From contig CAJXVM010000007.1 of NCBI GenBank assembly GCA_913061095.1, positions 1 through 64,000 on the forward strand: 64,000 bases of DNA, read 5' to 3'. Position numbers and translations under genes: made by a program. Within the stretch, counting starts at the first letter, position 1; each line of letters begins with the position of its first letter. Under the pieces are notes generated by a model. That model was not told the origin of the DNA. It saw only the letters and a list, made by a program, of their open reading frames with translations, and ran no database searches. This document shows positions 1 to 64,000 of this stretch, one piece after another. The DNA is from an uncultured Ignavibacteria bacterium (GTDB lineage: Bacteria; Bacteroidota; Ignavibacteria; SZUA-365).

Positions 1-97
1 CGGCGCTGTAGCTTCGGCGGGCAGGCGGTGTATTGATTTCCTGGCACCCCCAGGCTTACGCCTGGGGCTACCGCATCGTGCTCGTGCTCCTGCTCGC
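1..97 (-). repeat. REP-like hairpin plus hexamer tract after ftsZ
   Basis: On the minus strand this lies directly after the ftsZ stop codon. A short (GAGCAG/GAGCAC) tract at about 76-97 leads into GTAG, then a perfect 8-bp stem (48-55 paired with 60-67) closed by a GTAA loop. GTAG followed by a palindrome is the known signature of REP sequences that are substrates of RAYT (TnpA_REP) transposases. Related hairpins lie at 19460-19479, 35677-35696 and 41807-41826. The hairpin might also stabilise or end the ftsZ transcript, but no T-run follows it. Confidence 0.6.
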
Positions 98-1297
98 CTA
101 ATCCATGATCTTCCGCAGGAAGGCTGGCCGGTCGGGATTGGATTTCTCGATGCGCTGGCCGCTGGAATCCTCCTGCTGGCCTTCCTCTTCGTCGTCGCGG
201 GTTGATGCGAGGGAGAGGCCCTTGCGGATGAACGCGGGCTCGTCGAGCTCGCGGATTTCGTTGATGCCGGTCGGAATGTGACTGGCACGCTGCGGCTGAC
301 GCTGCTGCGTCGCGGCCGGACGATTGGCGCCGCGGGCGCGCTTGTTGAAACCGGTGGCGATGACTGTCACCATGAGACGGTTCTCCAGCGTCTCGTCGAT
401 GACGGATCCGAAGATGACGTTGGCATCCTCGCCCGCCGCCTCGGTGATGATGGAGACGGCTTCGTCGATCTCCACGAGGGAAAGATCCGCGCCGCCGGTG
501 ATGTTGACCAGCACGCCCTGCGCGCCGGCAATGGAGATCCCGTCGAGCAGCGGACTTGAAATAGCGTTGTGTGCCGCCTCGACGGCCCGATTCTCACCTT
601 CGGCAATGCCGCTGCCCATCAGCGCGTCACCCATATCGCGCATGATGGTGCGGACATCCGCAAAATCGACGTTCACCAGTCCCGGCACGGCGATGATCTC
701 GGCGATGCCGCGCGTGGCGTTGTACAAAACTTCATTGGCCAGCTGGAAGGCATCGGCGAGCGATGTTCCTTTGTCCACCAGCGACAACAGCTTCTGGTTG
801 GGGATGACGATGAGGGTATCGACATGCTTGCGCAGCTCCTCGATGCCTTCCTCGGCCTGCGCCATGCGGCGCTTGCCTTCGAAATGGAACGGCTTGGTGA
901 CGATGCCGACCACCAGCGCGCCGGTGCCCTTGGCGAGATTCGCCACGACGGGACTGCCGCCCGTGCCGGTACCGCCGCCCATGCCCGAGGTCACGAACAC
1001 CATGTCGCTGCCCGAGAGAATCGAGGCGATCTCCTCCTTGTCCTCCTCCACGGCGCGATAGCCCACCGACGGATCCGCGCCGGCACCGAGTCCGCGTGTC
1101 AGGTTCTTGCCGGCCTGAATGCGGTAATTCGATGCGCTGCGGTCAAGCGCCTGTGCGTCGGTGTTCACCGCGATGAACTCCACGTTCTCCATGCCGCGGT
1201 TGATCATGTCATCGACCGCGTTTCCTCCGCCGCCGCCAACACCGACGACACGGATCTTTGCCCGCGTGTCCATGCTGTTGTCATATACGATAGCCAT
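98..1297 (-). CDS. ftsZ: Cell division GTPase FtsZ
   Basis: Tubulin-like GTPase that polymerises into the Z-ring at midcell. The 399-residue protein has the nucleotide-binding glycine-rich start (residues 16-26), the tubulin signature GGGTGTG (107-113) and the T7 synergy loop NVDFADV (209-215). The ATG at 1297 was chosen because GAGGAGG lies just upstream; the frame is open 16 codons further but without family support. The C-terminal tail is acidic and carries two copies of the FtsA-binding type peptide: LDEPAFIRKG (351-360) and PDRPAFLRKIMD (388-399). Last gene of the dcw cluster, 95 nt after ftsA. A weak promoter-like TTGAAA-N17-AATACT (1325-1353) could add local transcription. Confidence 0.98.
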   Translation of the reverse strand: MAIVYDNSMDTRAKIRVVGVGGGGGNAVDDMINRGMENVEFIAVNTDAQALDRSASNYRIQAGKNLTRGLGAGADPSVGYRAVEEDKEEIASILSGSDMVFVTSGMGGGTGTGGSPVVANLAKGTGALVVGIVTKPFHFEGKRRMAQAEEGIEELRKHVDTLIVIPNQKLLSLVDKGTSLADAFQLANEVLYNATRGIAEIIAVPGLVNVDFADVRTIMRDMGDALMGSGIAEGENRAVEAAHNAISSPLLDGISIAGAQGVLVNITGGADLSLVEIDEAVSIITEAAGEDANVIFGSVIDETLENRLMVTVIATGFNKRARGANRPAATQQRQPQRASHIPTGINEIRELDEPAFIRKGLSLASTRDDEEEGQQEDSSGQRIEKSNPDRPAFLRKIMD

Positions 1298-1392
1298 ATG
1301 GCCCTCCTCAGTGTGTGGGTGATGAGTATTGTTGTATGTAATCACTGTTTCAAGTTGTCCGTTGTCGGTTTTTGGTCTTTGGTTCGGTTGTT

Positions 1393-2649
1393 CTACAGCT
1401 CATTGAACCAGTCGATGATGCGCTTGACGATGTTGGGCTTGCCCTCGCTCATGCCACTCTCGTAGCCGGTGGAGCCGATGCTCTTCATACCATGTAGGAC
1501 GAGTCCCACGCAGGTGCTGTATATCGGGTTCTCCACTTCGTCGACGAAGCCGCCGCTGAAGCCCGAGGGGATGCCGATCTTGACCGGCATGCCGAGCACT
1601 TCGCGGGCCAGCGCGGCCGTACCCTTGATCAGGGATCCGCCCCCGGTGAGGATGACGCCGGAATGAAGATGCTTCGAGTAGCCGGAACGCTTGATTTCCA
1701 GCGCGACGATCTCAAGCACTTCCTCCATCCGTGGCTGGATGATCTGGCAGAGCAGGCTGCGGCTGATCTGCATTTCGTCGCGGCTGCCGATGCGAGGCAG
1801 CATGATCGGCGTGTCGTCGACGATCTCGGGGAGGTAGGCGTAGCCGTGCTCGCGCTTCAGCTTTTCCGCCTGGTCGTTGAGAATGCCGAGTCCCTTGCGC
1901 ACATCCTCAGTCACTTTCTTTCCCGCGATGGCCAGCACGGCCGAGTGACGAATCGTCCGCTCCTCGAAAATCGCGATGTCGGTAGTGCCGCCGCCGATGT
2001 CGACGAGCACGATGCCGACTTCCTTCTCTTCCTCACTCATCACACTGTTGGCCGATGCCAGCGGCTCCAGCACGAGATCGTTCACCTCGAGTCCGGCCCG
2101 CTCCACGCACTTGTAGATGTTCTGGACCGCCGTGATGCCGCCGGTGATAATGTGCACGTTGGCTTCCATGCGCACGCCGGCCATACCGACGGGATCGTAG
2201 ATGCCGTCCTGTCCGTCGACGATGAATTCCTGCGGGATCACATGGATGATGCGCCGGTCAGACGGCAGGGCCACCCGCTTGGTGTCCTGCAGCAGACGCT
2301 CGACATCCTTGCGCGTGATCTCGTTCTCGGGATTGCTGATGGCGATCACGCCGCGGCTCTGGAAGCTCTGGATGTGATCACCGGCGATGCCCACGTTGAC
2401 GGCGCGGACCTTGATGCCGGACTGCCGCTCGGCATCGCTGACGGCCTGCTGGATGGCGCGCACGGTCTTCTCGATGTGCGTCACGGTGCCGCGCGCCATG
2501 CCCTCGTTCTCGGCCCGGCCGATCCCGAGGATGTTGATGCGCTCATCAGCATCCTTCGCCGCGATCATCGCGCAGACTTTTGTCGTGCCGATGTCAAGAC
2601 CGACCACGATGTGATCTGCGATGCCTGTGCCCTGGTAGCGTGTTTTCAT
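1393..2649 (-). CDS. ftsA: Cell division protein FtsA
   Basis: Actin-like ATPase that tethers FtsZ filaments to the inner membrane. The 418-residue protein shows the phosphate-1 motif GLDIGTTK (17-24), the FtsA-specific 1C/SHS2 domain (about 84-165), the phosphate-2 motif VDIGGGTTD (216-224) and an amphipathic C-terminal helix ending VKRIIDWFNEL, the membrane-targeting sequence. It follows ftsQ by 26 nt and precedes ftsZ, the usual order. The Shine-Dalgarno signal is weak, so translation may be partly coupled to ftsQ. Confidence 0.97.
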   Translation of the reverse strand: MKTRYQGTGIADHIVVGLDIGTTKVCAMIAAKDADERINILGIGRAENEGMARGTVTHIEKTVRAIQQAVSDAERQSGIKVRAVNVGIAGDHIQSFQSRGVIAISNPENEITRKDVERLLQDTKRVALPSDRRIIHVIPQEFIVDGQDGIYDPVGMAGVRMEANVHIITGGITAVQNIYKCVERAGLEVNDLVLEPLASANSVMSEEEKEVGIVLVDIGGGTTDIAIFEERTIRHSAVLAIAGKKVTEDVRKGLGILNDQAEKLKREHGYAYLPEIVDDTPIMLPRIGSRDEMQISRSLLCQIIQPRMEEVLEIVALEIKRSGYSKHLHSGVILTGGGSLIKGTAALAREVLGMPVKIGIPSGFSGGFVDEVENPIYSTCVGLVLHGMKSIGSTGYESGMSEGKPNIVKRIIDWFNEL

Positions 2650-2675
2650 ATGCGGTACTTCAGCATGTATGAGTG

Positions 2676-3536
2676 TTATTCCTGTTCCATCGTATTGTCG
2701 GCCAACGTCGCGGAACTGTCGGCCTCCGTTTCCTGCCGCGGAGCCGCCGGATCGGGCGCCGCACCCGTATTGCGCCAGCGCGTGACCACCTGCTGACGCC
2801 AGCGGAGATCCACGTACTCGAGCGATGCGGGATCATATTTCATCGCGACGTTTTCCCAGAAGGCGCGGAACGAGCGCAGCTTCTCCTCCACGCGCGTGTG
2901 CGGACCGAACAACACCGGCACGCCCCCTTCGAGCGTGTACAGCACGAGATCGCGCCGCTGGGAAAGATTGATCTCCGAAAAGAGCCGGAGCAGTTCGCGG
3001 TCCACATGGCTCGCATATTTCAGCACCTGCAATGCCTTCTGCACCCGCGCTTCGACGACGCGCACACCGGGCTTGAGTTCCTGAATCCCCTCCGCCCCCG
3101 TGAGCACGGGGAGATCATGCACGGTGGCCGAACGGGCGGCCGGCAGCACGTAGCCGTCCTCGTCGATCAACCAGTCGCGCATCTGTACGTTGAGTAGAAC
3201 CGCAATGGGCGTGCGCTCGGTCACATCGATGCGCAGCACGCGCGGAGGATCACGGGTGACTTCGGCATCCTTGATAAACGGATTCTCGAGAACGGTGCGC
3301 CGGATCTCCAGCAGGTCCAGCTCGGCGAGCACGGATGTATCAGTCACACCGGCCGCCCGGCGAATCTGTTCCTCGCTGGTGATGTCGATACCGCTCACCG
3401 CCAGTTCCACACCGACGACGCTCTCACGCCACTGCGCGGCGAGGACGGCCAGTCCGGCGATCCCGGCGAGGACGAAGAACGTCATGATTCCGACGGACCG
3501 GTACCGCATGGGCTTGACTGTTTTCTTGCGCCTCAT
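2676..3536 (-). CDS. ftsQ: Cell division protein FtsQ (POTRA domain)
   Basis: Divisome scaffold protein of 286 residues. It has a short basic cytoplasmic N-terminus, one membrane helix (about 14-35) and a periplasmic part that begins with a POTRA-like fold (about 40-110), followed by the FtsQ/DivIB beta domain. The C-terminus is acidic. Assignment rests on this layout plus its place between murB and ftsA; FtsQ sequences diverge strongly. The start codon overlaps the murB stop by 4 nt (ATGA), so the two are translationally coupled. Confidence 0.9.
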   Translation of the reverse strand: MRRKKTVKPMRYRSVGIMTFFVLAGIAGLAVLAAQWRESVVGVELAVSGIDITSEEQIRRAAGVTDTSVLAELDLLEIRRTVLENPFIKDAEVTRDPPRVLRIDVTERTPIAVLLNVQMRDWLIDEDGYVLPAARSATVHDLPVLTGAEGIQELKPGVRVVEARVQKALQVLKYASHVDRELLRLFSEINLSQRRDLVLYTLEGGVPVLFGPHTRVEEKLRSFRAFWENVAMKYDPASLEYVDLRWRQQVVTRWRNTGAAPDPAAPRQETEADSSATLADNTMEQE

Positions 3537-4462
3537 GATGTGACTCCATGCAGCGGGGTGATGACATCATCCGCAAACCCGATAAGCTGGATTTCCGGTT
3601 CGAGTTCCACACCGGTCTTTGCGTACACTTCGCGGCGAATGACGTTGATCGCCTCGATTACGTCGGCCGCGCGCGCACCACCGGTGTTGACAATGAAATT
3701 CGCATGCCGCTCCGAGATCAGGGCAGCACCGAAACGGCGGCCCTTGAGCCCGCATTCCTCGATGAGCTTCGCGGCAAAGGTGCCTTCGGGATTCTTGAAA
3801 ATACTGCCGGCGTTGGGACGGTCGACCGGCTGCGCGGCATTGCGCTTGATCAGCAGCTCCTTGCGCCGCGCGCGCAGCTGCTCTTCGTCGCCTTCCGGCA
3901 GACGGAATCGCGCCGCAAGCACTATATCATCCCACAGATCGGAATTCCGGTAGCGGAAACCGCATTCCTCCGCGTTGAGCCTGCGCACCTCCCCTTCACG
4001 CAATACGGTCACGTCGATCATGGAATCCGAAATCTCGCCGCCATAGGCGCCGGCGTTCATGATCACGGCCCCGCCGAGCGTGCCCGGAATGCCCGCCAGC
4101 ATCTCCGTTCCCGCGAATCCGTGGCGCACGCAGAAGTCCACGAACTTGCTGAGACGCACCCCCGCGCCGGCCGTCACGATGCCCTGATCGAGTGACACAT
4201 CGGAGAAGTGCTTTTCGATGTTGAGCACCACGCCGCGGAAGCCCTCGTCACTTATCAGGATATTGCTTCCGTTGCCGAGCACGATGTAGCGCACATCCGT
4301 CTTGCGCAGGTACCCGATGAGCGCAACCAGCTCATCCGTATTCTGCGGTTCGATGTAGATGTCCACCGGACCGCCGATGCGGAAGGATGTCATCGGCGCG
4401 AGCGGCTCTGAAATAAGGATCTCGCCGCTGCAGATGTTCCGTATGTGCTCAAGTGACAGCAT
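3533..4462 (-). CDS. murB: UDP-N-acetylenolpyruvoylglucosamine reductase MurB
   Basis: FAD enzyme that reduces UDP-GlcNAc-enolpyruvate to UDP-MurNAc with NADPH in the cytoplasm. Seen in 309 residues: the FAD-binding stretch GNGSNILISDEGF, the glycine-rich GIPGTLGGAVIMNAGAYGGE, the catalytic serine segment NAGSIFKNP and the C-terminal glutamate in ELEPEIQLIG. The enolpyruvate product of MurA is the substrate; murA itself is not in the window. It lies 3 nt after murC and overlaps ftsQ. Confidence 0.97.
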   Translation of the reverse strand: MLSLEHIRNICSGEILISEPLAPMTSFRIGGPVDIYIEPQNTDELVALIGYLRKTDVRYIVLGNGSNILISDEGFRGVVLNIEKHFSDVSLDQGIVTAGAGVRLSKFVDFCVRHGFAGTEMLAGIPGTLGGAVIMNAGAYGGEISDSMIDVTVLREGEVRRLNAEECGFRYRNSDLWDDIVLAARFRLPEGDEEQLRARRKELLIKRNAAQPVDRPNAGSIFKNPEGTFAAKLIEECGLKGRRFGAALISERHANFIVNTGGARAADVIEAINVIRREVYAKTGVELEPEIQLIGFADDVITPLHGVTS

Positions 4463-4465
4463 GTG

Positions 4466-5848
4466 TCAGGAAGCGTTCTCCAGTGTATCGATGTATTTCG
4501 CGCCGTACTGGTAGATGTCGCCGGCGCCCATGGTGATGACGATGTCGCCCTCGCGCGCGATCTCGGTGAGACGGCCGGGCACATCTTCCTTGTCAGGGAT
4601 GTAATGCACGTTCTTGTGGCCGAACTGCTGCGCGGCTTCGGCGATCAGTTCACCGGTGACGCCCTGGATCGGACGTTCCCGCGCGGGATAGACGTCCGTG
4701 ATTACCAGTACGTCGGCATTCATGAATGCGCGGCCGAAGTCCTTGTAGAAATCCCGCGTCCGCGAGTAGGTATGCGGCTGAAACACGCAGACCACGCGAC
4801 GGCGCCATCCCGCCTTGATGCCGCGAAGCGTCACCTTGACCTCGGTGGGATGATGCGCGTAATCGTCGATGACGAGGATGCCGCCGATGTCGGCCTTGAC
4901 CTCGAAACGCCGGAACGCGCCGGTAAAGGAATCCAGCGCCGCCTTGATGTTCTCGAAGGGGATGCCGAGTTCGAGACTGACGGCCACGGCCGCGAGCGCA
5001 TTCTGCACGTTGTGCTCGCCGGGCACGCCGAGCGCGATTTCCCCGAGTTCCTTTCCAAAGGACAGCACGGTGAACACCGCGCGGTTTTCGTTCTGCTTCA
5101 ACTCCACGGCCTGCACGTCGGCCTGCGAGCTGAATCCGTACGTGATCACTTTGCGCTTTATCTGCGGAAGGATTTCCTGCAGCGCGGGCTCGTCGAGGCA
5201 GAGCGTGACGAAGCCGTAGAAAGGGATCTTGTTGGCGAACTCGACGAAGGCATTTTTCAGATCCTCGAGACTTGCGTAGATGTCAAGGTGCTCGGCTTCC
5301 AGTGTCGTGAGCACGGCGATGGAGGGATTCAGCCGGAGGAAGGAGCGATCGTACTCGTCCGCTTCCACAACCATGAATTCACCGCTGCCCAGGCGCGCAT
5401 TCGTGCCGCCGAAGGCATGCAGCTTGCCGCCCACGATCACCGTCGGATCCTGTCCGCCCTCGATGAGCACGAGTCCGAGCATGGAGGTCGTGGTGGTCTT
5501 CCCGTGCGTGCCCGCAATCGCGATGCCATGATGCAGGCGCATGACCTCGGCGAGCATTTCCGCACGGCGGATGACGGGGATTTTGCGCGCGACGGCCGCT
5601 TCCACCTCAGGATTGTCCATCGCCACGGCGGAGGAATACACGAGTACATCGACGTCCTTCAGCTGCGCGGGATCATGTCCCTCGTACACCGTTGCGCCCA
5701 CATCCTGCAGATGCCGCGTGACGTCCGTCCGCGCCAGGTCGGAGCCCGAGACTTCGAAGCCCTGGTTGAGCAGGATTTCGGCGATGCCGCTCATTCCGAT
5801 TCCGCCAATGCCGACGAAGTAGATATGTCTGATGTTCGCGAATTTCAA
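4466..5848 (-). CDS. murC: UDP-N-acetylmuramate-L-alanine ligase MurC
   Basis: ATP-dependent ligase adding L-Ala to UDP-MurNAc. The 460 residues begin close to the Mur ligase signature FVGIGGIGMSGIAEIL and contain the P-loop GTHGKTTTTSM. The start read here is TTG (5848); no ATG or GTG lies at a family-compatible place, and the N-terminus encoded (MKFANIRHIYFVG) matches where MurC proteins start. Just upstream is a 121-nt gap filled with repeat-like DNA, the largest gap inside the dcw cluster. Confidence 0.96.
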   Translation of the reverse strand: MKFANIRHIYFVGIGGIGMSGIAEILLNQGFEVSGSDLARTDVTRHLQDVGATVYEGHDPAQLKDVDVLVYSSAVAMDNPEVEAAVARKIPVIRRAEMLAEVMRLHHGIAIAGTHGKTTTTSMLGLVLIEGGQDPTVIVGGKLHAFGGTNARLGSGEFMVVEADEYDRSFLRLNPSIAVLTTLEAEHLDIYASLEDLKNAFVEFANKIPFYGFVTLCLDEPALQEILPQIKRKVITYGFSSQADVQAVELKQNENRAVFTVLSFGKELGEIALGVPGEHNVQNALAAVAVSLELGIPFENIKAALDSFTGAFRRFEVKADIGGILVIDDYAHHPTEVKVTLRGIKAGWRRRVVCVFQPHTYSRTRDFYKDFGRAFMNADVLVITDVYPARERPIQGVTGELIAEAAQQFGHKNVHYIPDKEDVPGRLTEIAREGDIVITMGAGDIYQYGAKYIDTLENAS

Positions 5849-5969
5849 GGCTGAGGCCGGTTTTGGTTATTACTTGTTGGTTGTGGGTTACTGGTTTTTG
5901 GTTGATCGTCAGGCCGAGTAGGTCACCCTGAGCCTGTCGAAGGGCGACCGTATCGAGGGCCATGTATGT
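5849..5969. repeat. Repeat-filled gap inside the dcw cluster
   Basis: Two repeat-like parts sit between the PH-like gene and murC. At about 5862-5905 is a tract that reads on the minus strand as repeated CCAAAAACC, AACC and ACAACC words; a similar tract lies between ftsA and ftsZ (about 1350-1390). At 5921-5949 is an imperfect palindrome with 9-bp arms GGTCACCCT / AGGGCGACC around CCTGTCGAAG-like sequence, a motif I know as common in the intergenic DNA of many bacteria. No gene is visible here. Confidence 0.5.
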
Positions 5970-6440
5970 TCATTCTTCTTTCTTGATCTCATGCTGGAGT
6001 TTTTTCAGCAGCTGATACAATTCCTTTTCATGCTCGTAGTTGGCGACGCGGATGCGAAGAACGCGGCGCCGGTCGGCGACATGCAGCTTTATGACGGCGA
6101 ACGTTCCGTCGTTGGGCTTGCGGCGGTCACGCTTGAGTGTGATGCGTTCGATGTCGGTGTAGGGGATGTTGCGCGCACCGAAACGGGAGCGGAAAATCAT
6201 GCTGTCACCGGTAAGGACCAGACGGCGGTTGCGCACCATGTTGATCAGCAGCATGACGAGCGCGTGAACGATGAAGATCCCGATGATGTACACGACAGGA
6301 TCGCGGAAACCGAACATCAGCGTGCCGTCGGTGATCGTGCCGGTGACGAGGATATACAGCACAAGAAACGCCACGTACACCAGCAGCGTGATATAGAAAA
6401 AATCGTAGCGACGCTTGAAGATGTGTTCCTGCGCGTTCAT
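5970..6440 (-). CDS. Two-helix membrane protein with bacterial PH-like domain
   Basis: I do not recognise a named family. The 156 residues comprise a short polar N-terminus, two strongly hydrophobic segments (about 16-36 and 45-65), then a basic and hydrophobic beta-rich segment (about 70-135: RLVLTGDSMIF, IPYTDIERITL) and a charged C-terminal helix ending EIKKEE. This resembles membrane-anchored bacterial PH-like (bPH2/YdbS-type) proteins, in which the TGDSMIF...IPYTDIERI pattern is typical (inference). It overlaps the murG stop by 4 nt, so it is coupled to murG and belongs to the dcw operon, where no such gene is standard. A role near the envelope or divisome is guessed from context only. 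Confidence 0.75.
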   Translation of the reverse strand: MNAQEHIFKRRYDFFYITLLVYVAFLVLYILVTGTITDGTLMFGFRDPVVYIIGIFIVHALVMLLINMVRNRRLVLTGDSMIFRSRFGARNIPYTDIERITLKRDRRKPNDGTFAVIKLHVADRRRVLRIRVANYEHEKELYQLLKKLQHEIKKEE

Positions 6441-7549
6441 CGATTTTCCTCCTGAACTTCAGCGAGACGAATGACCGCCCTGGCGATATCGAATGCGGCG
6501 CCCGGCCGTCCCAGTTTTGCCGACGCACCCGCCATGCGCTCGAGCGCCTTGTCATCATCCAGCAGCGCAAACAGCTCCGCCTCGAGGCGGTCGAGTTCGC
6601 TGTCACGCAGAACGCGGGCGGCGCCCTGGGCAGCCACCGCCGCGGCGTTCTTGTATTGATGATCGGCCGCCGCATGCGGATACGGTACGAGTATCGCCGG
6701 CATCCCCAGCGCGGTCAGTTCCGCCACCGAGGTCGCGCCGGCGCGACAGAGCACAAGGTCCGCGGCAGAATAGGCAAGATCCATTTCGTCGATGAACGGA
6801 CGGACGACCACCTGTCCCTGGTACAGCGCACCGAGACTGCGGTACTCCTCGATGTCGCGCGCGCCGGTCTGCCAGATGAGCTGGTACTCCTCGCGCACGA
6901 GACGCGGCACCAGCGAACGCAGGGCACGGTTCACGGCCGAGGCCCCGAGACTGCCGCCGAAGACAAACAGTGTTCGACGGGCCGGATGCAGGCCGAAATG
7001 CACCCGCGCGTCACCGGCATCGTGGCGCTGCAGGCTGAGACGCACGGGATTGCCGCTTTCGACAATGCGCCGGGCATCGGGCAGCATACGCGCGGACGAC
7101 GGGAAGGTCACATGCACTTCATTCGCCAGCGGTGCCAGCTTGCGCGTGGTCACGCCGGGATATTCGTTCTGCTCATGAATGAGTGTGCGCCGGCCGGTTT
7201 TTGCCGCGACATACAGCAGCGGACCACTCGCAAAGCCACCCGTCCCGACGACCACATGCGGTTTCCGTCGTCGCAGAATGTTCCAGGACTGGATGAGCGA
7301 TACGAACAGCTTAAGCGGCAGCAGCGCAGTGGCGAATGAGAAGCTGCGGCGCAGACCGGAGATCCATACCGCGTCGAATTCGTACCCCCGTTCCGGAACC
7401 ACGCGCGCTTCGATGCGATTGCCGGAACCCACGAAACTGACGCGGCTGTCGGGTCGCAGCTGCAGCAGCGCTTCGGCCACGGCGATCCCCGGGAAGAGAT
7501 GTCCCCCCGTACCGCCTCCGGCGAATATGACGCGCAACGCACGGTTCAC
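6437..7549 (-). CDS. murG: Lipid II synthase MurG
   Basis: GT-B (GT28) glycosyltransferase that transfers GlcNAc from UDP-GlcNAc to lipid I at the inner face of the membrane. Its 370 residues show the N-terminal loop GGGTGGHLFPGIAVAE, the second glycine loop GGSLGASAVN and the UDP-GlcNAc site around LTALGMPAILVPYPHAAADHQ. The start overlaps the ftsW stop by 4 nt, and its stop overlaps the next gene. Confidence 0.97.
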   Translation of the reverse strand: MNRALRVIFAGGGTGGHLFPGIAVAEALLQLRPDSRVSFVGSGNRIEARVVPERGYEFDAVWISGLRRSFSFATALLPLKLFVSLIQSWNILRRRKPHVVVGTGGFASGPLLYVAAKTGRRTLIHEQNEYPGVTTRKLAPLANEVHVTFPSSARMLPDARRIVESGNPVRLSLQRHDAGDARVHFGLHPARRTLFVFGGSLGASAVNRALRSLVPRLVREEYQLIWQTGARDIEEYRSLGALYQGQVVVRPFIDEMDLAYSAADLVLCRAGATSVAELTALGMPAILVPYPHAAADHQYKNAAAVAAQGAARVLRDSELDRLEAELFALLDDDKALERMAGASAKLGRPGAAFDIARAVIRLAEVQEENR

Positions 7550-8709
7550 TGGTACAGCTCCCCGACCCGCGGACCGGCGGGTTCTTCCTGTTTCAGAACG
7601 ATATCACGCGGACGAATGCGCGTGAACATCGAAATGTTCAGCAGCACCCCCAGCGCATACGCGGTGAATATGATCGTCGTGCCGCCATAACTGAGCAGCG
7701 GCATCGGCAGACCCGTTGTCGGGACGAGTCCGGTCGTGACCATCGCGTTGACGATTGCATAGACCGTGACAGTGCAGGTGATGCCCACGGCGAGGAAGCG
7801 GCCGAGGTCGTCGGTGGCGCGCTTGGCGATCTTCATCCCGCGCACCATGATGATGGTGAACAGCGCGAGAATGATCACGGCACCGATGAACCCGTATTCC
7901 TCACCAACGATGGCAAAGATGAAATCCGTGTACGACTCCGGCAGAAAGAGTTCGCGCTGCTTGCTCATGCCAAGGCCAACACCGAATATGCCGCCGCTGC
8001 CGAGCCCGATGATCGCCTGGTTGACCTGGTAATTCCCCGCCGCGGCTCCTCCGTCTTCCGTGAAATGCGCCATGATGCGATTCCAGCGGTAGGTCGCCGA
8101 TACCGCATAGATGAAGATGACCGGGATCCCCGCCAGCGCCACGCCCGCGAGATGCATGATCTTCACGCGACCGACGAACAGCACCATGAAACTGATCCCG
8201 AGCAGGATCGCACCGGTGCTGAAATTCGGCTGGAGGAACACCAGCCCGACCACTGCCATAATCCAGAACAGCAGCGGCAGGAAACTGTCGCGGAACATGT
8301 GGATATATCGCTGTTTCGCCGCGAGCAGAACCGCGAGATGAATGACGAGCGCGAATTTCGCGAACTCCGAGGGCTGAAAACGCACGGGACCGAGAGATAC
8401 CCAGCGCTGCGCGCCTTTCACCACCGTCCCGCCGATAAGCGTATACGCGAGCAGCAGCAGTGCGATGATCAGCAGGTACTTGCTGATGCGCCGGTAAAAA
8501 TGATAGTTCACGAACATGCCGATAAACAGAGCGGCGATGCCCATGATCACTCTGATGGTATGATTCCGAACCAGGTAGTTGAAATCACCGTCATGCCGGA
8601 TGCCGGAAATTGACACCGACGCGCTGTACACGACCCCGACGCTGAACATCATCAGCGCGAGCACGCTCAGGAAGACCCAGAGATCGATATGTCCCGTACG
8701 CTGCTTCAT
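7546..8709 (-). CDS. ftsW: SEDS septal peptidoglycan polymerase FtsW
   Basis: Polytopic SEDS-family glycosyltransferase that polymerises lipid II at the septum together with FtsI. Of the two possible starts, the ATG at 8709 overlaps the murD stop as ATGA and gives 387 residues with about ten membrane helices; the family motif PTTGLPMPLLSYGGT is present near the C-terminus. Partner FtsI is encoded upstream in the same cluster. Confidence 0.96.
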   Translation of the reverse strand: MKQRTGHIDLWVFLSVLALMMFSVGVVYSASVSISGIRHDGDFNYLVRNHTIRVIMGIAALFIGMFVNYHFYRRISKYLLIIALLLLAYTLIGGTVVKGAQRWVSLGPVRFQPSEFAKFALVIHLAVLLAAKQRYIHMFRDSFLPLLFWIMAVVGLVFLQPNFSTGAILLGISFMVLFVGRVKIMHLAGVALAGIPVIFIYAVSATYRWNRIMAHFTEDGGAAAGNYQVNQAIIGLGSGGIFGVGLGMSKQRELFLPESYTDFIFAIVGEEYGFIGAVIILALFTIIMVRGMKIAKRATDDLGRFLAVGITCTVTVYAIVNAMVTTGLVPTTGLPMPLLSYGGTTIIFTAYALGVLLNISMFTRIRPRDIVLKQEEPAGPRVGELYQ

Positions 8710-10088
8710 GCGACCATCGGCTCCCGGCAGAAGGTGCGAACACACTCCTTGAACACACGGCCACGGTGTTCGAAGTTATCGTACATGTCGAAGCTGGCGC
8801 AGGCGGGTGATAGCATGGCGATGTCGCCGGGCTGCGCGGCCATGCGCGCGATGTTCACCGCCTCGAGCATGTCGCGGGCACGCGTGACGCGTGTGACTTT
8901 CGAGAACTCCGCCTCCATGCGCTCGGCGGATTCCCCGATGAGCACCATGGCGCGGACGCGGTCCTTGACGATTTCCAGCAGCGGCTCGTACAGGGCATCC
9001 TTGTCGCGGCCGCCGGCGATAAGCACGACCGGATTCTTGTAACTCTGCAGCGCGATAACCACGGAGTCGATGTTGGTGGCCTTCGAGTCATTGATCCACG
9101 TGATGCCATCGACCTCACACACGTACTCGAGCCGATGCTCCACACCGCGGAATTCCAGTACGGCCCTGCGGATGACATCGATGCTCACACCTTCCAGACG
9201 TGTGGCAAGCGCCGCCATCAGCACGTTCATATGATTATGCCGCCCGTGCACCTGCAGATCGTCGACACGCGCAACGATTTCCTTTCCTTCTCCCGCGTCG
9301 ATAACCAGTGTGCCGTTCTCTCGCCAGCCGCCGCGTGAAAGCCGCTGAAGCGAACTGACCGGGAACAGGTCGGCACTCGCCGTCTTCACCGCATCCACTA
9401 CAACGGGATCGTCATAGTTGTACACGAGATGATCCCCGGCGCTCATATTCATGAAGATGCGCTGCTTCGAGGCGACATATTCACGGAAGTCACCGTGATA
9501 GCGATTCAGGTGATCCGGTGTGATGGTGGTGATCACCGCCGTTGTAGGATGGAAAGACGCACAGGTATCGAGCTGGAAGCTGCTGATCTCCAGCACGGCC
9601 AGGTTCACCGGTCCCTCGTTGTGGAGGATCGCGTCGGTGAACGCCAGTCCAATGTTGCCGGCGACCAGCGTCCGCTCCTCCGCTGCGGCACCGATGTCGC
9701 CCGCCAGTGTGGTGGTGGTGGTCTTGCCGTTGGTGCCGGTCACGGCGATGATCGGACAGTCGAGGAACATCGCCCCGACCTCGATCTCGCTGATGATCGG
9801 CATGCTGATCTGCTCGGCCCTGTGCAGCACCGGCGCATCGGAGGGGACGCCCGGACTCACGACGAAGAGGTCCGCGTCGAACACGCGGTCACTGTGCCCG
9901 CCGAATTCGTGCGGGATGTCCTCCGCACGCATGATGCGCGCGGCTTCCTCGTATTTCTGTTCCGGTGAAAGCTCGGTGAGAAAAACGGTGACGCCTTTCC
10001 GCTTGAGCAGGCGTGCCGCCGCCAGACCGCTGCGGGCGGCTCCGATGACGGTGACCTTGAGACTCGCGATATCGAAAGCGCGTTGCAT
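8706..10088 (-). CDS. murD: UDP-MurNAc-L-alanine-D-glutamate ligase MurD
   Basis: Cytoplasmic Mur ligase adding D-Glu to UDP-MurNAc-L-Ala. The 460 residues have the Rossmann-like N-terminal start VTVIGAARSGLAAARLL, the P-loop GTNGKTTTTTLAGDI and the Mur ligase C-terminal domain with INDSKATN. It follows mraY by 2 nt and overlaps ftsW by 4 nt. Confidence 0.97.
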   Translation of the reverse strand: MQRAFDIASLKVTVIGAARSGLAAARLLKRKGVTVFLTELSPEQKYEEAARIMRAEDIPHEFGGHSDRVFDADLFVVSPGVPSDAPVLHRAEQISMPIISEIEVGAMFLDCPIIAVTGTNGKTTTTTLAGDIGAAAEERTLVAGNIGLAFTDAILHNEGPVNLAVLEISSFQLDTCASFHPTTAVITTITPDHLNRYHGDFREYVASKQRIFMNMSAGDHLVYNYDDPVVVDAVKTASADLFPVSSLQRLSRGGWRENGTLVIDAGEGKEIVARVDDLQVHGRHNHMNVLMAALATRLEGVSIDVIRRAVLEFRGVEHRLEYVCEVDGITWINDSKATNIDSVVIALQSYKNPVVLIAGGRDKDALYEPLLEIVKDRVRAMVLIGESAERMEAEFSKVTRVTRARDMLEAVNIARMAAQPGDIAMLSPACASFDMYDNFEHRGRVFKECVRTFCREPMVA

Positions 10089-10090
10089 GA

Positions 10091-11200
10091 TTAACGAACC
10101 TTGAACGTTGCCAGACTGAGAATTGCGAGAATGATCGCCACGATGTAGAACCGTGAAACGATTTTCGGCTCGGGCCAGCCGAGCAGCTCGAAGTGATGAT
10201 GAATGGGCGCCATGCGGAACACCCGCTTGCCCTGGCCGTACTTGCGCTTGGTGTATTTGAAGTAGGCCTTCTGGACCAGCACGGACACGGTTTCCGCAAA
10301 AAAGATGCCGCCCAGAATCGGAAGCAGAAGCTCTTTCTTGATCATCACCATGAGCACACCCATCGCGCCGCCGAGGGCCAGTGACCCTGTGTCGCCCATG
10401 AAGACCTGCGCGGGATAGGCGTTGTACCAGAGAAAACCGAGCCCCGCCCCGAGCACCGCGGCGCTGAACACGGCCAGTTCACCGCTGCCCGGGAGATAGA
10501 TAATGTTGAGGTAGTCGGAGAAGTCGACGCGGCCTCCGGCGTAGCTGATGAAGGCAATCGCGATGAATGCGATGGAAATCGTACCTACAGCCAGGCCGTC
10601 GAGTCCGTCAGTGAGATTGACGGCATTCGACGTGGCCACGATCACGAAAATGATCATCGGGATGTAAAAGAAGGAGAAATCCAGCACCAGGTTCTTGAAA
10701 AACGGAACGGTGGTGACGGAATTGTAGTCCTGAAACTGCGGCGAAAAATACAGCACACCGCCGACGATGAGACCGACGATGACCTGCCCCACGATCTTGT
10801 ACTCGCCGATCAGTCCTTTGGGGAAACGACGGACGACTTTCAGATAATCATCGACGAAGCCGACCGCCCCCATCATCGCCGTGGCCAGCAGGATGAGCCA
10901 AACGTATGTGTTATCCAGCTGGCCCCAGAGCAGCACGGGCACCAGCACGGAGGTCAGAATGATCAGTCCGCCCATGGTCGGCGTCCCCGCCTTCACCAGA
11001 TGTGTCTCCGGTGCTTCAAGCTTCGCCGCCTCACCAATCTGGCGGCGCCGAAGGAGCGCGATGATGCGCGGTCCGACAACCCAGCTGATGAGCAGGGCCG
11101 TGATGGCCGCGGCCGCCGCTCGGAACGTGATGAATCGAAACACATCGAATCCGGGAGGATTCAGGACGTCGTTGATGTACTCGAACAGGTAGTAGAACAT
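10091..11200 (-). CDS. mraY: Phospho-MurNAc-pentapeptide transferase MraY
   Basis: Integral membrane enzyme making lipid I from UDP-MurNAc-pentapeptide and undecaprenyl phosphate. The 369 residues have about ten membrane helices and the diagnostic cytoplasmic loops FVDDYLKV, NLTDGLDGLAVG, GDTGSLALGG and the histidine loop PIHHHFELLGWPE. It follows murF by 2 nt. Confidence 0.98.
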   Translation of the reverse strand: MFYYLFEYINDVLNPPGFDVFRFITFRAAAAAITALLISWVVGPRIIALLRRRQIGEAAKLEAPETHLVKAGTPTMGGLIILTSVLVPVLLWGQLDNTYVWLILLATAMMGAVGFVDDYLKVVRRFPKGLIGEYKIVGQVIVGLIVGGVLYFSPQFQDYNSVTTVPFFKNLVLDFSFFYIPMIIFVIVATSNAVNLTDGLDGLAVGTISIAFIAIAFISYAGGRVDFSDYLNIIYLPGSGELAVFSAAVLGAGLGFLWYNAYPAQVFMGDTGSLALGGAMGVLMVMIKKELLLPILGGIFFAETVSVLVQKAYFKYTKRKYGQGKRVFRMAPIHHHFELLGWPEPKIVSRFYIVAIILAILSLATFKVR

Positions 11201-11202
11201 AA

Positions 11203-12618
11203 CTATGCCCGTTCCTCCTCGCTGGTTGAACGGCGGAGGAATCCGTCGACGATTTCCTCCATTTTCATGCTGCGGGATCCTTTGATCAGAACGGCATCAC
11301 CGGCATCGAGCAGGGCGGCGAGTTCGTCGACGAGCCGCTGCTTGTCGGTAAAATGCCGCGAGACTGCCGCCATGCTTCTGGCGGCACTGCTGATGGCGCG
11401 CGAACGCGTGCCATAGGTCATGACATACGGTATGTCAGCCGCCACGAGCGCGGCGCCGATCGCCTCGTGCTCCTGTCGTGATACTGTCCCGAGCTCGAGC
11501 ATATCACCCAGCACAACACAGCGCCGTCCAGGAATGTCGAGCTGCTGCAGCAGGTCGAGCGCTGCAAGCACAGAATCCGGATTCGCATTGTAGGTGTCAT
11601 TGATCACCGTGATGCCCGCTGCATCGCTGATCTGCATGCGTTTGTCATAACTGGCCACGTGTTCCACCGCGCGCTTCATCGCACGGATGCCGCAGCCGAA
11701 TGCGAATCCCGCGGCCAGCGCTGCGGCCGCGTTGTACGCGGCGTGCCGGCCCACGGCCTGCAGGCGCAGCATTACGGGACGACGGACGAACCGCGGTGCC
11801 TCGATGCGCACCCGCGCGCGACCGGCACGATCCAGGGTTACGTCGGTGATGCGGATATCGCTGCCTGCCCGGGTGCCGTACGTGATGCGGCGAACGCCCC
11901 GCGGCACCGTCCCGCGCAGCAGCGGTTCATCGGCATTGACGAGTGCCAGATCCTGCGGCGACAGGGCGGCAAACAGCGCGGCTTTCTCCTGCGCGATGCC
12001 TTCACGTGAGCGCAGCTTCTCGATATGCGCGCGGCCGATATTCGTGATCAATCCATGCGTGGGCTGCGCGATTGTGCACAGGTAGGCGATATCGCCCGGC
12101 TGGTTGGTGCCCATCTCCGCCACGACAACGTCGTGCGCATCGGTCAGTTCCAGCAGCGTCGCCGGCAGTCCGATGTGATTGTTGAAGTTTCCGGCGTTCT
12201 GCAGTACCCGATATTTCGTGCGCAGCACCGCCGCGATCATTTCCTTCGTCGTCGTCTTGCCGTTGCTTCCCGTCACCGCGAGCACCGGCACGGTGAAGCG
12301 TTCGCGGTGCAGACGCGCGATATCGCCATAGGCGCGCATCGTATCGCGCACCACGAGCAGCGGCAGCTCCGTGATCTCGGCGGCATGCTTCCGGTACCAG
12401 CGGTTTTCAACCACACAGAGCAGTACACCGCGTGCGCACAGTTCCGCAACGAAGTCGTGCGCATCGACCCGGGCACCGCGAAACGCGACGAACACATCGC
12501 CCTGCTTCGCTTCACGCGAATCGGTCACCACGCGACCGAGCGCATGCGCGGCCAGATGCTCGCAGTTCTTCGCGAACACATGCGGGATGCGCAGCAGGTC
12601 GGTCACGGTGCCAATCAT
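11203..12618 (-). CDS. murF: UDP-MurNAc-tripeptide D-Ala-D-Ala ligase MurF
   Basis: Mur ligase that completes the pentapeptide by adding D-Ala-D-Ala. In 471 residues the P-loop GSNGKTTTKEMI, the following NAGNFNNHIGLP stretch and NDTYNANPDS are typical MurF features. The D-Ala-D-Ala ligase gene (ddl) that makes its substrate is not in this cluster. The ATG overlaps the murE stop (ATGA). Confidence 0.97.
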   Translation of the reverse strand: MIGTVTDLLRIPHVFAKNCEHLAAHALGRVVTDSREAKQGDVFVAFRGARVDAHDFVAELCARGVLLCVVENRWYRKHAAEITELPLLVVRDTMRAYGDIARLHRERFTVPVLAVTGSNGKTTTKEMIAAVLRTKYRVLQNAGNFNNHIGLPATLLELTDAHDVVVAEMGTNQPGDIAYLCTIAQPTHGLITNIGRAHIEKLRSREGIAQEKAALFAALSPQDLALVNADEPLLRGTVPRGVRRITYGTRAGSDIRITDVTLDRAGRARVRIEAPRFVRRPVMLRLQAVGRHAAYNAAAALAAGFAFGCGIRAMKRAVEHVASYDKRMQISDAAGITVINDTYNANPDSVLAALDLLQQLDIPGRRCVVLGDMLELGTVSRQEHEAIGAALVAADIPYVMTYGTRSRAISSAARSMAAVSRHFTDKQRLVDELAALLDAGDAVLIKGSRSMKMEEIVDGFLRRSTSEEERA

Positions 12619-14171
12619 GGTTTGACTCCTCCGCGCCGGTCGTCGAAATAGCGACGCACCACTTCGCGGTCGTCGAAGTGACGGCGGGTTCCGCCAATGA
12701 TCTGGTAATTCTCGTGTCCCTTGCCAGAGACAATGACGATGTCACCCGCGCGCGCGATTTTCAGCGCGTGATGAATTGCGGCCCGCCGCTGGATGCGCGA
12801 CAGCACGCGCGCGCCCTCGACCGCACCGGCGAGAATATCGTCGATGATGGCGCGAGGATCCTCCGATCGCGGATTGTCGGATGTTACGATTGTCACATCG
12901 CTCAGACGCGTGGCCACCGCGCCCATGACAGGACGCTTGGCCTGGTCACGGTCTCCGCCACAGCCGAACACTGAAATCACCCTGCCGTCACGGGCGATGT
13001 CGCGCGCGGTTTCAAGCGCTTTCTCCAGTGAATCCGGCGTGTGCGAATAGTCGACGATGGCGGTCACGCCATCCACCGAATCGATGCGTTCGAATCGTCC
13101 CGGAATCGTGCGCAGACTTTGAATCCCGCGTATCACGGTCGGGGGTGTGATCCCCATCTCCACACCGGCGGCAAACGCCGCGGTGATGTTCCATGCGTTG
13201 AACCGTCCGATCAGACTCGACTCGATGCGATGAGAGACACCGGCATGGTCGATGGTCAGCGCCGTCCCCGTGGATGTGGCCTCGATATCACGGATCCGGT
13301 ACGCACTGCGCGGACGCGTTCCGAAGGTGCGCCGGCGGCGTCCGAGCTTTTTCCCCATGACGGATGCGGCCGCGTCGTCAGCGTTTATCAGGGCTGTCCC
13401 TCGGGTGTACTCACCGAACAGGCGCGCCTTGGCTTCGCTGTACCGCTCCATCGTACCGTGGAAATCGAGATGATCCTGCGTCAGGTTCATGAACACGCTG
13501 ACGTCAAAATCGATACCGTGCACGCGTGACAGCGCCAGGGCGTGCGACGACACTTCCATGAGCACTGCCGCGCAGCCCGCATCGCGCATGTCGGCGAGCA
13601 GAGCATGCAGATGTTCCGCCGGGGGCGTCGTGAATGTCGCGGGATGGATTTCGCTGCCGATGCGGTACTCGACGGTACCGATCAAACCGGAACGGATGCC
13701 AGCCGCCTCGAGAACAGAAGAGAGCAGATAGGTGAAGGTGGTTTTGCCGTTCGTGCCGGTGACCCCGATCATGGTCATGTTCCGTGCCGGCGAACCGTGG
13801 AAACGATCCGCAAGTACGGCCGCTGCGATACGGGTGTCATGCACGACCACAACGGCGGTGCCGTTGTGCTGGCAGTAGGCTGGTGTGAGCAGTTGGTGGA
13901 GATATGCTTCGTACTGAGGAAGTTGTACGACGACACAGCTGGCACCGCGTTCCATGGCCGACTGAACGAACCGGTGTCCGTCCGTATGTTCCCCCTCGGT
14001 CGCGACAAACATCCACCCGGGCTGCACCGCACGCGAATCCGTGGTGATGCCCGCGATCTCGACATTATGCGGACCGACCACCTGCACGACCGTGAGATCG
14101 TTCATCAGGCCCGACAGCCGCACGGCCGAAGGATGGGACTGGATATTTGTGGCCACCTGGTTGAACATCAT
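12615..14171 (-). CDS. murE: UDP-MurNAc-dipeptide meso-diaminopimelate ligase MurE
   Basis: Mur ligase adding the third stem residue. The 518-residue protein has the P-loop GTNGKTTFTYLLSSVLEA and, near the C-terminus, DNPR (in TSDNPRSEDP), the motif that marks enzymes using meso-diaminopimelate rather than lysine. Start: two consecutive ATG codons (14171, 14168) fall right at the ftsI stop; the frame stays open upstream inside ftsI, but those codons lack family similarity. No clear ribosome binding site, so reinitiation after ftsI is likely. Confidence 0.96.
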   Translation of the reverse strand: MMFNQVATNIQSHPSAVRLSGLMNDLTVVQVVGPHNVEIAGITTDSRAVQPGWMFVATEGEHTDGHRFVQSAMERGASCVVVQLPQYEAYLHQLLTPAYCQHNGTAVVVVHDTRIAAAVLADRFHGSPARNMTMIGVTGTNGKTTFTYLLSSVLEAAGIRSGLIGTVEYRIGSEIHPATFTTPPAEHLHALLADMRDAGCAAVLMEVSSHALALSRVHGIDFDVSVFMNLTQDHLDFHGTMERYSEAKARLFGEYTRGTALINADDAAASVMGKKLGRRRRTFGTRPRSAYRIRDIEATSTGTALTIDHAGVSHRIESSLIGRFNAWNITAAFAAGVEMGITPPTVIRGIQSLRTIPGRFERIDSVDGVTAIVDYSHTPDSLEKALETARDIARDGRVISVFGCGGDRDQAKRPVMGAVATRLSDVTIVTSDNPRSEDPRAIIDDILAGAVEGARVLSRIQRRAAIHHALKIARAGDIVIVSGKGHENYQIIGGTRRHFDDREVVRRYFDDRRGGVKP

Positions 14172-14172
14172 A

Positions 14173-16344
14173 TCAGTAGAGATTTGCCGTGATGATGCGC
14201 GCATCCGCGTCGAGCGTGCAGCGCGTGCCTTTCGGAACCAGCGCGCCGGCCTCGGGATACTGCCTGCGGACAACACCGCTCCCGGCCGGACTCGGTTCGA
14301 GATTCATGCTCTGTATAAAATTCATGGCCTGTCGAAGCGACATGCCCACGACGTCGGGGACCCGGATCTGTCCGCCTGTCGTGTCGCGTTTCATGTCGAC
14401 CAGCTCCACGTTGACGACCGATCGCCGGGCGACCAGCGTGTTCTCATCGGGGAACTGCTCGGCCACGAGCCCTCCCTCGCCGCGGGCATCCATATTGAAC
14501 CCGTGCGCCTTCAGCACGTCCCGCGCAACCTCCCGCTGCATCCCCTTCACATTGGGCACGCGGATGCGGTCGTCACCCTTGAAGGACGCATACAGCGGCT
14601 CGGGTTTCTTTGCGAACGCACTCGACGAATTGATGATGCGCATGGCGATGCGGCGAAAAATCGGACCGGCCGTCGAGCCGCCGTAATACCCGTGCTTCGG
14701 CGCATCGAGAATGACAAGAATCAGGATCTCCGGATCCTCGACCGGGAAAAATCCGACGAATGACGCCACGTGCGAGGTGTTGGAATAGGATCCGTTCACA
14801 AGCCGCTGCGAGGTACCGGTCTTGCCGCCGATGCTCACTCCTTCGATGCGCGCCTGCCGCGCCGTGCCGCTGTCGACCACACCCTGCATGAAGCGGCGCA
14901 TGATGCGTGAAGTCTCGGATGACACCACGCGGCGCACGACCTGCGGCACCGTTTCGTCAATGATGTTCCGCTCCTGGTCAAGCAGCCACTTCCGGATAAA
15001 CGGCCGCATCAGCACGCCATCGTTGGCGATCGCCGCGTAGGCACATGCGATCTGCAGCGGCGTCACCGCGAGCCCGTATCCGAATGCGAGGTAATTCAGC
15101 GTCGTTCCATCCCAGTCCAGCGGTTTGCGCAGGTCCCCGCTCAGCTCACCGGGCAGCTCGATGCCGGTCTTGACACCGAAACCGAAATTCCGCGCATACT
15201 TGTAGAAGCGTTCGTCGCCCAGTTCGTTCGCCAGTTTCGCCGAAACGATATTGGAGCTGTGTTCGAAGGCGCCGCGAAGTGTCAGCGACGCATAGGGATG
15301 GTCATCCACGATCGGCTTCAGATCGGGATGGTATTTCCACTGACCGTTTTCCGCGTCGATGCGATCATCCGGTCCGTGCAGCTCCTCGTTGAGCGCCGCG
15401 CTCATGGCCACGATCTTGAACGTGGAGCCCGGCTCGTAGAGGTCAGTGACCGAGCGGTTCCGCGCTTTCTCGGGCGAGTATTCGTACAGATTGTTGGGAT
15501 TGATGCTCGGTGCATTGGCCATCGCCAGCACCTCGCCCGTATGCGGATTGAGGATAATGCAGCGACCGGATTCCGCATCGTGCAGTTGCACACCGCGGCT
15601 CAGCTCCTCCTCGGCGATGGACTGATAAACCTGGTCGATCGTCAGAACGACATTCCTGCCGTTGACCGGCTCCACCCGCGGATAGTCCACTTCCGGACGA
15701 CGACTCCCGCGAGCATTGCGCTGGTAGACGATGTAGCCTTCCCTGCCGGAAAGCTCCCGGTTCATTTCAAGTTCGATTCCGCTCTGGCCCACATTGTCGA
15801 TGTTGGTATAGCCGATCACCGGTCCGGCAAGCGAATTGAAATTGTACTTTCGGCGCGGCACCGGTTCCAGACGCACACCGTAGCAGGACCAGTCATCAAA
15901 ATGCGCGGCCACGTCTTCACGGAGACGCTTCTCGATGATGATATACTGCTGTGTCGTGTCGCGGAAATGCTTGTACACGCTGCGGTACGGCATGCGCAGC
16001 GCGTTCGCGATGACGCGCGCCACGGTGTCGGGCCGTTCGATCACCGAAGGATCCACCGACAGCGTGTACTCGGTGATATTGGAAGCCAGGATGGAAAGAT
16101 GCCGATCGAGAATGAGGCCGCGCATCGGACGAATGATCTCGCGGCTCTCGTACTGGATGCGCGCCATTTCCTGCAGTTTCTCCGCATCGCGCACCTGGAT
16201 GACAAACAGCTTGACGATAATGGCAAAGAAGCCCGTCATGAACAGCACCATCAGCAGGTACATGCGCACGGAAGTCTGCTGACGCTGATGCACGCGCAGA
16301 TCGTCATTTCGTCCCGGTCTGTAGTCGTAAGATTCCAACGGCAC
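14173..16344 (-). CDS. ftsI: Septal transpeptidase FtsI (PBP3) with two PASTA domains
   Basis: Class B penicillin-binding protein that cross-links septal peptidoglycan with FtsW. In 723 residues: one membrane helix (about 29-50), the PBP dimerisation domain, and a transpeptidase domain with STFK (307-310), SSN (363-365) and KTG (508-510), so all catalytic motifs are intact. Two PASTA domains follow (about 594-650 and 660-715, each beginning RVPNVKGM or RVPDVVGM). C-terminal PASTA repeats make it longer than proteobacterial FtsI and recall PBP2x/SpoVD. The start read here is GTG, 9 nt after ftsL, with a weak ribosome binding site. Confidence 0.96.
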   Translation of the reverse strand: MPLESYDYRPGRNDDLRVHQRQQTSVRMYLLMVLFMTGFFAIIVKLFVIQVRDAEKLQEMARIQYESREIIRPMRGLILDRHLSILASNITEYTLSVDPSVIERPDTVARVIANALRMPYRSVYKHFRDTTQQYIIIEKRLREDVAAHFDDWSCYGVRLEPVPRRKYNFNSLAGPVIGYTNIDNVGQSGIELEMNRELSGREGYIVYQRNARGSRRPEVDYPRVEPVNGRNVVLTIDQVYQSIAEEELSRGVQLHDAESGRCIILNPHTGEVLAMANAPSINPNNLYEYSPEKARNRSVTDLYEPGSTFKIVAMSAALNEELHGPDDRIDAENGQWKYHPDLKPIVDDHPYASLTLRGAFEHSSNIVSAKLANELGDERFYKYARNFGFGVKTGIELPGELSGDLRKPLDWDGTTLNYLAFGYGLAVTPLQIACAYAAIANDGVLMRPFIRKWLLDQERNIIDETVPQVVRRVVSSETSRIMRRFMQGVVDSGTARQARIEGVSIGGKTGTSQRLVNGSYSNTSHVASFVGFFPVEDPEILILVILDAPKHGYYGGSTAGPIFRRIAMRIINSSSAFAKKPEPLYASFKGDDRIRVPNVKGMQREVARDVLKAHGFNMDARGEGGLVAEQFPDENTLVARRSVVNVELVDMKRDTTGGQIRVPDVVGMSLRQAMNFIQSMNLEPSPAGSGVVRRQYPEAGALVPKGTRCTLDADARIITANLY

Positions 16345-16353
16345 CTTGATCGA

Positions 16354-16806
16354 TTATTGTCCGGTCTGCTTCTCTGCGAGATCGAACACCGTCAGGGAGA
16401 ACGGCTGCTGGTCGGCATGGACCAGACCGAGATCCTCGACGGCAATCCGCTGTATGCGGTTATAGCTTGAGAGCGTGTTGATTTCAGCACGCAGGTTTTC
16501 GCGCTCCTGCAGAAGCGTCTGCTCCTGCCGGTCAAGTTCGATCGCCTCCATCATGAGACTGTCCACCCTGACCACATTGGAGATGTAGAAGGTGATGAGC
16601 ACGGCAAAAACCATCAGCATCATGACGATGTTGAACGTGGTCAGCCCTTTCACACGCCGGCGGCGCGGCGCGGACTGCACGTACTCCAGCGGCACATCCT
16701 GCGCGAGCGCATTCATGGCCGGCTGCACGCGCTTACGCGTGAATCTTTTCACCTGCCCGAAGGCGGGCGCTTCGGGCTCTTGGATTTCGACGTATCTCGC
16801 TCTCAT
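16354..16806 (-). CDS. ftsL: Cell division protein FtsL-like
   Basis: Small bitopic membrane protein of 150 residues: a basic cytoplasmic part, one membrane helix (about 57-75), then a heptad-rich coiled coil (about 78-115) and a short tail IQRIAVEDLGLVHADQQ of the FtsL/DivIC kind. Recognised by this layout and its place between rsmH and ftsI; sequence conservation in the family is low. The ATG at 16806 has AGAGAGG upstream but overlaps rsmH by 74 nt; an internal ATG at 16716, after the rsmH stop, would give 120 residues but has no ribosome binding site. Confidence 0.85.
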   Translation of the reverse strand: MRARYVEIQEPEAPAFGQVKRFTRKRVQPAMNALAQDVPLEYVQSAPRRRRVKGLTTFNIVMMLMVFAVLITFYISNVVRVDSLMMEAIELDRQEQTLLQERENLRAEINTLSSYNRIQRIAVEDLGLVHADQQPFSLTVFDLAEKQTGQ

Positions 16807-17674
16807 CTGCCTCTCTGTGCTTGCTTGAGAGAATCTTCATTCGGGCGGTTTTTCCGCAGGTGCAGACCGGAGCCTGCGGCGGACATATGCAGGGGGCGGC
16901 CTCATACCGCATGAACCGTTTGACCAGCCGGTCCTCCAGCGAGTGGTAGGAGATCACCACCAGCCGGCCTCCGATCTTCAATGCGGCAAACGCGTGGTCG
17001 AGCGTCTCCTCGAGCACGCGCAGTTCGTCGTTGACCGCAATGCGCAGCGCCTGGAAAATCCGGGCGAGCGTTTTCTTCCGATGCGCCGGTGACGTCGCCG
17101 TTGCGATGATATCCGCGAGTGCCCCGGTCGTCGTGATTGGCTGTTCCTCGCGGGCGTGAACGATGGCACGTGCGATGCGGCGGCTGTGCCGCTCTTCTCC
17201 GTAGGTGAAGAAGATCCGCGCGAGCTCCTCCTCGCTTTCGCGTGCGATGATATCCGCGGCGCTGACGCTATGTCTGTGGTCCATACGCATGTCAAGAGGA
17301 CCGTCGTGGCGGAAACTGAATCCTCTCTCCGGAACATCTATCTGATGTGATGAGACCCCGAGATCAAGCAGGATCCCATCGATCATGGGAATATCATGTT
17401 GCGTTAGTGCGTCGCTCAGATGGACCACGTTGCTGTGTACGAGCGTCATTCTGCGCTCGTCCTGAAACAGCTGCTGTGCATGGGCGATGGCGTCTGCGTC
17501 CTGGTCAAAACCGAGGACACGCGCCTGATCGCCTACTCTCTCAAGGAGCCGGAGGCTGTGCCCGCCGCCGCCCAGCGTTCCGTCGACATAGACGCCGTCG
17601 GCGTCGCCGACAAGGTATTCGATGGCGGTTTCGAGAAGCACCGGTATGTGATATCCGCCTGTCTCATCCTGCAT
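16733..17674 (-). CDS. rsmH: 16S rRNA C1402 N4-methyltransferase RsmH
   Basis: SAM-dependent methyltransferase (MraW) modifying C1402 of 16S rRNA. Its 313 residues begin with the family-typical HIPVLLETAIEYL, then DGTLGGGGHS (SAM motif), LLDLGVSSHQ and the C-terminal VISYHSLEDRLVKR. The ATG at 17674 shares its A with the mraZ TGA; a GTG one codon earlier is the alternative. GGGAGG lies at suitable distance. Confidence 0.97.
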   Translation of the reverse strand: MQDETGGYHIPVLLETAIEYLVGDADGVYVDGTLGGGGHSLRLLERVGDQARVLGFDQDADAIAHAQQLFQDERRMTLVHSNVVHLSDALTQHDIPMIDGILLDLGVSSHQIDVPERGFSFRHDGPLDMRMDHRHSVSAADIIARESEEELARIFFTYGEERHSRRIARAIVHAREEQPITTTGALADIIATATSPAHRKKTLARIFQALRIAVNDELRVLEETLDHAFAALKIGGRLVVISYHSLEDRLVKRFMRYEAAPCICPPQAPVCTCGKTARMKILSSKHREADESEIRRNPRARSARLRAGEKIHA

Positions 17675-18126
17675 CACATGCCTCCCATCACGCGCGCTGC
17701 GACGGATTCGTAGGTCTGGTCGGCATTGCGCTCGTGATAGCTCCGGAAGCTTTCGGGACTCCAGATTTCGATCTTTTCCAGCGCACCGATAATGATTACC
17801 TTATCCGTGACCCCGGCGAACTCCATGAGTTCCTGGGGGATCATGATCCGTGACTGCCGGTCGAGCGTCACTTCCTGCGCCCACATCATGAGCGTGCGGA
17901 GAAAGAGACGATCCTCCTCGCGGTGTTTATTCAGCTTGCTGCGAAGCTCGTCTTCCAGCTGACTCCATACATCCATCGGAAAGAGGTCGAGACTGAATTC
18001 ATAGCCGCGTGTAATGACAAAGGAATCGTTGGCCTCAGGCGAAAGATTCTTGCGCAGCTTCGACGGGAGGCTGACGCGCCCCTTGTCGTCTACTGCGTGT
18101 TCATATTTGCCTTTGAATCCTGTCAT
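17674..18126 (-). CDS. mraZ: Transcriptional regulator MraZ
   Basis: DNA-binding regulator of the dcw cluster. The 150-residue protein carries two SpoVT/AbrB-type MraZ repeats, starting GKYEHAVDDKGRVSLPSKLR and, in the second half, TLDRQSRIMIPQELMEFAG. The ATG at 18126 fits the family N-terminus (MTGFKGKYEH); a TTG four codons upstream (18138) is possible because the ribosome binding site AGAGGA sits very close to the ATG. Its presumed operator, four tandem TGGG decamers, lies only 16 nt upstream, so autoregulation is expected. Confidence 0.96.
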   Translation of the reverse strand: MTGFKGKYEHAVDDKGRVSLPSKLRKNLSPEANDSFVITRGYEFSLDLFPMDVWSQLEDELRSKLNKHREEDRLFLRTLMMWAQEVTLDRQSRIMIPQELMEFAGVTDKVIIIGALEKIEIWSPESFRSYHERNADQTYESVAARVMGGM

Positions 18127-18141
18127 TTCCTCTGTCAATCA

Positions 18142-18181
18142 AGTTGCACCACTATCCCCCACTTCTACCCACTTTCTCCCA
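18142..18181 (-). promoter_or_regulatory. MraZ operator: four phased 10-bp boxes
   Basis: Read on the minus strand: TGGGAGAAAG, TGGGTAGAAG, TGGGGGATAG and TGGTGCAACT, four decamers with exact 10-bp spacing and no gap, between the promoter -10 region and mraZ. MraZ of E. coli and mollicutes is known to bind direct repeats of TGGGN/GTGG type at this place, so this is very probably the autoregulatory operator. The fourth box has lost one G and may bind weakly. Confidence 0.88.
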
Positions 18182-18209
18182 AAATTAAGCTTTTGAAGCT
18201 CAGAGTCAA
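18182..18209 (-). promoter_or_regulatory. Promoter of the dcw cluster (predicted)
   Basis: Minus-strand TTGACT (18204-18209), 16-nt spacer, TAATTT (18182-18187), followed directly by the MraZ boxes, which would cover the transcription start. The -10 region continues to TAATTTTG, matching the Bacteroidota -7 consensus TAnnTTTG. Confidence 0.65.
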
Positions 18210-18212
18210 GCG

Positions 18213-18493
18213 TTTTCTCCCACGGAAGGAATTATTTTTCCGACTGCCGCAAACAGCCCTGAATCAGGGGTTTTATTGAATTTAGGCGTACCCGGAATAA
18301 TCATCACCGGGTCACATCACCGGGATCTCCCGTTCTTCCTCGATTTCCCTTTCTCCCACCCCTCTCCCACCATTGAATACCATTACCCACTTTCTCCCCT
18401 CCCCTCCACCGCTCTTCCCAATCCTGTCGATCCTCACGCTCCTCACGATCCTCACGCTTGCTGCATCCGGGGAATTTCGCGATTTTGTGATCC
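18213..18493. other. Intergenic region between mraZ and the exchanger
   Basis: Besides the promoter it holds a further MraZ-like box TGGGAGAAAA (minus strand, 18213-18222) just upstream of the -35, and a distal group of TGGG words (about 18350-18398) that includes a 15-bp copy of the operator core (18384-18398 equals 18166-18180). A small palindrome CCCTGAATCAGGG followed by T-rich sequence lies at about 18256-18275. At 18421-18456 there is a 9-bp tandem repeat of CGATCCTCA type. I see no convincing gene. Confidence 0.5.
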
Positions 18494-19414
18494 ATGGAAT
18501 TCCTGCCGCATATTCTCGTCATGGGTATCACCGTCATCGGACTCTGGAAAGGAGCCGAGTGGGTCGTCATTTCCGCCGCGCACATTTCCCGCAAACTGGG
18601 CCTCTCGGAAATGGTGATCGGACTGACCATCGTCGCCATCGGGACATCGGCACCGGAGTTCGCCGTGAGCATTACTGCGGCGATCAGGGGACAGGCCGAC
18701 ATTTCTGTCGGCAACATCGTCGGCTCCAACATCTTCAATCTCGGGTTCATCCTCGGAGGCGTCGCGCTCTTCGGTACCTGCGCGACGAACCGCCGCACCG
18801 TCCTGCGTGACGGCAGCATGCTTATCGGGGCCGGATTCCTGCTGCTGATTTTTCTTGCGGACGAAGTACTGCGTGCCTGGGAAGGTGTCGTGCTCGCCGG
18901 ACTCCTGGTGTCTTACGTGCTCTACCTCTTCATCCAGAAGGAACCGCTGGAGGAGGAGATTCCGGAAGGAGGATTCCGCTGGTGGGACGTGCCGAAAATC
19001 ATCCTCGGCATCGTGACGATCGTCGTCAGCGGAACCTTCCTGGTGGATTCAGCGTCAGCGGTCGCGCGCCTGGCGGGAGTTTCGGAATGGCTGATCGGTG
19101 TGACCATCGTTGCGATCGGGACGTCCATGCCGGAGTTCGCAACGTCATTCATCGCCGTACTTAAAGGACATCACGGCATCTCGGTGGGAAATCTCGTGGG
19201 GAGCGACCTGTTCAACATTCTCGGGGTGCTGGGACTCGCCGCCATCATCCGTCCCCTGCACCTCACGCCGGGCACGTATATCAACATCGTCCTGCTCGCC
19301 GTGTTCATGGTCGTCGTCGTCGTCACCATGCGCACCGGCTGGCGCGTGTCACGCGCGGAAGGAGTGCTGCTGCTCGTGCTGACGATCGTGCGCTGGATCA
19401 TCAATATGAATTGA
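18494..19414 (+). CDS. Calcium/sodium antiporter, CaCA family (YrbG-like)
   Basis: Inner-membrane cation exchanger of 306 residues with about ten membrane helices. It shows the two inverted alpha-repeats of the family: GLTIVAIGTSAPEFAVS...GNIVGSNIFN in the first half and GVTIVAIGTSMPEFATS...GNLVGSDLFN in the second. Both acidic residues in the PEF motifs and the GS(N/D)xFN motifs are intact, so transport function is expected; ion choice (Ca2+/Na+ or H+) cannot be read from sequence. It is divergent from the dcw cluster and stands alone. No strong ribosome binding site is visible. Confidence 0.93.
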   Translation: MEFLPHILVMGITVIGLWKGAEWVVISAAHISRKLGLSEMVIGLTIVAIGTSAPEFAVSITAAIRGQADISVGNIVGSNIFNLGFILGGVALFGTCATNRRTVLRDGSMLIGAGFLLLIFLADEVLRAWEGVVLAGLLVSYVLYLFIQKEPLEEEIPEGGFRWWDVPKIILGIVTIVVSGTFLVDSASAVARLAGVSEWLIGVTIVAIGTSMPEFATSFIAVLKGHHGISVGNLVGSDLFNILGVLGLAAIIRPLHLTPGTYINIVLLAVFMVVVVVTMRTGWRVSRAEGVLLLVLTIVRWIINMN

Positions 19415-19541
19415 ATGTGGGCTGGGGGCTCCTGAGAACGTCTTTTCATCGCGCGACAACCACACGCTCACGCGTGCGGATAACGCAGCCGACCCGCGGT
19501 CGTATCGTTATAACGGACCTGCGGCGGCGAATAGCCAACGG
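19415..19541 (-). repeat. Convergent gap with REP-like hairpin
   Basis: Between two convergent genes. On the minus strand an 8-bp stem (19460-19467 paired with 19472-19479, one wobble pair) encloses a GTGA tetraloop, preceded by TTAT instead of GTAG. About 25 bp including the hairpin are nearly identical to the element at 35677-35696. No T-run, so it is not a clear terminator. Confidence 0.55.
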
Positions 19542-20651
19542 CTAGATTCTGTCTCGGATTTCGCTGATTTCGTGCGGCAGCACGACGCGCTTGTACGTGG
19601 AAAAATATTCGAGAAGGGTGTCAAGCATGGCAGTGGCAGGTTCGCGCATGGGATCGAGCGCAGGCAGACCGGTGCGCCGATACAGATCGTTGATTGTAAG
19701 CCGATAATCCTCTTTGTTGAGGTCCATCGAGTTCAACCCGATCGCCACCACACCCGCCTGCTTGAAAATGAGCATGATGTCTTCGTGCAGTTTGATGCTG
19801 GTTTCCACCGACGGCAGCGGCAACCCGTAGCCGTCGGATTCACGAGCAGGCTGATGACAGAGAATCATCGCGTCGGGCATGGCTCCGTGCAGAAGACCAA
19901 GCGCAATCGGTGAATTGCCGCAGTTGGTCACTGCACCCTGTCCCTCGACGATCACGTACTCGTATCCCTCATTCGCGGCCTTGTCGATCTCGAACTCGAT
20001 CGCGCCGTTGATAAAATCACTGGGGATGTCTTCAGCCGAAACGCCGCGGCCGGCGATCAGAATACCGGTCGGCCCCGTTCCGATCATCGCTGCTTTCATT
20101 CCTCGCCGCTGCATTTCGCGGTACAGCATCAGCGCGGTTGTCATCTTTCCCGTGTTCGAATCCGTGCCCACCGTGAGAATGGTGTTCACATCGCGCCGGC
20201 GCCAGCTGCCCTGCGCGCGAATCTGATGACTCTTCGAAACATGATGCAGGTCATGAATGCGCAGGCCCTTGCGCTCGGCCAGCGCCGCAAACTCCGGATC
20301 ACGCCCGAGACGCTGCTTCAGCCCGCTCACCACGTGCAGACCCGAGTCAAGCGCCTTGTGAATCATCGCACGCCAGGTGTCGGGCAGCACACCGCCGAGC
20401 GGCGTGATGCCGATGAGCATCGAATCGGGACGAAACTGCATCGCCTCTTCGAGCGAATGCACGATGGGCGTCTCCCCGCCGAAGCCGATAGCTTCCTGCG
20501 TGGTCTTCTGCTCCTTCGTACTGTCAATGACGGCGACGATGCGCTCGGGAACGTAGAGCAGCGCGGCGATTACCATGCGCAGACCGATGGAGCTGAGCCG
20601 TCCCTCGGCCAGCAGCACCATCCGTTCGGTATGCGCTTCGGTCATCACCAT
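19542..20651 (-). CDS. DUF1611 / DgcN-family P-loop protein
   Basis: 369 residues: an N-terminal Rossmann-like domain (about 1-135) and a P-loop domain with GTDSNTGKMTTAL (about 150-162), which together match the DUF1611 family. Members named DgcN act as N-acetyltransferases in D-glutamate use, usually beside a DgcA epimerase; no such partner is seen here, so the substrate is open. The ATG at 20651 was chosen because it lies 10 nt after the purA stop; the reading frame stays open into purA only by chance. Likely the last gene of the secD-secF-STAS-purA operon. Confidence 0.85.
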   Translation of the reverse strand: MVMTEAHTERMVLLAEGRLSSIGLRMVIAALLYVPERIVAVIDSTKEQKTTQEAIGFGGETPIVHSLEEAMQFRPDSMLIGITPLGGVLPDTWRAMIHKALDSGLHVVSGLKQRLGRDPEFAALAERKGLRIHDLHHVSKSHQIRAQGSWRRRDVNTILTVGTDSNTGKMTTALMLYREMQRRGMKAAMIGTGPTGILIAGRGVSAEDIPSDFINGAIEFEIDKAANEGYEYVIVEGQGAVTNCGNSPIALGLLHGAMPDAMILCHQPARESDGYGLPLPSVETSIKLHEDIMLIFKQAGVVAIGLNSMDLNKEDYRLTINDLYRRTGLPALDPMREPATAMLDTLLEYFSTYKRVVLPHEISEIRDRI

Positions 20652-20661
20652 GTCGCTGTCG

Positions 20662-21966
<1,305 letters not shown>

Positions 21967-21986
21967 TCATGAAACAGGTTGCATCT

Positions 21987-22013
21987 GGCCTCCCCCGAAA
22001 TCCCCGGGAGGCC
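21987..22013 (-). other. GC-rich hairpin upstream of purA
   Basis: GGCCTCCC (21987-21994) pairs perfectly with GGGAGGCC (22006-22013). It lies in the 87-nt leader between the STAS gene and purA. There is no T-run on either strand, so it may be an mRNA processing or stability element rather than a terminator. Confidence 0.35.
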
Positions 22014-22035
22014 GTATCGTTGTTTTGTCGCGCCG

Positions 22036-22377
22036 TCAGGAAGCAAAGCTTGCGACGGCCTCGTCCACGGTCTGATACGGAGTGAAGATCGTGTGCAGCT
22101 TCGTGATCTCGATCAGCTTCCGCACGTTCTCGCCGAGGCAGGCGAGCTTGAGCTCGCCACCGTTGTTCTTCAGCGTTGTGTATCCCCCGATCAGCATGCC
22201 GAGACCGGAGCTGTTCATCAGGGTGACTTTCGACAGTTCGAGAACGATCTGCTTCTTGCCATCGTCGAGCAGTCGATGGAGTTCCTCGTTGAGGGCGTTG
22301 GCTTCCGGACCGCCGAGGATGGACCCCTGCAGTTCGAGAATGGTCACGCCGTTCTTCTCTGAGGATGGGATCTGCAT
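22036..22377 (-). CDS. STAS-domain protein (anti-sigma factor antagonist type)
   Basis: 113 residues forming a single STAS domain of SpoIIAA/RsbV type. The phosphorylatable serine region MNSSGLGML (about residues 54-62) is intact. Such proteins bind and release partner-switching kinases that hold sigma factors or other targets. No RsbW-like kinase or PP2C phosphatase is in the window, so its partner is unknown. It starts 9 nt after secF, with its ribosome binding site AGAGG close to the secF stop, so it is in the sec operon. Confidence 0.9.
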   Translation of the reverse strand: MQIPSSEKNGVTILELQGSILGGPEANALNEELHRLLDDGKKQIVLELSKVTLMNSSGLGMLIGGYTTLKNNGGELKLACLGENVRKLIEITKLHTIFTPYQTVDEAVASFAS

Positions 22378-22386
22378 GCGAACCTC

Positions 22387-23307
22387 TTAGAAGGTGATTT
22401 TAGCGTTCCGGCTCTTGGTCCAGTCAAGTGTCAGCGCACTCGCGACAAAAATACTTGAGTACGTACCCGTCAGCACGCCGATGGACATCGCAAACGCGAA
22501 ACCGCGCGTAGGCTCGCCGCCGAAAAACAGCAGCGCAAGCATGGTGATCAGCGTGGTAATACTGGTCAGCACCGTGCGGCTCATGGTCGTGTTGATGCTC
22601 TTGTTCAGCACCGGCTCGAAGGCGCTGGATTTGAACAGCTTCAGGTTCTCACGTACGCGGTCGAAGACGACCACGGTGTCGTTGACCGAGAAACCGACCA
22701 GTGTCAGGAACGCGGCCACCATCGCCTGGTCAAATTCCAGGTTCAGCCCCGGGATCAATCCGGTGAATATGGATATCAGTCCGAGCGTCAGCAGCACGTC
22801 ATGGAACAGCGCCACGACCGCGCCGATAGCGAAAATGAACTTGAAGCGGAATCCGATATAGATCAGGATGCCGATCAGCGCGAAGAAAATCGCCACGACG
22901 GAATCCCGCCGCATCTCCGACCCGATCTTCGCCTCCACGCGGTTTTCCTGCAGCAGCGTGATGCCCTGATCGGGAAAATGATTCGTCAGCACTTCCTTAA
23001 TACGATCCGAAACGGCCGTGCCGACACCCTTCTGATCGGTGCGGATGATCCAGTCGGTGTCGGTGCCGAACGACTTGATTTCGATGCTGCCCATGTCGGC
23101 TTCGTTCATCCAGCTACGCAGCTCGTTGATCTCCAGTGGACGCGGGAAGCGGACGACCACTTCCGTGCCGCCCTTGAAATCGAGACCGAATTCAATGCCC
23201 TTGAGGAAGAGTGACGCAAATCCGGCCACAAGCACGATGGCGGAGAGCATGTAAAAACTCTTCCTCTTCCCCATGAAATCGATGTTCAGTTCTTTGAAGA
23301 TTTTCAT
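22387..23307 (-). CDS. secF: Protein translocase subunit SecF
   Basis: Inner-membrane RND-type subunit that with SecD uses the proton gradient to assist protein export. 306 residues with six predicted membrane helices, the N-terminal family start FKELNIDFMGKRK, GLDFKGGTE, and the conserved GFSVNDTVVVFDRVREN and RTVLTSITTLITMLALLFFGG. It follows secD by 48 nt with AGGAGA upstream. Confidence 0.97.
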   Translation of the reverse strand: MKIFKELNIDFMGKRKSFYMLSAIVLVAGFASLFLKGIEFGLDFKGGTEVVVRFPRPLEINELRSWMNEADMGSIEIKSFGTDTDWIIRTDQKGVGTAVSDRIKEVLTNHFPDQGITLLQENRVEAKIGSEMRRDSVVAIFFALIGILIYIGFRFKFIFAIGAVVALFHDVLLTLGLISIFTGLIPGLNLEFDQAMVAAFLTLVGFSVNDTVVVFDRVRENLKLFKSSAFEPVLNKSINTTMSRTVLTSITTLITMLALLFFGGEPTRGFAFAMSIGVLTGTYSSIFVASALTLDWTKSRNAKITF

Positions 23308-23355
23308 TGTACTCTATTGTCTCCTGAGTCACTTGCTATTTAAGGGGCGTTCCGA

Positions 23356-25290
23356 TCAGCCGAACTTGACGACGTTCGGTGCGTTGTCGACCGTGAGTTC
23401 AAAAATGACGCGCGTCATGATGATGGCGGTAAACAGTGAACAGATGATACCGATCATCAGGGTGAGCGCAAAGCCCTGTACCGGACCGGAGCCGAACTGG
23501 TACAGGATGATGCTCGTCAGCAGCGTCGTCAGGTTCGAGTCGATGATGGCCGGGAAGGCCCTCGCATACCCGGCATCGATGGCCGCGCGCAGTGTCTTGC
23601 CCGCCGTCGTCTCCTCCCGGATACGTTCGTTGATCAGCACGTTGGCATCGACCGCCATACCCACGGTGAGCAGGATACCGGCGATGCCCGGCAGCGTCAG
23701 CGTGCCCTGGAATCCCGCCAGGATGGCGAGAATGAAAATGACGTTGAAAACAACCGCGATGTCGGCCGGTACGCCGCCGTACTGGTAGTAGACGACCATG
23801 AAGACCAGCACGAACACCAGGCCGATGCCGAAGGAAAACACGCCCTTGTTGATGGAGTCCTCACCGAGCGACGGACCGACTGTGCGCTCCTCGATGATTT
23901 CTACCGGCGCGGGCAGGGCGCCGGCCTTGAGCACGATCTCGAGCAGCCGGGCTTCGTCCATGTCTTCCATACCCTCGATCTGCGAATTCCCGCCGATGAT
24001 TTTCTGACGGACGTTCGGGGCCGAGAACACGGCATTGTCGAGCACGATGGCGATGCGCTTGTTGACGTTCGCACCCGTGACACGCGCCCACTCGCGCGCG
24101 CCCTCGGCGTCCATCTGCATGGTCACCACCGCCCCGCCGAAGCCCTGCTGATCCATCTGCGCCTGTGCATTGGTGATCACTTCACCGGTAAGCTCGGGCT
24201 TGCTCTTCAGCATGTAAAATTCATACATCTCGGCGCCGTCGTTGAACGTCACCGGCTTGGCCGCCCATGCGAAGGAAATGCCCTCGGGGATGGCGCGGCG
24301 GATGTCATCGCGATCGAGGATGTTGTCGATGCGGTCGCGCTGATCATCCGATGCGAAAAGACCATACTCGGTGGGAATGAAAAGACCGAGGAAGGGATTT
24401 TCCTCCTTCCACTTTTCGAACTGCTCCTCTTCCGTCAGTGTCTCGTCTTCGACGGCGTCACCCGTGAGGGAGTCCAGCGCATCGGCGGCGGCCACGTCGG
24501 AAGTGTCTTCCCCGGTTTCGCCTTCCGCGATCGCCTCGTCACCGGATTCATCGGCCACGACCGTGGTGTCTTCCGTCGCCGTGGTGTCTTCGATCGGCTT
24601 GCCGGTGAGCACACGGTTGAAATTCTCGATGGCCTGCAGCTGCAGGTTTTCGCTGGCAAACAGTTTGAACTCGAGCTGTGCGGTCTCCTGAATCAGGCTG
24701 CGCACTTCGCGCTCGTCGCTCACGCCCGGCAGCTCGAGGATGATGCGGCGGCTGCCGCTGCGCGTGATCGCGACCTCGGAGACGCCGTACTGGTCGATAC
24801 GGTTGCGGATAATTTCCAGCGCGCGCTCGACGGCCTTCTCGGTTTCATCCTGCAGCTTGCTCATGACATCGGAGTTGGAATCACGAATACTGCCGTAATA
24901 CCGGCTCAGCCGCATGTTGCGCTCCTCGAAGCGCCTGCGGAAGATATCGAGCACGGGTTCGTCACTCGTGAGTGATTCCTCCTTCGTGGCGGCGAGGATT
25001 TCCCGGAGATTCTCGTCCTCGTTTTTGGCCAGCTTGGACAGCAACTCCACGATGTCAACTTCCATCGTGACATACATGCCGCCCTGCAGGTCGAGACCCA
25101 GCTTCAGGCGTTTTTCGCGGGCACTGCGGATATCTCCTTCGTTTTCATCGAAATATGCCGTGCTGTCTTCCCCGGAAAGGTTCTCCAGCTTACCCTCGTG
25201 TACCGTATCCATGTAGGTCGGGTACAGAAGATATCCGGAGAGGAGGATGAAAGCGACAATCAGGATGATCCGGAATAAGTATTTCTTCAC
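23356..25290 (-). CDS. secD: Protein translocase subunit SecD
   Basis: 644-residue partner of SecF. An N-terminal helix is followed by GLDLQGGMYVTMEVD (66-80), the P1 periplasmic domain, and at the C-terminus the six-helix RND part with GMAVDANVLINERIREE. Residues about 233-292 are an unusual acidic, low-complexity insertion rich in D, E, T and A within the periplasmic region. The start read here is GTG at 25290, with GGAGG about 12 nt upstream, a rather long distance. A good promoter lies at 25365-25393. Confidence 0.96.
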   Translation of the reverse strand: MKKYLFRIILIVAFILLSGYLLYPTYMDTVHEGKLENLSGEDSTAYFDENEGDIRSAREKRLKLGLDLQGGMYVTMEVDIVELLSKLAKNEDENLREILAATKEESLTSDEPVLDIFRRRFEERNMRLSRYYGSIRDSNSDVMSKLQDETEKAVERALEIIRNRIDQYGVSEVAITRSGSRRIILELPGVSDEREVRSLIQETAQLEFKLFASENLQLQAIENFNRVLTGKPIEDTTATEDTTVVADESGDEAIAEGETGEDTSDVAAADALDSLTGDAVEDETLTEEEQFEKWKEENPFLGLFIPTEYGLFASDDQRDRIDNILDRDDIRRAIPEGISFAWAAKPVTFNDGAEMYEFYMLKSKPELTGEVITNAQAQMDQQGFGGAVVTMQMDAEGAREWARVTGANVNKRIAIVLDNAVFSAPNVRQKIIGGNSQIEGMEDMDEARLLEIVLKAGALPAPVEIIEERTVGPSLGEDSINKGVFSFGIGLVFVLVFMVVYYQYGGVPADIAVVFNVIFILAILAGFQGTLTLPGIAGILLTVGMAVDANVLINERIREETTAGKTLRAAIDAGYARAFPAIIDSNLTTLLTSIILYQFGSGPVQGFALTLMIGIICSLFTAIIMTRVIFELTVDNAPNVVKFG

Positions 25291-25364
25291 GGCCGATCAG
25301 ACCTCCAGCGTCAATATGTATGAGAACTTCACAAACATTTCGTCAAAAATGGCTCAGAGAGATA

Positions 25365-25393
25365 AATATATTACGGCATTCGAATAAAATCAA
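25365..25393 (-). promoter_or_regulatory. Promoter of secD operon (predicted)
   Basis: Minus-strand TTGATT (25388-25393), 17-nt spacer, TATATT (25365-25370; continues as TATATTTA). Start of transcription would be about 70 nt before the secD GTG. Confidence 0.6.
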
Positions 25394-25404
25394 AGCCGAA
25401 TCGA

Positions 25405-25422
25405 CGGTTCCCCGAGGAACCG
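25405..25422 (-). terminator. Weak hairpin after aminopeptidase gene
   Basis: CGGTTCC (25405-25411) pairs with GGAACCG (25416-25422) around CCGA, 36 nt after the aminopeptidase stop codon and upstream of the secD promoter. Only a broken T-rich stretch follows, so termination is uncertain. Confidence 0.35.
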
Positions 25423-25457
25423 GAACATCCCGCAAGATACCACTTCCGGGAGCGCCG

Positions 25458-28133
25458 TCAAAGCTGGAAAAGTTTCCGGATGTGAGCGCGGACGCGCGGA
25501 TTATCTTCCTCAGCGAGACGGTCGCGCAGGATGCGGCGCGCCTCCTCACGGCCGAACAGCTGCAGGGCCGAAACAGCGTACATGCGGAATTCCGGACGCG
25601 GCTCGTCGAGCATGCGCAGAACGAGGCCGCGGATGATTTCCGGCCCGGTGCGCAGCTCCAGCAGCGTTTCAAAGGCCTTTGCACGCAGTGCGGGACCATG
25701 TCCCGGGCCGGCCAGTTCGATCACGATTTCCTGCAGCTCAATCAGCCGGTGGCGGCGCACCCAGTCCAGCGACGCGAGCGCCAGCACATCGCCGTAGGAA
25801 TCCGACAGCAGGCGCTCCCGCACGACATCCGTGCTGCCGGTGGAATCCAGCGTCAGCAGGCCGTTCATCGCGGAGGCCTCCACGTAATAACTTGAATCCT
25901 CGAGCATCGCGCGGAACACGGGAATCAGCGCCGGATCCCGGAAATTATTCAATCCGTTGCATGCCGTTGCGCGCACACCCGAAGCCGCATCCTCGCGCAG
26001 TTTCAGAAGAACTTCCCGCAGGTCGTCATCCCATTCGATCTGCCCCGGATGCTGTTCCGCAAGCGTCGTCGCGGCGGCCTTTCGCACGGCGGGAACGGGA
26101 TCGCCCATGGCCACGCCGAACAGCACCGCGCGGATATCCTCGTCACCCATCGCCGCCGCATCCTCGGCAAGACGTTCGGCGAGCAGCACCCGCCAGGGGG
26201 CGGGGACAACCGCAGCAGCGCCGGCATCCTCCCTGCTCACAGGCGCCATCTCTGAATCGTGTGCAAGCTTCAGAATCGCGGCGCTCTCCTCCGCGCTGTA
26301 ATCCACCCACACCAGGCCGCAGATCACCCGCTCCGGATCGAACAGCAGCAGCGGTCCGCTGCCCGTCTGTGTTATCGTATCCGCCGTTTCAGCACCGTCG
26401 ATCCATGTCGTGTGCACACGCAGCGCTTCTCCGGCGCCCGTCGGCAGTACCCACGTCGTGACCGGAATGCGGAAATATCCGCAGAGCGAATCGGTCTCCT
26501 GCATCTGCCGGAATACAATCCGTGTACTCCCATCACCGAGCGCTTCCCGCGTGACTTCGATCTCGGGATACCCGGCCCCGTACAGCCACTGGTCGAAGAA
26601 CCACTGCAGGGGACGCCCCGTGACATCCTCGATCGTGCGTTTGAAATCATTTGTTTCCACGCTGCCGAAAGCGTGCCGCTCGAGCCAGGCGTGCATGACG
26701 CGGCGGAAATCCCGCTCGCCGATCAGGTCCGCAAGCATGTGCAGCACCGCGGCGCCTTTCGAATAGGTATTGGCCGAGGATGTCGACGTACGATACACCA
26801 CGGGCAGCCGTCCTGCGCGGTCGGTCCAGTCGATGTAGCTGCGGATGCCGTCGAAGCGCTGCAGCCGCATATCCTCCACCCCGAAGCGTTCGCGCGTCCA
26901 TATCTGCTGCAGAAAAGTCGCGAAGCCCTCGTTGAGCCACTCGTTGCGCCAGTCGATGTAGGTCACGCAGTCACCCACCCACTGATGCGCCAGTTCATGC
27001 GCGATCAGCGGCTGGGGATCGTAATCCAGCGCCGCCCGCGCATCGACCACCAGCCGCGTGTCGGCCATGATGGTCGCCGTCGTATTCTCCATGCCACCGT
27101 AAAGAAAATGCGCCACGGGAATCTGTGCGTACTTGCTCCACGGATAGCGCACACCCAGGTAGTCCGAGAAGAACGCGACCATCGCGTCGGTGTCTTCGAA
27201 CGTGCGCTGCACGTCGGCGGGATCGTCGCTGTCATAATGGTACGAGCGCACCGGAATGCCGTCCCACTGCTCTTCGAAGACGCCGTAGCGTCCGGCAGCG
27301 AGCATGATCAGGTAGCTGCTGTGCGGATGCTCAAGCGACCAGTGCCAGGTGGCCGTGCCGTCGCCGTTCTCGCGCCGCGCGACGAGGCGTCCGTTGCTCA
27401 CGCACTGCAGCGCCGTGTCGATGGTGATGCGCGTTTCGCTCGTGGCCTTGTCGTTGGGATAGTCGTAGGAGGGAATCCAGTACCGGTTGTCCTCGCCCTG
27501 TCCCTGCGTCCAGATCTGCCGCGGATCTTCGGGATAACTGGCATCGGGCCGGATGAAGTACAGTCCTTTTTGCGGACGGCAGGAATAGCGCACGCGCACG
27601 GTGACGGTGTCGGATGGAGAAAGGGGATGCTCCGCTCCGCGGAACTGCAGGGAAAGATGGGTGGAATCGTACCCCCAGGCGCCCTCGAGCATGCCGGCGC
27701 TGCGCGACGGGGCGCTGATCGACAAGGCGCGCGGCAGGATGCCTGCGTCCGCGTCGATGCCGCGTCCCGTGTTCCACGACACGTCGGTGATGGACATGTT
27801 CACCGCGTCCAGCACGGCGTCTCCGCTCCACGCCTCATGCGGCGGATGCGAGGCGCGCAGTCCCCGCAGCGTGATGCGCACGTCGCCGTGCACGGTCTGC
27901 TCCGCTTCATCCAGCCGCACGCGGATGTCGTAATGCAGCACGTCGTAGCTGCGCTCACGCCGGTCGAAATCCTGCGCCGCCGCATCCCAGCGCGGCATCA
28001 GAAGCAGCGCGATGATCACGACGCATAACCGCGACAGGACTGCAGGGATTGGGCGTCCGGTAAACCCGCCGCCGGGAATCAAACGGAAACGGGCGCCCCG
28101 GGCGCCCATTTCGCTGCGAAACTGATTATTCAT
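25458..28133 (-). CDS. Exported M1-family aminopeptidase with HEAT-like C-terminus
   Basis: About 891 residues. A basic N-terminus and hydrophobic stretch VVIIALLLMPRWDAAAQ look like a signal peptide. The gluzincin catalytic core is complete: GGMENTTA exopeptidase motif, zinc motif HELAH (379-383) and the third ligand E402 in NEGFATF, with a downstream tyrosine region. The last 200 or so residues are helical repeats of HEAT type (VRKAAATTLAEQ, VRATACNGLNNF). No type IX sorting domain is present, so it is probably periplasmic. The ATG at 28133 is a choice among several; none has a strong ribosome binding site. Confidence 0.92.
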   Translation of the reverse strand: MNNQFRSEMGARGARFRLIPGGGFTGRPIPAVLSRLCVVIIALLLMPRWDAAAQDFDRRERSYDVLHYDIRVRLDEAEQTVHGDVRITLRGLRASHPPHEAWSGDAVLDAVNMSITDVSWNTGRGIDADAGILPRALSISAPSRSAGMLEGAWGYDSTHLSLQFRGAEHPLSPSDTVTVRVRYSCRPQKGLYFIRPDASYPEDPRQIWTQGQGEDNRYWIPSYDYPNDKATSETRITIDTALQCVSNGRLVARRENGDGTATWHWSLEHPHSSYLIMLAAGRYGVFEEQWDGIPVRSYHYDSDDPADVQRTFEDTDAMVAFFSDYLGVRYPWSKYAQIPVAHFLYGGMENTTATIMADTRLVVDARAALDYDPQPLIAHELAHQWVGDCVTYIDWRNEWLNEGFATFLQQIWTRERFGVEDMRLQRFDGIRSYIDWTDRAGRLPVVYRTSTSSANTYSKGAAVLHMLADLIGERDFRRVMHAWLERHAFGSVETNDFKRTIEDVTGRPLQWFFDQWLYGAGYPEIEVTREALGDGSTRIVFRQMQETDSLCGYFRIPVTTWVLPTGAGEALRVHTTWIDGAETADTITQTGSGPLLLFDPERVICGLVWVDYSAEESAAILKLAHDSEMAPVSREDAGAAAVVPAPWRVLLAERLAEDAAAMGDEDIRAVLFGVAMGDPVPAVRKAAATTLAEQHPGQIEWDDDLREVLLKLREDAASGVRATACNGLNNFRDPALIPVFRAMLEDSSYYVEASAMNGLLTLDSTGSTDVVRERLLSDSYGDVLALASLDWVRRHRLIELQEIVIELAGPGHGPALRAKAFETLLELRTGPEIIRGLVLRMLDEPRPEFRMYAVSALQLFGREEARRILRDRLAEEDNPRVRAHIRKLFQL

Positions 28134-28210
28134 CTTGCGTTGCATACCGCATTGATACAATCCATCATCTCATTTTCGGCCGTACACACCGAGTTCCGCG
28201 GTTCCACACG

Positions 28211-28405
28211 CCGACCCGTTGGTTTCTCCGGTCCGACCCGCCGACCCGTTGGGTTCTCCGGTCCGACTCGCCGACCCGTTGGGTCCTCCGGTTCGACTCG
28301 CCGATCCGTTGGGTCCTCCGGTTCGACTCGCCGACCCGTTGGGTCCTCCGGTCCGACCCGCCGACCCGTTGGGTCCTCCGGTTCGACTCGCCGACCCGTT
28401 GGGTC
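28211..28405. repeat. 30-bp minisatellite, six and a half copies
   Basis: Units start at 28211, 28241, 28271, 28301, 28331, 28361 and 28391 (partial), each close to CCGACCCGTTGGGTCCTCCG plus ten further bases. Each unit contains the small palindrome GACCC-GTT-GGGTC. Because 30 is divisible by 3 and no stop codon occurs, both strands show open frames; the minus strand would read DPTGRRVGPE repeats. It lies between the VWA-protein gene and the aminopeptidase gene. I regard it as noncoding. Confidence 0.85.
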
Positions 28406-28471
28406 GGCGTTACCTTCCAACATCCAACGGAGTTCATTCGGATAACGACCGATCCTCTTCGTTCCTCCAGA

Positions 28472-31405
28472 TTATTTGACCAGCACCATGCGGTGCATGC
28501 GTACGGTGGTGGCGCTGCGGAGGCGCGCGATGTAGGTGCCGCTCGGCAGACCGTCGGCGTCGAAGGACTGCCGGTACACGCCGCCCGGACGTACATCGTC
28601 GACCAGCATGCGCACCACGCGGCCGTAAGCGTCGATCACGTCGAGGCGCACTTCATGGCGTCCGTCGGGCACGCGGTACTCGATGATGGTGCCGGGATTG
28701 AAGGGATTCGGATAGTTGCCGGTGATGTCGAATGCGCGAAGCGCGGCCGGATCATCGGCAATGCCCGTCGGATCGCGCACGAAGAACGACCACACCTGCT
28801 CGACCGCCTCGCCGCCGCCGACGGTGCAGGGATCGTAAATCTCCACCTTCACCTCGTGCATGCCGACGGCATCGAAGGTCCAGGAGAAGTGCGTCGTATC
28901 CTCTCCCTGCTGGTTACCGTCGACATACCATACATATCGAACAAAACCTGTTGAACGATCCCAGACATCGACACTGAAATCGATCTGATTATCCTTGTCC
29001 GTCGTGTCGAGGACCGCCGGCATGAAATCAGTGATCTCAGGTGGCAGGTTCGTTTTCGGAAGCACGATGACACTGGTCACACAGGACTGCGACGGAGTGT
29101 TGTCGACGACGAGTCGGACACAGATGTCCAGGGTATCCGCTTCGCAGTCCGAGAGATACATCCCGGTCTTTTCCGCCTTGAACTCCGCCTCGACCGAATC
29201 TCCGGCGGCAATCGTCCCGAGATCGCGGCCGACCGGTTCGCCCATAGGTGGGGCGAATCCTAGTGGCCACAGCGCTTCAATATGCACGTCTTCCGCATCC
29301 CCGGTTCCTGTGTTGCGCACGAGATACGTCACAGTCATCTGGGACATCATCGTATCCAGCACCACCGGATCCACGACTCCCGTAACTTCAAGGTTCGGCG
29401 CCGTCAGCTCCGGCACGGACAGTGTCACCCGGCAGGTGTCGTCGGGATAGCCCGAAGCACTGCCGACGAGGAGGATGGTGTAATCCGCGGTTGCCGAGGG
29501 ATACTCGACTGACCATGTCAGTGTTTCGGAATTACCCGGCGCCATCGAGGCGAAGGACTGTGTCGCATCGCCGCTCTCTAGCGTCAGCTCCGGCGGCAGG
29601 ACGATTGTCACATCACCTGCAGGACCATCGGCCGTCCCCGCAGCGGTGACCACTGCGCGCACTTCAGCCGGATCTGGCGTGTAGGCGCTGCCGCTGACGG
29701 TTATTTCATCGGCCTCGCAGTCAAGCGCGAATGCGGATTCCGCGGCCTTGATGTTCACGAACAGGCGCTGCGTGGCCGTGGCACCCTCGTCGGATTCCAC
29801 CGTGGCTTCCACCTGTGCGGTAGTCTCGGAGGACTGCGGCAGGATCTGCACGTACCAGGTCGCCGTGCCCTTCTTGCCCGGCTCCAGCGACGACGGCATC
29901 ACCTGCACGGTCGGACTCCCGCCGTAAGCGATGCGCAGCTCCGGCGTCTCGGCGAGCGTCGCGGTCAGATTGGATACCGGGAGGTCGCCGTCGTTCGTGA
30001 CTTCCACGGTCAGCACACCGGGATGCGGCGTATAGCGCTTGGCTCCGCTGTCCCAGTTGAACACCACCGGCTGGGCCGTGGTGCTGATGGATGCCTGTTT
30101 CGGGATCACCGAGAGCGTCGCGGTGGGATAGGCGCGTTCGAGACAGCTGCCACTCTGTCCGGTAAGCGTATCGATATCGACCGTCGCCGGTGTGACGTCC
30201 TGCACACTGCCCCCGGTGAATTCCAGCATCATCAGCGTTCCACTGCCTTCGAGCTGGGCGGTACCGAAGAGTGTGACCATCGCGCCATTCGCATTCATCA
30301 TTGCCGACGCTTGCATGCCTTCGGCCAGATAGCCGTCGGTGGTCACATCGGTCAGTTGCAGCAGCGACGTGTCGAATCGGAGGAGCAGTTCGCCGCCGAG
30401 AAGGCGCTGGCCCGGCACCGCCGGGGAGAGCAGCAGCGGGACGTCCGTCGGGAGTCCGGCCGTGACCGTCGCGGAGTCGACCGTGATAGTCACCGGCACG
30501 CGGTCGGCGGGATCGGCGGCCATAGCGAACGCATGCGTCACCGACGCGCTGTCGTTGTTCTTCCGCACACGGATGTCGAGCTGCCGGTCAACACCGCTGC
30601 GGCAGAGATGATCGGTCGTGTATTCGAGCGTGCAGTACGGCGGCGTGCCGTTGAGATTGTCGACAAGCTCCTGCACGGTCTGGTCGGCATTGTCGAAATA
30701 CTTCCCGCCGGTCTGTGCGGCGAGATCGCGCATATCCTGATCGCTGCCCACGGCACTGATGCCGAGACAGTACACGGGGATCTTCGCAAGTTTGGCGAGC
30801 TGCACCACATCGTTGAAATTCTTGCTGCCGCCGTCCCCCTTGCCGTTCGAGAGGATCAGCACACCACGCGATACCCGGTTCCCGTCATTCGCGCAGTAAC
30901 GAACACCCTCGTACACACCGTCCCAGAAATAATTCCCGCGTCCGGTGCCGGTGATGGCGTCGATGCCCTGCTGAAGCACGATGGGAATATGCGTGAACGC
31001 GGCCTGCAGATTGACGTTGTCGTCATACGTGATGACGGCCACCTCGTCACTGATACCGTTCATGCGGCTCACGATGCGCGACGCGACCCCCTTCGCGAAG
31101 CTGATATCGCCCGCCGACATCGTCGAGCCGATACCGATGACAATGGAGAGCGAAAAGCTTTCCGTCGCCCCGGGACAGCTGAAATGCAGCGGTTCCTGCA
31201 CGAATCCGTCTTCGACGAGACGGAAATGTGAGCTGTCGACGTCACGCGTGATCACGTTGCTGAATCGGGTAATCACGTTGACCTTGATATTCGGGTATTC
31301 ATCCGTCAGCACGGTATCGACAGAGAGATCGTACTGCGCAAAGGCCGACGGCACAAACAGCGCGGCCAGCAGCAGCATCGCGGCAAAACCCTTCAAACGC
31401 ATCAT
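28472..31405 (-). CDS. Type IX-secreted protein with VWA-like and cohesin-like domains
   Basis: 977 residues with signal peptide (RLKGFAAMLLLAALFVPSAFAQ), then a von Willebrand A-like domain (about 80-270), a cohesin-like beta domain (about 310-430), several CARDB/Ig-like domains and a C-terminal type A sorting domain (about the last 85 residues, from NYPNPFNPGTIIEYRVPDG to the final VLVK). The VWA metal site is degenerate: where DxSxS is expected one reads GIGST. So surface delivery through the type IX system is well supported, but metal-dependent ligand binding is doubtful. The start at 31405 is chosen for the signal peptide; the frame is open further upstream. Confidence 0.88.
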   Translation of the reverse strand: MMRLKGFAAMLLLAALFVPSAFAQYDLSVDTVLTDEYPNIKVNVITRFSNVITRDVDSSHFRLVEDGFVQEPLHFSCPGATESFSLSIVIGIGSTMSAGDISFAKGVASRIVSRMNGISDEVAVITYDDNVNLQAAFTHIPIVLQQGIDAITGTGRGNYFWDGVYEGVRYCANDGNRVSRGVLILSNGKGDGGSKNFNDVVQLAKLAKIPVYCLGISAVGSDQDMRDLAAQTGGKYFDNADQTVQELVDNLNGTPPYCTLEYTTDHLCRSGVDRQLDIRVRKNNDSASVTHAFAMAADPADRVPVTITVDSATVTAGLPTDVPLLLSPAVPGQRLLGGELLLRFDTSLLQLTDVTTDGYLAEGMQASAMMNANGAMVTLFGTAQLEGSGTLMMLEFTGGSVQDVTPATVDIDTLTGQSGSCLERAYPTATLSVIPKQASISTTAQPVVFNWDSGAKRYTPHPGVLTVEVTNDGDLPVSNLTATLAETPELRIAYGGSPTVQVMPSSLEPGKKGTATWYVQILPQSSETTAQVEATVESDEGATATQRLFVNIKAAESAFALDCEADEITVSGSAYTPDPAEVRAVVTAAGTADGPAGDVTIVLPPELTLESGDATQSFASMAPGNSETLTWSVEYPSATADYTILLVGSASGYPDDTCRVTLSVPELTAPNLEVTGVVDPVVLDTMMSQMTVTYLVRNTGTGDAEDVHIEALWPLGFAPPMGEPVGRDLGTIAAGDSVEAEFKAEKTGMYLSDCEADTLDICVRLVVDNTPSQSCVTSVIVLPKTNLPPEITDFMPAVLDTTDKDNQIDFSVDVWDRSTGFVRYVWYVDGNQQGEDTTHFSWTFDAVGMHEVKVEIYDPCTVGGGEAVEQVWSFFVRDPTGIADDPAALRAFDITGNYPNPFNPGTIIEYRVPDGRHEVRLDVIDAYGRVVRMLVDDVRPGGVYRQSFDADGLPSGTYIARLRSATTVRMHRMVLVK

Positions 31406-31449
31406 GAAACATCCGATGTTGGTGTACAGAGAAGGTGAGTGAAGTATTA

Positions 31450-31477
31450 AAGATAGCCAACACGCGGATAAATCCAA
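31450..31477 (-). promoter_or_regulatory. Promoter of the VWA-protein gene (predicted)
   Basis: Minus-strand TTGGAT (31472-31477), 16-nt spacer, TATCTT (31450-31455; TATCTTTA). The transcript would start about 40 nt before the ATG at 31405. Confidence 0.5.
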
Positions 31478-31496
31478 TGTCAATCCCCCGAACCTC

Positions 31497-31543
31497 ACAC
31501 TCCTCCCGATCCTTACGATCCTCCCGATCCTGTCGATCCTCAC
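31497..31543. repeat. 9-bp tandem repeat (CGATCCTCC type)
   Basis: About five degenerate nonamers CGATCCTCC, CGATCCTTA and CGATCCTGT. The 17 bases at 31527-31543 are identical to 18421-18437 in another divergent intergenic region. Confidence 0.65.
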
Positions 31544-31547
31544 AACC

Positions 31548-31576
31548 TTGCAGTATGCCATATCGATCGGTATCTT
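31548..31576 (+). promoter_or_regulatory. Promoter of the TPM gene pair (predicted)
   Basis: TTGCAG (31548-31553), 17-nt spacer, TATCTT (31571-31576). The start of transcription would fall about 25 nt before the ATG at 31609. Confidence 0.5.
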
Positions 31577-31608
31577 GGAACGATTGTTCATCATCAACGG
31601 ACACCCGC

Positions 31609-32268
31609 ATGATCAAGCCCGAAACCCTCTTCTCGGAGGAAGACAAAAAACGCATTGCCGAAGCCGTCAAGGAGGCGGAGACCCGCACGTCGGGAGAAAT
31701 TGTGCCCTATGTCGTGGGACGCTCGGACAGCTATCCCGAAGCCTGGCTGCGCGGCGGCTCTCTGTTCGGTTTCCTGGTGCTGTTCGTGTTCTCCGTCATC
31801 AATATCGGAACGGACTGGTGGCTGCCCTTCGGCATCGCCGAGATCGGCGCAATGACAGTCGTCGCATTCGGTATCGGCGCGGCCCTCGCCGCCTGGGTGC
31901 CGACGATGCGTCGCGCGTTCATCCCCGATGCCACCGAGCAGCAGCGCGTCGATGAGCGCGCCGCCATGGCCTTCCTCGACGAGGAAGTCTTCCTGACGCG
32001 TGATCGCACCGGTATCCTCATCTTCCTTTCGCTCTTCGAGCGCCGCGTGCGCATTCTCGGTGACACCGGCATCAACGAACTGGTGAAGAAAGAAGAGTGG
32101 GATGAGATCGTCCAGATCATCGTGCAGGCCATGAAGGGCGGCACGCCCGCGGACGGCATGCTCGAGGCCATCTGGAAATGCGGCCATCTGCTCGAACGGC
32201 GCGGCGTGGAAATCCGCCCCGACGACACCAACGAACTCGACAACCGCGTCCGCTTCAGCGACAAGTGA
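31609..32268 (+). CDS. Membrane protein with TPM domain
   Basis: 219 residues. A short N-terminal helix with SGEIVPYVVGRSDSYPEAW is followed by two hydrophobic segments (about 47-62 and 66-90) and then a cytoplasmic or periplasmic part (VFLTRDRTGILIFLSLFERRVRILGDTGINELV) typical of the second half of a TPM domain. The TPM fold thus seems interrupted by the membrane hairpin, as in the TPM_2-like proteins often found beside YgcG. The function of the family is not firmly known. It is 10 nt upstream of the next TPM gene, which is presumably cotranscribed. Confidence 0.85.
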   Translation: MIKPETLFSEEDKKRIAEAVKEAETRTSGEIVPYVVGRSDSYPEAWLRGGSLFGFLVLFVFSVINIGTDWWLPFGIAEIGAMTVVAFGIGAALAAWVPTMRRAFIPDATEQQRVDERAAMAFLDEEVFLTRDRTGILIFLSLFERRVRILGDTGINELVKKEEWDEIVQIIVQAMKGGTPADGMLEAIWKCGHLLERRGVEIRPDDTNELDNRVRFSDK

Positions 32269-32278
32269 CGGAGTGCTC

Positions 32279-33211
32279 ATGAAACGTTTTCTCCTACCGG
32301 TCATCCTGTGCGCGCTTCTGCTTGGCTCGGCGATCGCGTGGGCGCTGGATGTGCCCTACCTTTCGGGACACGTCAACGACACCGCGCAGATGCTCAGCTC
32401 CGAGGCCGTGATGGATCTCGAAGCCAGGCTTACCGCCTACGAAGACAGCACCGGCAATCAGCTTGTGGTGCTCACCATTGCTTCACTTGAGGGAGAAGTT
32501 CTGGAGGATTACGCCCTGCGCGTCGCTGAAACCTGGAAGCTCGGCCAGGAGGGTGCCGACAACGGTATTCTCCTGCTCATCGCCCGCGATGAGCGGAAAA
32601 TGCGCATCGAAGTAGGCTACGGACTCGAACCCTCCGTCACCGATGCCGTGTCTCATTACGTCATCAACGACGTCATCCGTCCCCTCTTCCGTCAGGGCGA
32701 GTTCGAGGCCGGCATCAGCGAGGGGATGGAAGCGCTGATGCAGGCGGCCGACGGTGATCTCTCCCCCGATGTGGTGCGCAGCGCCTCACAGGGCGACGGC
32801 ACGGAAATGCTGCTCTTCTCCCTGTTCTGGCTGGGCATCGTGGGCGTGTTCACGCTGATCGGACTCGCCACGCAGGGCTGCATGGGCTGGTTCCTCTACG
32901 CCTTCCTCATTCCCTTTTACGCCGTGCCCGCGGCCTTTCTCAATATTGGCGGTTTTCCCCTGGGCGCGGTCATTCTCGTCATCTACCTCGTCGGATATCC
33001 CCTCCTGAAAATCCTGCTGCCGAAAACGGATTTCGGCAAGAAGATGCAGGAGAAAATGAAAAAAATGAACACCTCCCGCGGCGGCGCATGGAGCAGCGGT
33101 GGCTGGGCATCCGGCGGAGGCTGGTCGTCGGGCGGCGGCGGATTTTCATCGGGAGGATTCAGCGGCGGCGGCGGCAGCTTCGGCGGCGGCGGATCCTCTG
33201 GGGGATGGTAG
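32279..33211 (+). CDS. YgcG-family TPM-domain protein
   Basis: 310 residues: signal peptide (about 1-24), TPM domain (about 27-150, with TGNQLVVLTIASLEG and DNGILLLIARDERKMRIEVGYG split here by a linker), two to three hydrophobic segments (about 180-245) and a Gly/Ser-rich C-terminal tail ending in GGSSGGW. This is the usual YgcG layout, an envelope protein of unclear function often linked to LemA, which is not seen here. The ATG at 32279 has GGAG 5 nt upstream; a GTG two codons earlier is possible. Confidence 0.88.
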   Translation: MKRFLLPVILCALLLGSAIAWALDVPYLSGHVNDTAQMLSSEAVMDLEARLTAYEDSTGNQLVVLTIASLEGEVLEDYALRVAETWKLGQEGADNGILLLIARDERKMRIEVGYGLEPSVTDAVSHYVINDVIRPLFRQGEFEAGISEGMEALMQAADGDLSPDVVRSASQGDGTEMLLFSLFWLGIVGVFTLIGLATQGCMGWFLYAFLIPFYAVPAAFLNIGGFPLGAVILVIYLVGYPLLKILLPKTDFGKKMQEKMKKMNTSRGGAWSSGGWASGGGWSSGGGGFSSGGFSGGGGSFGGGGSSGGW

Positions 33212-33251
33212 AAAAAAAAACGGACGCACAAATGTGCGTCCGTTTTTTTTT
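33211..33251. terminator. Bidirectional terminator between ygcG-like gene and groEL
   Basis: A run of nine A (33212-33220), a CGGACGCAC/GTGCGTCCG stem (33221-33229, 33234-33242) and a run of nine T (33243-33251). It can end transcription of both convergent units. Confidence 0.92.
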
Positions 33252-33267
33252 CGGGGAGGAACATCGA

Positions 33268-34908
<1,641 letters not shown>

Positions 34909-35039
34909 TTACTCCTTGTGTATCGATGAATGATGAATTGTAAATGTTCGAAACTGTCTGAGTGATACCGGCGGAATGAATGTACGCGGAGAGGGACACA
35001 TGGTCAGGCAATCCGCGTGGCTGTTATCCCGCGAGGGCC

Positions 35040-35333
35040 TTATCCCACGATGGCGAAAATGTCGTTCTCACGCATGATGAGAAAATCCTCGCCGCCGCTG
35101 GTGACTTCCGTGCCGGAGTATTTTCCGTACAGCACCTTGTCGCCGACCTTGACTTCCATCGGAATATTCTTTCCGTCGTCACTGACCTTTCCCGGTCCGA
35201 CTGCGACAATTTCACCCTGCTGCGGTTTTTCCTTGGCCGTGTCGGGGATGTACAGACCGCCGGCGGTCTTCTCCTCCGCCTCGAGGGGACGAACGATGAC
35301 CCGGTCCGCCAGAGGTTTCAGATTCATTGCCAT
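35040..35333 (-). CDS. groES: Co-chaperonin GroES
   Basis: 97-residue Hsp10 lid of the GroEL chamber. Typical start [21 protein letters not shown] follows two extra codons; the mobile loop [19 protein letters not shown] and the family end ENDIFAIVG are present. The ATG at 35333 was chosen because GGAGGA lies about 8 nt upstream; an in-frame ATG two codons later is possible. Confidence 0.98.
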
Positions 35334-35386
35334 AACCGTTTCCTCCAAAAGAATGAACGTAAAATTGTATAGTGGCTGTGAACTTG

Positions 35387-35413
35387 TTAGCACTCAACTC
35401 TACAGAGTGCTAA
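35387..35413 (-). promoter_or_regulatory. CIRCE element (HrcA operator) of groESL
   Basis: TTAGCACTC (35387-35395), 9-nt spacer, GAGTGCTAA (35405-35413): both arms match the CIRCE consensus perfectly. It begins at the -10 region and covers the probable transcription start, so HrcA would repress groESL. Confidence 0.96.
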
Positions 35414-35440
35414 CATAATAACGCCGGGAGGAAAAGTCAA
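35412..35440 (-). promoter_or_regulatory. Promoter of groESL (predicted)
   Basis: Minus-strand TTGACT (35435-35440), 17-nt spacer, TATGTT (35412-35417), with CIRCE overlapping the -10. Confidence 0.7.
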
Positions 35441-35501
35441 GATGCCGTGAATGAGATGACGGATTTTTTCCCTTTTTGTCGCAGAAACAGGAGTTTTAAT
35501 G

Positions 35502-35525
35502 TATCCTAAAATATTTTTTAGGATA
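35502..35525. other. AT-rich 10-bp inverted repeat upstream of groESL
   Basis: TATCCTAAAA (35502-35511), loop TATT, TTTTAGGATA (35516-35525): a perfect palindrome in an AT-rich island about 62 nt upstream of the groES -35. It could be an operator or a cruciform/terminator; no known motif was recognised. Confidence 0.5.
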
Positions 35526-35730
35526 TATTAAAATAGATTTCCGGCTTCCGGGGCGACTCTGAAATCGAAATATGTGCACCCTGGAGGATGCTGGCTGCTG
35601 GAAAAGCGGGCGGCCCGCCTTCGTCCGACTGCAGCGGACTTCGGCAGGCACGGGGGTGTGGAGACTGGCACGCGAACCACACGCTCACGCATGTGGATAT
35701 TGCATCCTGCTCGTGCTCCTGCGCCTGCGC
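35526..35730 (-). repeat. Repeat mosaic after thiN
   Basis: No gene seen. From the thiN stop codon on the minus strand: GCGCAGG-type hexamers (35700-35730) with GCAGGAGCACGAGCA shared with the DNA after ftsZ; a REP-like hairpin with GTGA tetraloop (35677-35684 with 35689-35696, one mismatch); and a palindromic CCGAAGTCCGC...CGAAGGCGG block (35614-35645) that resembles 41601-41634. Confidence 0.55.
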
Positions 35731-36387
35731 CTAAAGACGGAGGTCGTGATATAATTCCGCGCGGAGGCTGCGGAAGAGCAGCAGCACCCCGTCGCTGAAA
35801 CGGATTTCGAAGCGCTCCCCCAGTGCCGTGTTGCAGGTACCCTCCAGATCCCCGAATGAGAGGTCTTCACCGTCGAGCGGATACTGCAGTCCGTCGTAAT
35901 GCACATCGCGTGCGGTACGCAGCGGGACAACACTGACCCGGTCTCCCGGTTCGGAGCGGAAGCTTCCGGAGGACGTGAGCACATCCATGCGGTAGTCTCG
36001 ATCGAACATCGCCACGCGAAGCGTATCGACATATCGCAGAAGAATCGAGAAGTTGCCCAGCGTATGATCCAGCAGCTTGCCTGTTAGTCCGAGGATGACG
36101 ACATGCTTGCAGCCGCGCTCGACAAGGAGTTTCAGTGCCTTCTCGAAATCGGTGTCGTCCTGCCGCTCGAGACGCAGCATTTCCACACCGCGCGCGGAGA
36201 AAACCTTCCGGGTCTCATCCGTGATGGAATCAAAATCCCCGATGACCGTGCCGGGAAGGATGTCCGCATCGCGGGCAGCGTTCGCTCCCCCGTCGGCACA
36301 GACGATGCTGCGGGCCTGCACGGCGAGATGCCGCAGAACGGCTGTCTCGGGCATCTCGCCGTTGCAGATCAGAAGTGAAAAAGTCAT
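35731..36387 (-). CDS. thiN: Thiamine pyrophosphokinase
   Basis: Cytoplasmic enzyme that turns thiamine plus ATP into thiamine pyrophosphate in one step. In 218 residues the family motifs CADGGAN, PGTVIGDFDSI, QDDTDFEKAL and GLTGKLLDHTLGN are intact. It starts 18 nt after the TonB-dependent receptor under the same TPP riboswitch, so uptake and activation of thiamine form one unit. Confidence 0.93.
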   Translation of the reverse strand: MTFSLLICNGEMPETAVLRHLAVQARSIVCADGGANAARDADILPGTVIGDFDSITDETRKVFSARGVEMLRLERQDDTDFEKALKLLVERGCKHVVILGLTGKLLDHTLGNFSILLRYVDTLRVAMFDRDYRMDVLTSSGSFRSEPGDRVSVVPLRTARDVHYDGLQYPLDGEDLSFGDLEGTCNTALGERFEIRFSDGVLLLFRSLRAELYHDLRL

Positions 36388-36405
36388 GAACGCTTCCGTG
36401 AACGA

Positions 36406-38892
36406 TTACAGGTGCAGCTGCAGGTCCACAAAATAATTCCGTTCGGCGGCAACAAAAAATTGTCCGCCCTCGCCATGCTGCGCGTACAGGCGGTCAAAGA
36501 TGTTATTGACCGCGAGCCGGATCTCCACTTCGCGGAAGCCCATCACCGGCGGCGTACGGTAGCCGAGCGACGCATTCCAGACGCTGTAGGAATCCACGAC
36601 ATGTCCGCGGCCGTCATATGCGGGAGAATAAAAACTGCCCTCGAGATTGTCGGTATACTGCTCGCCGACATAGCGGAAGGTCAGCACGCCGGTGAAACCG
36701 GACTGCCTGTAGGTGAGCTTGACGTTGGCAAGCTGCTCGGGGAAGCCGGCGATGCGGTTGCCGTCAAGCTCAACAGGCACGGCCACACCGTTCTCGTCGG
36801 TGTCGTACACGGTGTACTTCTGAAGACGGCTGCGGCTGAGCAGACCGTTCGCGTCGATCTCGAGATTCTGAAGAATGCGGTAATGCGCGACCACTTCCAG
36901 ACCGAGATGCAGGGTCTGCTCGGCGTTGCCCGTGATCGGCTGGCCGAAGCGGTCGAGTCCGCCGCTCTTTACGATCTCATCCTCGAAATCCATCAGGTAA
37001 CCGTTGACCAGCAGGCGGTGGCGCTCGCCGATGAAGCCGGTGCCCAGTTCGACGTTGAGCAGCTTCTCGGGTGTGACGAGCGGACTGTCATAGATGTAGC
37101 TGCCGTCGGCACGCTGTTCGAACTGCGGTTCGGCGCCCCCGCTGGACTCTGCCGCGTCGTAAAGATTCTTCAGGCGCGGCTCGCGCATGGTCCAGGATAC
37201 GTTGCCGTAAATGTTCCACGCCGTGCTGAGATTGTAATTGATGCCGAGACGCGGATTGAGGAAATGATAATCCATGTCGAACTCCGTGCCGACGTACTTC
37301 TCGTCGAACAGCCTGTAACGGTTGAAGGTGTACTGGAGATTCGCCATGAGATTGATACGCTCGGAGAGACGGTACTGCTCCTGCACGAAGGCCGAGGCGA
37401 TGTCCTTCCCGCCCTTGTATTCATAGTAATGGCGACTGGGATCGAGCCCCTCGGGCAGTCCCTCGGCCCACTGGATGCGGCCCCAGTGCACGGAGCGGTG
37501 GCGGCGCAGTTCGAGTCCGGCCGTAAGCGATCCGCTGCCGTGATCCAGCGTCATGCGAGGCAGCCAGCCGACTTGCCGGTTGTCGACATAGGCGCGGATG
37601 ATGGGATTCAGCGGATCACCCGCATCCTCGAACCCGAACTCCGGTGTCATCCGGAAATACTCCGCGTTCGTCCAGCCCGTCGCGTCGTAGTCGAAGTACC
37701 CCTGTCCGATGACATAGAACAGCGCGCTGTTGAATGTCAGCCGGTCGGAGGCCTTCCACTCGTTGAGCAGCTCGAAATGCGGCTGGTTGAACTTCTCGTG
37801 CTCCTGCTTGCGGCGCGGCGAGGTATAAGTGTACGCGCCGTCCTCCGCAGCCCAGTAGTTGTAGTTTTTCCGCCGCTCGTTGCGGTCCTTGACGGCAAAT
37901 TTCGGGAGACCGTAGTAGGCGAGGCCGTCTTCGAGCGGACCGCCGTACACATTCAGCCGCGTCGTGAAATTCTCATCATAGCGCGTGGCGGCGAAGTAAT
38001 ACGAACTGGCCTTCATGTAGGAATGGTCGCGGTAGCCGTCGGTGGAAATACGCGATAGGCGGCCGAAGAAGGTATACGTGTCGTCCACCAGGCCGGAGCC
38101 CACGGCGAGGGCGAAGCGCTGCGTGTTGTAGCTTCCAGCACCGGTGCTGACGGTGATACCCTTGCGGTCGGCGAAATCACCCGTCACGATATTGATGGAT
38201 CCGCCGATGGCGGGCGGACCGTAGAACGCGCTTCCGGCCCCGCGCTGGATCTGGATCTCCTCAGTGTTGCCGAGCAGGTCCACGAGGTTGATCCAGTAGA
38301 CGTTGTGATCCTCTGGATCGTTCTGCGGCACGCCGTTGACCATGACTGCGAGACGGCGCTGGTCGAATCCGCGGATGCGCAGGTAATTGTAGCCGATGCC
38401 ACTGCCGCCTTCGGAATAAAATGTTACAGACGGGAGGTCGGCCAGCATGACGGGGATATCCTGCACGAAGTATTCGTTTTCGATTTCCTCGCGCTGCACG
38501 TCGGAGAAGGTCACCGGCGAAAAGCGTTCGCGTGCCTTCATCGCGGAAATCTCGATTTTCGGCCCCGGCATCGGAACGGCCTTCAGATCGAAGGTGAGCA
38601 TCGTGCCGTCGGTGTCCACCTGGATTTCACGCTCGGCGGTGCGATATCCGACGAAACTCACGCGTACCGCGTATGTCCCCGGAGCGACGTCAGTGAAAGA
38701 GAAATGTCCTGCGCGGTCGGTGGCGTCGCCACGTTCCCTGGCGGAAGTATCTCCGCCCGGAATAAGCAGAACGTTCGCGGACGGAAGCGGTGATCCACTG
38801 CGGTCGTCGCGGACGATGCCGCTGACGGTTTGTGCTGTCAGGCCCTGGGAAGTATAAACAACTGCCAGGGCGAGTAACCAGAATGTCCTCAT
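36406..38892 (-). CDS. TonB-dependent outer-membrane receptor, probably for thiamine
   Basis: 828 residues: signal peptide (about 1-21), CarboxypepD_reg-like beta domain (about 24-100, SGIVRDDRSGSPLPSANVLL), plug domain (about 120-240, RIRGFDQRRLAVMVNGVPQ and GAGSAFYGPPAIGGSINIVTG) and a long beta-barrel to the end at LQLHL. The substrate is inferred from the TPP riboswitch in its leader and the thiamine pyrophosphokinase gene behind it. A comparable riboswitch-controlled thiamine receptor (OMthi) is known from Bacteroides thetaiotaomicron. AAGGAG lies just upstream of the ATG. Confidence 0.93.
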   Translation of the reverse strand: MRTFWLLALAVVYTSQGLTAQTVSGIVRDDRSGSPLPSANVLLIPGGDTSARERGDATDRAGHFSFTDVAPGTYAVRVSFVGYRTAEREIQVDTDGTMLTFDLKAVPMPGPKIEISAMKARERFSPVTFSDVQREEIENEYFVQDIPVMLADLPSVTFYSEGGSGIGYNYLRIRGFDQRRLAVMVNGVPQNDPEDHNVYWINLVDLLGNTEEIQIQRGAGSAFYGPPAIGGSINIVTGDFADRKGITVSTGAGSYNTQRFALAVGSGLVDDTYTFFGRLSRISTDGYRDHSYMKASSYYFAATRYDENFTTRLNVYGGPLEDGLAYYGLPKFAVKDRNERRKNYNYWAAEDGAYTYTSPRRKQEHEKFNQPHFELLNEWKASDRLTFNSALFYVIGQGYFDYDATGWTNAEYFRMTPEFGFEDAGDPLNPIIRAYVDNRQVGWLPRMTLDHGSGSLTAGLELRRHRSVHWGRIQWAEGLPEGLDPSRHYYEYKGGKDIASAFVQEQYRLSERINLMANLQYTFNRYRLFDEKYVGTEFDMDYHFLNPRLGINYNLSTAWNIYGNVSWTMREPRLKNLYDAAESSGGAEPQFEQRADGSYIYDSPLVTPEKLLNVELGTGFIGERHRLLVNGYLMDFEDEIVKSGGLDRFGQPITGNAEQTLHLGLEVVAHYRILQNLEIDANGLLSRSRLQKYTVYDTDENGVAVPVELDGNRIAGFPEQLANVKLTYRQSGFTGVLTFRYVGEQYTDNLEGSFYSPAYDGRGHVVDSYSVWNASLGYRTPPVMGFREVEIRLAVNNIFDRLYAQHGEGGQFFVAAERNYFVDLQLHL

Positions 38893-38996
38893 GATACAGC
38901 TCCTTTCAATTGAGTGATTCTGGAACTCGACCCTTGCGCGGCACGAAGAGAGGAAAGAAAAAGCCGTCGACCGGGGAAATCGGCAACGGCGCTGGA

Positions 38997-39083
38997 ACTT
39001 CCTTCCCTACGCCGGCATTATCCGGGTCAGGTTCGACGGGTATGTTCTCAGCTGCCGATTTCTCCCGGCAGCACCCCGAGTAC
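38997..39083 (-). ncRNA. TPP riboswitch (THI element)
   Basis: The minus strand contains the conserved blocks CGGGGTGC, then CAGCTGAGA, ACCC, GAACCTGAcccGGATAATGCC and GCGTAGGGAAG in the right order and spacing, with a short variable P3a-like hairpin (CTGCCGGGAG...CGGCAG) in between. It lies in the leader of the TonB-dependent receptor. High thiamine pyrophosphate should switch off the operon; whether by termination or by masking translation is not clear from sequence. Confidence 0.97.
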
Positions 39084-39087
39084 ATGA

Positions 39088-39116
39088 AACTTACGATATC
39101 CGCCGGCGGAAGTCAA
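39088..39116 (-). promoter_or_regulatory. Promoter of the thiamine unit (predicted)
   Basis: Minus-strand TTGACT (39111-39116), 17-nt spacer, TAAGTT (39088-39093). The transcript would start almost exactly at the first riboswitch bases. Confidence 0.7.
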
Positions 39117-39169
39117 CGTCATTGCGCATGCGGAACGGGGTACCGGCAGGGGCAAGTCGAAGTTGGAAC

Positions 39170-39237
39170 GGATCGCCGGCGGGGACGGATCGCTGGCGGG
39201 GACGGATCGCCGGCGGGGACGGATCGCCGGCGGGGAC
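39170..39237 (+). repeat. 17-bp tandem repeat, four copies
   Basis: GGATCGCCGGCGGGGAC repeated at 39170, 39187 (one change), 39204 and 39221 without gaps. It lies between the divergent promoters of the thiamine unit and of the M16 gene. Confidence 0.9.
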
Positions 39238-39246
39238 GAAACGTCA

Positions 39247-39276
39247 TTGCATCGCATCACCGCATCGCGCTATTTT
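39247..39276 (+). promoter_or_regulatory. Promoter of the M16 gene (predicted)
   Basis: TTGCAT (39247-39252), 18-nt spacer, TATTTT (39271-39276; TATTTTGC). The ATG follows only 6 nt later, so the mRNA would be leaderless. Confidence 0.45.
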
Positions 39277-39282
39277 GCGCGC

Positions 39283-40647
39283 ATGAATACACGCATCCTC
39301 GCTCTGCTTTTTGTCGTTTTCATCTCGGTTCCACCTTCCATTGCCCAGGTCGGCGACTATGCGCCGGAGGCGGAATCCTTCCTGCTGGAAAACGGCCTCG
39401 CCGTGACCCTCCACCGCGACACCACCCTGGCCCTCATCGCCGTCAACATGGCTTATCGTGCCGGCTCGGCCCGCGATCCCGAAGGCAAGACCGGGCTGGC
39501 GAACATTTGCGGTGAAATGCTGCTGACGGGCACGCGGCGCTTCCCGCGCGGCGAGCTTCTGCAGCTTCGCAGCGAGCACAGTGTCTCCATGGCAGGTCGT
39601 ACGACGGTGGACTGGTTCTCCATTTCATCGGTGTTCCCGATGCACATGCTGGAGGACGCCCTCATCATCGAGTCCGACCGGCTGCAGCACGCGGAGCAGA
39701 CGGTCACTGTCGAGGTATTCGACGCGATCATGACCTCGCTGCGTCGCGAGCATCAGCGCCGGCTGCGGCAGCCGCTCGGCACGCTGATGCAGCAGATCTT
39801 TCATGAGATGTATCCGTCGGAGCATCCGTACCGTCACAGCACTATCGGAGAGGCCGACGATCTGGATTCCATCACCGTGGAAGATGCGCGGATCTTCGTC
39901 AAGCGGTATTTCGCGCCGTCAAACGCCAGCCTGACCATCTCCGGAAATTTTGATCCGGACCGGGTCCGGGCGCTTGTCGAGCGGTATTTTTCTCCGATTC
40001 CCGCCGGCATCGTCTCCCGCTGGAAAAACATCCCCGAGGAATTCACGCCGTTCGGACAGTCAGCGTTCATCCGTGAGGACCGGCTGGACTTCAACCAGAT
40101 GCACCTGATTTTCCCCACGGTGCGGTACGGTCATCCTGACGATGCGGTCCTTCGTGTGTTCGCAAAGCTGCTCAACGGCTCGAAGCATGCCGTGCTTCGC
40201 CAGGCCATGGTCAACGACAATCCGGCATTCATCAACGTGGATGTGTACCAGAGTTCGCACGAAATCGACGGGAGTTTCTGGATCACGCTAACGGTGAAAC
40301 TGGACGCCGATCTCCAGCCGCTGTACAATCAGGTAATGCAGCTGCTCGCATCCATTGCGAAAGACGGTGTCACGGAGGAGGAAATCATTGCTGCGCGGAA
40401 TCAGGTGGCGCTCGAATTCTACACGCCGCTCGAGGCGTTTTACGGCGTGGGCGGCCGCGGTGACTTGATCAACCTCGGCGTGCTCTACGGCGGAGATCCG
40501 CTCTACTCGTTCGCACACTTCGAACGCCAGCAGCGCACCTCTTCCCTGGATATCCGGCGCGTGGTCGATACCTACTTCAATGATGAAAACATGCTGCTGG
40601 TCAGCATCGTCCCCGCCGGCAAAACCGACAAGGCCGCCCAGCCCTGA
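39283..40647 (+). CDS. M16-family peptidase homologue lacking the zinc site
   Basis: 454 residues with a signal peptide (about 1-21) and two M16-type halves. The family context is clear (GSARDPEGKTGLA...EMLLTGTRRFPRG, HPYRHSTIGEADDLDSIT, SLTISGNFDPDRV), but where HxxEH is expected one reads NICGE (74-78), and the downstream third ligand is also missing. So it is probably a non-catalytic partner, as in heterodimeric M16 pairs. No catalytic M16 gene is beside it. The start was set at the signal peptide; the upstream frame reads through the 17-bp repeat. Confidence 0.9.
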   Translation: MNTRILALLFVVFISVPPSIAQVGDYAPEAESFLLENGLAVTLHRDTTLALIAVNMAYRAGSARDPEGKTGLANICGEMLLTGTRRFPRGELLQLRSEHSVSMAGRTTVDWFSISSVFPMHMLEDALIIESDRLQHAEQTVTVEVFDAIMTSLRREHQRRLRQPLGTLMQQIFHEMYPSEHPYRHSTIGEADDLDSITVEDARIFVKRYFAPSNASLTISGNFDPDRVRALVERYFSPIPAGIVSRWKNIPEEFTPFGQSAFIREDRLDFNQMHLIFPTVRYGHPDDAVLRVFAKLLNGSKHAVLRQAMVNDNPAFINVDVYQSSHEIDGSFWITLTVKLDADLQPLYNQVMQLLASIAKDGVTEEEIIAARNQVALEFYTPLEAFYGVGGRGDLINLGVLYGGDPLYSFAHFERQQRTSSLDIRRVVDTYFNDENMLLVSIVPAGKTDKAAQP

Positions 40648-41011
40648 GCCGCTCACAGCCCTGAATCCTCCTGCCGGGTTATCCCATGGAGCGGAACGAT
40701 CCGCTGTATCGCTCCCTACCATCATCCATCTCCCATCTCCCAGGAGTCCCGCTCATCCTCATCCTCGCGCTCCTGCTCCTGCTCGCGCTCCTGCTCCTGC
40801 TCCTGCTCGCGTTCCTGCTCTTCCGATCGTGAAAGTGATTCACAAAAAGTTCACAATTTTCACAGGGATGGAAACATCCCCACCTGAATACGGGCCGTAT
40901 ACAGGGACACAGGGCCCCGTAAACGGTTTGGCACGGTTTTTACATGTATATGGGCAGAGTTGAAAATGAAAGCGAACGAGAGGATTCGCGACAAGGTAAG
41001 GAGACATAACA
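40648..41011. other. Intergenic region with hexamer repeat and possible operators
   Basis: Twelve hexamers of CTCCTG/CTCGCG/CTCATC type run from 40752 to 40823. Then three TTCACA words start at 40839, 40850 and 40859. At 40928-40944 the sequence TTGGCACGGTTTTTACA resembles a sigma-54 promoter but has TTAC where TTGC is expected. AAGGAGA lies ahead of the next gene. I see no coding region. Confidence 0.5.
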
Positions 41012-41422
41012 ATGAAAAGAACCATAGCCATCATACTTGCGCTGCTGCCGCTCATCGGAACCGCTGCCTACGCGCAGACTGCGAATGAAGGATTGACCAT
41101 GATCTGCAGAACCAGCGACGGCATGCTGACCATCGATGAGCGCACGGTGCAGCTCGCTGATTACCAGCTGCAGTTTGACAGTTTTGTCACCGACGGTGTC
41201 GTCAAATTCGCAGATCCCGAACGAAATGTGTTCGCCGTGCTCGATGCACGTGCTGACGACGGACTCTACCTCGAGGTAGAGGAAAACGGCAAGCTCATGC
41301 AGGTCGTAGCTCCGCGTTCCGAAATCCGTTATAGCTTTGACCACGGTACCGGGACTTCGGCACCGGCCTGGTCTGCCGTTATCGGACTCTTCAAGCAGAG
41401 CAATCACACAGGCCGCAAATAA
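41012..41422 (+). CDS. Small secreted protein of unknown function
   Basis: 136 residues with a clear signal peptide (MKRTIAIILALLPLIGTAAYAQ). The mature part is beta-rich and acidic, with FDSFVTDGVVKFADPERNVFAVLD and a C-terminal SAPAWSAVIGLFKQSN. No family recognised. The start has AAGGAGA 9-10 nt upstream. It is a single gene between the M16 homologue and a terminator. Confidence 0.8.
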   Translation: MKRTIAIILALLPLIGTAAYAQTANEGLTMICRTSDGMLTIDERTVQLADYQLQFDSFVTDGVVKFADPERNVFAVLDARADDGLYLEVEENGKLMQVVAPRSEIRYSFDHGTGTSAPAWSAVIGLFKQSNHTGRK

Positions 41423-41538
41423 TTCAGCTTATAAAAGAAACTCAGAATGTATCAGGCCACACCCCTGATCAATGACCAAAACAGCGTAGCACCTATGACG
41501 TATTGACGTTCTCATTGCATAATACCTCCGTGCAACAA

Positions 41539-41580
41539 ACCTGCCCCCACTCGCGTGCCATCCCGGGGGCAGGTTTTTTT
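41539..41580 (+). terminator. Terminator after the small secreted protein
   Basis: ACCTGCCCCC (41539-41548) pairs with GGGGGCAGGT (41565-41574), followed by T to 41580. It lies about 115 nt after the stop codon. Confidence 0.88.
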
Positions 41581-41898
41581 ACGTGGCTTTGAGCAATGGG
41601 CCGCCGAAGGTCCGCCGCAGCGGATCGAAGGCGGATTGGGCGTTGGGCGTTGGGCGTTGGGCGTTGGTCGTTGGGCGTTGGTCGTTGGGCGTTGGGCGTT
41701 GGGCGTTGGCCGTTGGGTGTTGGCCGTTGGGCGTTGGCTGTTGGCCGTGGGCCATGGACCGTTAGCTGACACAAAATAGAACTGAGTGAGACGGAGCCTC
41801 CGGCATCCCCACCCTCACGGGTGGGGCTACCCCCGCCGGCAACAGCATGCGGCACCCACACGCGTCTTGATGTGAATGCACATAGCCCTCAGCCCCAC
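41581..41898. repeat. Repeat mosaic: CCGAAG block, 7-bp tandem repeat, REP hairpin
   Basis: No gene seen between the two facing terminators. Palindromic CCGAAGG-TCCGC block at 41601-41634; eighteen heptads of GTTGGGC type from 41642 to 41767 (first copies perfect, last ones decayed); and a REP-like element at 41807-41830 whose minus strand reads GTAG, an 8-bp perfect stem (41807-41814 with 41819-41826) and a GTGA tetraloop. Confidence 0.75.
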
Positions 41899-41936
41899 AA
41901 AAAAAATCCCGCCCCGCATTGAGCGCGGGACGGGAT
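41899..41936 (-). terminator. Terminator of the P-domain protein gene
   Basis: On the minus strand ATCCCGTCCCGC and GCGGGGCGGGAT (41925-41936, 41906-41917, one wobble) form a 12-bp stem followed by eight T. It begins about 40 nt after the stop codon. Confidence 0.9.
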
Positions 41937-41975
41937 TCGTAATTTAATTACGCTGGTGCGTAGGTTACTCGCCTA

Positions 41976-44654
41976 TCAGCGGCTGAGCACCATCTTCTTG
42001 ACTGCAGCGTAGGGAGCCGAACCATCAACCGGCATCGCTTCCATGCGGTAGAGATACATGCCGCTGGAAACCGTCTGGCCGTAGTTGTTCGTGGCGTCCC
42101 AGGTCGTGATGTAGTTGCCTGCGCTCTGGAAACCGTCGACGAGTGTCGCAATCTGGCGTCCGAGGAGGTCATACACGCGGATGCTCACGTTCGCATCGGC
42201 CGGAACATTGAAGGCAATGTTCGTGGTCGGGTTGAATGGATTCGGGTAGTTCTGCGTGATCTCGAAGTTGTGCGGATTGCTGATCTCTTCGTAGCGACGC
42301 TCGGCCGGACGGCTGTCCTTGACAAGCAGGTTCACCACGGAGAGGCTTCCGATGCGCTCTGCAACGACGCGCATGTCTTCGCTGCGCGTCACGACGACCG
42401 AATTCTGCGGGTTGCGCAGATTCGCAGGCTCGGTGTCCGCCTGCTGCACGCGCTGGTAGAACTGCGCGATGCGGTCGGTCTTCTGTCCCTTACCCAGCGA
42501 AATCATCTGCGCATTCGGATCAGCAAGCATTGCCAGTGCAGGATTCAGCGCCGGCACCTGAAGATCATGCACGACCGGCTTGGTCATGACGCGATCCATC
42601 ATCTCGGTTTCCTTGGTGTTGGCCATCTGTGCAAACAGGTCGGTAAGCACGTTCGCCTTGTGTTCCGGAAGAATGGCGAAGTCGCCGCCGTTCTTCACGT
42701 ACTCGCGGGCGTTGACGGCATCCGCCTTGCTCAGCTCGCCAACCCACAGAACCTTGCCGTTCTCGGGGAAGGTCACGTCACCGAGGTTGCGGTCGATGAA
42801 CTCGACATCCACACCCTGCTGGGCATAGGCGGTGATGATCTCGTTCTTCACTTCGTTGCTGATCGCGCCCGGGGTCAGGACGGCCATCGGAGCAAAGGGA
42901 ACGTTCAGCTGACGGCTGTACTCGTTGTTGATCAGGTTCTCATCGTCCGGACGCTCGATCACCACACGAATCGTGTAGTTGCCGGAGCTGAGGGACGGGA
43001 AGTTGTAGACCTGCGTATCCTGGAAGGGTGCCTGGTTCAGGAACACACGCTTCTCCTGATAGCCGACCACATTGTTCGTCGCATTGTCGATCACCCAGAC
43101 CTTGCCGAAGGTCACCTGATTGGGCAGGTAGGAGTAGTGCGCATAGGCGGCGAAATCGACCGTGACTTCCAGACCGCTGAAGCCGTTGACCGGATAGATG
43201 GCCACGACACCGACGTCGGAAAGCTGCACGAAGTTCGGACGAATCATCTTCGTCGTGAATGTGCGGAAGAACTCATCGAACCAGGTCATGCCGCCGTCGA
43301 TGGAGAACTGCTCAACACCGAATCCGAAGTAACGGCCCAGGAAACCGAGCGGCTCGAAGGGGCTGCCGGCCTGGTCCATGCCCACGCCCGGACCCGAGGA
43401 ACCCGGATCAACGGTAGCCATGCAGAAACCGACACGATATTCACCGGTAGGCAGGCTGACCGGCGGGGAGAAGGGATAGGAAACCCACTTCTCGCCCTGC
43501 GGCGGCGGCATCACGGGACCGGTCGTGGCAACGATCGTGTTGCTGTTCGCGTCCCATACATTGACTTCCATCATCGTCATCGTGGGATCCGGCTCAAGCT
43601 CCACGGTGCTTCCCTGCCAGATGTCGACACTCGTGATCGTCTGCGGAGCATAGATCGTATAGATGTTGGCGTTGCACTCGCCGGCGACCGGCGAAAGCAG
43701 CTGCTGCGGCATGCCGTTGTCAAAGGCCAGAGAACCCGGAGTCACATCGAGCGCGACGTCAACGGCATTGTCGGAACGCGACATGTACAGGTCACCGCGC
43801 ATCATCATATCGATGTTGGCGACATGCGTGCCTTTCTGGCCCTGCAGGTCGAACATGGCCTGTATGGGGTATGCGTTCTCGCCGGGGATAACGGCGTCGA
43901 GGTCAGCGACGAGCGAGGTGCTGTTACCGGGATACGTATGCTTGAGCGTCAGATTCAGAACGCCCGGCGTCTGGGAATTCTGGATCAGGCCGCGCGCCAA
44001 CACCATGTCGTCAAGCGGACGATGGCCCTGAACCGTGTACGGCGGAATCGGCGTGATGTCGTCGACCAGACCGACCGGGTTCAGCGTCGTGTTGCCGAGG
44101 AAGTTGAGGTCACCACCGATGCGGATGTCACGGTAGTTGTCGTAACGATTGAAAATCAGGCCCCAACGAACAAGCGTGCCACCGTCACCGGGCAGATTGT
44201 CGGTCACTTCAAGCGTCCAGAGACCGGTGGGATTTCCGGCGGTCGGCAGCGTGCTCTCCGGTGTGTATACACCACGGAAATATGCAGTCACGTTGCCGGG
44301 ATCATTGATCGCGACACCGGGCACCGCCGTACCGGGATTGCTGTCGAAAATGGTGTTTTCATAATTCGCGCCGGCGGATCCGTTCGCCGTCGACAGCGTA
44401 TAGGAACCGGTCGGTCCGGAAAGAGTGATCGTAAGGTCAGCAGCCGCAGGATGATCGATGTCGACCAGCACGGAAAGCGTGGAGATCTTGAAGACATCGG
44501 GGACATCGATCGAACTGGAGGTGGTGCTGAAGTCAGCGATGGGTGCGTTCGGTGTCTTGAAATACTCGAATTCCCTGGGGAGCTGCGCTTCAGCAGTCAG
44601 AGAACTCAAAAACACGAGCGCCACCAACGCTGCGGATAGCCTAGCAACTTTCAT
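41976..44654 (-). CDS. Type IX-secreted protein with proprotein-convertase P domain
   Basis: 892 residues: signal peptide (about 1-23), a P/Homo-B domain (about 40-170, DIDHPAAADLTITLSGPTGS and GLWTLEVTDNLPGDGGTLVRW), long Ig-like and CARDB-like beta regions, and a C-terminal type A sorting domain (last about 90 residues, NYPNPFNPTTNIAFNVPA to the final VLSR). No subtilisin catalytic domain accompanies the P domain, so it is probably structural or adhesive. GGAGGA lies upstream of the ATG, and the gene has its own promoter and terminator, as for a well-expressed surface protein. Confidence 0.88.
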   Translation of the reverse strand: MKVARLSAALVALVFLSSLTAEAQLPREFEYFKTPNAPIADFSTTSSSIDVPDVFKISTLSVLVDIDHPAAADLTITLSGPTGSYTLSTANGSAGANYENTIFDSNPGTAVPGVAINDPGNVTAYFRGVYTPESTLPTAGNPTGLWTLEVTDNLPGDGGTLVRWGLIFNRYDNYRDIRIGGDLNFLGNTTLNPVGLVDDITPIPPYTVQGHRPLDDMVLARGLIQNSQTPGVLNLTLKHTYPGNSTSLVADLDAVIPGENAYPIQAMFDLQGQKGTHVANIDMMMRGDLYMSRSDNAVDVALDVTPGSLAFDNGMPQQLLSPVAGECNANIYTIYAPQTITSVDIWQGSTVELEPDPTMTMMEVNVWDANSNTIVATTGPVMPPPQGEKWVSYPFSPPVSLPTGEYRVGFCMATVDPGSSGPGVGMDQAGSPFEPLGFLGRYFGFGVEQFSIDGGMTWFDEFFRTFTTKMIRPNFVQLSDVGVVAIYPVNGFSGLEVTVDFAAYAHYSYLPNQVTFGKVWVIDNATNNVVGYQEKRVFLNQAPFQDTQVYNFPSLSSGNYTIRVVIERPDDENLINNEYSRQLNVPFAPMAVLTPGAISNEVKNEIITAYAQQGVDVEFIDRNLGDVTFPENGKVLWVGELSKADAVNAREYVKNGGDFAILPEHKANVLTDLFAQMANTKETEMMDRVMTKPVVHDLQVPALNPALAMLADPNAQMISLGKGQKTDRIAQFYQRVQQADTEPANLRNPQNSVVVTRSEDMRVVAERIGSLSVVNLLVKDSRPAERRYEEISNPHNFEITQNYPNPFNPTTNIAFNVPADANVSIRVYDLLGRQIATLVDGFQSAGNYITTWDATNNYGQTVSSGMYLYRMEAMPVDGSAPYAAVKKMVLSR

Positions 44655-44994
44655 TGATTCCTCCGTTGGGGTTATGAATGATGAACAGGTTGAATAGCTC
44701 GAAGAATATGTTCCTAATGATTGATGTGCAAACTACCATTTACCGCTTGGAAAGTCAAGCAAATGGCACCCTGCCGGAACCTGTCACCGAGACGGCGAAG
44801 GGCGCTGTCGACAGTGCAGTCTGTAGAGTCGTATTCCCGTATTGCTCCATGAAAATGGATATCAATCCGTGACAGAATAGCACTCCGGGGCATGAATGTC
44901 AACACTGGGACAAAAAAAAGAACAATACCTCTCTTGCTCCGTGTCCGCTACCATGACTTGCAATTCCTGCCGTCGATAGGCATTTTTAAATGAT
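44655..44994. other. Divergent intergenic region
   Basis: Contains the promoter of the P-domain gene (44730-44758). On the other side, toward the lpxH-like gene, I see only AT-rich DNA around 44980-44995 and no clear -35/-10 pair or ribosome binding site. No gene or repeat recognised. Confidence 0.5.
44730..44758 (-). promoter_or_regulatory. Promoter of the P-domain protein gene (predicted)
   Basis: Minus-strand TTGACT (44753-44758), 17-nt spacer, TAGTTT (44730-44735), about 75 nt before the ATG. Confidence 0.65.
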
Positions 44995-45765
44995 ATGCCT
45001 GTCGATGACAGTTCCATAGCACCCCTGTATTTCCTCTCCGATGTCCATCTCGGCGTCGGAGACGAAGATGCCGAACGCCGCAAGCTCTCACGTCTCCTCG
45101 CGCTGCTCGAGCAGCTTCGCGGCGAGGCTGCCGCGCTCTATATCGTCGGCGATCTGTTCGACTTCTGGTACGAATACCGCTCCGTGGTGCCGCGTGGCTA
45201 TCACCGGCTGTACGCCCAGCTCGAACTGCTCGTCTCTTCAGGCGTCACGGTCACCTATCTCGCGGGCAATCACGACTTCGCCATCGGGGATTTCTTTTCA
45301 CGTGACCTCGGCGTGCGCGTGGAACGGGATCATGTGGGATTCACGTATGGCGTGAGGCGCTTCCACGTGTTTCACGGCGACGGACTCGCCGTGCGCGACG
45401 GCGGCTACCGCATGCTCAAACGCGTTCTGCGTTCACCGCTTTCCCAGTCCCTTTTCCGTCTGCTGCATCCCGACCTCGGCTTTGGCATCGCGCGGCGCTT
45501 CTCCCACAGCAGCCGCGATTACACCGCCACCAAACAGTACGGGGAAACCGACGGCATGCGTCTCGAAGCCGAACGCCGTATCCGCGAAGGCGCGGATATC
45601 GTCATCATGGGACATCGACACGTCCCCCGGCGTGAGGAACTCGATGGCGGCGTGTACGTAAACCTCGGAGACTGGATTCGCTATTTTACCTACGCCGTTT
45701 TCCGTGACGGCGACATCACGCTTCACACCATGATCAACGGAACACAGGAGCTGTACCAGGCATGA
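44995..45765 (+). CDS. UDP-2,3-diacylglucosamine hydrolase-like metallophosphatase
   Basis: 256 residues of the calcineurin-like LpxH family, which cleaves UDP-2,3-diacylglucosamine to lipid X during lipid A synthesis. The metal ligands are visible: D16 and H18 in SDVHLG, D53 in VGDLFDFW, N92-H93-D94 in GNHD, HGDG in the middle and GHRH near 203. The FDFW following the second ligand is typical for LpxH rather than for general phosphoesterases. It overlaps the PBP1A gene by 4 nt (ATGA), which couples lipid A and peptidoglycan functions. Confidence 0.88.
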   Translation: MPVDDSSIAPLYFLSDVHLGVGDEDAERRKLSRLLALLEQLRGEAAALYIVGDLFDFWYEYRSVVPRGYHRLYAQLELLVSSGVTVTYLAGNHDFAIGDFFSRDLGVRVERDHVGFTYGVRRFHVFHGDGLAVRDGGYRMLKRVLRSPLSQSLFRLLHPDLGFGIARRFSHSSRDYTATKQYGETDGMRLEAERRIREGADIVIMGHRHVPRREELDGGVYVNLGDWIRYFTYAVFRDGDITLHTMINGTQELYQA

Positions 45766-47969
45766 CGATCACGCCACGACGATTCTGGTCCATCGCACTT
45801 CCCGTCATCATCATCATCGGCGGCGGCTGGATGTTTCTCTCACATCTGACCGATGGACTCCCCTCGCTCGAAGAGCTTGAGAATCCACGCCCGCCATTCG
45901 CGACCCGCGTCTTCTCTGCCGATGGTGTCGTCATCGACCGGTTTTTCGAGGAAAACCGTTCGCGTATCACGTCGCTGGACAGCGTGCCGAATGCCTTTCT
46001 CGAGGCCTTGCTTGCCACCGAAGACCGGCGCTTTTTCGGACACTGGGGCGTTGATCTCCGCGGCGTGGCGCGTGTCATCGTTGAACGCGCCCTGAATCTC
46101 ACCCTTCGCGGTCCCGGCGCGAGCACCATCACGCAGCAGCTCGCCCGGCTTCTTTACCTGACGCGCGAGGTAACCATCACACGCAAGCTCCGTGAAATGC
46201 TGACAGCCGTGCAGATCGAGCGGCGCTATACTAAAAATGAAATCCTCATCATGTATCTCAACGTCGCGCCATTCGGGCGCGGCGCGTATGGCCTGCAGTC
46301 CGCAGCCAATGTGTACTTCGGCAAACAGCCACAGCACCTGACCACTTCCGAATGCGCCTTTCTCGTCGGTGCCCTCGCGAATCCCACGCGGTATGATCCG
46401 CGGCGCAGCTACCAGCGCGCGGTGTACCGGCGAAATACCGTGCTGCTGAACATGGTGGACGAAGGCTATCTCAGCGATTCCGAGTACTCCGGTATCCGCA
46501 AGGATTCAATCATCACCCGCTCCCGTGAGCGCTCCGCCGGCATCGCTCCGCATTTCGTGGAATATGTCCGCCAGCAGCTCCGCGAGAAAGCGGAAAAATA
46601 CGGATTCAACCTGTATCGGGACGGACTCTCCGTCTACACGACGATCGACAGCCGCATGCAGGAACATGCGAATCGCGCGGTGCGCGAGCATCTTGAACCC
46701 TTCCAGGATCAGTTCGACAACCGCTGGAGCTGGAACACACCCTCGCGGCGCGCCATTCTCGGTTCGGCGCTCACCGTTGCGATCAAGGCATCGCCAGAAT
46801 ACAAAGCGGCGGGGAGCGCGGATAGACGCGAACTCGTGGCAATACGGCTTCGCACGGACGAAGACTTCGTGGATTCCGTCCGCCAGGCACTCACAACGAT
46901 TCAGGTGGGCTTTGTCGCAATCAATCCGCAGACCGGTGAGATCAAGGCCATGGTGGGGAACTCCGCGATGGATTTCCGCTACGGACTCAATCACGTCACA
47001 CAGATCGCACGTCAGCCCGGCTCCACCTTCAAGCCGTTCATCTACACCGTCGCCATTGACAACGGCTACAGTCCCGCCTATCAGATCAGCAACGAGCCGA
47101 TTTCCATGAAGGACGGCTCGGGCAAACTCTGGGAGCCCCGGAATTTTGGCGGAGAAAGTGGCGGGAAATACACCCTTCGCAACGGACTGAAAAACTCCGT
47201 CAACCTCGTCGCCATCCGAACGATTCTCGAGATCGCACCGGCGGAGGAGGTCGTGCGTTACGCCCGTCGCATGGGCATCGAAACGCCACTGCGTCCCGTC
47301 CCCTCCCTGGCCATCGGCACATCCGAAGTCGTGCCGCTCGAGCTGATATCCTCCTATGGAGCATTCGCGAATGAGGGGATCTACGCCAATCCCTTCGGCA
47401 TCCTTCGCATCGAGGACCGCGATGGCCGCGTCATCGAAAACAACACCAGCGAAATCCGCGAAGTGCTCAGCAAGGAGACGGCCTTCATCATGGCGAGCAT
47501 GCTTCGCTCCGTGATCAACGGCGGCACCGGCTCGGGAACACGGCGGTGGTTCAACGGTCCGGCAGGCGGCAAGACAGGCACCACGCAGGATTATGCCGAT
47601 GCCTGGTTCATCGGATTCACACCCAATCTCGTCGCGGGTGTCTGGACGGGTTTCGACGACCGCCGCATCACGTTCACCGGATCCTACGGACAGGGAAGCG
47701 TGGCCGCCGCCCCGATCTGGGGTCGGTTCATGAAATACACGTATGGGGACAAACGCATTCCCCTCGTGCTGCGGGATTTCATCCAGCCCGAAGGCGTCAC
47801 GCAGGAAAAAATCTGTCTCGAATCTCAGAACCTGGCGAATCCCTTCTGTCCCAACACGGTCATGGAATACGTGAACGCTAAGTATTTCCCGGGCTACTGC
47901 ACCATCCACACCAACGCCTCGGCACCCGACAACATCACCGAGCCCCGCGAACGAACCATCGAATACTGA
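45762..47969 (+). CDS. Bifunctional penicillin-binding protein 1A
   Basis: Class A PBP of 735 residues: one N-terminal membrane helix (about 8-27), GT51 glycosyltransferase domain (about 45-225) with catalytic E87 in EDRRFF and GASTITQQLAR, and a transpeptidase domain with STFK (421-424), the SVN motif in KNSVNLVAIRT and KTGTT in PAGGKTGTTQDYADAWF. All motifs of both activities are present. Makes and cross-links peptidoglycan in the periplasm, complementing the FtsW/FtsI pair encoded in the dcw cluster. Confidence 0.95.
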   Translation: MTITPRRFWSIALPVIIIIGGGWMFLSHLTDGLPSLEELENPRPPFATRVFSADGVVIDRFFEENRSRITSLDSVPNAFLEALLATEDRRFFGHWGVDLRGVARVIVERALNLTLRGPGASTITQQLARLLYLTREVTITRKLREMLTAVQIERRYTKNEILIMYLNVAPFGRGAYGLQSAANVYFGKQPQHLTTSECAFLVGALANPTRYDPRRSYQRAVYRRNTVLLNMVDEGYLSDSEYSGIRKDSIITRSRERSAGIAPHFVEYVRQQLREKAEKYGFNLYRDGLSVYTTIDSRMQEHANRAVREHLEPFQDQFDNRWSWNTPSRRAILGSALTVAIKASPEYKAAGSADRRELVAIRLRTDEDFVDSVRQALTTIQVGFVAINPQTGEIKAMVGNSAMDFRYGLNHVTQIARQPGSTFKPFIYTVAIDNGYSPAYQISNEPISMKDGSGKLWEPRNFGGESGGKYTLRNGLKNSVNLVAIRTILEIAPAEEVVRYARRMGIETPLRPVPSLAIGTSEVVPLELISSYGAFANEGIYANPFGILRIEDRDGRVIENNTSEIREVLSKETAFIMASMLRSVINGGTGSGTRRWFNGPAGGKTGTTQDYADAWFIGFTPNLVAGVWTGFDDRRITFTGSYGQGSVAAAPIWGRFMKYTYGDKRIPLVLRDFIQPEGVTQEKICLESQNLANPFCPNTVMEYVNAKYFPGYCTIHTNASAPDNITEPRERTIEY

Positions 47970-48005
47970 GACGCAATGCAACCGGAAACGGGACCGTCTC
48001 TCCAC

Positions 48006-48034
48006 TTGCGCCTCAGCCGGACAAGGGCTACATT
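48006..48034 (+). promoter_or_regulatory. Promoter of the lipoprotein gene (predicted)
   Basis: TTGCGC (48006-48011), 17-nt spacer, TACATT (48029-48034; TACATTTC), about 50 nt before the ATG at 48090. Confidence 0.5.
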
Positions 48035-48089
48035 TCATTTTTCCGCATGGAATTCAAACACACTCTACTCATCATTCACGGAGAGACGC

Positions 48090-48743
48090 ATGAGGAATAC
48101 ATATTCCATTCTGCTCACCTGTTGCCTGCTCACTGCGTTCATGGTCACCGCCTGTGGTGGCGACGGCGAGCAGAAAAGTGAACTGGACAAACTCGCCGAA
48201 GCGGCGGAGAACATGGGGAAAGCTGCGGAGGAAATGGGAAAATCTGCTGAGGAGATGGCGACTGGCGCCACCGCCGACGTGGAACCGCAGCCGGCAGTCA
48301 GCTTCCGCGTGCTGATGGATTATCTGCCCGAGGAATTCCATAGCCTCGAGACCGACGGAGCAGAGGGCGAAACAATGACTATGGGCAACTGGAATTACTC
48401 ACAGGCCAAGATACGCTTCCGCGGCGAACGCGAGCAGGCGAATGTGGACATCTTCGATTATGCCTACATTCCCATGCTGTACTCCTCCTTCCGCATGATG
48501 TGGAAGATGAAATACGCCAAGGAAAGCTCAAGCGGTTACGAACGCACCACCGAGATCGAGGGCTTTCCCGCGATTGAGAAATGGAAGGAGTCCAATGAGA
48601 CTGGCGAGATTACCGTGCTCGTGGGCGACCGCTTCATCGTGACGGTCAAGACATCATGGATCGGTGAGGATGCGACGCGGGAGCTGCTCGACAGTATCGA
48701 TCTCAAATCCCTCGCAAACGAAACCTCGGAAAATCCTGCCTGA
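48090..48743 (+). CDS. Lipoprotein of unknown function
   Basis: 217 residues with a lipoprotein signal ending FMVTACGG (cysteine about residue 21). A short Lys/Glu/Ala-rich helix with repeated AEEMGK words (about 32-55) leads into a globular part (YLPEEFHSLETDGAEGE ... IEGFPAIEKW ... VLVGDRFIVTVK). No family recognised with certainty. The ATG at 48090 has GGAGAG upstream; the frame is open further but within the promoter region. Confidence 0.82.
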   Translation: MRNTYSILLTCCLLTAFMVTACGGDGEQKSELDKLAEAAENMGKAAEEMGKSAEEMATGATADVEPQPAVSFRVLMDYLPEEFHSLETDGAEGETMTMGNWNYSQAKIRFRGEREQANVDIFDYAYIPMLYSSFRMMWKMKYAKESSSGYERTTEIEGFPAIEKWKESNETGEITVLVGDRFIVTVKTSWIGEDATRELLDSIDLKSLANETSENPA

Positions 48744-48774
48744 AGCACGATGCGGTGAAGACGGCAGAACTGCG

Positions 48775-48796
48775 AACGCGGCCCCCGGGCCGCGTT
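48775..48796. terminator. Hairpin between convergent genes
   Basis: AACGCGGCC (48775-48783) pairs perfectly with GGCCGCGTT (48788-48796) around CCCG. It lies between the lipoprotein gene and the convergent btuF-like gene. The T-run is weak on both strands. Confidence 0.55.
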
Positions 48797-48803
48797 TCGC
48801 GTT

Positions 48804-49739
48804 TCAGGGCGAGGGTGAATCGGGCGCCGGTGAATCCGTGCCGCTGATTAACGCACGCAACCGGCGCGCCGCCAGGAAGGCACGGGGTCCGGGACGCAGG
48901 AATACGTCGGCATCGACGGCATGCAGCCGTCCATCCTGTACCGCGCGCACGTGCCGCCACTCGGGGAAGCGTTCGATCAGACCATCACGTCGCACGTGCA
49001 TATCATCGGGGAAAATGATCAGATCGGGATTCATGCGCAGGACGGTCTCCCTGTTCAGGGTCGGATAATTGCCCGGCGCTTCCGCGGCGGCGTTGCGTCC
49101 CCCGGCGAGCGCGATGATTTCATTAATGAATGTTCTGCCGCCCGCCGCCATCAGAGGCTGTGTGGATATCAGGACGAGCACGCTGGCCGGCGCAGGCGGG
49201 GCAGCTCCACGCAGATCCTCGGCTATCCCGCGAAGAGAATCCGTGAGACGCTTCGCCCGATCCTCGTGTCCCGTGATGCTTCCGAACTGCAGCAGCGATG
49301 TCAGCACGCCGTCGAGTGTCCGCGGATTCGATACGAACAGCCGCAGACCCACGCGCTCAAGCGCATCGAAACTCGACTGCGTGTTTCCTTCCACGGAAAT
49401 GAAAACCAGATCGGGCCGCAGGGCGAGAACACGTTCTGCATCAGGATTCAGCAGATCGCCCACCTCCGGCAGCGTACTGACCGCCGCGGGATAATTGCAC
49501 GACTGCGTCACACCAACCACGGCGTCACCGGCACCGACGGCGAAGAGCATTTCCGTCAGACTCGGCGCCAGACTGACAATGCGGCGCGGGATGCTGTCGA
49601 AGCGCACCTCTCTGCCGAGATCGTCGGTCAGCGTGAACGCCGCCGAGGGAGTCCGTTCAGAGGAATCGCCTGAGCACCCCGCGAGCACATGCAGCGCAAG
49701 AAGCGACAGGGCAACGACACGTGCGATTCGTCTCAGCAC
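48804..49739 (-). CDS. BtuF-like substrate-binding lipoprotein (cobalamin or siderophore type)
   Basis: 311-residue periplasmic binding protein of ABC import systems, helical-backbone type. A lipoprotein signal ends in LHVLAGCS. Typical stretches: PRRIVSLAPSLTEMLFAVGAGDAVVGVTQ, CNYPAAVSTLPEVGDLLNPD and LRPDLVFI. The family includes BtuF (vitamin B12) and Fe3+-siderophore binders; SLAPSLTEMLFAVGAG with the following CNYP resembles BtuF-like proteins most. Permease and ATPase genes are absent from the window. The start read here is GTG, 7 nt after the proline dehydrogenase gene. Confidence 0.85.
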   Translation of the reverse strand: MLRRIARVVALSLLALHVLAGCSGDSSERTPSAAFTLTDDLGREVRFDSIPRRIVSLAPSLTEMLFAVGAGDAVVGVTQSCNYPAAVSTLPEVGDLLNPDAERVLALRPDLVFISVEGNTQSSFDALERVGLRLFVSNPRTLDGVLTSLLQFGSITGHEDRAKRLTDSLRGIAEDLRGAAPPAPASVLVLISTQPLMAAGGRTFINEIIALAGGRNAAAEAPGNYPTLNRETVLRMNPDLIIFPDDMHVRRDGLIERFPEWRHVRAVQDGRLHAVDADVFLRPGPRAFLAARRLRALISGTDSPAPDSPSP

Positions 49740-49746
49740 AGTGTTC

Positions 49747-50655
49747 TTATTTGTTGATTCCGAAAATCGCCTTCATGACATGCATTGCCATGGACGGATT
49801 CTCCTTGAGCCGGCGGGTGGAGTAGGCGTACCACTGGTCACCGAAGGGGACGTACACGCGCAGGCGATGTCCCGTGCCCACGATATCGTCACGGCGCTTT
49901 TCACGGACGCCCAGCAGCATCTGGAATTCATATTCCTCGCGCTTGAGATCCATTTCGCCAATCCTGCGCAGCGCGTGCTCGAGCAGCACATCGTCATGGG
50001 TGGCGATACCGATGTAAACGTTTTCCCGCAGACCAAGATCCAGGATCTGATTGAAATTCTCCTGCACTTTCTTCCGGTCGCGATATGAAATTTCCACCGG
50101 CTCGACATAAATGCCCTTGCAGAGACGGATGTTCGTCTTTCCGTCTGCGATGAGATCCTTCAGATCGTCCTCGGTGCGGTGGAGATACGCCTGCAGCACA
50201 ACGCCCACGTGATGGCCGTAATCGCGCCGGAGGACCTTGTACATCTCAAGCGTGCTGTCGGTGAAGGGATGATCTTCCATATCGAGACGCACGAAGTTGT
50301 CGTACCCGCATGCGATGTCGAGCAGGAAGCGAACGTTTTCTTCGAAAAATGCCGTGTCGATGGCGAGTCCCAGCTGCGTGGGCTTGATGGAAAGATTGGC
50401 GTCGAGTTTGTGCTCGTTGATGGCATGAAGCACCTGCTCGCACTGCCGGCGCATGTCGAGGGCCTCCTCGCGGGAATTGACGCTCTCCCCGAGGACGTCC
50501 ATGGTGGCCATGATGCCTTTTGCATTCAGTTCGCGGACGACGCGCACGCCGTCTTCCAGCGTTTCCCCGGCGATGTAGGGCCGCGCAAAATAGCCCACGA
50601 TGGGCCGTGGGACGAGGGGGATGGTCGCTGCGATAATTTTTGAGAAGAATGACAT
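49747..50655 (-). CDS. Proline dehydrogenase
   Basis: Monofunctional FAD-dependent proline dehydrogenase of 302 residues that oxidises proline to pyrroline-5-carboxylate. Seen: SIKPTQLGLAID, FVRLDMEDHPFTDSTL, VVLQAYLHRTEDDL, IRLCKGIYVEP, IATHDD, FQMLLGVREK and the C-terminal RVYVPFGDQWYAYSTRRLKEN. The pyrroline-5-carboxylate dehydrogenase gene is not nearby. Has its own promoter at 50739-50767. Confidence 0.95.
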   Translation of the reverse strand: MSFFSKIIAATIPLVPRPIVGYFARPYIAGETLEDGVRVVRELNAKGIMATMDVLGESVNSREEALDMRRQCEQVLHAINEHKLDANLSIKPTQLGLAIDTAFFEENVRFLLDIACGYDNFVRLDMEDHPFTDSTLEMYKVLRRDYGHHVGVVLQAYLHRTEDDLKDLIADGKTNIRLCKGIYVEPVEISYRDRKKVQENFNQILDLGLRENVYIGIATHDDVLLEHALRRIGEMDLKREEYEFQMLLGVREKRRDDIVGTGHRLRVYVPFGDQWYAYSTRRLKENPSMAMHVMKAIFGINK

Positions 50656-50738
50656 GGTGGGATCACTCTGTAAGCGTTGGAAGGGTAGTAAAACTCAGGC
50701 CCCGCGGCGAGGCGGCCGCGGAATCCCTGCCGTCAACA

Positions 50739-50767
50739 AAATTACCGCCGCCAATGAGGAAAACCAA
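50739..50767 (-). promoter_or_regulatory. Promoter of proline dehydrogenase (predicted)
   Basis: Minus-strand TTGGTT (50762-50767), 17-nt spacer, TAATTT (50739-50744; TAATTTTG). Confidence 0.55.
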
Positions 50768-50787
50768 ACCTTTTAGTCTTCGAAGGG

Positions 50788-51912
50788 TCACCCATCGAGG
50801 AGTTCGCGGTAGACGGCCATGGTCCGTTCCGCGATGCGTGTGTTGGTGTACTGCTCGAGCACTCGGGCGCGGCCGCGGGGTCCGTACTCGGCGCGCAGAT
50901 CGGGACTGTTGAGCAGCATCTGCAGCTTTTCCCGCATCTCCTCCCAGTTCCGCTCTTCGAATGTGAATCCGGCGTCACCGATGACGCGCGGGATTTCGGC
51001 GTGTGTGGATCCGATCACCGGCACCTCGGATGCCATCGCCTGCACGAGCACCTGTCCGAACTGCTCTTTCCAGTGCGGCACCGTGTAGGACGGCAGTACG
51101 AGCAGGTCCATGGCATTGATATGCCGCGGCACGTCGCTGTGCGGGATGGAAATGCACATGCGCATGCGTTCCGCGAGACCGAGTTCCTTCGCGCGCTCGC
51201 GCAGCGCCTGCTCTTGCGCACCGCCGCCGATGAACAGCAGCGAGAAGTCACCCTTCAGCTGAGCGGCGGTCTCGAGCAGATTCATCACGCCCTTCTCCGG
51301 CACGAACCGTCCGATGAAACCGATGACGGTGCCCCGCAGCCCGAGTTCCTCCCGCAGGGACGCGGCATCCCGCTCCTGAAAGAGCTCCGGGTCCAGCCCG
51401 AGCAAAGGCATAACGTGAATTGGCTTTTCGAATCCTTTTTCCCGCAGGATATCCCGCGCGTCGCTGTTGCCGCATATCGCGGCGTCACTGCGGATGAGGT
51501 TGAAGCGCTCGAAAAAGGTGAACGGGAAATTGAGCGTTTTTTCGAAGTTCATCCAGGTGAAGAACAGCGTCTTCGCCCGGGGAGCGAACACACGGCGATA
51601 GACCAGGGCCTGAAAATAGGAAAACGCGTCGGTCCCCTCCTCGACGTGCAGAATATCAGGCGAAAACGACCGCATGCCGAGATCACCGGAACGGTAAACA
51701 TGCGCCGCCTCCTTGCCGCTGAACCAGACCGGCAGCGGACGCACGTCGAGTTCGTCGTCGTGATGCTCGTCGGCGCGAATCGTGAAGAGGTAGTCCTTCC
51801 ACACCGTCGGCACGATGATGCGGAGATCGACGTCGTACATGCGCACGAGCTCACGCCACTTCTCCCGGCCGACGCGGGTGATGTACGTATGGCTGATGAC
51901 AAGAACCTTCAC
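50788..51912 (-). CDS. Glycosyltransferase family 4
   Basis: 374-residue GT-B enzyme, retaining type. The C-terminal half holds the donor-binding part: IGFIGRFVPEKGVMNLLE, LLFIGGGAQEQAL and VQAMASEVPVIGSTHAEIPRVIG with the EX7E-like glutamates. The N-terminal half begins VLVISHTY. Last gene of the polysaccharide operon, 87 nt after the preceding glycosyltransferase. Sugar donor and acceptor are unknown. Confidence 0.9.
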   Translation of the reverse strand: MKVLVISHTYITRVGREKWRELVRMYDVDLRIIVPTVWKDYLFTIRADEHHDDELDVRPLPVWFSGKEAAHVYRSGDLGMRSFSPDILHVEEGTDAFSYFQALVYRRVFAPRAKTLFFTWMNFEKTLNFPFTFFERFNLIRSDAAICGNSDARDILREKGFEKPIHVMPLLGLDPELFQERDAASLREELGLRGTVIGFIGRFVPEKGVMNLLETAAQLKGDFSLLFIGGGAQEQALRERAKELGLAERMRMCISIPHSDVPRHINAMDLLVLPSYTVPHWKEQFGQVLVQAMASEVPVIGSTHAEIPRVIGDAGFTFEERNWEEMREKLQMLLNSPDLRAEYGPRGRARVLEQYTNTRIAERTMAVYRELLDG

Positions 51913-51999
51913 GGACGCCTCCGGCTGGATGCTGTCATGTCGCTGCGTGCATGCATGTGCGGTGAATGCATGGAACGGCCTGCCGTCACGGGGCGGAAA

Positions 52000-53151
52000 T
52001 CATCCATGCGCCGCAATCGCCTTTTCGTACACGTCAACGGTGCGCCGCGCGATTTCGGGCCATGCGAATTCCTGTTCAACTCGTCTGCGCGCGCCTTCCC
52101 CGAGCGTCCGGCGCAGCTCGGCATCCTGCAGAAGACGGATGAACTGCGCGGCGAGCTGTTCGGGACTGCGCGGCTCGACGAGCAGTCCGCTCTTGCCGTG
52201 CTCGATGATCTCAGGGATGCCGCCGACACGGGTACCGACCAGCGGCAGTCCGCTGGCCATGGCCTCGAGACCGGATATGCTCGTGGCTTCCATCAGCGAC
52301 GGGAGTGCCGCGACGGATGCAAGCGCGTAAAACTGCGGCATGGCGATGTTCGGAACGTTCCCGGTAAAAAAGACGTCCTGCGCTTCGCCGGCTTCCCGCA
52401 GCAGCTGCTCGAAACGCCGCCGTTCCTCGGGAAAACCACCGCCAACGATGAGGAACTGCGCTTCCGGCACCTCGCGGCGCACCAGGGGCACGGCGCGGAT
52501 GAAATATTCCACACCGTTTTTAGGCTCCAGGCGACGGGGACAGATAACGACCGGGCGCGACGGATCGAGGCCGTAATCCTTGTCGATAACACCGAAGCTG
52601 TTTCCCGGATGAAATTTTTTCGCGTCCACCCCGTTCGGGATGTAGAAATTGCGCGCGGGTGCGATGCCCGTGGCGGTGGACTTTTCGTACAGCTCGCGGC
52701 TGGGACTGATGATGGCGTCGGCATGACCGAGAAACATGCGGATCTTGCGGCGGCCCGCGGGAGTCTCGTACATCTCCAGGTAATTCGACGTGTGGTTGGT
52801 CCACACCAGCGGGATGTCGCGCCGCAGCGTCCAGGTCGTCCAGCAGTTGGGCGTCAGGTCGTGCCAGTGCAGCACCTGGAACCCGTGCTCCCCGTGCAGC
52901 TTTCGCACATAGTCGCGCACCCTGCGGATGTATTTCAGATGCTTGATCCGCGGCGTGTCGCTGTCGATGAAGAGGTCATGGACGGTGAATCCCTCCATGT
53001 CCCGAACCGCATTCTCGCCACTCCCGTAGACGGGATGGACGAGATGCAGCTGATGGCCGTTCTGCACATGTGCGCGGGCCAGTTCCAGCGCGTGTGTGGC
53101 CATGCCGCCGACATTGGGAAGAAAATCAGACGTAAGAAGCAGAATATTCAT
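52000..53151 (-). CDS. Glycosyltransferase family 4
   Basis: 383 residues, GT-B fold. Start NILLLTSDFLPNVGGMATHALELA is the typical acceptor domain with the GG loop; donor domain includes VVICPRRLEPKNGVEYFI, FLIVGGGFPEER and LPSLMEATSISGLEAMASGLPLVGTRVGGIPEII. It starts 2 nt after the CgeB-like gene. Substrates unknown. Confidence 0.92.
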   Translation of the reverse strand: MNILLLTSDFLPNVGGMATHALELARAHVQNGHQLHLVHPVYGSGENAVRDMEGFTVHDLFIDSDTPRIKHLKYIRRVRDYVRKLHGEHGFQVLHWHDLTPNCWTTWTLRRDIPLVWTNHTSNYLEMYETPAGRRKIRMFLGHADAIISPSRELYEKSTATGIAPARNFYIPNGVDAKKFHPGNSFGVIDKDYGLDPSRPVVICPRRLEPKNGVEYFIRAVPLVRREVPEAQFLIVGGGFPEERRRFEQLLREAGEAQDVFFTGNVPNIAMPQFYALASVAALPSLMEATSISGLEAMASGLPLVGTRVGGIPEIIEHGKSGLLVEPRSPEQLAAQFIRLLQDAELRRTLGEGARRRVEQEFAWPEIARRTVDVYEKAIAAHG

Positions 53152-53153
53152 GG

Positions 53154-54185
53154 TCAGGTTCCGAGCAGCGCGCGCGCGTCGTCGACCACGCGGCGCAGTC
53201 TGTGTATGGCCTGGTGCTCGGCGGTCGCGCGTTCGTGTCCCGCGCGGGCGATGGCCAGGCGTTCGTCTTCATGATCGATATAGTAGCGGATTTTTTCCTT
53301 CAGCTCATCCACCGAATCAAAGCAGGCGATTTCTTTTCCTTCAACATAAAGGTCTTCCGACTGCTCACGCGAACGCTGCGTGAGGAGAAAACCTCCGAAC
53401 CCCGGAATTTCAAGCGTACGTACGTTGTGGGAGTCCCTGTTCTGTTCCCGCAGGAAATTCAGGTGAATTTTCGACACGGCGAACAGCTTGGAAATCTCTT
53501 CACCGTACACCGCGTTGCCCTTCCAGTGCGCGCGAAGCGGCTTGGTCTCGGGAACGCGCTCCCACATGTTGCCCCAGACCGAGAGATCGAACTCGGTGAT
53601 CCTCTCCAGCCACCACTCGCGCATCGGCTCCCAGGTGCCGGCGAATACGACGTCGGTGGCATATTTCGCGCGGTCTTCATCCGAGACCTGCTCCGGGAGC
53701 TGCAGCATGGCGGGATCGTAGCAGAATGGCAGGTATTCCACCCGCTGCGCCCCCGACTCACGCAGCGGCGCGATCAGCGATTTCGCGTAGATGTAGTAGA
53801 TGTCGAACAGCGGGATGCTCGCGATGCTGTCCCGCGTAGCATTGCGGTTTTCAATATTGAAGGGACCGTCGGGATACCACTGCAGCAGCACGGGACCATA
53901 CTTCTCCTTCACCTCGCGGATGGCGGATTCGTAGATCGTTTCGCCCTTGAGGAAGAAGACCACGTCGGGACGAAAATCCGCGACCGCCTGCACGAAGGCC
54001 GCATTCATCCTGCGGCGATTGATGCGCCGCGTCGCTGCGGACACGACGGGGAGTCCCGCTCCGGCGGTGAAAAACGGCTTGCGGAAATCGAAGACTTCGA
54101 CTTCGCAGCCGAGCTGTTCGAGATAGCCGCGGTAGGACCATCCTCCCGTTCCGTACCAGTATTCGCAGACAAGAAGAAGCTTCAT
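53154..54185 (-). CDS. CgeB-like glycosyltransferase
   Basis: 343 residues of the CgeB / Glyco_trans_1_2 type. It has a short N-terminal domain starting LLLVCEYWYGTGGWSYRGYLEQLG, PDVVFFLKGE, LLQWYPDGPFNIENRN and, in the C-terminal half, VVFAGTWEPMREWWLERI, KIHLNFLREQNRDSHNVRTLEIPGFGGFLL and the final EHQAIHRL region. Members glycosylate spore coats or surface glycans elsewhere; here the operon points to a surface polysaccharide. It overlaps the flippase gene by 4 nt. Confidence 0.87.
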   Translation of the reverse strand: MKLLLVCEYWYGTGGWSYRGYLEQLGCEVEVFDFRKPFFTAGAGLPVVSAATRRINRRRMNAAFVQAVADFRPDVVFFLKGETIYESAIREVKEKYGPVLLQWYPDGPFNIENRNATRDSIASIPLFDIYYIYAKSLIAPLRESGAQRVEYLPFCYDPAMLQLPEQVSDEDRAKYATDVVFAGTWEPMREWWLERITEFDLSVWGNMWERVPETKPLRAHWKGNAVYGEEISKLFAVSKIHLNFLREQNRDSHNVRTLEIPGFGGFLLTQRSREQSEDLYVEGKEIACFDSVDELKEKIRYYIDHEDERLAIARAGHERATAEHQAIHRLRRVVDDARALLGT

Positions 54186-55636
54186 TGCGCCTCGGTGTGA
54201 TCGCCGCCTTTCATGACGGACCGAATGTACGTTGCATGCTCGATGAGCTGACGTCGCTCCGTGACCAGCTCAAGCAAGGCAAAAATACCAAGGAGATACA
54301 GCGCTTCCAAAAGGAACTGCACGATCGGTCCCATCCCGAGCATGCCCGGAGGCAGGAGAAGGAACACACCGGTCGCGACAGCGGCGAAGAGCACGGGCAG
54401 GACGAACACGTGCATCCATCGCACCGAGACCTCCCGCCGAACGATGAACAGTGCGCCCAGGACGCCGAGGAAGTAGTTCAGCACGATGGCGAGCGCCGCG
54501 CCGCTGATGCCCATCCAGAGCACGAAGCCGTACATGGCGGGGATGAACACGACCAGCTGAGCGATGCGCACGCGCACGATGGCCTCGGGCTTCCCGCGCG
54601 CGTACAGCAGCTGCTTCATGTTCTCGAACATCGGTGACAGCAGAGCGCCCGCCGCAAGGATGCGCAGGACAGGGACGGCCTCGAGCCACTGCTCGCCGAT
54701 GATGCGAATGAACGATTCCGCAAGCACCCCGAAGACGAGGACGAAAGGCATGAGCGCACGGACAAGAAAGTAGAGCACCAGGCTGAATGCACGCGACAGC
54801 CGCACGGGGTCTTTCTGTACTTTGGCATATGTCGGCAATGCCACGGTCACCACCGCCGGCGCGACCGTCTGCGGCGCCATTTCCCAGTACTTCAGCGCCC
54901 GGCCGTAGCTGCCCTGCAGCCGTGTGCCGAGCAGATGCTCTGTCACAAGTGTGCCGTAGCGCACGAAAATCACCTCCATGCCCCGGGAGAAAATAAGCTT
55001 CCACCCCATGGAGAGGAACCACTTTGCGGTCACTGGATTGAGTTTCAATCCCACAGGATACCGGCTGACCAGCGTCATGCCCACGAATGAGACCACGAAT
55101 GTCGAACAGTATCCCAGCACCATCCCCCATGCGCCGAGTCCGTTTGCAACCAGCACGTACGAAACGACCGGAAAGGCCAGGACTGCCACGAGATTGATGC
55201 GCGCGATCTTCTTGTACTCCAGCTGCTTCTCGAGGTAGGAAGAAAACAGGATGGTAAACAGGTTCAGCGTGCTGAACAGGGCCAGCACAAGAAAGGCCTG
55301 GATCTTGATCTCCGTTGTATCCCGCAGCTGCAGGATCCACGCCACCAGCAGCGCGGCCAGCAGCATGAGGATGCTCAGGATGATGGTGAGCACGAAGGCC
55401 GTTGAATACAGGTCCTCGCGCTCCTCGTCAGACTGGATCACGGAAATATTGAAGGAAACGGCGGCAAGGATGAACAGCAGATCCACAACCGCGAGACCGA
55501 ACATGTAAATGCCGTTCTCGTCGGGCATGAGTATGCGGTCGCGCACGATACCGAATACGAAGCCGACGCCCATCGCGATGTAATTGAGACCGCTGGTCCA
55601 CAGCGTGCTCACGATGGCTTTGCGGGCGATGCTCAT
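54182..55636 (-). CDS. Polysaccharide flippase (Wzx-like, MOP superfamily)
   Basis: 484-residue integral membrane protein with about 12-14 helices and few polar loops. N-terminus IARKAIVSTLWTSGLNYIAMGVGFVFGIV and SFNISVIQSDEEREDLYSTAF fit the polysaccharide transport (PST/Wzx) family, which flips lipid-linked glycans across the inner membrane. It overlaps both neighbours by 4 nt, so it is coupled to the glycosyltransferases that would make its substrate. Confidence 0.92.
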   Translation of the reverse strand: MSIARKAIVSTLWTSGLNYIAMGVGFVFGIVRDRILMPDENGIYMFGLAVVDLLFILAAVSFNISVIQSDEEREDLYSTAFVLTIILSILMLLAALLVAWILQLRDTTEIKIQAFLVLALFSTLNLFTILFSSYLEKQLEYKKIARINLVAVLAFPVVSYVLVANGLGAWGMVLGYCSTFVVSFVGMTLVSRYPVGLKLNPVTAKWFLSMGWKLIFSRGMEVIFVRYGTLVTEHLLGTRLQGSYGRALKYWEMAPQTVAPAVVTVALPTYAKVQKDPVRLSRAFSLVLYFLVRALMPFVLVFGVLAESFIRIIGEQWLEAVPVLRILAAGALLSPMFENMKQLLYARGKPEAIVRVRIAQLVVFIPAMYGFVLWMGISGAALAIVLNYFLGVLGALFIVRREVSVRWMHVFVLPVLFAAVATGVFLLLPPGMLGMGPIVQFLLEALYLLGIFALLELVTERRQLIEHATYIRSVMKGGDHTEAQ

Positions 55637-56790
55637 TTCTCCTCCCCGTCGGGCGCGGCCGCGTCGCGTTCCAGCAGTTCCCTGTACACGTCAATGACCC
55701 TGCGTGCGTAGCGGTCCCATGTAAACTCCTGAATGTATTCCTCCCCGGCGCGTCCCATCTGCGCGGCCTCTTCAGGATGATCATGAAACCACTGCAGTTT
55801 CTCCGCGATCGCATCGGCACTGCGGATGGGGATGACGAACCCGTGCTCGCCGTCGCGTGCGACGCTGCCCGTGTTCTCGGAGACAAGCAGAGGCAGAGCG
55901 CAGGCCATGGCCTCGTACGTTACCAGTGCAGATCCCTCCTGCAGCGATGGCAGCGCGAGCACCGAGGCGCGCGCATACTCACGATGCAGCTGTTCATGTT
56001 TCACATGTCCGTGCAGCGTGATGTGTGCTGCGTGTTTTTCAAGCAGCGGACGCATGCCGTCCTCCACCTTGCCGATGAATACCAGCTCGGCATTCGGCAG
56101 CGCAAGGCGCTCCCAGGCGTCGAGCAGATAATGGACGCCCTTCTGTATCCCGATGTTCCCGACAAAAAGCACCCGGAACACGTCGTCCGTTTTTTCGCCC
56201 CGGTGGAAGTTGTCGGGATTGAACCCGTACGGAATGACCTCCAGTTTTTCCTCCGGCACCCCGTTGGCGATGAAGCTGCGATGGACGAATTCGGAGGGAA
56301 TGATGACACGGTCAGCAAGCTCGATTTCCCTCAGTCCCTTCTCCAGGATCTGGGGATGCGCCCGCTCGAGCTCGATACCGTAGCGGGCGAACTCCTCGCG
56401 GAGAATGGCGTCCTGGAAATGGGGGTGGGTGGATCCGCGTTCGAGCACGACGCGGGCGCCGTGCCGGCGGGCATGGGGGATGGACGCGAGGGCGTAATTC
56501 CCCCAGACATGGAAAATGTCACAGGGCGGGATGTACCGTCGCGCGAGTGCGTCGAAGAGGTTGTCTTTCAGCCATGAGTAGTACCCTGCGCGGCGCAGGA
56601 ACGGAACGCGTCGCACCAGTTCGCCGAGATACTCCGGCGCCGGAATCGCCCGCCAGCGACGGGAGGAAAAGCGCTTGCGCACATACCAGCTCTTGGTCGT
56701 GATGATGCGCTCAAGGTACCCGCGCCGGTCGAGTTGTTCAGCGAGCTCAATCGCGTGGAAGCGCCCGCCGACGGAAATGACGACGTTCAC
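55633..56790 (-). CDS. Glycosyltransferase family 4
   Basis: 385 residues, GT-B fold. The donor half contains RVLFVGNIGIQKGVHYLLDAW, LVFIGKVEDGM, HGHVKHEQLHREYARASVLALPSLQEGSALVTYEAMACALPLLV. It begins NVVISVGGRFHAIELAEQL, 8 nt after the YfhO-like gene. Donor and acceptor are not readable from the sequence. Confidence 0.92.
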   Translation of the reverse strand: MNVVISVGGRFHAIELAEQLDRRGYLERIITTKSWYVRKRFSSRRWRAIPAPEYLGELVRRVPFLRRAGYYSWLKDNLFDALARRYIPPCDIFHVWGNYALASIPHARRHGARVVLERGSTHPHFQDAILREEFARYGIELERAHPQILEKGLREIELADRVIIPSEFVHRSFIANGVPEEKLEVIPYGFNPDNFHRGEKTDDVFRVLFVGNIGIQKGVHYLLDAWERLALPNAELVFIGKVEDGMRPLLEKHAAHITLHGHVKHEQLHREYARASVLALPSLQEGSALVTYEAMACALPLLVSENTGSVARDGEHGFVIPIRSADAIAEKLQWFHDHPEEAAQMGRAGEEYIQEFTWDRYARRVIDVYRELLERDAAAPDGEEK

Positions 56791-56798
56791 GTGTGCAG

Positions 56799-59447
56799 CT
56801 ACTCTCCGCTTTGCTCAGAGACCGCCGCGCCCTTGCCCGACTGCATCCGCCGGCGAATGTACATCACCAGGTACGCAAGCAGCACCAGGGCGAGCAGGTA
56901 ATTGGTCACGGTGGTGACGATCAGTCCCGCTTCGTAGGAGCGGGGTTCATAGTGCATTTCAAGCCGGTGCGCGCCCGCGGGAATGATCACGGCGCGCAGC
57001 GTGTAATCGCTGCGCAGAATATCGACGGGCTCCCCGTCGAGCGTCGCCGTCCAGCCGCTGGGATACCAGACCTCGCTGATCTTGAGAATCGCATCCTCGG
57101 GGGTCTCGACGTCATAGGCAAAACTGTTGATCCCGAAATGCACGAGTTCGGCCTTCGCATCCGCGAGCACGCTGTCAGACACCGGCTGCAGCTGCACGGG
57201 CGGTTCCTCGCTCAGGTACGCGTAGCGCAGCGGTTCGTAATCCGGCACGGAAGTGATGGTGTTGAACATCGTTTCATCGTCGGGAATCACCTTTGAGTCT
57301 CCGACGAAAAACGCGCGCGGGAACACGGCATTGTTGCGATACACCGCCTCCTGCTGTCCGAAAAACACCGGCTCGAGGAAGGACGACTGGATTTTCCAGT
57401 CGAGCTTGACTACGAGGTATTTCGTATCCAGCATGCTCAGCACTTCCCAGTTCACGGCATCGACATGCTCCCCGCTCTGGAAACTGAACTGATTATACAG
57501 GGTGTTGCGGATGTCATCGTAATATTTCAGCTTCGCGGGATGATAGCCCGCGACACTCTGGATGCCGAATGCGGCATACCAGTTGTTGTCGGAATGCTGC
57601 CAGGCGGGAAGGATGCGGAACGTCGTGGTGTCCTTCTGCAGGAATTCAACCACGTCGGTGGCAGCAAGCGACTGTTCCTGCTGCTGCATCGGCATCATGT
57701 GCATGGGCTGGTAATCGACGATCCACCAGTCGATGACGATCAGCAGCAGCAGTGAGACCTGCAGGGCAGTGAGCGCCATTTTTCCGCGCACAAACGCCCA
57801 CAGCGCACCGCCCGCCAGCAGCATGAAAAACAGTGCGAGGAAGGCGTCGTTGAGCGCCATGTCGTAGATGGCATCACGCGTAACACGCTGCCACTGCTCG
57901 GGGACCTCGCCGAGCCTGCCCATCTGCGCGGCCTGCTCCACCTGCTGCATGGCGCTGTAGCTCTGCGGCTGATTCTCCTGCATCATGTCGGCAACGGTGC
58001 TCTTGAATCCACTTTCGGAGACGAGCATCAGCAGCACGAACGCGCCGGCCACAGCCACGGGCACCCAGATGACTTTCGTCAATCGCTTGACCTGCGCCTC
58101 CCCTTCTCCGCCCCGCTTCCGATCACGGACCATCTTCACGATGGATGTCAGCCCCACGCCCGCCAGCATGCCCATGCAGAGCGCCATCAGGAAGAGTATC
58201 ATCGAGGGGATGCGGAAATTGTTGAAGAAGGGCAGGTTATAGTAGAGCAGATCGTACACGGGACTGAAATTTCGGCCGAAGGACACCAGCAGCGCGAACA
58301 CGCCGAGCGCAACCCAGAGATGCACGAACTTGTCTTTCGGACGCAGCAGGATGCCGAGCAGCGCGAAAAAGCTGACAACGACACCCAGGTAAATCGGCGA
58401 CTCGGTGAACATCATGCTGCCGAAGTAGGTCGGACTGCCGAAGCCGATGAAGGACGGCACGAAAAACGTGATAATCTCGATGGGAGAAAACGACCAGTTC
58501 GTCGCGTAGTCGTAGTCGAGTCCGCCACCCGGTGCCGCATGCCCGGAACCGCCGGAGCCCGCGCCGCGGATGGAGAAATCCTTGTACTCCCAGGTCGCGA
58601 AATACGGTCCGGAAAGCATCAGGAAGGCGAAAGCCGCTGCGCCGACGACAAGCACCGACACAAGTGCAACCTCCTTGAATTTCGCTCCGGCGTACCATTT
58701 ATAGAGCATGTAGAACGCCACGGCCATGAGGCTGTAGACAACCATCTGCACGTGGCCGGAATTGAACGTGAAGTGCAGGGCCACGATGAGCAGCGCCACG
58801 CGCAGCAGATTCCGCTTCTCGAACAGCAGATCCACCATGAGCAGAATCGCGGGCAGCCAGGCGAATACCGTGATCTTTGTGTTATGCCCGGCCATGATCC
58901 AGTTCAGACTGTAGAGCGAAAACACCACCGAGACCGCCACCAGAAAGGCCACCCAGGGCTCGAATTTCTTTCGTATGCCCAGCAGATAGGTAAACACGCC
59001 GAGCAGGAAGAAATTGAATATGTCCCAGAACATCTGAGGCAGGGGCAGAATATTGGCGATGGCCTGCACCCAGCCGTACACCTGCATGATGATCATCGGT
59101 TTGAGCGGATCGAGAAACGTGTGCAGGTACAGACCGTGTCCCGGAAGTGATGATCCCCAGGTCGGCATGCCGGAGAATACGTAGGGATTCCAGAATGCGT
59201 TCACTCCGGCTTCATCGGCTTCCTTCAGGTATCCTTCCTCCTGGACGATGGATGCGATGTTGTCGGGAACGGCGAAGACATGCCCTTCGAAAAATGCTTC
59301 GTGGAAAAAGACCACGAGCAGCAGCGCGATAAGACCGATGAAAATGCCATGCCGGTGCTTCTCGAGAAATGCCGGCTGCGACAATGACGGCCCCTGCGGG
59401 GCGGATCGGCGGGATGACTTCTTGGCTGAGGATCGTGTTTTGGCCAT
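56799..59447 (-). CDS. YfhO-family membrane protein (GT-C like)
   Basis: 882 residues: a charged N-terminus with Lys/Ser/Arg (1-27), about 12-13 membrane helices in the first 650 residues and a C-terminal extracytoplasmic beta domain (YPSGWTATLDGEPVDILRSDYTLRAV...IPAGAHRLEMHYEP) followed by a last helix. This layout and the LDG...IPAGxHxLEMxY stretch are typical of YfhO proteins, which act in lipid-linked glycosylation of surface polymers in Gram-positive bacteria. First gene of the polysaccharide operon. The ATG at 59447 was chosen; the frame stays open into the promoter region. Confidence 0.9.
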   Translation of the reverse strand: MAKTRSSAKKSSRRSAPQGPSLSQPAFLEKHRHGIFIGLIALLLVVFFHEAFFEGHVFAVPDNIASIVQEEGYLKEADEAGVNAFWNPYVFSGMPTWGSSLPGHGLYLHTFLDPLKPMIIMQVYGWVQAIANILPLPQMFWDIFNFFLLGVFTYLLGIRKKFEPWVAFLVAVSVVFSLYSLNWIMAGHNTKITVFAWLPAILLMVDLLFEKRNLLRVALLIVALHFTFNSGHVQMVVYSLMAVAFYMLYKWYAGAKFKEVALVSVLVVGAAAFAFLMLSGPYFATWEYKDFSIRGAGSGGSGHAAPGGGLDYDYATNWSFSPIEIITFFVPSFIGFGSPTYFGSMMFTESPIYLGVVVSFFALLGILLRPKDKFVHLWVALGVFALLVSFGRNFSPVYDLLYYNLPFFNNFRIPSMILFLMALCMGMLAGVGLTSIVKMVRDRKRGGEGEAQVKRLTKVIWVPVAVAGAFVLLMLVSESGFKSTVADMMQENQPQSYSAMQQVEQAAQMGRLGEVPEQWQRVTRDAIYDMALNDAFLALFFMLLAGGALWAFVRGKMALTALQVSLLLLIVIDWWIVDYQPMHMMPMQQQEQSLAATDVVEFLQKDTTTFRILPAWQHSDNNWYAAFGIQSVAGYHPAKLKYYDDIRNTLYNQFSFQSGEHVDAVNWEVLSMLDTKYLVVKLDWKIQSSFLEPVFFGQQEAVYRNNAVFPRAFFVGDSKVIPDDETMFNTITSVPDYEPLRYAYLSEEPPVQLQPVSDSVLADAKAELVHFGINSFAYDVETPEDAILKISEVWYPSGWTATLDGEPVDILRSDYTLRAVIIPAGAHRLEMHYEPRSYEAGLIVTTVTNYLLALVLLAYLVMYIRRRMQSGKGAAVSEQSGE

Positions 59448-59490
59448 GATATTCGGCAGATGGTGACAAAACAGGGTGCGGTAAAACGAA

Positions 59491-59519
59491 AAAATAGGCA
59501 ACGGGGCAGGAAGAAACAA
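59491..59519 (-). promoter_or_regulatory. Promoter of the polysaccharide operon (predicted)
   Basis: Minus-strand TTGTTT (59514-59519), 17-nt spacer, TATTTT (59491-59496), about 45 nt before the yfhO-like ATG, just after a terminator. Confidence 0.55.
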
Positions 59520-59531
59520 TGCGAGCGGGGG

Positions 59532-59573
59532 GACAAAACAGAAACGCCCCATCCCGCGAAGCGGGACGGGGCG
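59532..59573 (-). terminator. Terminator of the lon unit
   Basis: On the minus strand a 13-bp stem (59561-59573 with 59545-59557, one wobble) with loop TTC, followed by TTTCTGTTTTG. Confidence 0.85.
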
Positions 59574-59600
59574 CCAGTGTAAATTAGTAAGGAAGAATGG

Positions 59601-59840
59601 TCAGGCGACGCGCTTGTGACCGCCCTTCTGGTTGGGATTCCGCGCGGCGCGGACAAACACCTCCACCTTGTCAAGGTCAACGCTGACTTCGGCATTGCAG
59701 TACGGACAGTACTTCGCCGTCTGAATGTCGAAACTGATGGTGTTCTTGCACATCGGACATTCGGTGATCACCATGCCGATCACCTTACCGGGCTGCTTTA
59801 CCTTGACGGGCTTGGGTGCGGTTTTATCTGTTGCTTTCAT
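59601..59840 (-). CDS. Small zinc-ribbon protein
   Basis: 79 residues. Lys/Pro-rich N-terminus, then two CxxC knuckles CPMC (28-31) and CPYC (45-48), 13 residues apart, which should bind one zinc ion, and a basic C-terminus (RNPNQKGGHKRVA). No named family recognised; nucleic-acid or ribosome binding is a guess from charge. Lies 42 nt after lon without a promoter of its own and before a strong terminator, so it is probably cotranscribed with lon. Confidence 0.82.
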   Translation of the reverse strand: MKATDKTAPKPVKVKQPGKVIGMVITECPMCKNTISFDIQTAKYCPYCNAEVSVDLDKVEVFVRAARNPNQKGGHKRVA

Positions 59841-59882
59841 TCTTCACCGTAGATTTGAACAGTCTTCCATTATCCCTTGAAT

Positions 59883-62297
59883 TTACGAATTTTCTTCGCG
59901 GGTTTCAACGGATTTCTTTGTGGATTCGCTTTTTCGCCCCTTTTTCGGGAGTGCAATCTCCAGGACCTCGTCCATACGCTCTACCAGGTGGAAGGTTATC
60001 TCCTTTCGCACGCTTTCGGGTATCTCCTTGAGGTCATCCTCGTTTCGTTTCGGCATCATGACAGCCTTGAGTCCTGCCCGATGAGCGGCCAGCACTTTTT
60101 CCTTGATGCCGCCGATGGGAAGCACCTGCCCGCGCAGCGTGATTTCGCCCGTCATGCCAAGGTCGTTGCGCACGACGCGGCCGGTCAGCAGCGAGGTCAG
60201 GGATGTGAGCATGGTCACGCCGGCCGATGGACCATCTTTCGGCACCGCCCCGGCCGGGACGTGAACATGAATATCCAGCGTATCGCGAAAATTCTCCGGG
60301 ACACCCAGTTCCTTCGCGTTCGCTGAGATATAACTCATCGCCGCCTGCACACTCTCCTTCATCACGTCGCGCACCTGCCCGGTGATCGTCAGGCGGCCTT
60401 TCCCCTTCATTTTTGTCGCCTCGATGAAGAGGATGTCGCCCCCCACCGGCGTCCAGGCCAGTCCCGTTGCGATGCCCGGCGATGTGATGCGCTCGGCTAC
60501 CTCGGGATAATACTTCCGTGAGGAAATGTAATCGGGAAGATCTTCTTTCTTCACCGTCACGCGTTTCGCCTTCCCTTCGGCGATGCGCAGGGCCGCGCCG
60601 CGGCAGACGTCGGCGAGCTTGCGTTCGAGGTTTCGCACACCGCTCTCCCGCGTGTACCGGTCAATGATGTCGCTGATCACGTCGTCACTCATGACGAGCT
60701 GTTTACCGCTGATGCCGTGTTCTTCACGCTGCTTCGGCAGCAGATGCTGCCGCGCGATGTGTACTTTCTCGTCGAGGATGTAGCTGGGAATTTCGATGAT
60801 CTCCATGCGATCGCGCAGCGCCGGCTGAATCGTATCAAGCGTATTGGCAGTCGCAATGAAGAGGACGTTTGACAGGTCAAACGGCACTTCGAGATAGTGA
60901 TCGCTGAAATGCACGTTCTGCTCGGGATCCAGCACTTCGAGCAGCGCCGAAGTCGGGTCACCGCGGAAATCCATGCCGACCTTGTCGATTTCATCGAGCA
61001 CCATCACGGGATTGTTGCTTCCCGCCTTCTTGATGCTCTGGATCACGCGTCCCGGGAGGGCGCCGATGTAGGTGCGCCGATGCCCGCGAATCTCGGCCTC
61101 GTCACGCACACCACCGAGGGAAAAGCGCACGTACTTGCGTCCCATCGCCTCTGCAATGGACCGCCCGAGGGAAGTCTTCCCCACGCCCGGAGGACCGACG
61201 AAACAGAGAATCGGTCCGCGCATATCATTTTTGAGCTTGCGCACCGCCAGGAATTCAAGAATCCGGTTCTTGACATTCTCCAACCCGTAATGATCGGTAT
61301 CCAGCTGCTTCTTTACCGCGCTGATCTCAAGATTGTCTTCTGTGGAGACCTTCCAGGGCATCTCCAGCAGCCAGTCGAGGTAATTGCGTGTCACACCGTA
61401 TTCGGCCGCTGCCGGACTCATCACGCTGAGACGGTTGAGTTCCTTCTCGGCAACCTCGCGCACCTCCTCGGGCATGTCGATGTCTTCGAGCTTCTTCTTC
61501 AGTTCATCGACCTCCAGCTGGTCCTTTTCCTCACCGAGTTCCTTCTTGATCGCGCGAAGCTGCTCGCGGAGAAAATATTCCCGCTGGGCTTTGTTGATGG
61601 AATCCTGGACCTCGGCCTGGATTTTCTGGCTGAGCTCCTGTCGCTGGATGATTTTACTGAGTGCCACGACGAGTTTGTTGAGAAACTCCTTCATGTCCAT
61701 CGTCTCGAGCAGCTCCTGCTTCTCGGGAACGGGCAGATTGAGCATCGCCGCAACCAGGAAGGCGAAGGTTTCGGCTTCCTGCGTATTCATGATGAGATTC
61801 AGCTGTTCGGGATTGGAGTCCGGAAGAAGCTGCTCGAGCTTCTTGAGCTGCTGGCGGATGTTCGACACCAGCGCGGAGACCTCGACATCCTCGATAGACG
61901 GTATCTCCTCCTCGAGCGGCTGGATATCACCGGTCAGATAGGGCTCTTCGTCTGTCATGCGCAGGAATTCCGCACGGTACTGCCCCTGCACGACAACACT
62001 CTTCGAGCCATCGGGCATGGTGTAAATCTTTACAACGCGTACGACAGTTCCCTTTGTATAGAGATCCGCGGTGTGCGGAGAATCGACTGACGAGTCTCGC
62101 TGCGTGAGTACGAGCACCGGACGCTGGGCCTGATGTGCTTCCTCGATCAGGCGCACTGAACTCGGACGTCCGACGAAAAGCGGCATGATCTGGCCGGGAA
62201 AAAAAACAATATTGCGCAGAGGCAGAATGGGGACGTTCACCTGCCCGGTCTCCCGTGTCATCTGCGAACCCTGCTGTGCCTGATCGTTTTCCTGCAT
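59883..62297 (-). CDS. lon: ATP-dependent protease Lon
   Basis: Cytoplasmic AAA+ protease of 804 residues. N-terminal substrate domain (about 20-220, [18 protein letters not shown]), coiled region, Walker A GPPGVGKT (368-375), Walker [10 protein letters not shown] and the C-terminal serine-lysine protease with S691 (in DGPSAGV) and K734. All catalytic residues are present. AGAGAGGA lies upstream of the ATG. A Lys/Ser-rich tail ends the protein. Confidence 0.98.
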
Positions 62298-62377
62298 GAT
62301 TTCCTCTCTTGTTCCGTATTCCGAGTGTTTCCTCGCCCCCGCTGACGAGTCTGCTTCTGCACTGCCCGATCATTCAT

Positions 62378-62406
62378 TTGAACTTGCAGTCCGGGTAATG
62401 TACTTT
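62378..62406 (+). promoter_or_regulatory. Promoter of the Nudix gene (predicted)
   Basis: TTGAAC (62378-62383), 17-nt spacer, TACTTT (62401-62406; TACTTTTA). It predicts a leader of about 110 nt before the ATG at 62524. Confidence 0.55.
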
Positions 62407-62461
62407 TACAAGAACCATGCCACGCACCGGTTCGATCCCGAAAACTCCGATTCCTGCAACA

Positions 62462-62503
62462 TTGGCATTCATGCCTGCCAGAATGACTGCCATTTTGGCA
62501 TTC
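62462..62503 (+). other. Inverted and direct repeats in the Nudix leader
   Basis: TTGGCATTC occurs at 62462-62470 and 62495-62503, and TGCCAGAATG (62476-62485) and CTGCCA are partly complementary to them, so the leader RNA can fold in more than one way, or the words can serve as protein-binding sites. Confidence 0.35.
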
Positions 62504-62523
62504 TTCATTCAATTTTCTGCCAT

Positions 62524-62979
62524 ATGAAATTCAAATGCACATTCATTCAGGCCTATCTTTTTCGGCATTCGCGGGATGGGGATATTGAGTACCTGCTTCT
62601 CCGCAGGGCAAAGGATGAAATCCTGTATCCCGGAATGTGGCAGATGATCACCGGACGCATCGAAGGCGAGGAGACCGCCGTCGACTGTGCGCGACGCGAA
62701 ATACTCGAGGAAACGGGCATCGAATGTCCGTCGCTCGTGGTTGTGCCTTACGTCGCCTCTTTTTACTTTGCCCCGGATGACTCCATTCATCATGTCCCCG
62801 TATTTGCGGCGGAAGTCACCGGCGAGGCCGCGATCCGTCTCTCGGACGAGCATGACGACCACGCATGGCTGCCTTTCGACGAGGCGTGGAAGCAGCTTGT
62901 ATTTCCCGGTCACCGCGAGGGACTGCGCATCCTGCGCGATTACCTTATTGAAGACGCACGGGCGCGCGAAATGTTCTGA
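62524..62979 (+). CDS. Nudix hydrolase
   Basis: 151 residues with a perfect Nudix box (44-66: G x5 E x7 RE, then ILEETGI). The N-terminus FKCTFIQAYLFRHSRDGDIEYLLLRRA and the SFYFAPDDSIHHVPVFAAEV stretch resemble the dATP/dihydroneopterin triphosphate pyrophosphohydrolase (NudB) type, but substrate choice cannot be decided by eye. The start was set at the ATG 62524, where family similarity begins. It is divergent from lon. Confidence 0.9.
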   Translation: MKFKCTFIQAYLFRHSRDGDIEYLLLRRAKDEILYPGMWQMITGRIEGEETAVDCARREILEETGIECPSLVVVPYVASFYFAPDDSIHHVPVFAAEVTGEAAIRLSDEHDDHAWLPFDEAWKQLVFPGHREGLRILRDYLIEDARAREMF

Positions 62980-63039
62980 TCACTCTGATCTATCGCCTGC
63001 CGCAACGCGCATATTCCATCCACCCCGGAGGTTACGCAT

Positions 63040-63807
63040 ATGAAATCGCTGCTGCCGCTTCTTTCCCGCAACGCCGCCATCCTGCTTCCCGTACTGCTGC
63101 TGGCGCTGCAGGCCTGCGAATTTTCCACCGCGAACATCGAACGCGCCGTAATGGCGCGCAGCGTGAATGACAAGTCTGAGCCGCTCGAGGAAACGTCAAC
63201 CTTTCACGGTTCGGAACCCCTTCTGCATTGCTCGGTTCTCATGGCGAACACGCCGGCGGATACGCCCGTCAAGGCGGTGTGGTACCAGAAAACGGAGGAG
63301 GGGAAAGTCATCCTCGATTCCAGCAAAATCACGATGGATGGCGATGGCTGGATCGACTTTACGCTCACCCTGTCGAACAGTATGTTGCCTTACGGTGAAT
63401 ACGCCGTGGATCTCTCCATTGGCAGCACGTTCGCCCAGACGGTCCCCTTCACCATTGAACCGATGTATCCAGACAGCCCTGTTCGGGAGGCCGTCGTTGC
63501 GCGCGCGATCTCCGAGTCCTCTTTCCCGACCGAGCCGACATGGGTATTCGACGCCGGGACGACCACGGTCTATGCGCCGATTTATGTCGCCGGACAGGAC
63601 GCCGGCACTGTGTTCGCGGCGAAGTGGTATGTGCACGACGCCACGGGAGACCGTACCGAAATCGATACGTATGAACTGCCGTTCGACGAGAAAGGCTGGA
63701 TCGGTTTCCAGCTCAATCTCCCGGACGGGCTTGCTCCCGGCCGCTACTCGGTGGACATCCTCGTCGACGATATGGTGGAACACACACTGGAATTCCGGGC
63801 GGAATAA
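63040..63807 (+). CDS. Lipoprotein with two homologous domains
   Basis: 255 residues with a lipoprotein signal (hydrophobic LLPVLLLALQAC, cysteine about residue 26). The rest is an internal duplication: about 35-140 and 149-255 align over features such as ERAVMARSV / EAVVARAIS, VKAVWYQ / FAAKWYV, GDGWIDFTLTLSNSMLPYGEYAVDL / EKGWIGFQLNLPDGLAPGRYSVDI. Beta-rich, presumably in the periplasm or on the outer membrane. No known family recognised. GGAGG precedes the ATG by about 8 nt. Confidence 0.83.
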   Translation: MKSLLPLLSRNAAILLPVLLLALQACEFSTANIERAVMARSVNDKSEPLEETSTFHGSEPLLHCSVLMANTPADTPVKAVWYQKTEEGKVILDSSKITMDGDGWIDFTLTLSNSMLPYGEYAVDLSIGSTFAQTVPFTIEPMYPDSPVREAVVARAISESSFPTEPTWVFDAGTTTVYAPIYVAGQDAGTVFAAKWYVHDATGDRTEIDTYELPFDEKGWIGFQLNLPDGLAPGRYSVDILVDDMVEHTLEFRAE

Positions 63808-63830
63808 AACCCCCTTCCCCATCGTCCGTC

Positions 63831-63871
63831 ATCCCGTCCCCGCCGCACGAACGGGGACGGGATTTTTCTTT
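63831..63871 (+). terminator. Terminator after the duplicated-domain lipoprotein
   Basis: ATCCCGTCCCCG (63831-63842) pairs perfectly with CGGGGACGGGAT (63852-63863), followed by a T-rich stretch. Confidence 0.92.
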
Positions 63872-63899
63872 CTCCCGTAACTGAAATTACATCAATGGT

Positions 63900-63926
63900 T
63901 TAGCACTCCGGGTCATTGAGTGCTAC
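63900..63926 (+). promoter_or_regulatory. Second CIRCE element (HrcA operator)
   Basis: TTAGCACTC (63900-63908), 9-nt spacer, GAGTGCTAC (63918-63926): 17 of 18 arm positions match CIRCE. It lies after a terminator and before a promoter-like sequence, so it should control a gene beginning beyond the right edge. Confidence 0.88.
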
Positions 63927-63927
63927 C

Positions 63928-63956
63928 TTGATTTCCATGCGGGGAGGTTGTATTTT
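63928..63956 (+). promoter_or_regulatory. Promoter toward the right edge (predicted)
   Basis: TTGATT (63928-63933), 17-nt spacer, TATTTT (63951-63956), directly after CIRCE. No start codon of a long frame is seen before the window ends. Confidence 0.45.
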
Positions 63957-64000
63957 CGTTTCGATGCAAGTGTGAATGCACCGTGCTGTGCTGCGCGGCA

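Follow-up and report, generated by a model that had tools for sequence, protein, structure and literature searches.

Dispersed hairpins with GTNA loops form a REP system associated with Y1 transposases of subclass 1.2

The closest described counterparts of the hairpins reported here are the REP/RAYT systems, or REPtrons, of class 2 and the GTAG superfamily (Nunvar 2010, PMC2817692; Di Nocera et al. 2013, PMC3733652). In those systems, short palindromes present in high copy number carry a 5' foot, occur in inverted pairs and arrays and have covarying stems, while the same repeat flanks a single-copy Y1 gene. The enzyme bears a Y---NP motif and the foot is GTAG. GTAG and CGTC repeats have already been reported from several phyla (PMC3733652), and systems outside the gammaproteobacteria, including Bacteroidetes, Cyanobacteria and Planctomycetes, are published (PMC3733652, PMC6006769), beyond the gammaproteobacteria in which an earlier note on this DNA had called such families best described. 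By SELEX and mutation, a class 2 TnpA_REP was found to need a TTNA loop (Corneloup et al. 2021, PMC8266576). In this system, the Marinomonas REPtron Mb, a class 2 (group 3) enzyme acts with a perfect 5-bp stem and a GTAG foot at a distance of two bases; in the loop, position 1 is an obligatory T and position 3 is free.

Two further groups lie close. The IS200/IS605 family (IS608, ISDra2) consists of HUH/Y1 enzymes with hairpin substrates. TnpA_Y1 subclass 1.2, a class 1 group found in Bacteroidetes, comprises low-copy proteins of ~150 aa with Y---Q--HH and DH[IV]H motifs and was described as lacking REPs (Quentin et al. 2018, PMC6006769). The automatic REP search of that study required a GT[AG]G foot, and some other subclasses were inspected manually. 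Our own literature search, with subscription journals largely outside it, returned no report of REPs for subclass 1.2. Here, we describe a genuine REP system that is associated with a Y1 protein of class 1, subclass 1.2, which probably mobilises the repeats.

The window, that is the whole stretch of 64,000 nucleotides that was analysed (positions 1-64000 of contig C7), belongs to a 4.6 Mb genome (G000, hereafter the source genome). All four minus-strand hairpins that the earlier note had reported are present. The hairpin CCCCAGGC-GTAA-GCCTGGGG (48-67), downstream of ftsZ, and CCCCACCC-GTGA-GGGTGGGG (41807-41826), downstream of a gene whose product carries a type IX secretion tail, have perfect 8-bp stems. 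One G.T pair interrupts the stem of CCGCACGC-GTGA-GCGTGTGG (19460-19479), which lies between convergent genes for a Na/Ca exchanger and a DUF1611 protein, and one T.G pair that of CCACATGC-GTGA-GCGTGTGG (35677-35696), downstream of thiamin pyrophosphokinase. On the 5' side of each hairpin on the minus strand is a short foot. As the note had read them, the ftsZ copy and the copy at 41807 are preceded by GTAG (GGTAG at 68-72 and at 41827-41831) and the other two by TTAT and ATAT (GTTAT at 19480-19484, AATAT at 35697-35701). Three of the copies had been placed downstream of minus-strand genes; in fact this applies to all four, but no orientation rule holds across the genome (see below).

The window contains two perfect 8-bp hairpins with a GNRA loop, whereas 15 Markov-shuffled windows average 0.27. 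When folded as single-stranded DNA, each of the four reaches -7 to -10.5 kcal/mol, a much stronger fold than that of shuffled sequence. An Rfam search of the window returned a TPP riboswitch (RF00059, 68 bits) at 38987-39088 on the minus strand and nothing else. Next to one of the hairpins, an intergenic tandem repeat of a GTTGGGC-type 7-mer spans 41642-41760.

A covariance model (R1) was built from eight hairpins of the source genome, including the four of the window, whose own scores are thus circular. The genome-wide scan that the earlier note had suggested bore out a sizeable family with compensatory changes instead of a few copies: at least 150 members (150 of ~1240 candidates scored), on the basis of covariance searches together with 823 kb of source-genome stretches partly picked for matches. 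A 20-nt hairpin at this copy number corresponds to the short (20-40 bp), high-copy palindrome of REP elements. Four contigs of the assembly (C7, C15, C36 and C39) start within ~50 nt of a REP, which suggests that the assembly may break at these elements and that their number may be underestimated.

The loop preference emerges without presupposing a loop. In 759 kb of source-genome stretches, again partly picked for matches, GTGA/TCAC accounts for 102 and GTAA/TTAC for 25 of 189 perfect 8-bp tetraloop hairpins. No comparable excess is seen in the same 759 kb for loops of 2, 3 or 5 nt, and 6-nt CTCACG/CTTACG loops are in most cases hairpins of this kind whose loop has been taken one pair too wide. 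Among 164 GTNA hairpins with stems of at least 7 bp in the 823 kb, GTGA occurs 117 times, GTAA 31 times, GTCA 16 times and GTTA not at all. The GNRA loop proposed earlier therefore captures the dominant GTAA and GTGA forms, but the rule that fits the family is GTNA, with GTCA included. The loop thus shares with that of the Marinomonas REPtron Mb a T at position 2, an A at position 4 and a free third base above a perfect stem, but differs in its first base, which is mostly G, and in the stem, which has 8 bp.

To assess covariation, candidates were chosen solely by foot, loop and two 5' bases; the 3' arm was unconstrained. Full eight-pair stems were found in 122 of 162 candidates, compared with a mean of 29.5 (maximum 43) after the 3' arms had been re-dealt. 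Three of the eight pairs vary with both sides changing: pair 3 (A-T/C-G) and pairs 6 and 7 (G-C/C-G). The covarying stems inferred from four copies are thereby borne out.

The foot consists of TA followed by A, G or T, usually within GCG[GC]TAR; its consensus can also be written GCG[GC]TA[A/G/T] or GNTA[A/G/T]. Given this consensus, the TTAT and ATAT feet, in which the earlier note had seen a possible second subfamily, are variants within a single family. TAT feet are confined to stems carrying G at pair 7 (20/20 copies, 7/7 distinct), a linkage too weak to divide the family. The exact GTAG foot is seldom used (25/122 copies, ~20%) and the GT[AG]G foot of REP elements is not the rule, so that, strictly speaking, the family falls outside the GTAG superfamily of REPs.

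Copies occur as singles, as inverted pairs and in arrays, with 55 clusters, an organisation characteristic of BIMEs and REPINs. In pairs arranged feet-in, the spacer measures 29-30 nt in 21 of 21 pairs less than 60 nt apart (~14 independent sites) and its sequence is variable; heads-in pairs have spacers of 12-25 nt. Tandem REP arrays are found in contigs C25 (30088-30436), C21 (30893-31349) and C31 (26741-27065), with periods of 36, 72 and 50 nt. As to the largely extragenic position typical of REP elements, a crude ORF caller places 84 of 151 copies inside ORFs, calls that are likely spurious in GC-rich repeats.

The source genome encodes three Y1_Tnp genes. Two of them, L001 (contig C16, 102169-102621) and L002, are 52% identical and present in one copy each. 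Both products combine the HUH motif DHIH with Y---Q--HH, and together with their low copy number and length of ~150 aa this places them in subclass 1.2. Their nearest solved relatives include the IS608 and ISDra2 transposases. They score above the NCBIfam IS200 cut-off but reach only 20 and 28 bits with the NCBIfam RAYT model NF047646 (cut-off 80), and are thus unlike class 2 TnpA_REP in both RAYT score and Y---NP motif. Within 1 kb, L001 is flanked by two family hairpins on one side and six on the other, plus GTCA variants; L002 sits between TTCCGGGC-GTGA and CCCCGAC-GTGA/GTCA hairpins. The transposase gene flanked by such hairpins that the earlier note had anticipated hence exists in L001, but it encodes a class 1, subclass 1.2 enzyme with Y---Q--HH and not a canonical RAYT. 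The stem of the ftsZ hairpin, CCCCAGGC, has no exact match among the flanking stems of L001 or L002. A tRNA-Val gene lies close to the L001 transposase gene (L001:1086-1163).

The third gene, L003 (contig C5, 171040-174291), is a canonical class 2 RAYT (NF047646, 99.6 bits). It has an inverted repeat of its own, GACGGATTGAANTCC, with 11 sites genome-wide and ~6 pairs, two of which surround the gene; pair members are ~80 bp apart. Each of the three genes is therefore accompanied by its own hairpin family, a pattern described for REP systems (PMC6006769). Read outward, the GACGGATTGAANTCC repeats terminate with CGTC; repeats of that class were reported in 2013 to have no transposase.

The association extends across the phylum, where subclass 1.2 is present in 167 of 395 sampled genomes. 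Y---Q--HH was found in all 64 extracted proteins as well as in the two of the source genome; since the motif was used in the extraction, its second H is the informative part. The 64 loci are flanked by 191 hairpins, against 52 after shuffling (3.7x), compared with 58 against 40 (1.45x) at ftsZ control loci. Under a strict test, recurrent flanking hairpins were detected at 32 of 70 subclass 1.2 loci and 5 of 30 ftsZ loci, and many subclass 1.2 loci have no hairpins. Tetraloops fitting [GT]TNA make up 47% near the genes, 16% farther out at the same loci and 12% at ftsZ loci. Triloops of the GNA type are frequent at subclass 1.2 loci as well, and GTTA and GCTA loops occur around related genes. 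Loop type roughly tracks the protein tree, with five T-type loci that need three changes. The description of subclass 1.2 as having no associated REP is thus at odds with L001 and L002, both flanked by hairpins, and with the enrichment of hairpins around the phylum loci.

Dispersal beyond the gene is seen for other stems too, at 14 sites in one genome (G152) and six in another (G055). Summed by hand, the 12-mer TCCCGTNAGGGA occurs 76 times against 22 for its reverse in 22 genomes with the gene, and 9 against 8 times in nine genomes without it. A shorter pattern, CCCGTNAGGG, had too high a background across the 395 genomes to tell carriers from non-carriers and was set aside for the 12-mer. A contig scan with RAYT1 gave a distant Streptomyces sequence as its sole match and none among viral contigs; the named plasmid relatives (Bernardetia, Persicobacter, Leptolyngbya) yielded little.

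At the threshold used, an intact subclass 1.2 gene is missing from each of the four congeners, one of which has a fragment. The covariance model finds 0, 0, 0 and 8 family copies in them, compared with at least 150 in the source genome; because the model was trained on source-genome hairpins, these low counts are partly a matter of stem divergence. The eight matches fall in a congener with no detected gene and a fragmented assembly (G398). In three congeners, the hairpin at 35677-35696 was not seen where the corresponding two genes adjoin, but no clean empty site was found in these, because their intergenic regions are too diverged. In a genome of the same family as the source (G402), a related gene is flanked by CCCCACAC-GTGA hairpins with a different stem. 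One congener without subclass 1.2 genes carries a ~20-nt tandem array, GGAAAGCCCCTGTGACGGGA, in the corresponding intergenic region (L231; G395, contig C15, 5200-6700).

Could the hairpins act as RNA? Each of the four copies in the window is downstream of a minus-strand gene and has GTRA on its sense strand, and some stems contain G.T pairs, as might be expected if transcribed GNRA hairpins stabilised or terminated the mRNA of the gene before them. Between co-oriented genes, however, 14 copies are in sense and 18 in antisense, and 142 of 143 copies have no T-run on the GTNA strand. Together, the unbiased gene orientation and the missing T-run suggest that selection probably acts on single-stranded DNA and not on RNA. 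Moreover, the GNRA rule is broken by GTCA loops in this genome and by GTTA and GCTA loops at related genes, and a role in RNA would leave the conserved foot and the fixed foot-to-foot spacing unaccounted for. We thus regard a role as transcribed elements as quite improbable, and the stable C(GNRA)G RNA hairpin envisaged in the earlier note is not upheld. It is very unlikely that the hairpins are instead moved by L003, with the Y---Q--HH genes adjoining REP arrays by chance. RAYTs are the known mobilisers of REPs and L003 scores over the curated cut-off, but it is flanked by GACGGATTGAANTCC with no GTNA hairpin nearby, and hairpin enrichment tracks subclass 1.2 genes phylum-wide.

Just as unlikely is an ordinary IS200/IS605 element, of which the hairpins would be the left and right ends, together with MITE derivatives. 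Although L001 and L002 pass the IS200 cut-off and in several relatives a single hairpin immediately precedes the start codon, many near-identical gene copies with terminal hairpins are not what is found. Two 52%-identical genes in one copy each stand against at least 150 hairpins in arrays and inverted pairs, the signature is Y---Q--HH, and no TnpB was detected among the neighbouring ORFs tested by Pfam. In E. coli, REPs bind host proteins, and the regular spacing seen here would also suit binding sites for a nucleoid or supercoiling protein, spread by selection and not by transposition. We give this even less credence, since the family is near-absent in congeners without an intact gene, the arrays flank the transposase gene itself, and the copies cluster strongly, in contrast to sites that organise a chromosome.

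We therefore consider it likely that the hairpins are REP elements, short non-autonomous single-stranded DNA elements that a subclass 1.2 Y1 (HUH) transposase, encoded elsewhere in the genome, spreads in trans. The proposed mover of the family is the L001 product; the related L002 gene has hairpin families of its own. A REP would fold when its DNA becomes single-stranded, for example on the lagging strand. The enzyme may then recognise three features, namely the stem in its paired form, a GTNA loop in which T2 and A4 are fixed but the third base is free, and the foot TAR; its tyrosine would cut beside the REP, which would be joined elsewhere. Feet-in pairs with a 29-30 nt spacer are a likely double substrate for an enzyme dimer. 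The roles given here to loop and spacer, as well as binding, cleavage and transposition, are inferred.

Taken together, the system resembles classical REP/RAYT in its presumed working and departs from it in two marks, the GTAG foot and the Y---NP enzyme. It is conceivable, though we would not quite put it at even chances, that REP mobilisation arose separately in the class 1 (IS200-like) branch and that the whole Y---Q--HH subclass consists of REP transposases with a code of their own ([GT]TNA or GNA loops, lineage-specific stems and, in this genome, TAR-type feet), converging on the loop rule of class 2 group 3. A widespread transposase subclass previously without a substrate gains a proposed one, and REP biology reaches past enzymes of the Y---NP type and past the GTAG foot on which searches have insisted. 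The stem, the [GT]TNA loop, the TAR foot and the 29-30 nt spacing provide a compact candidate code for in vitro oligonucleotide work.
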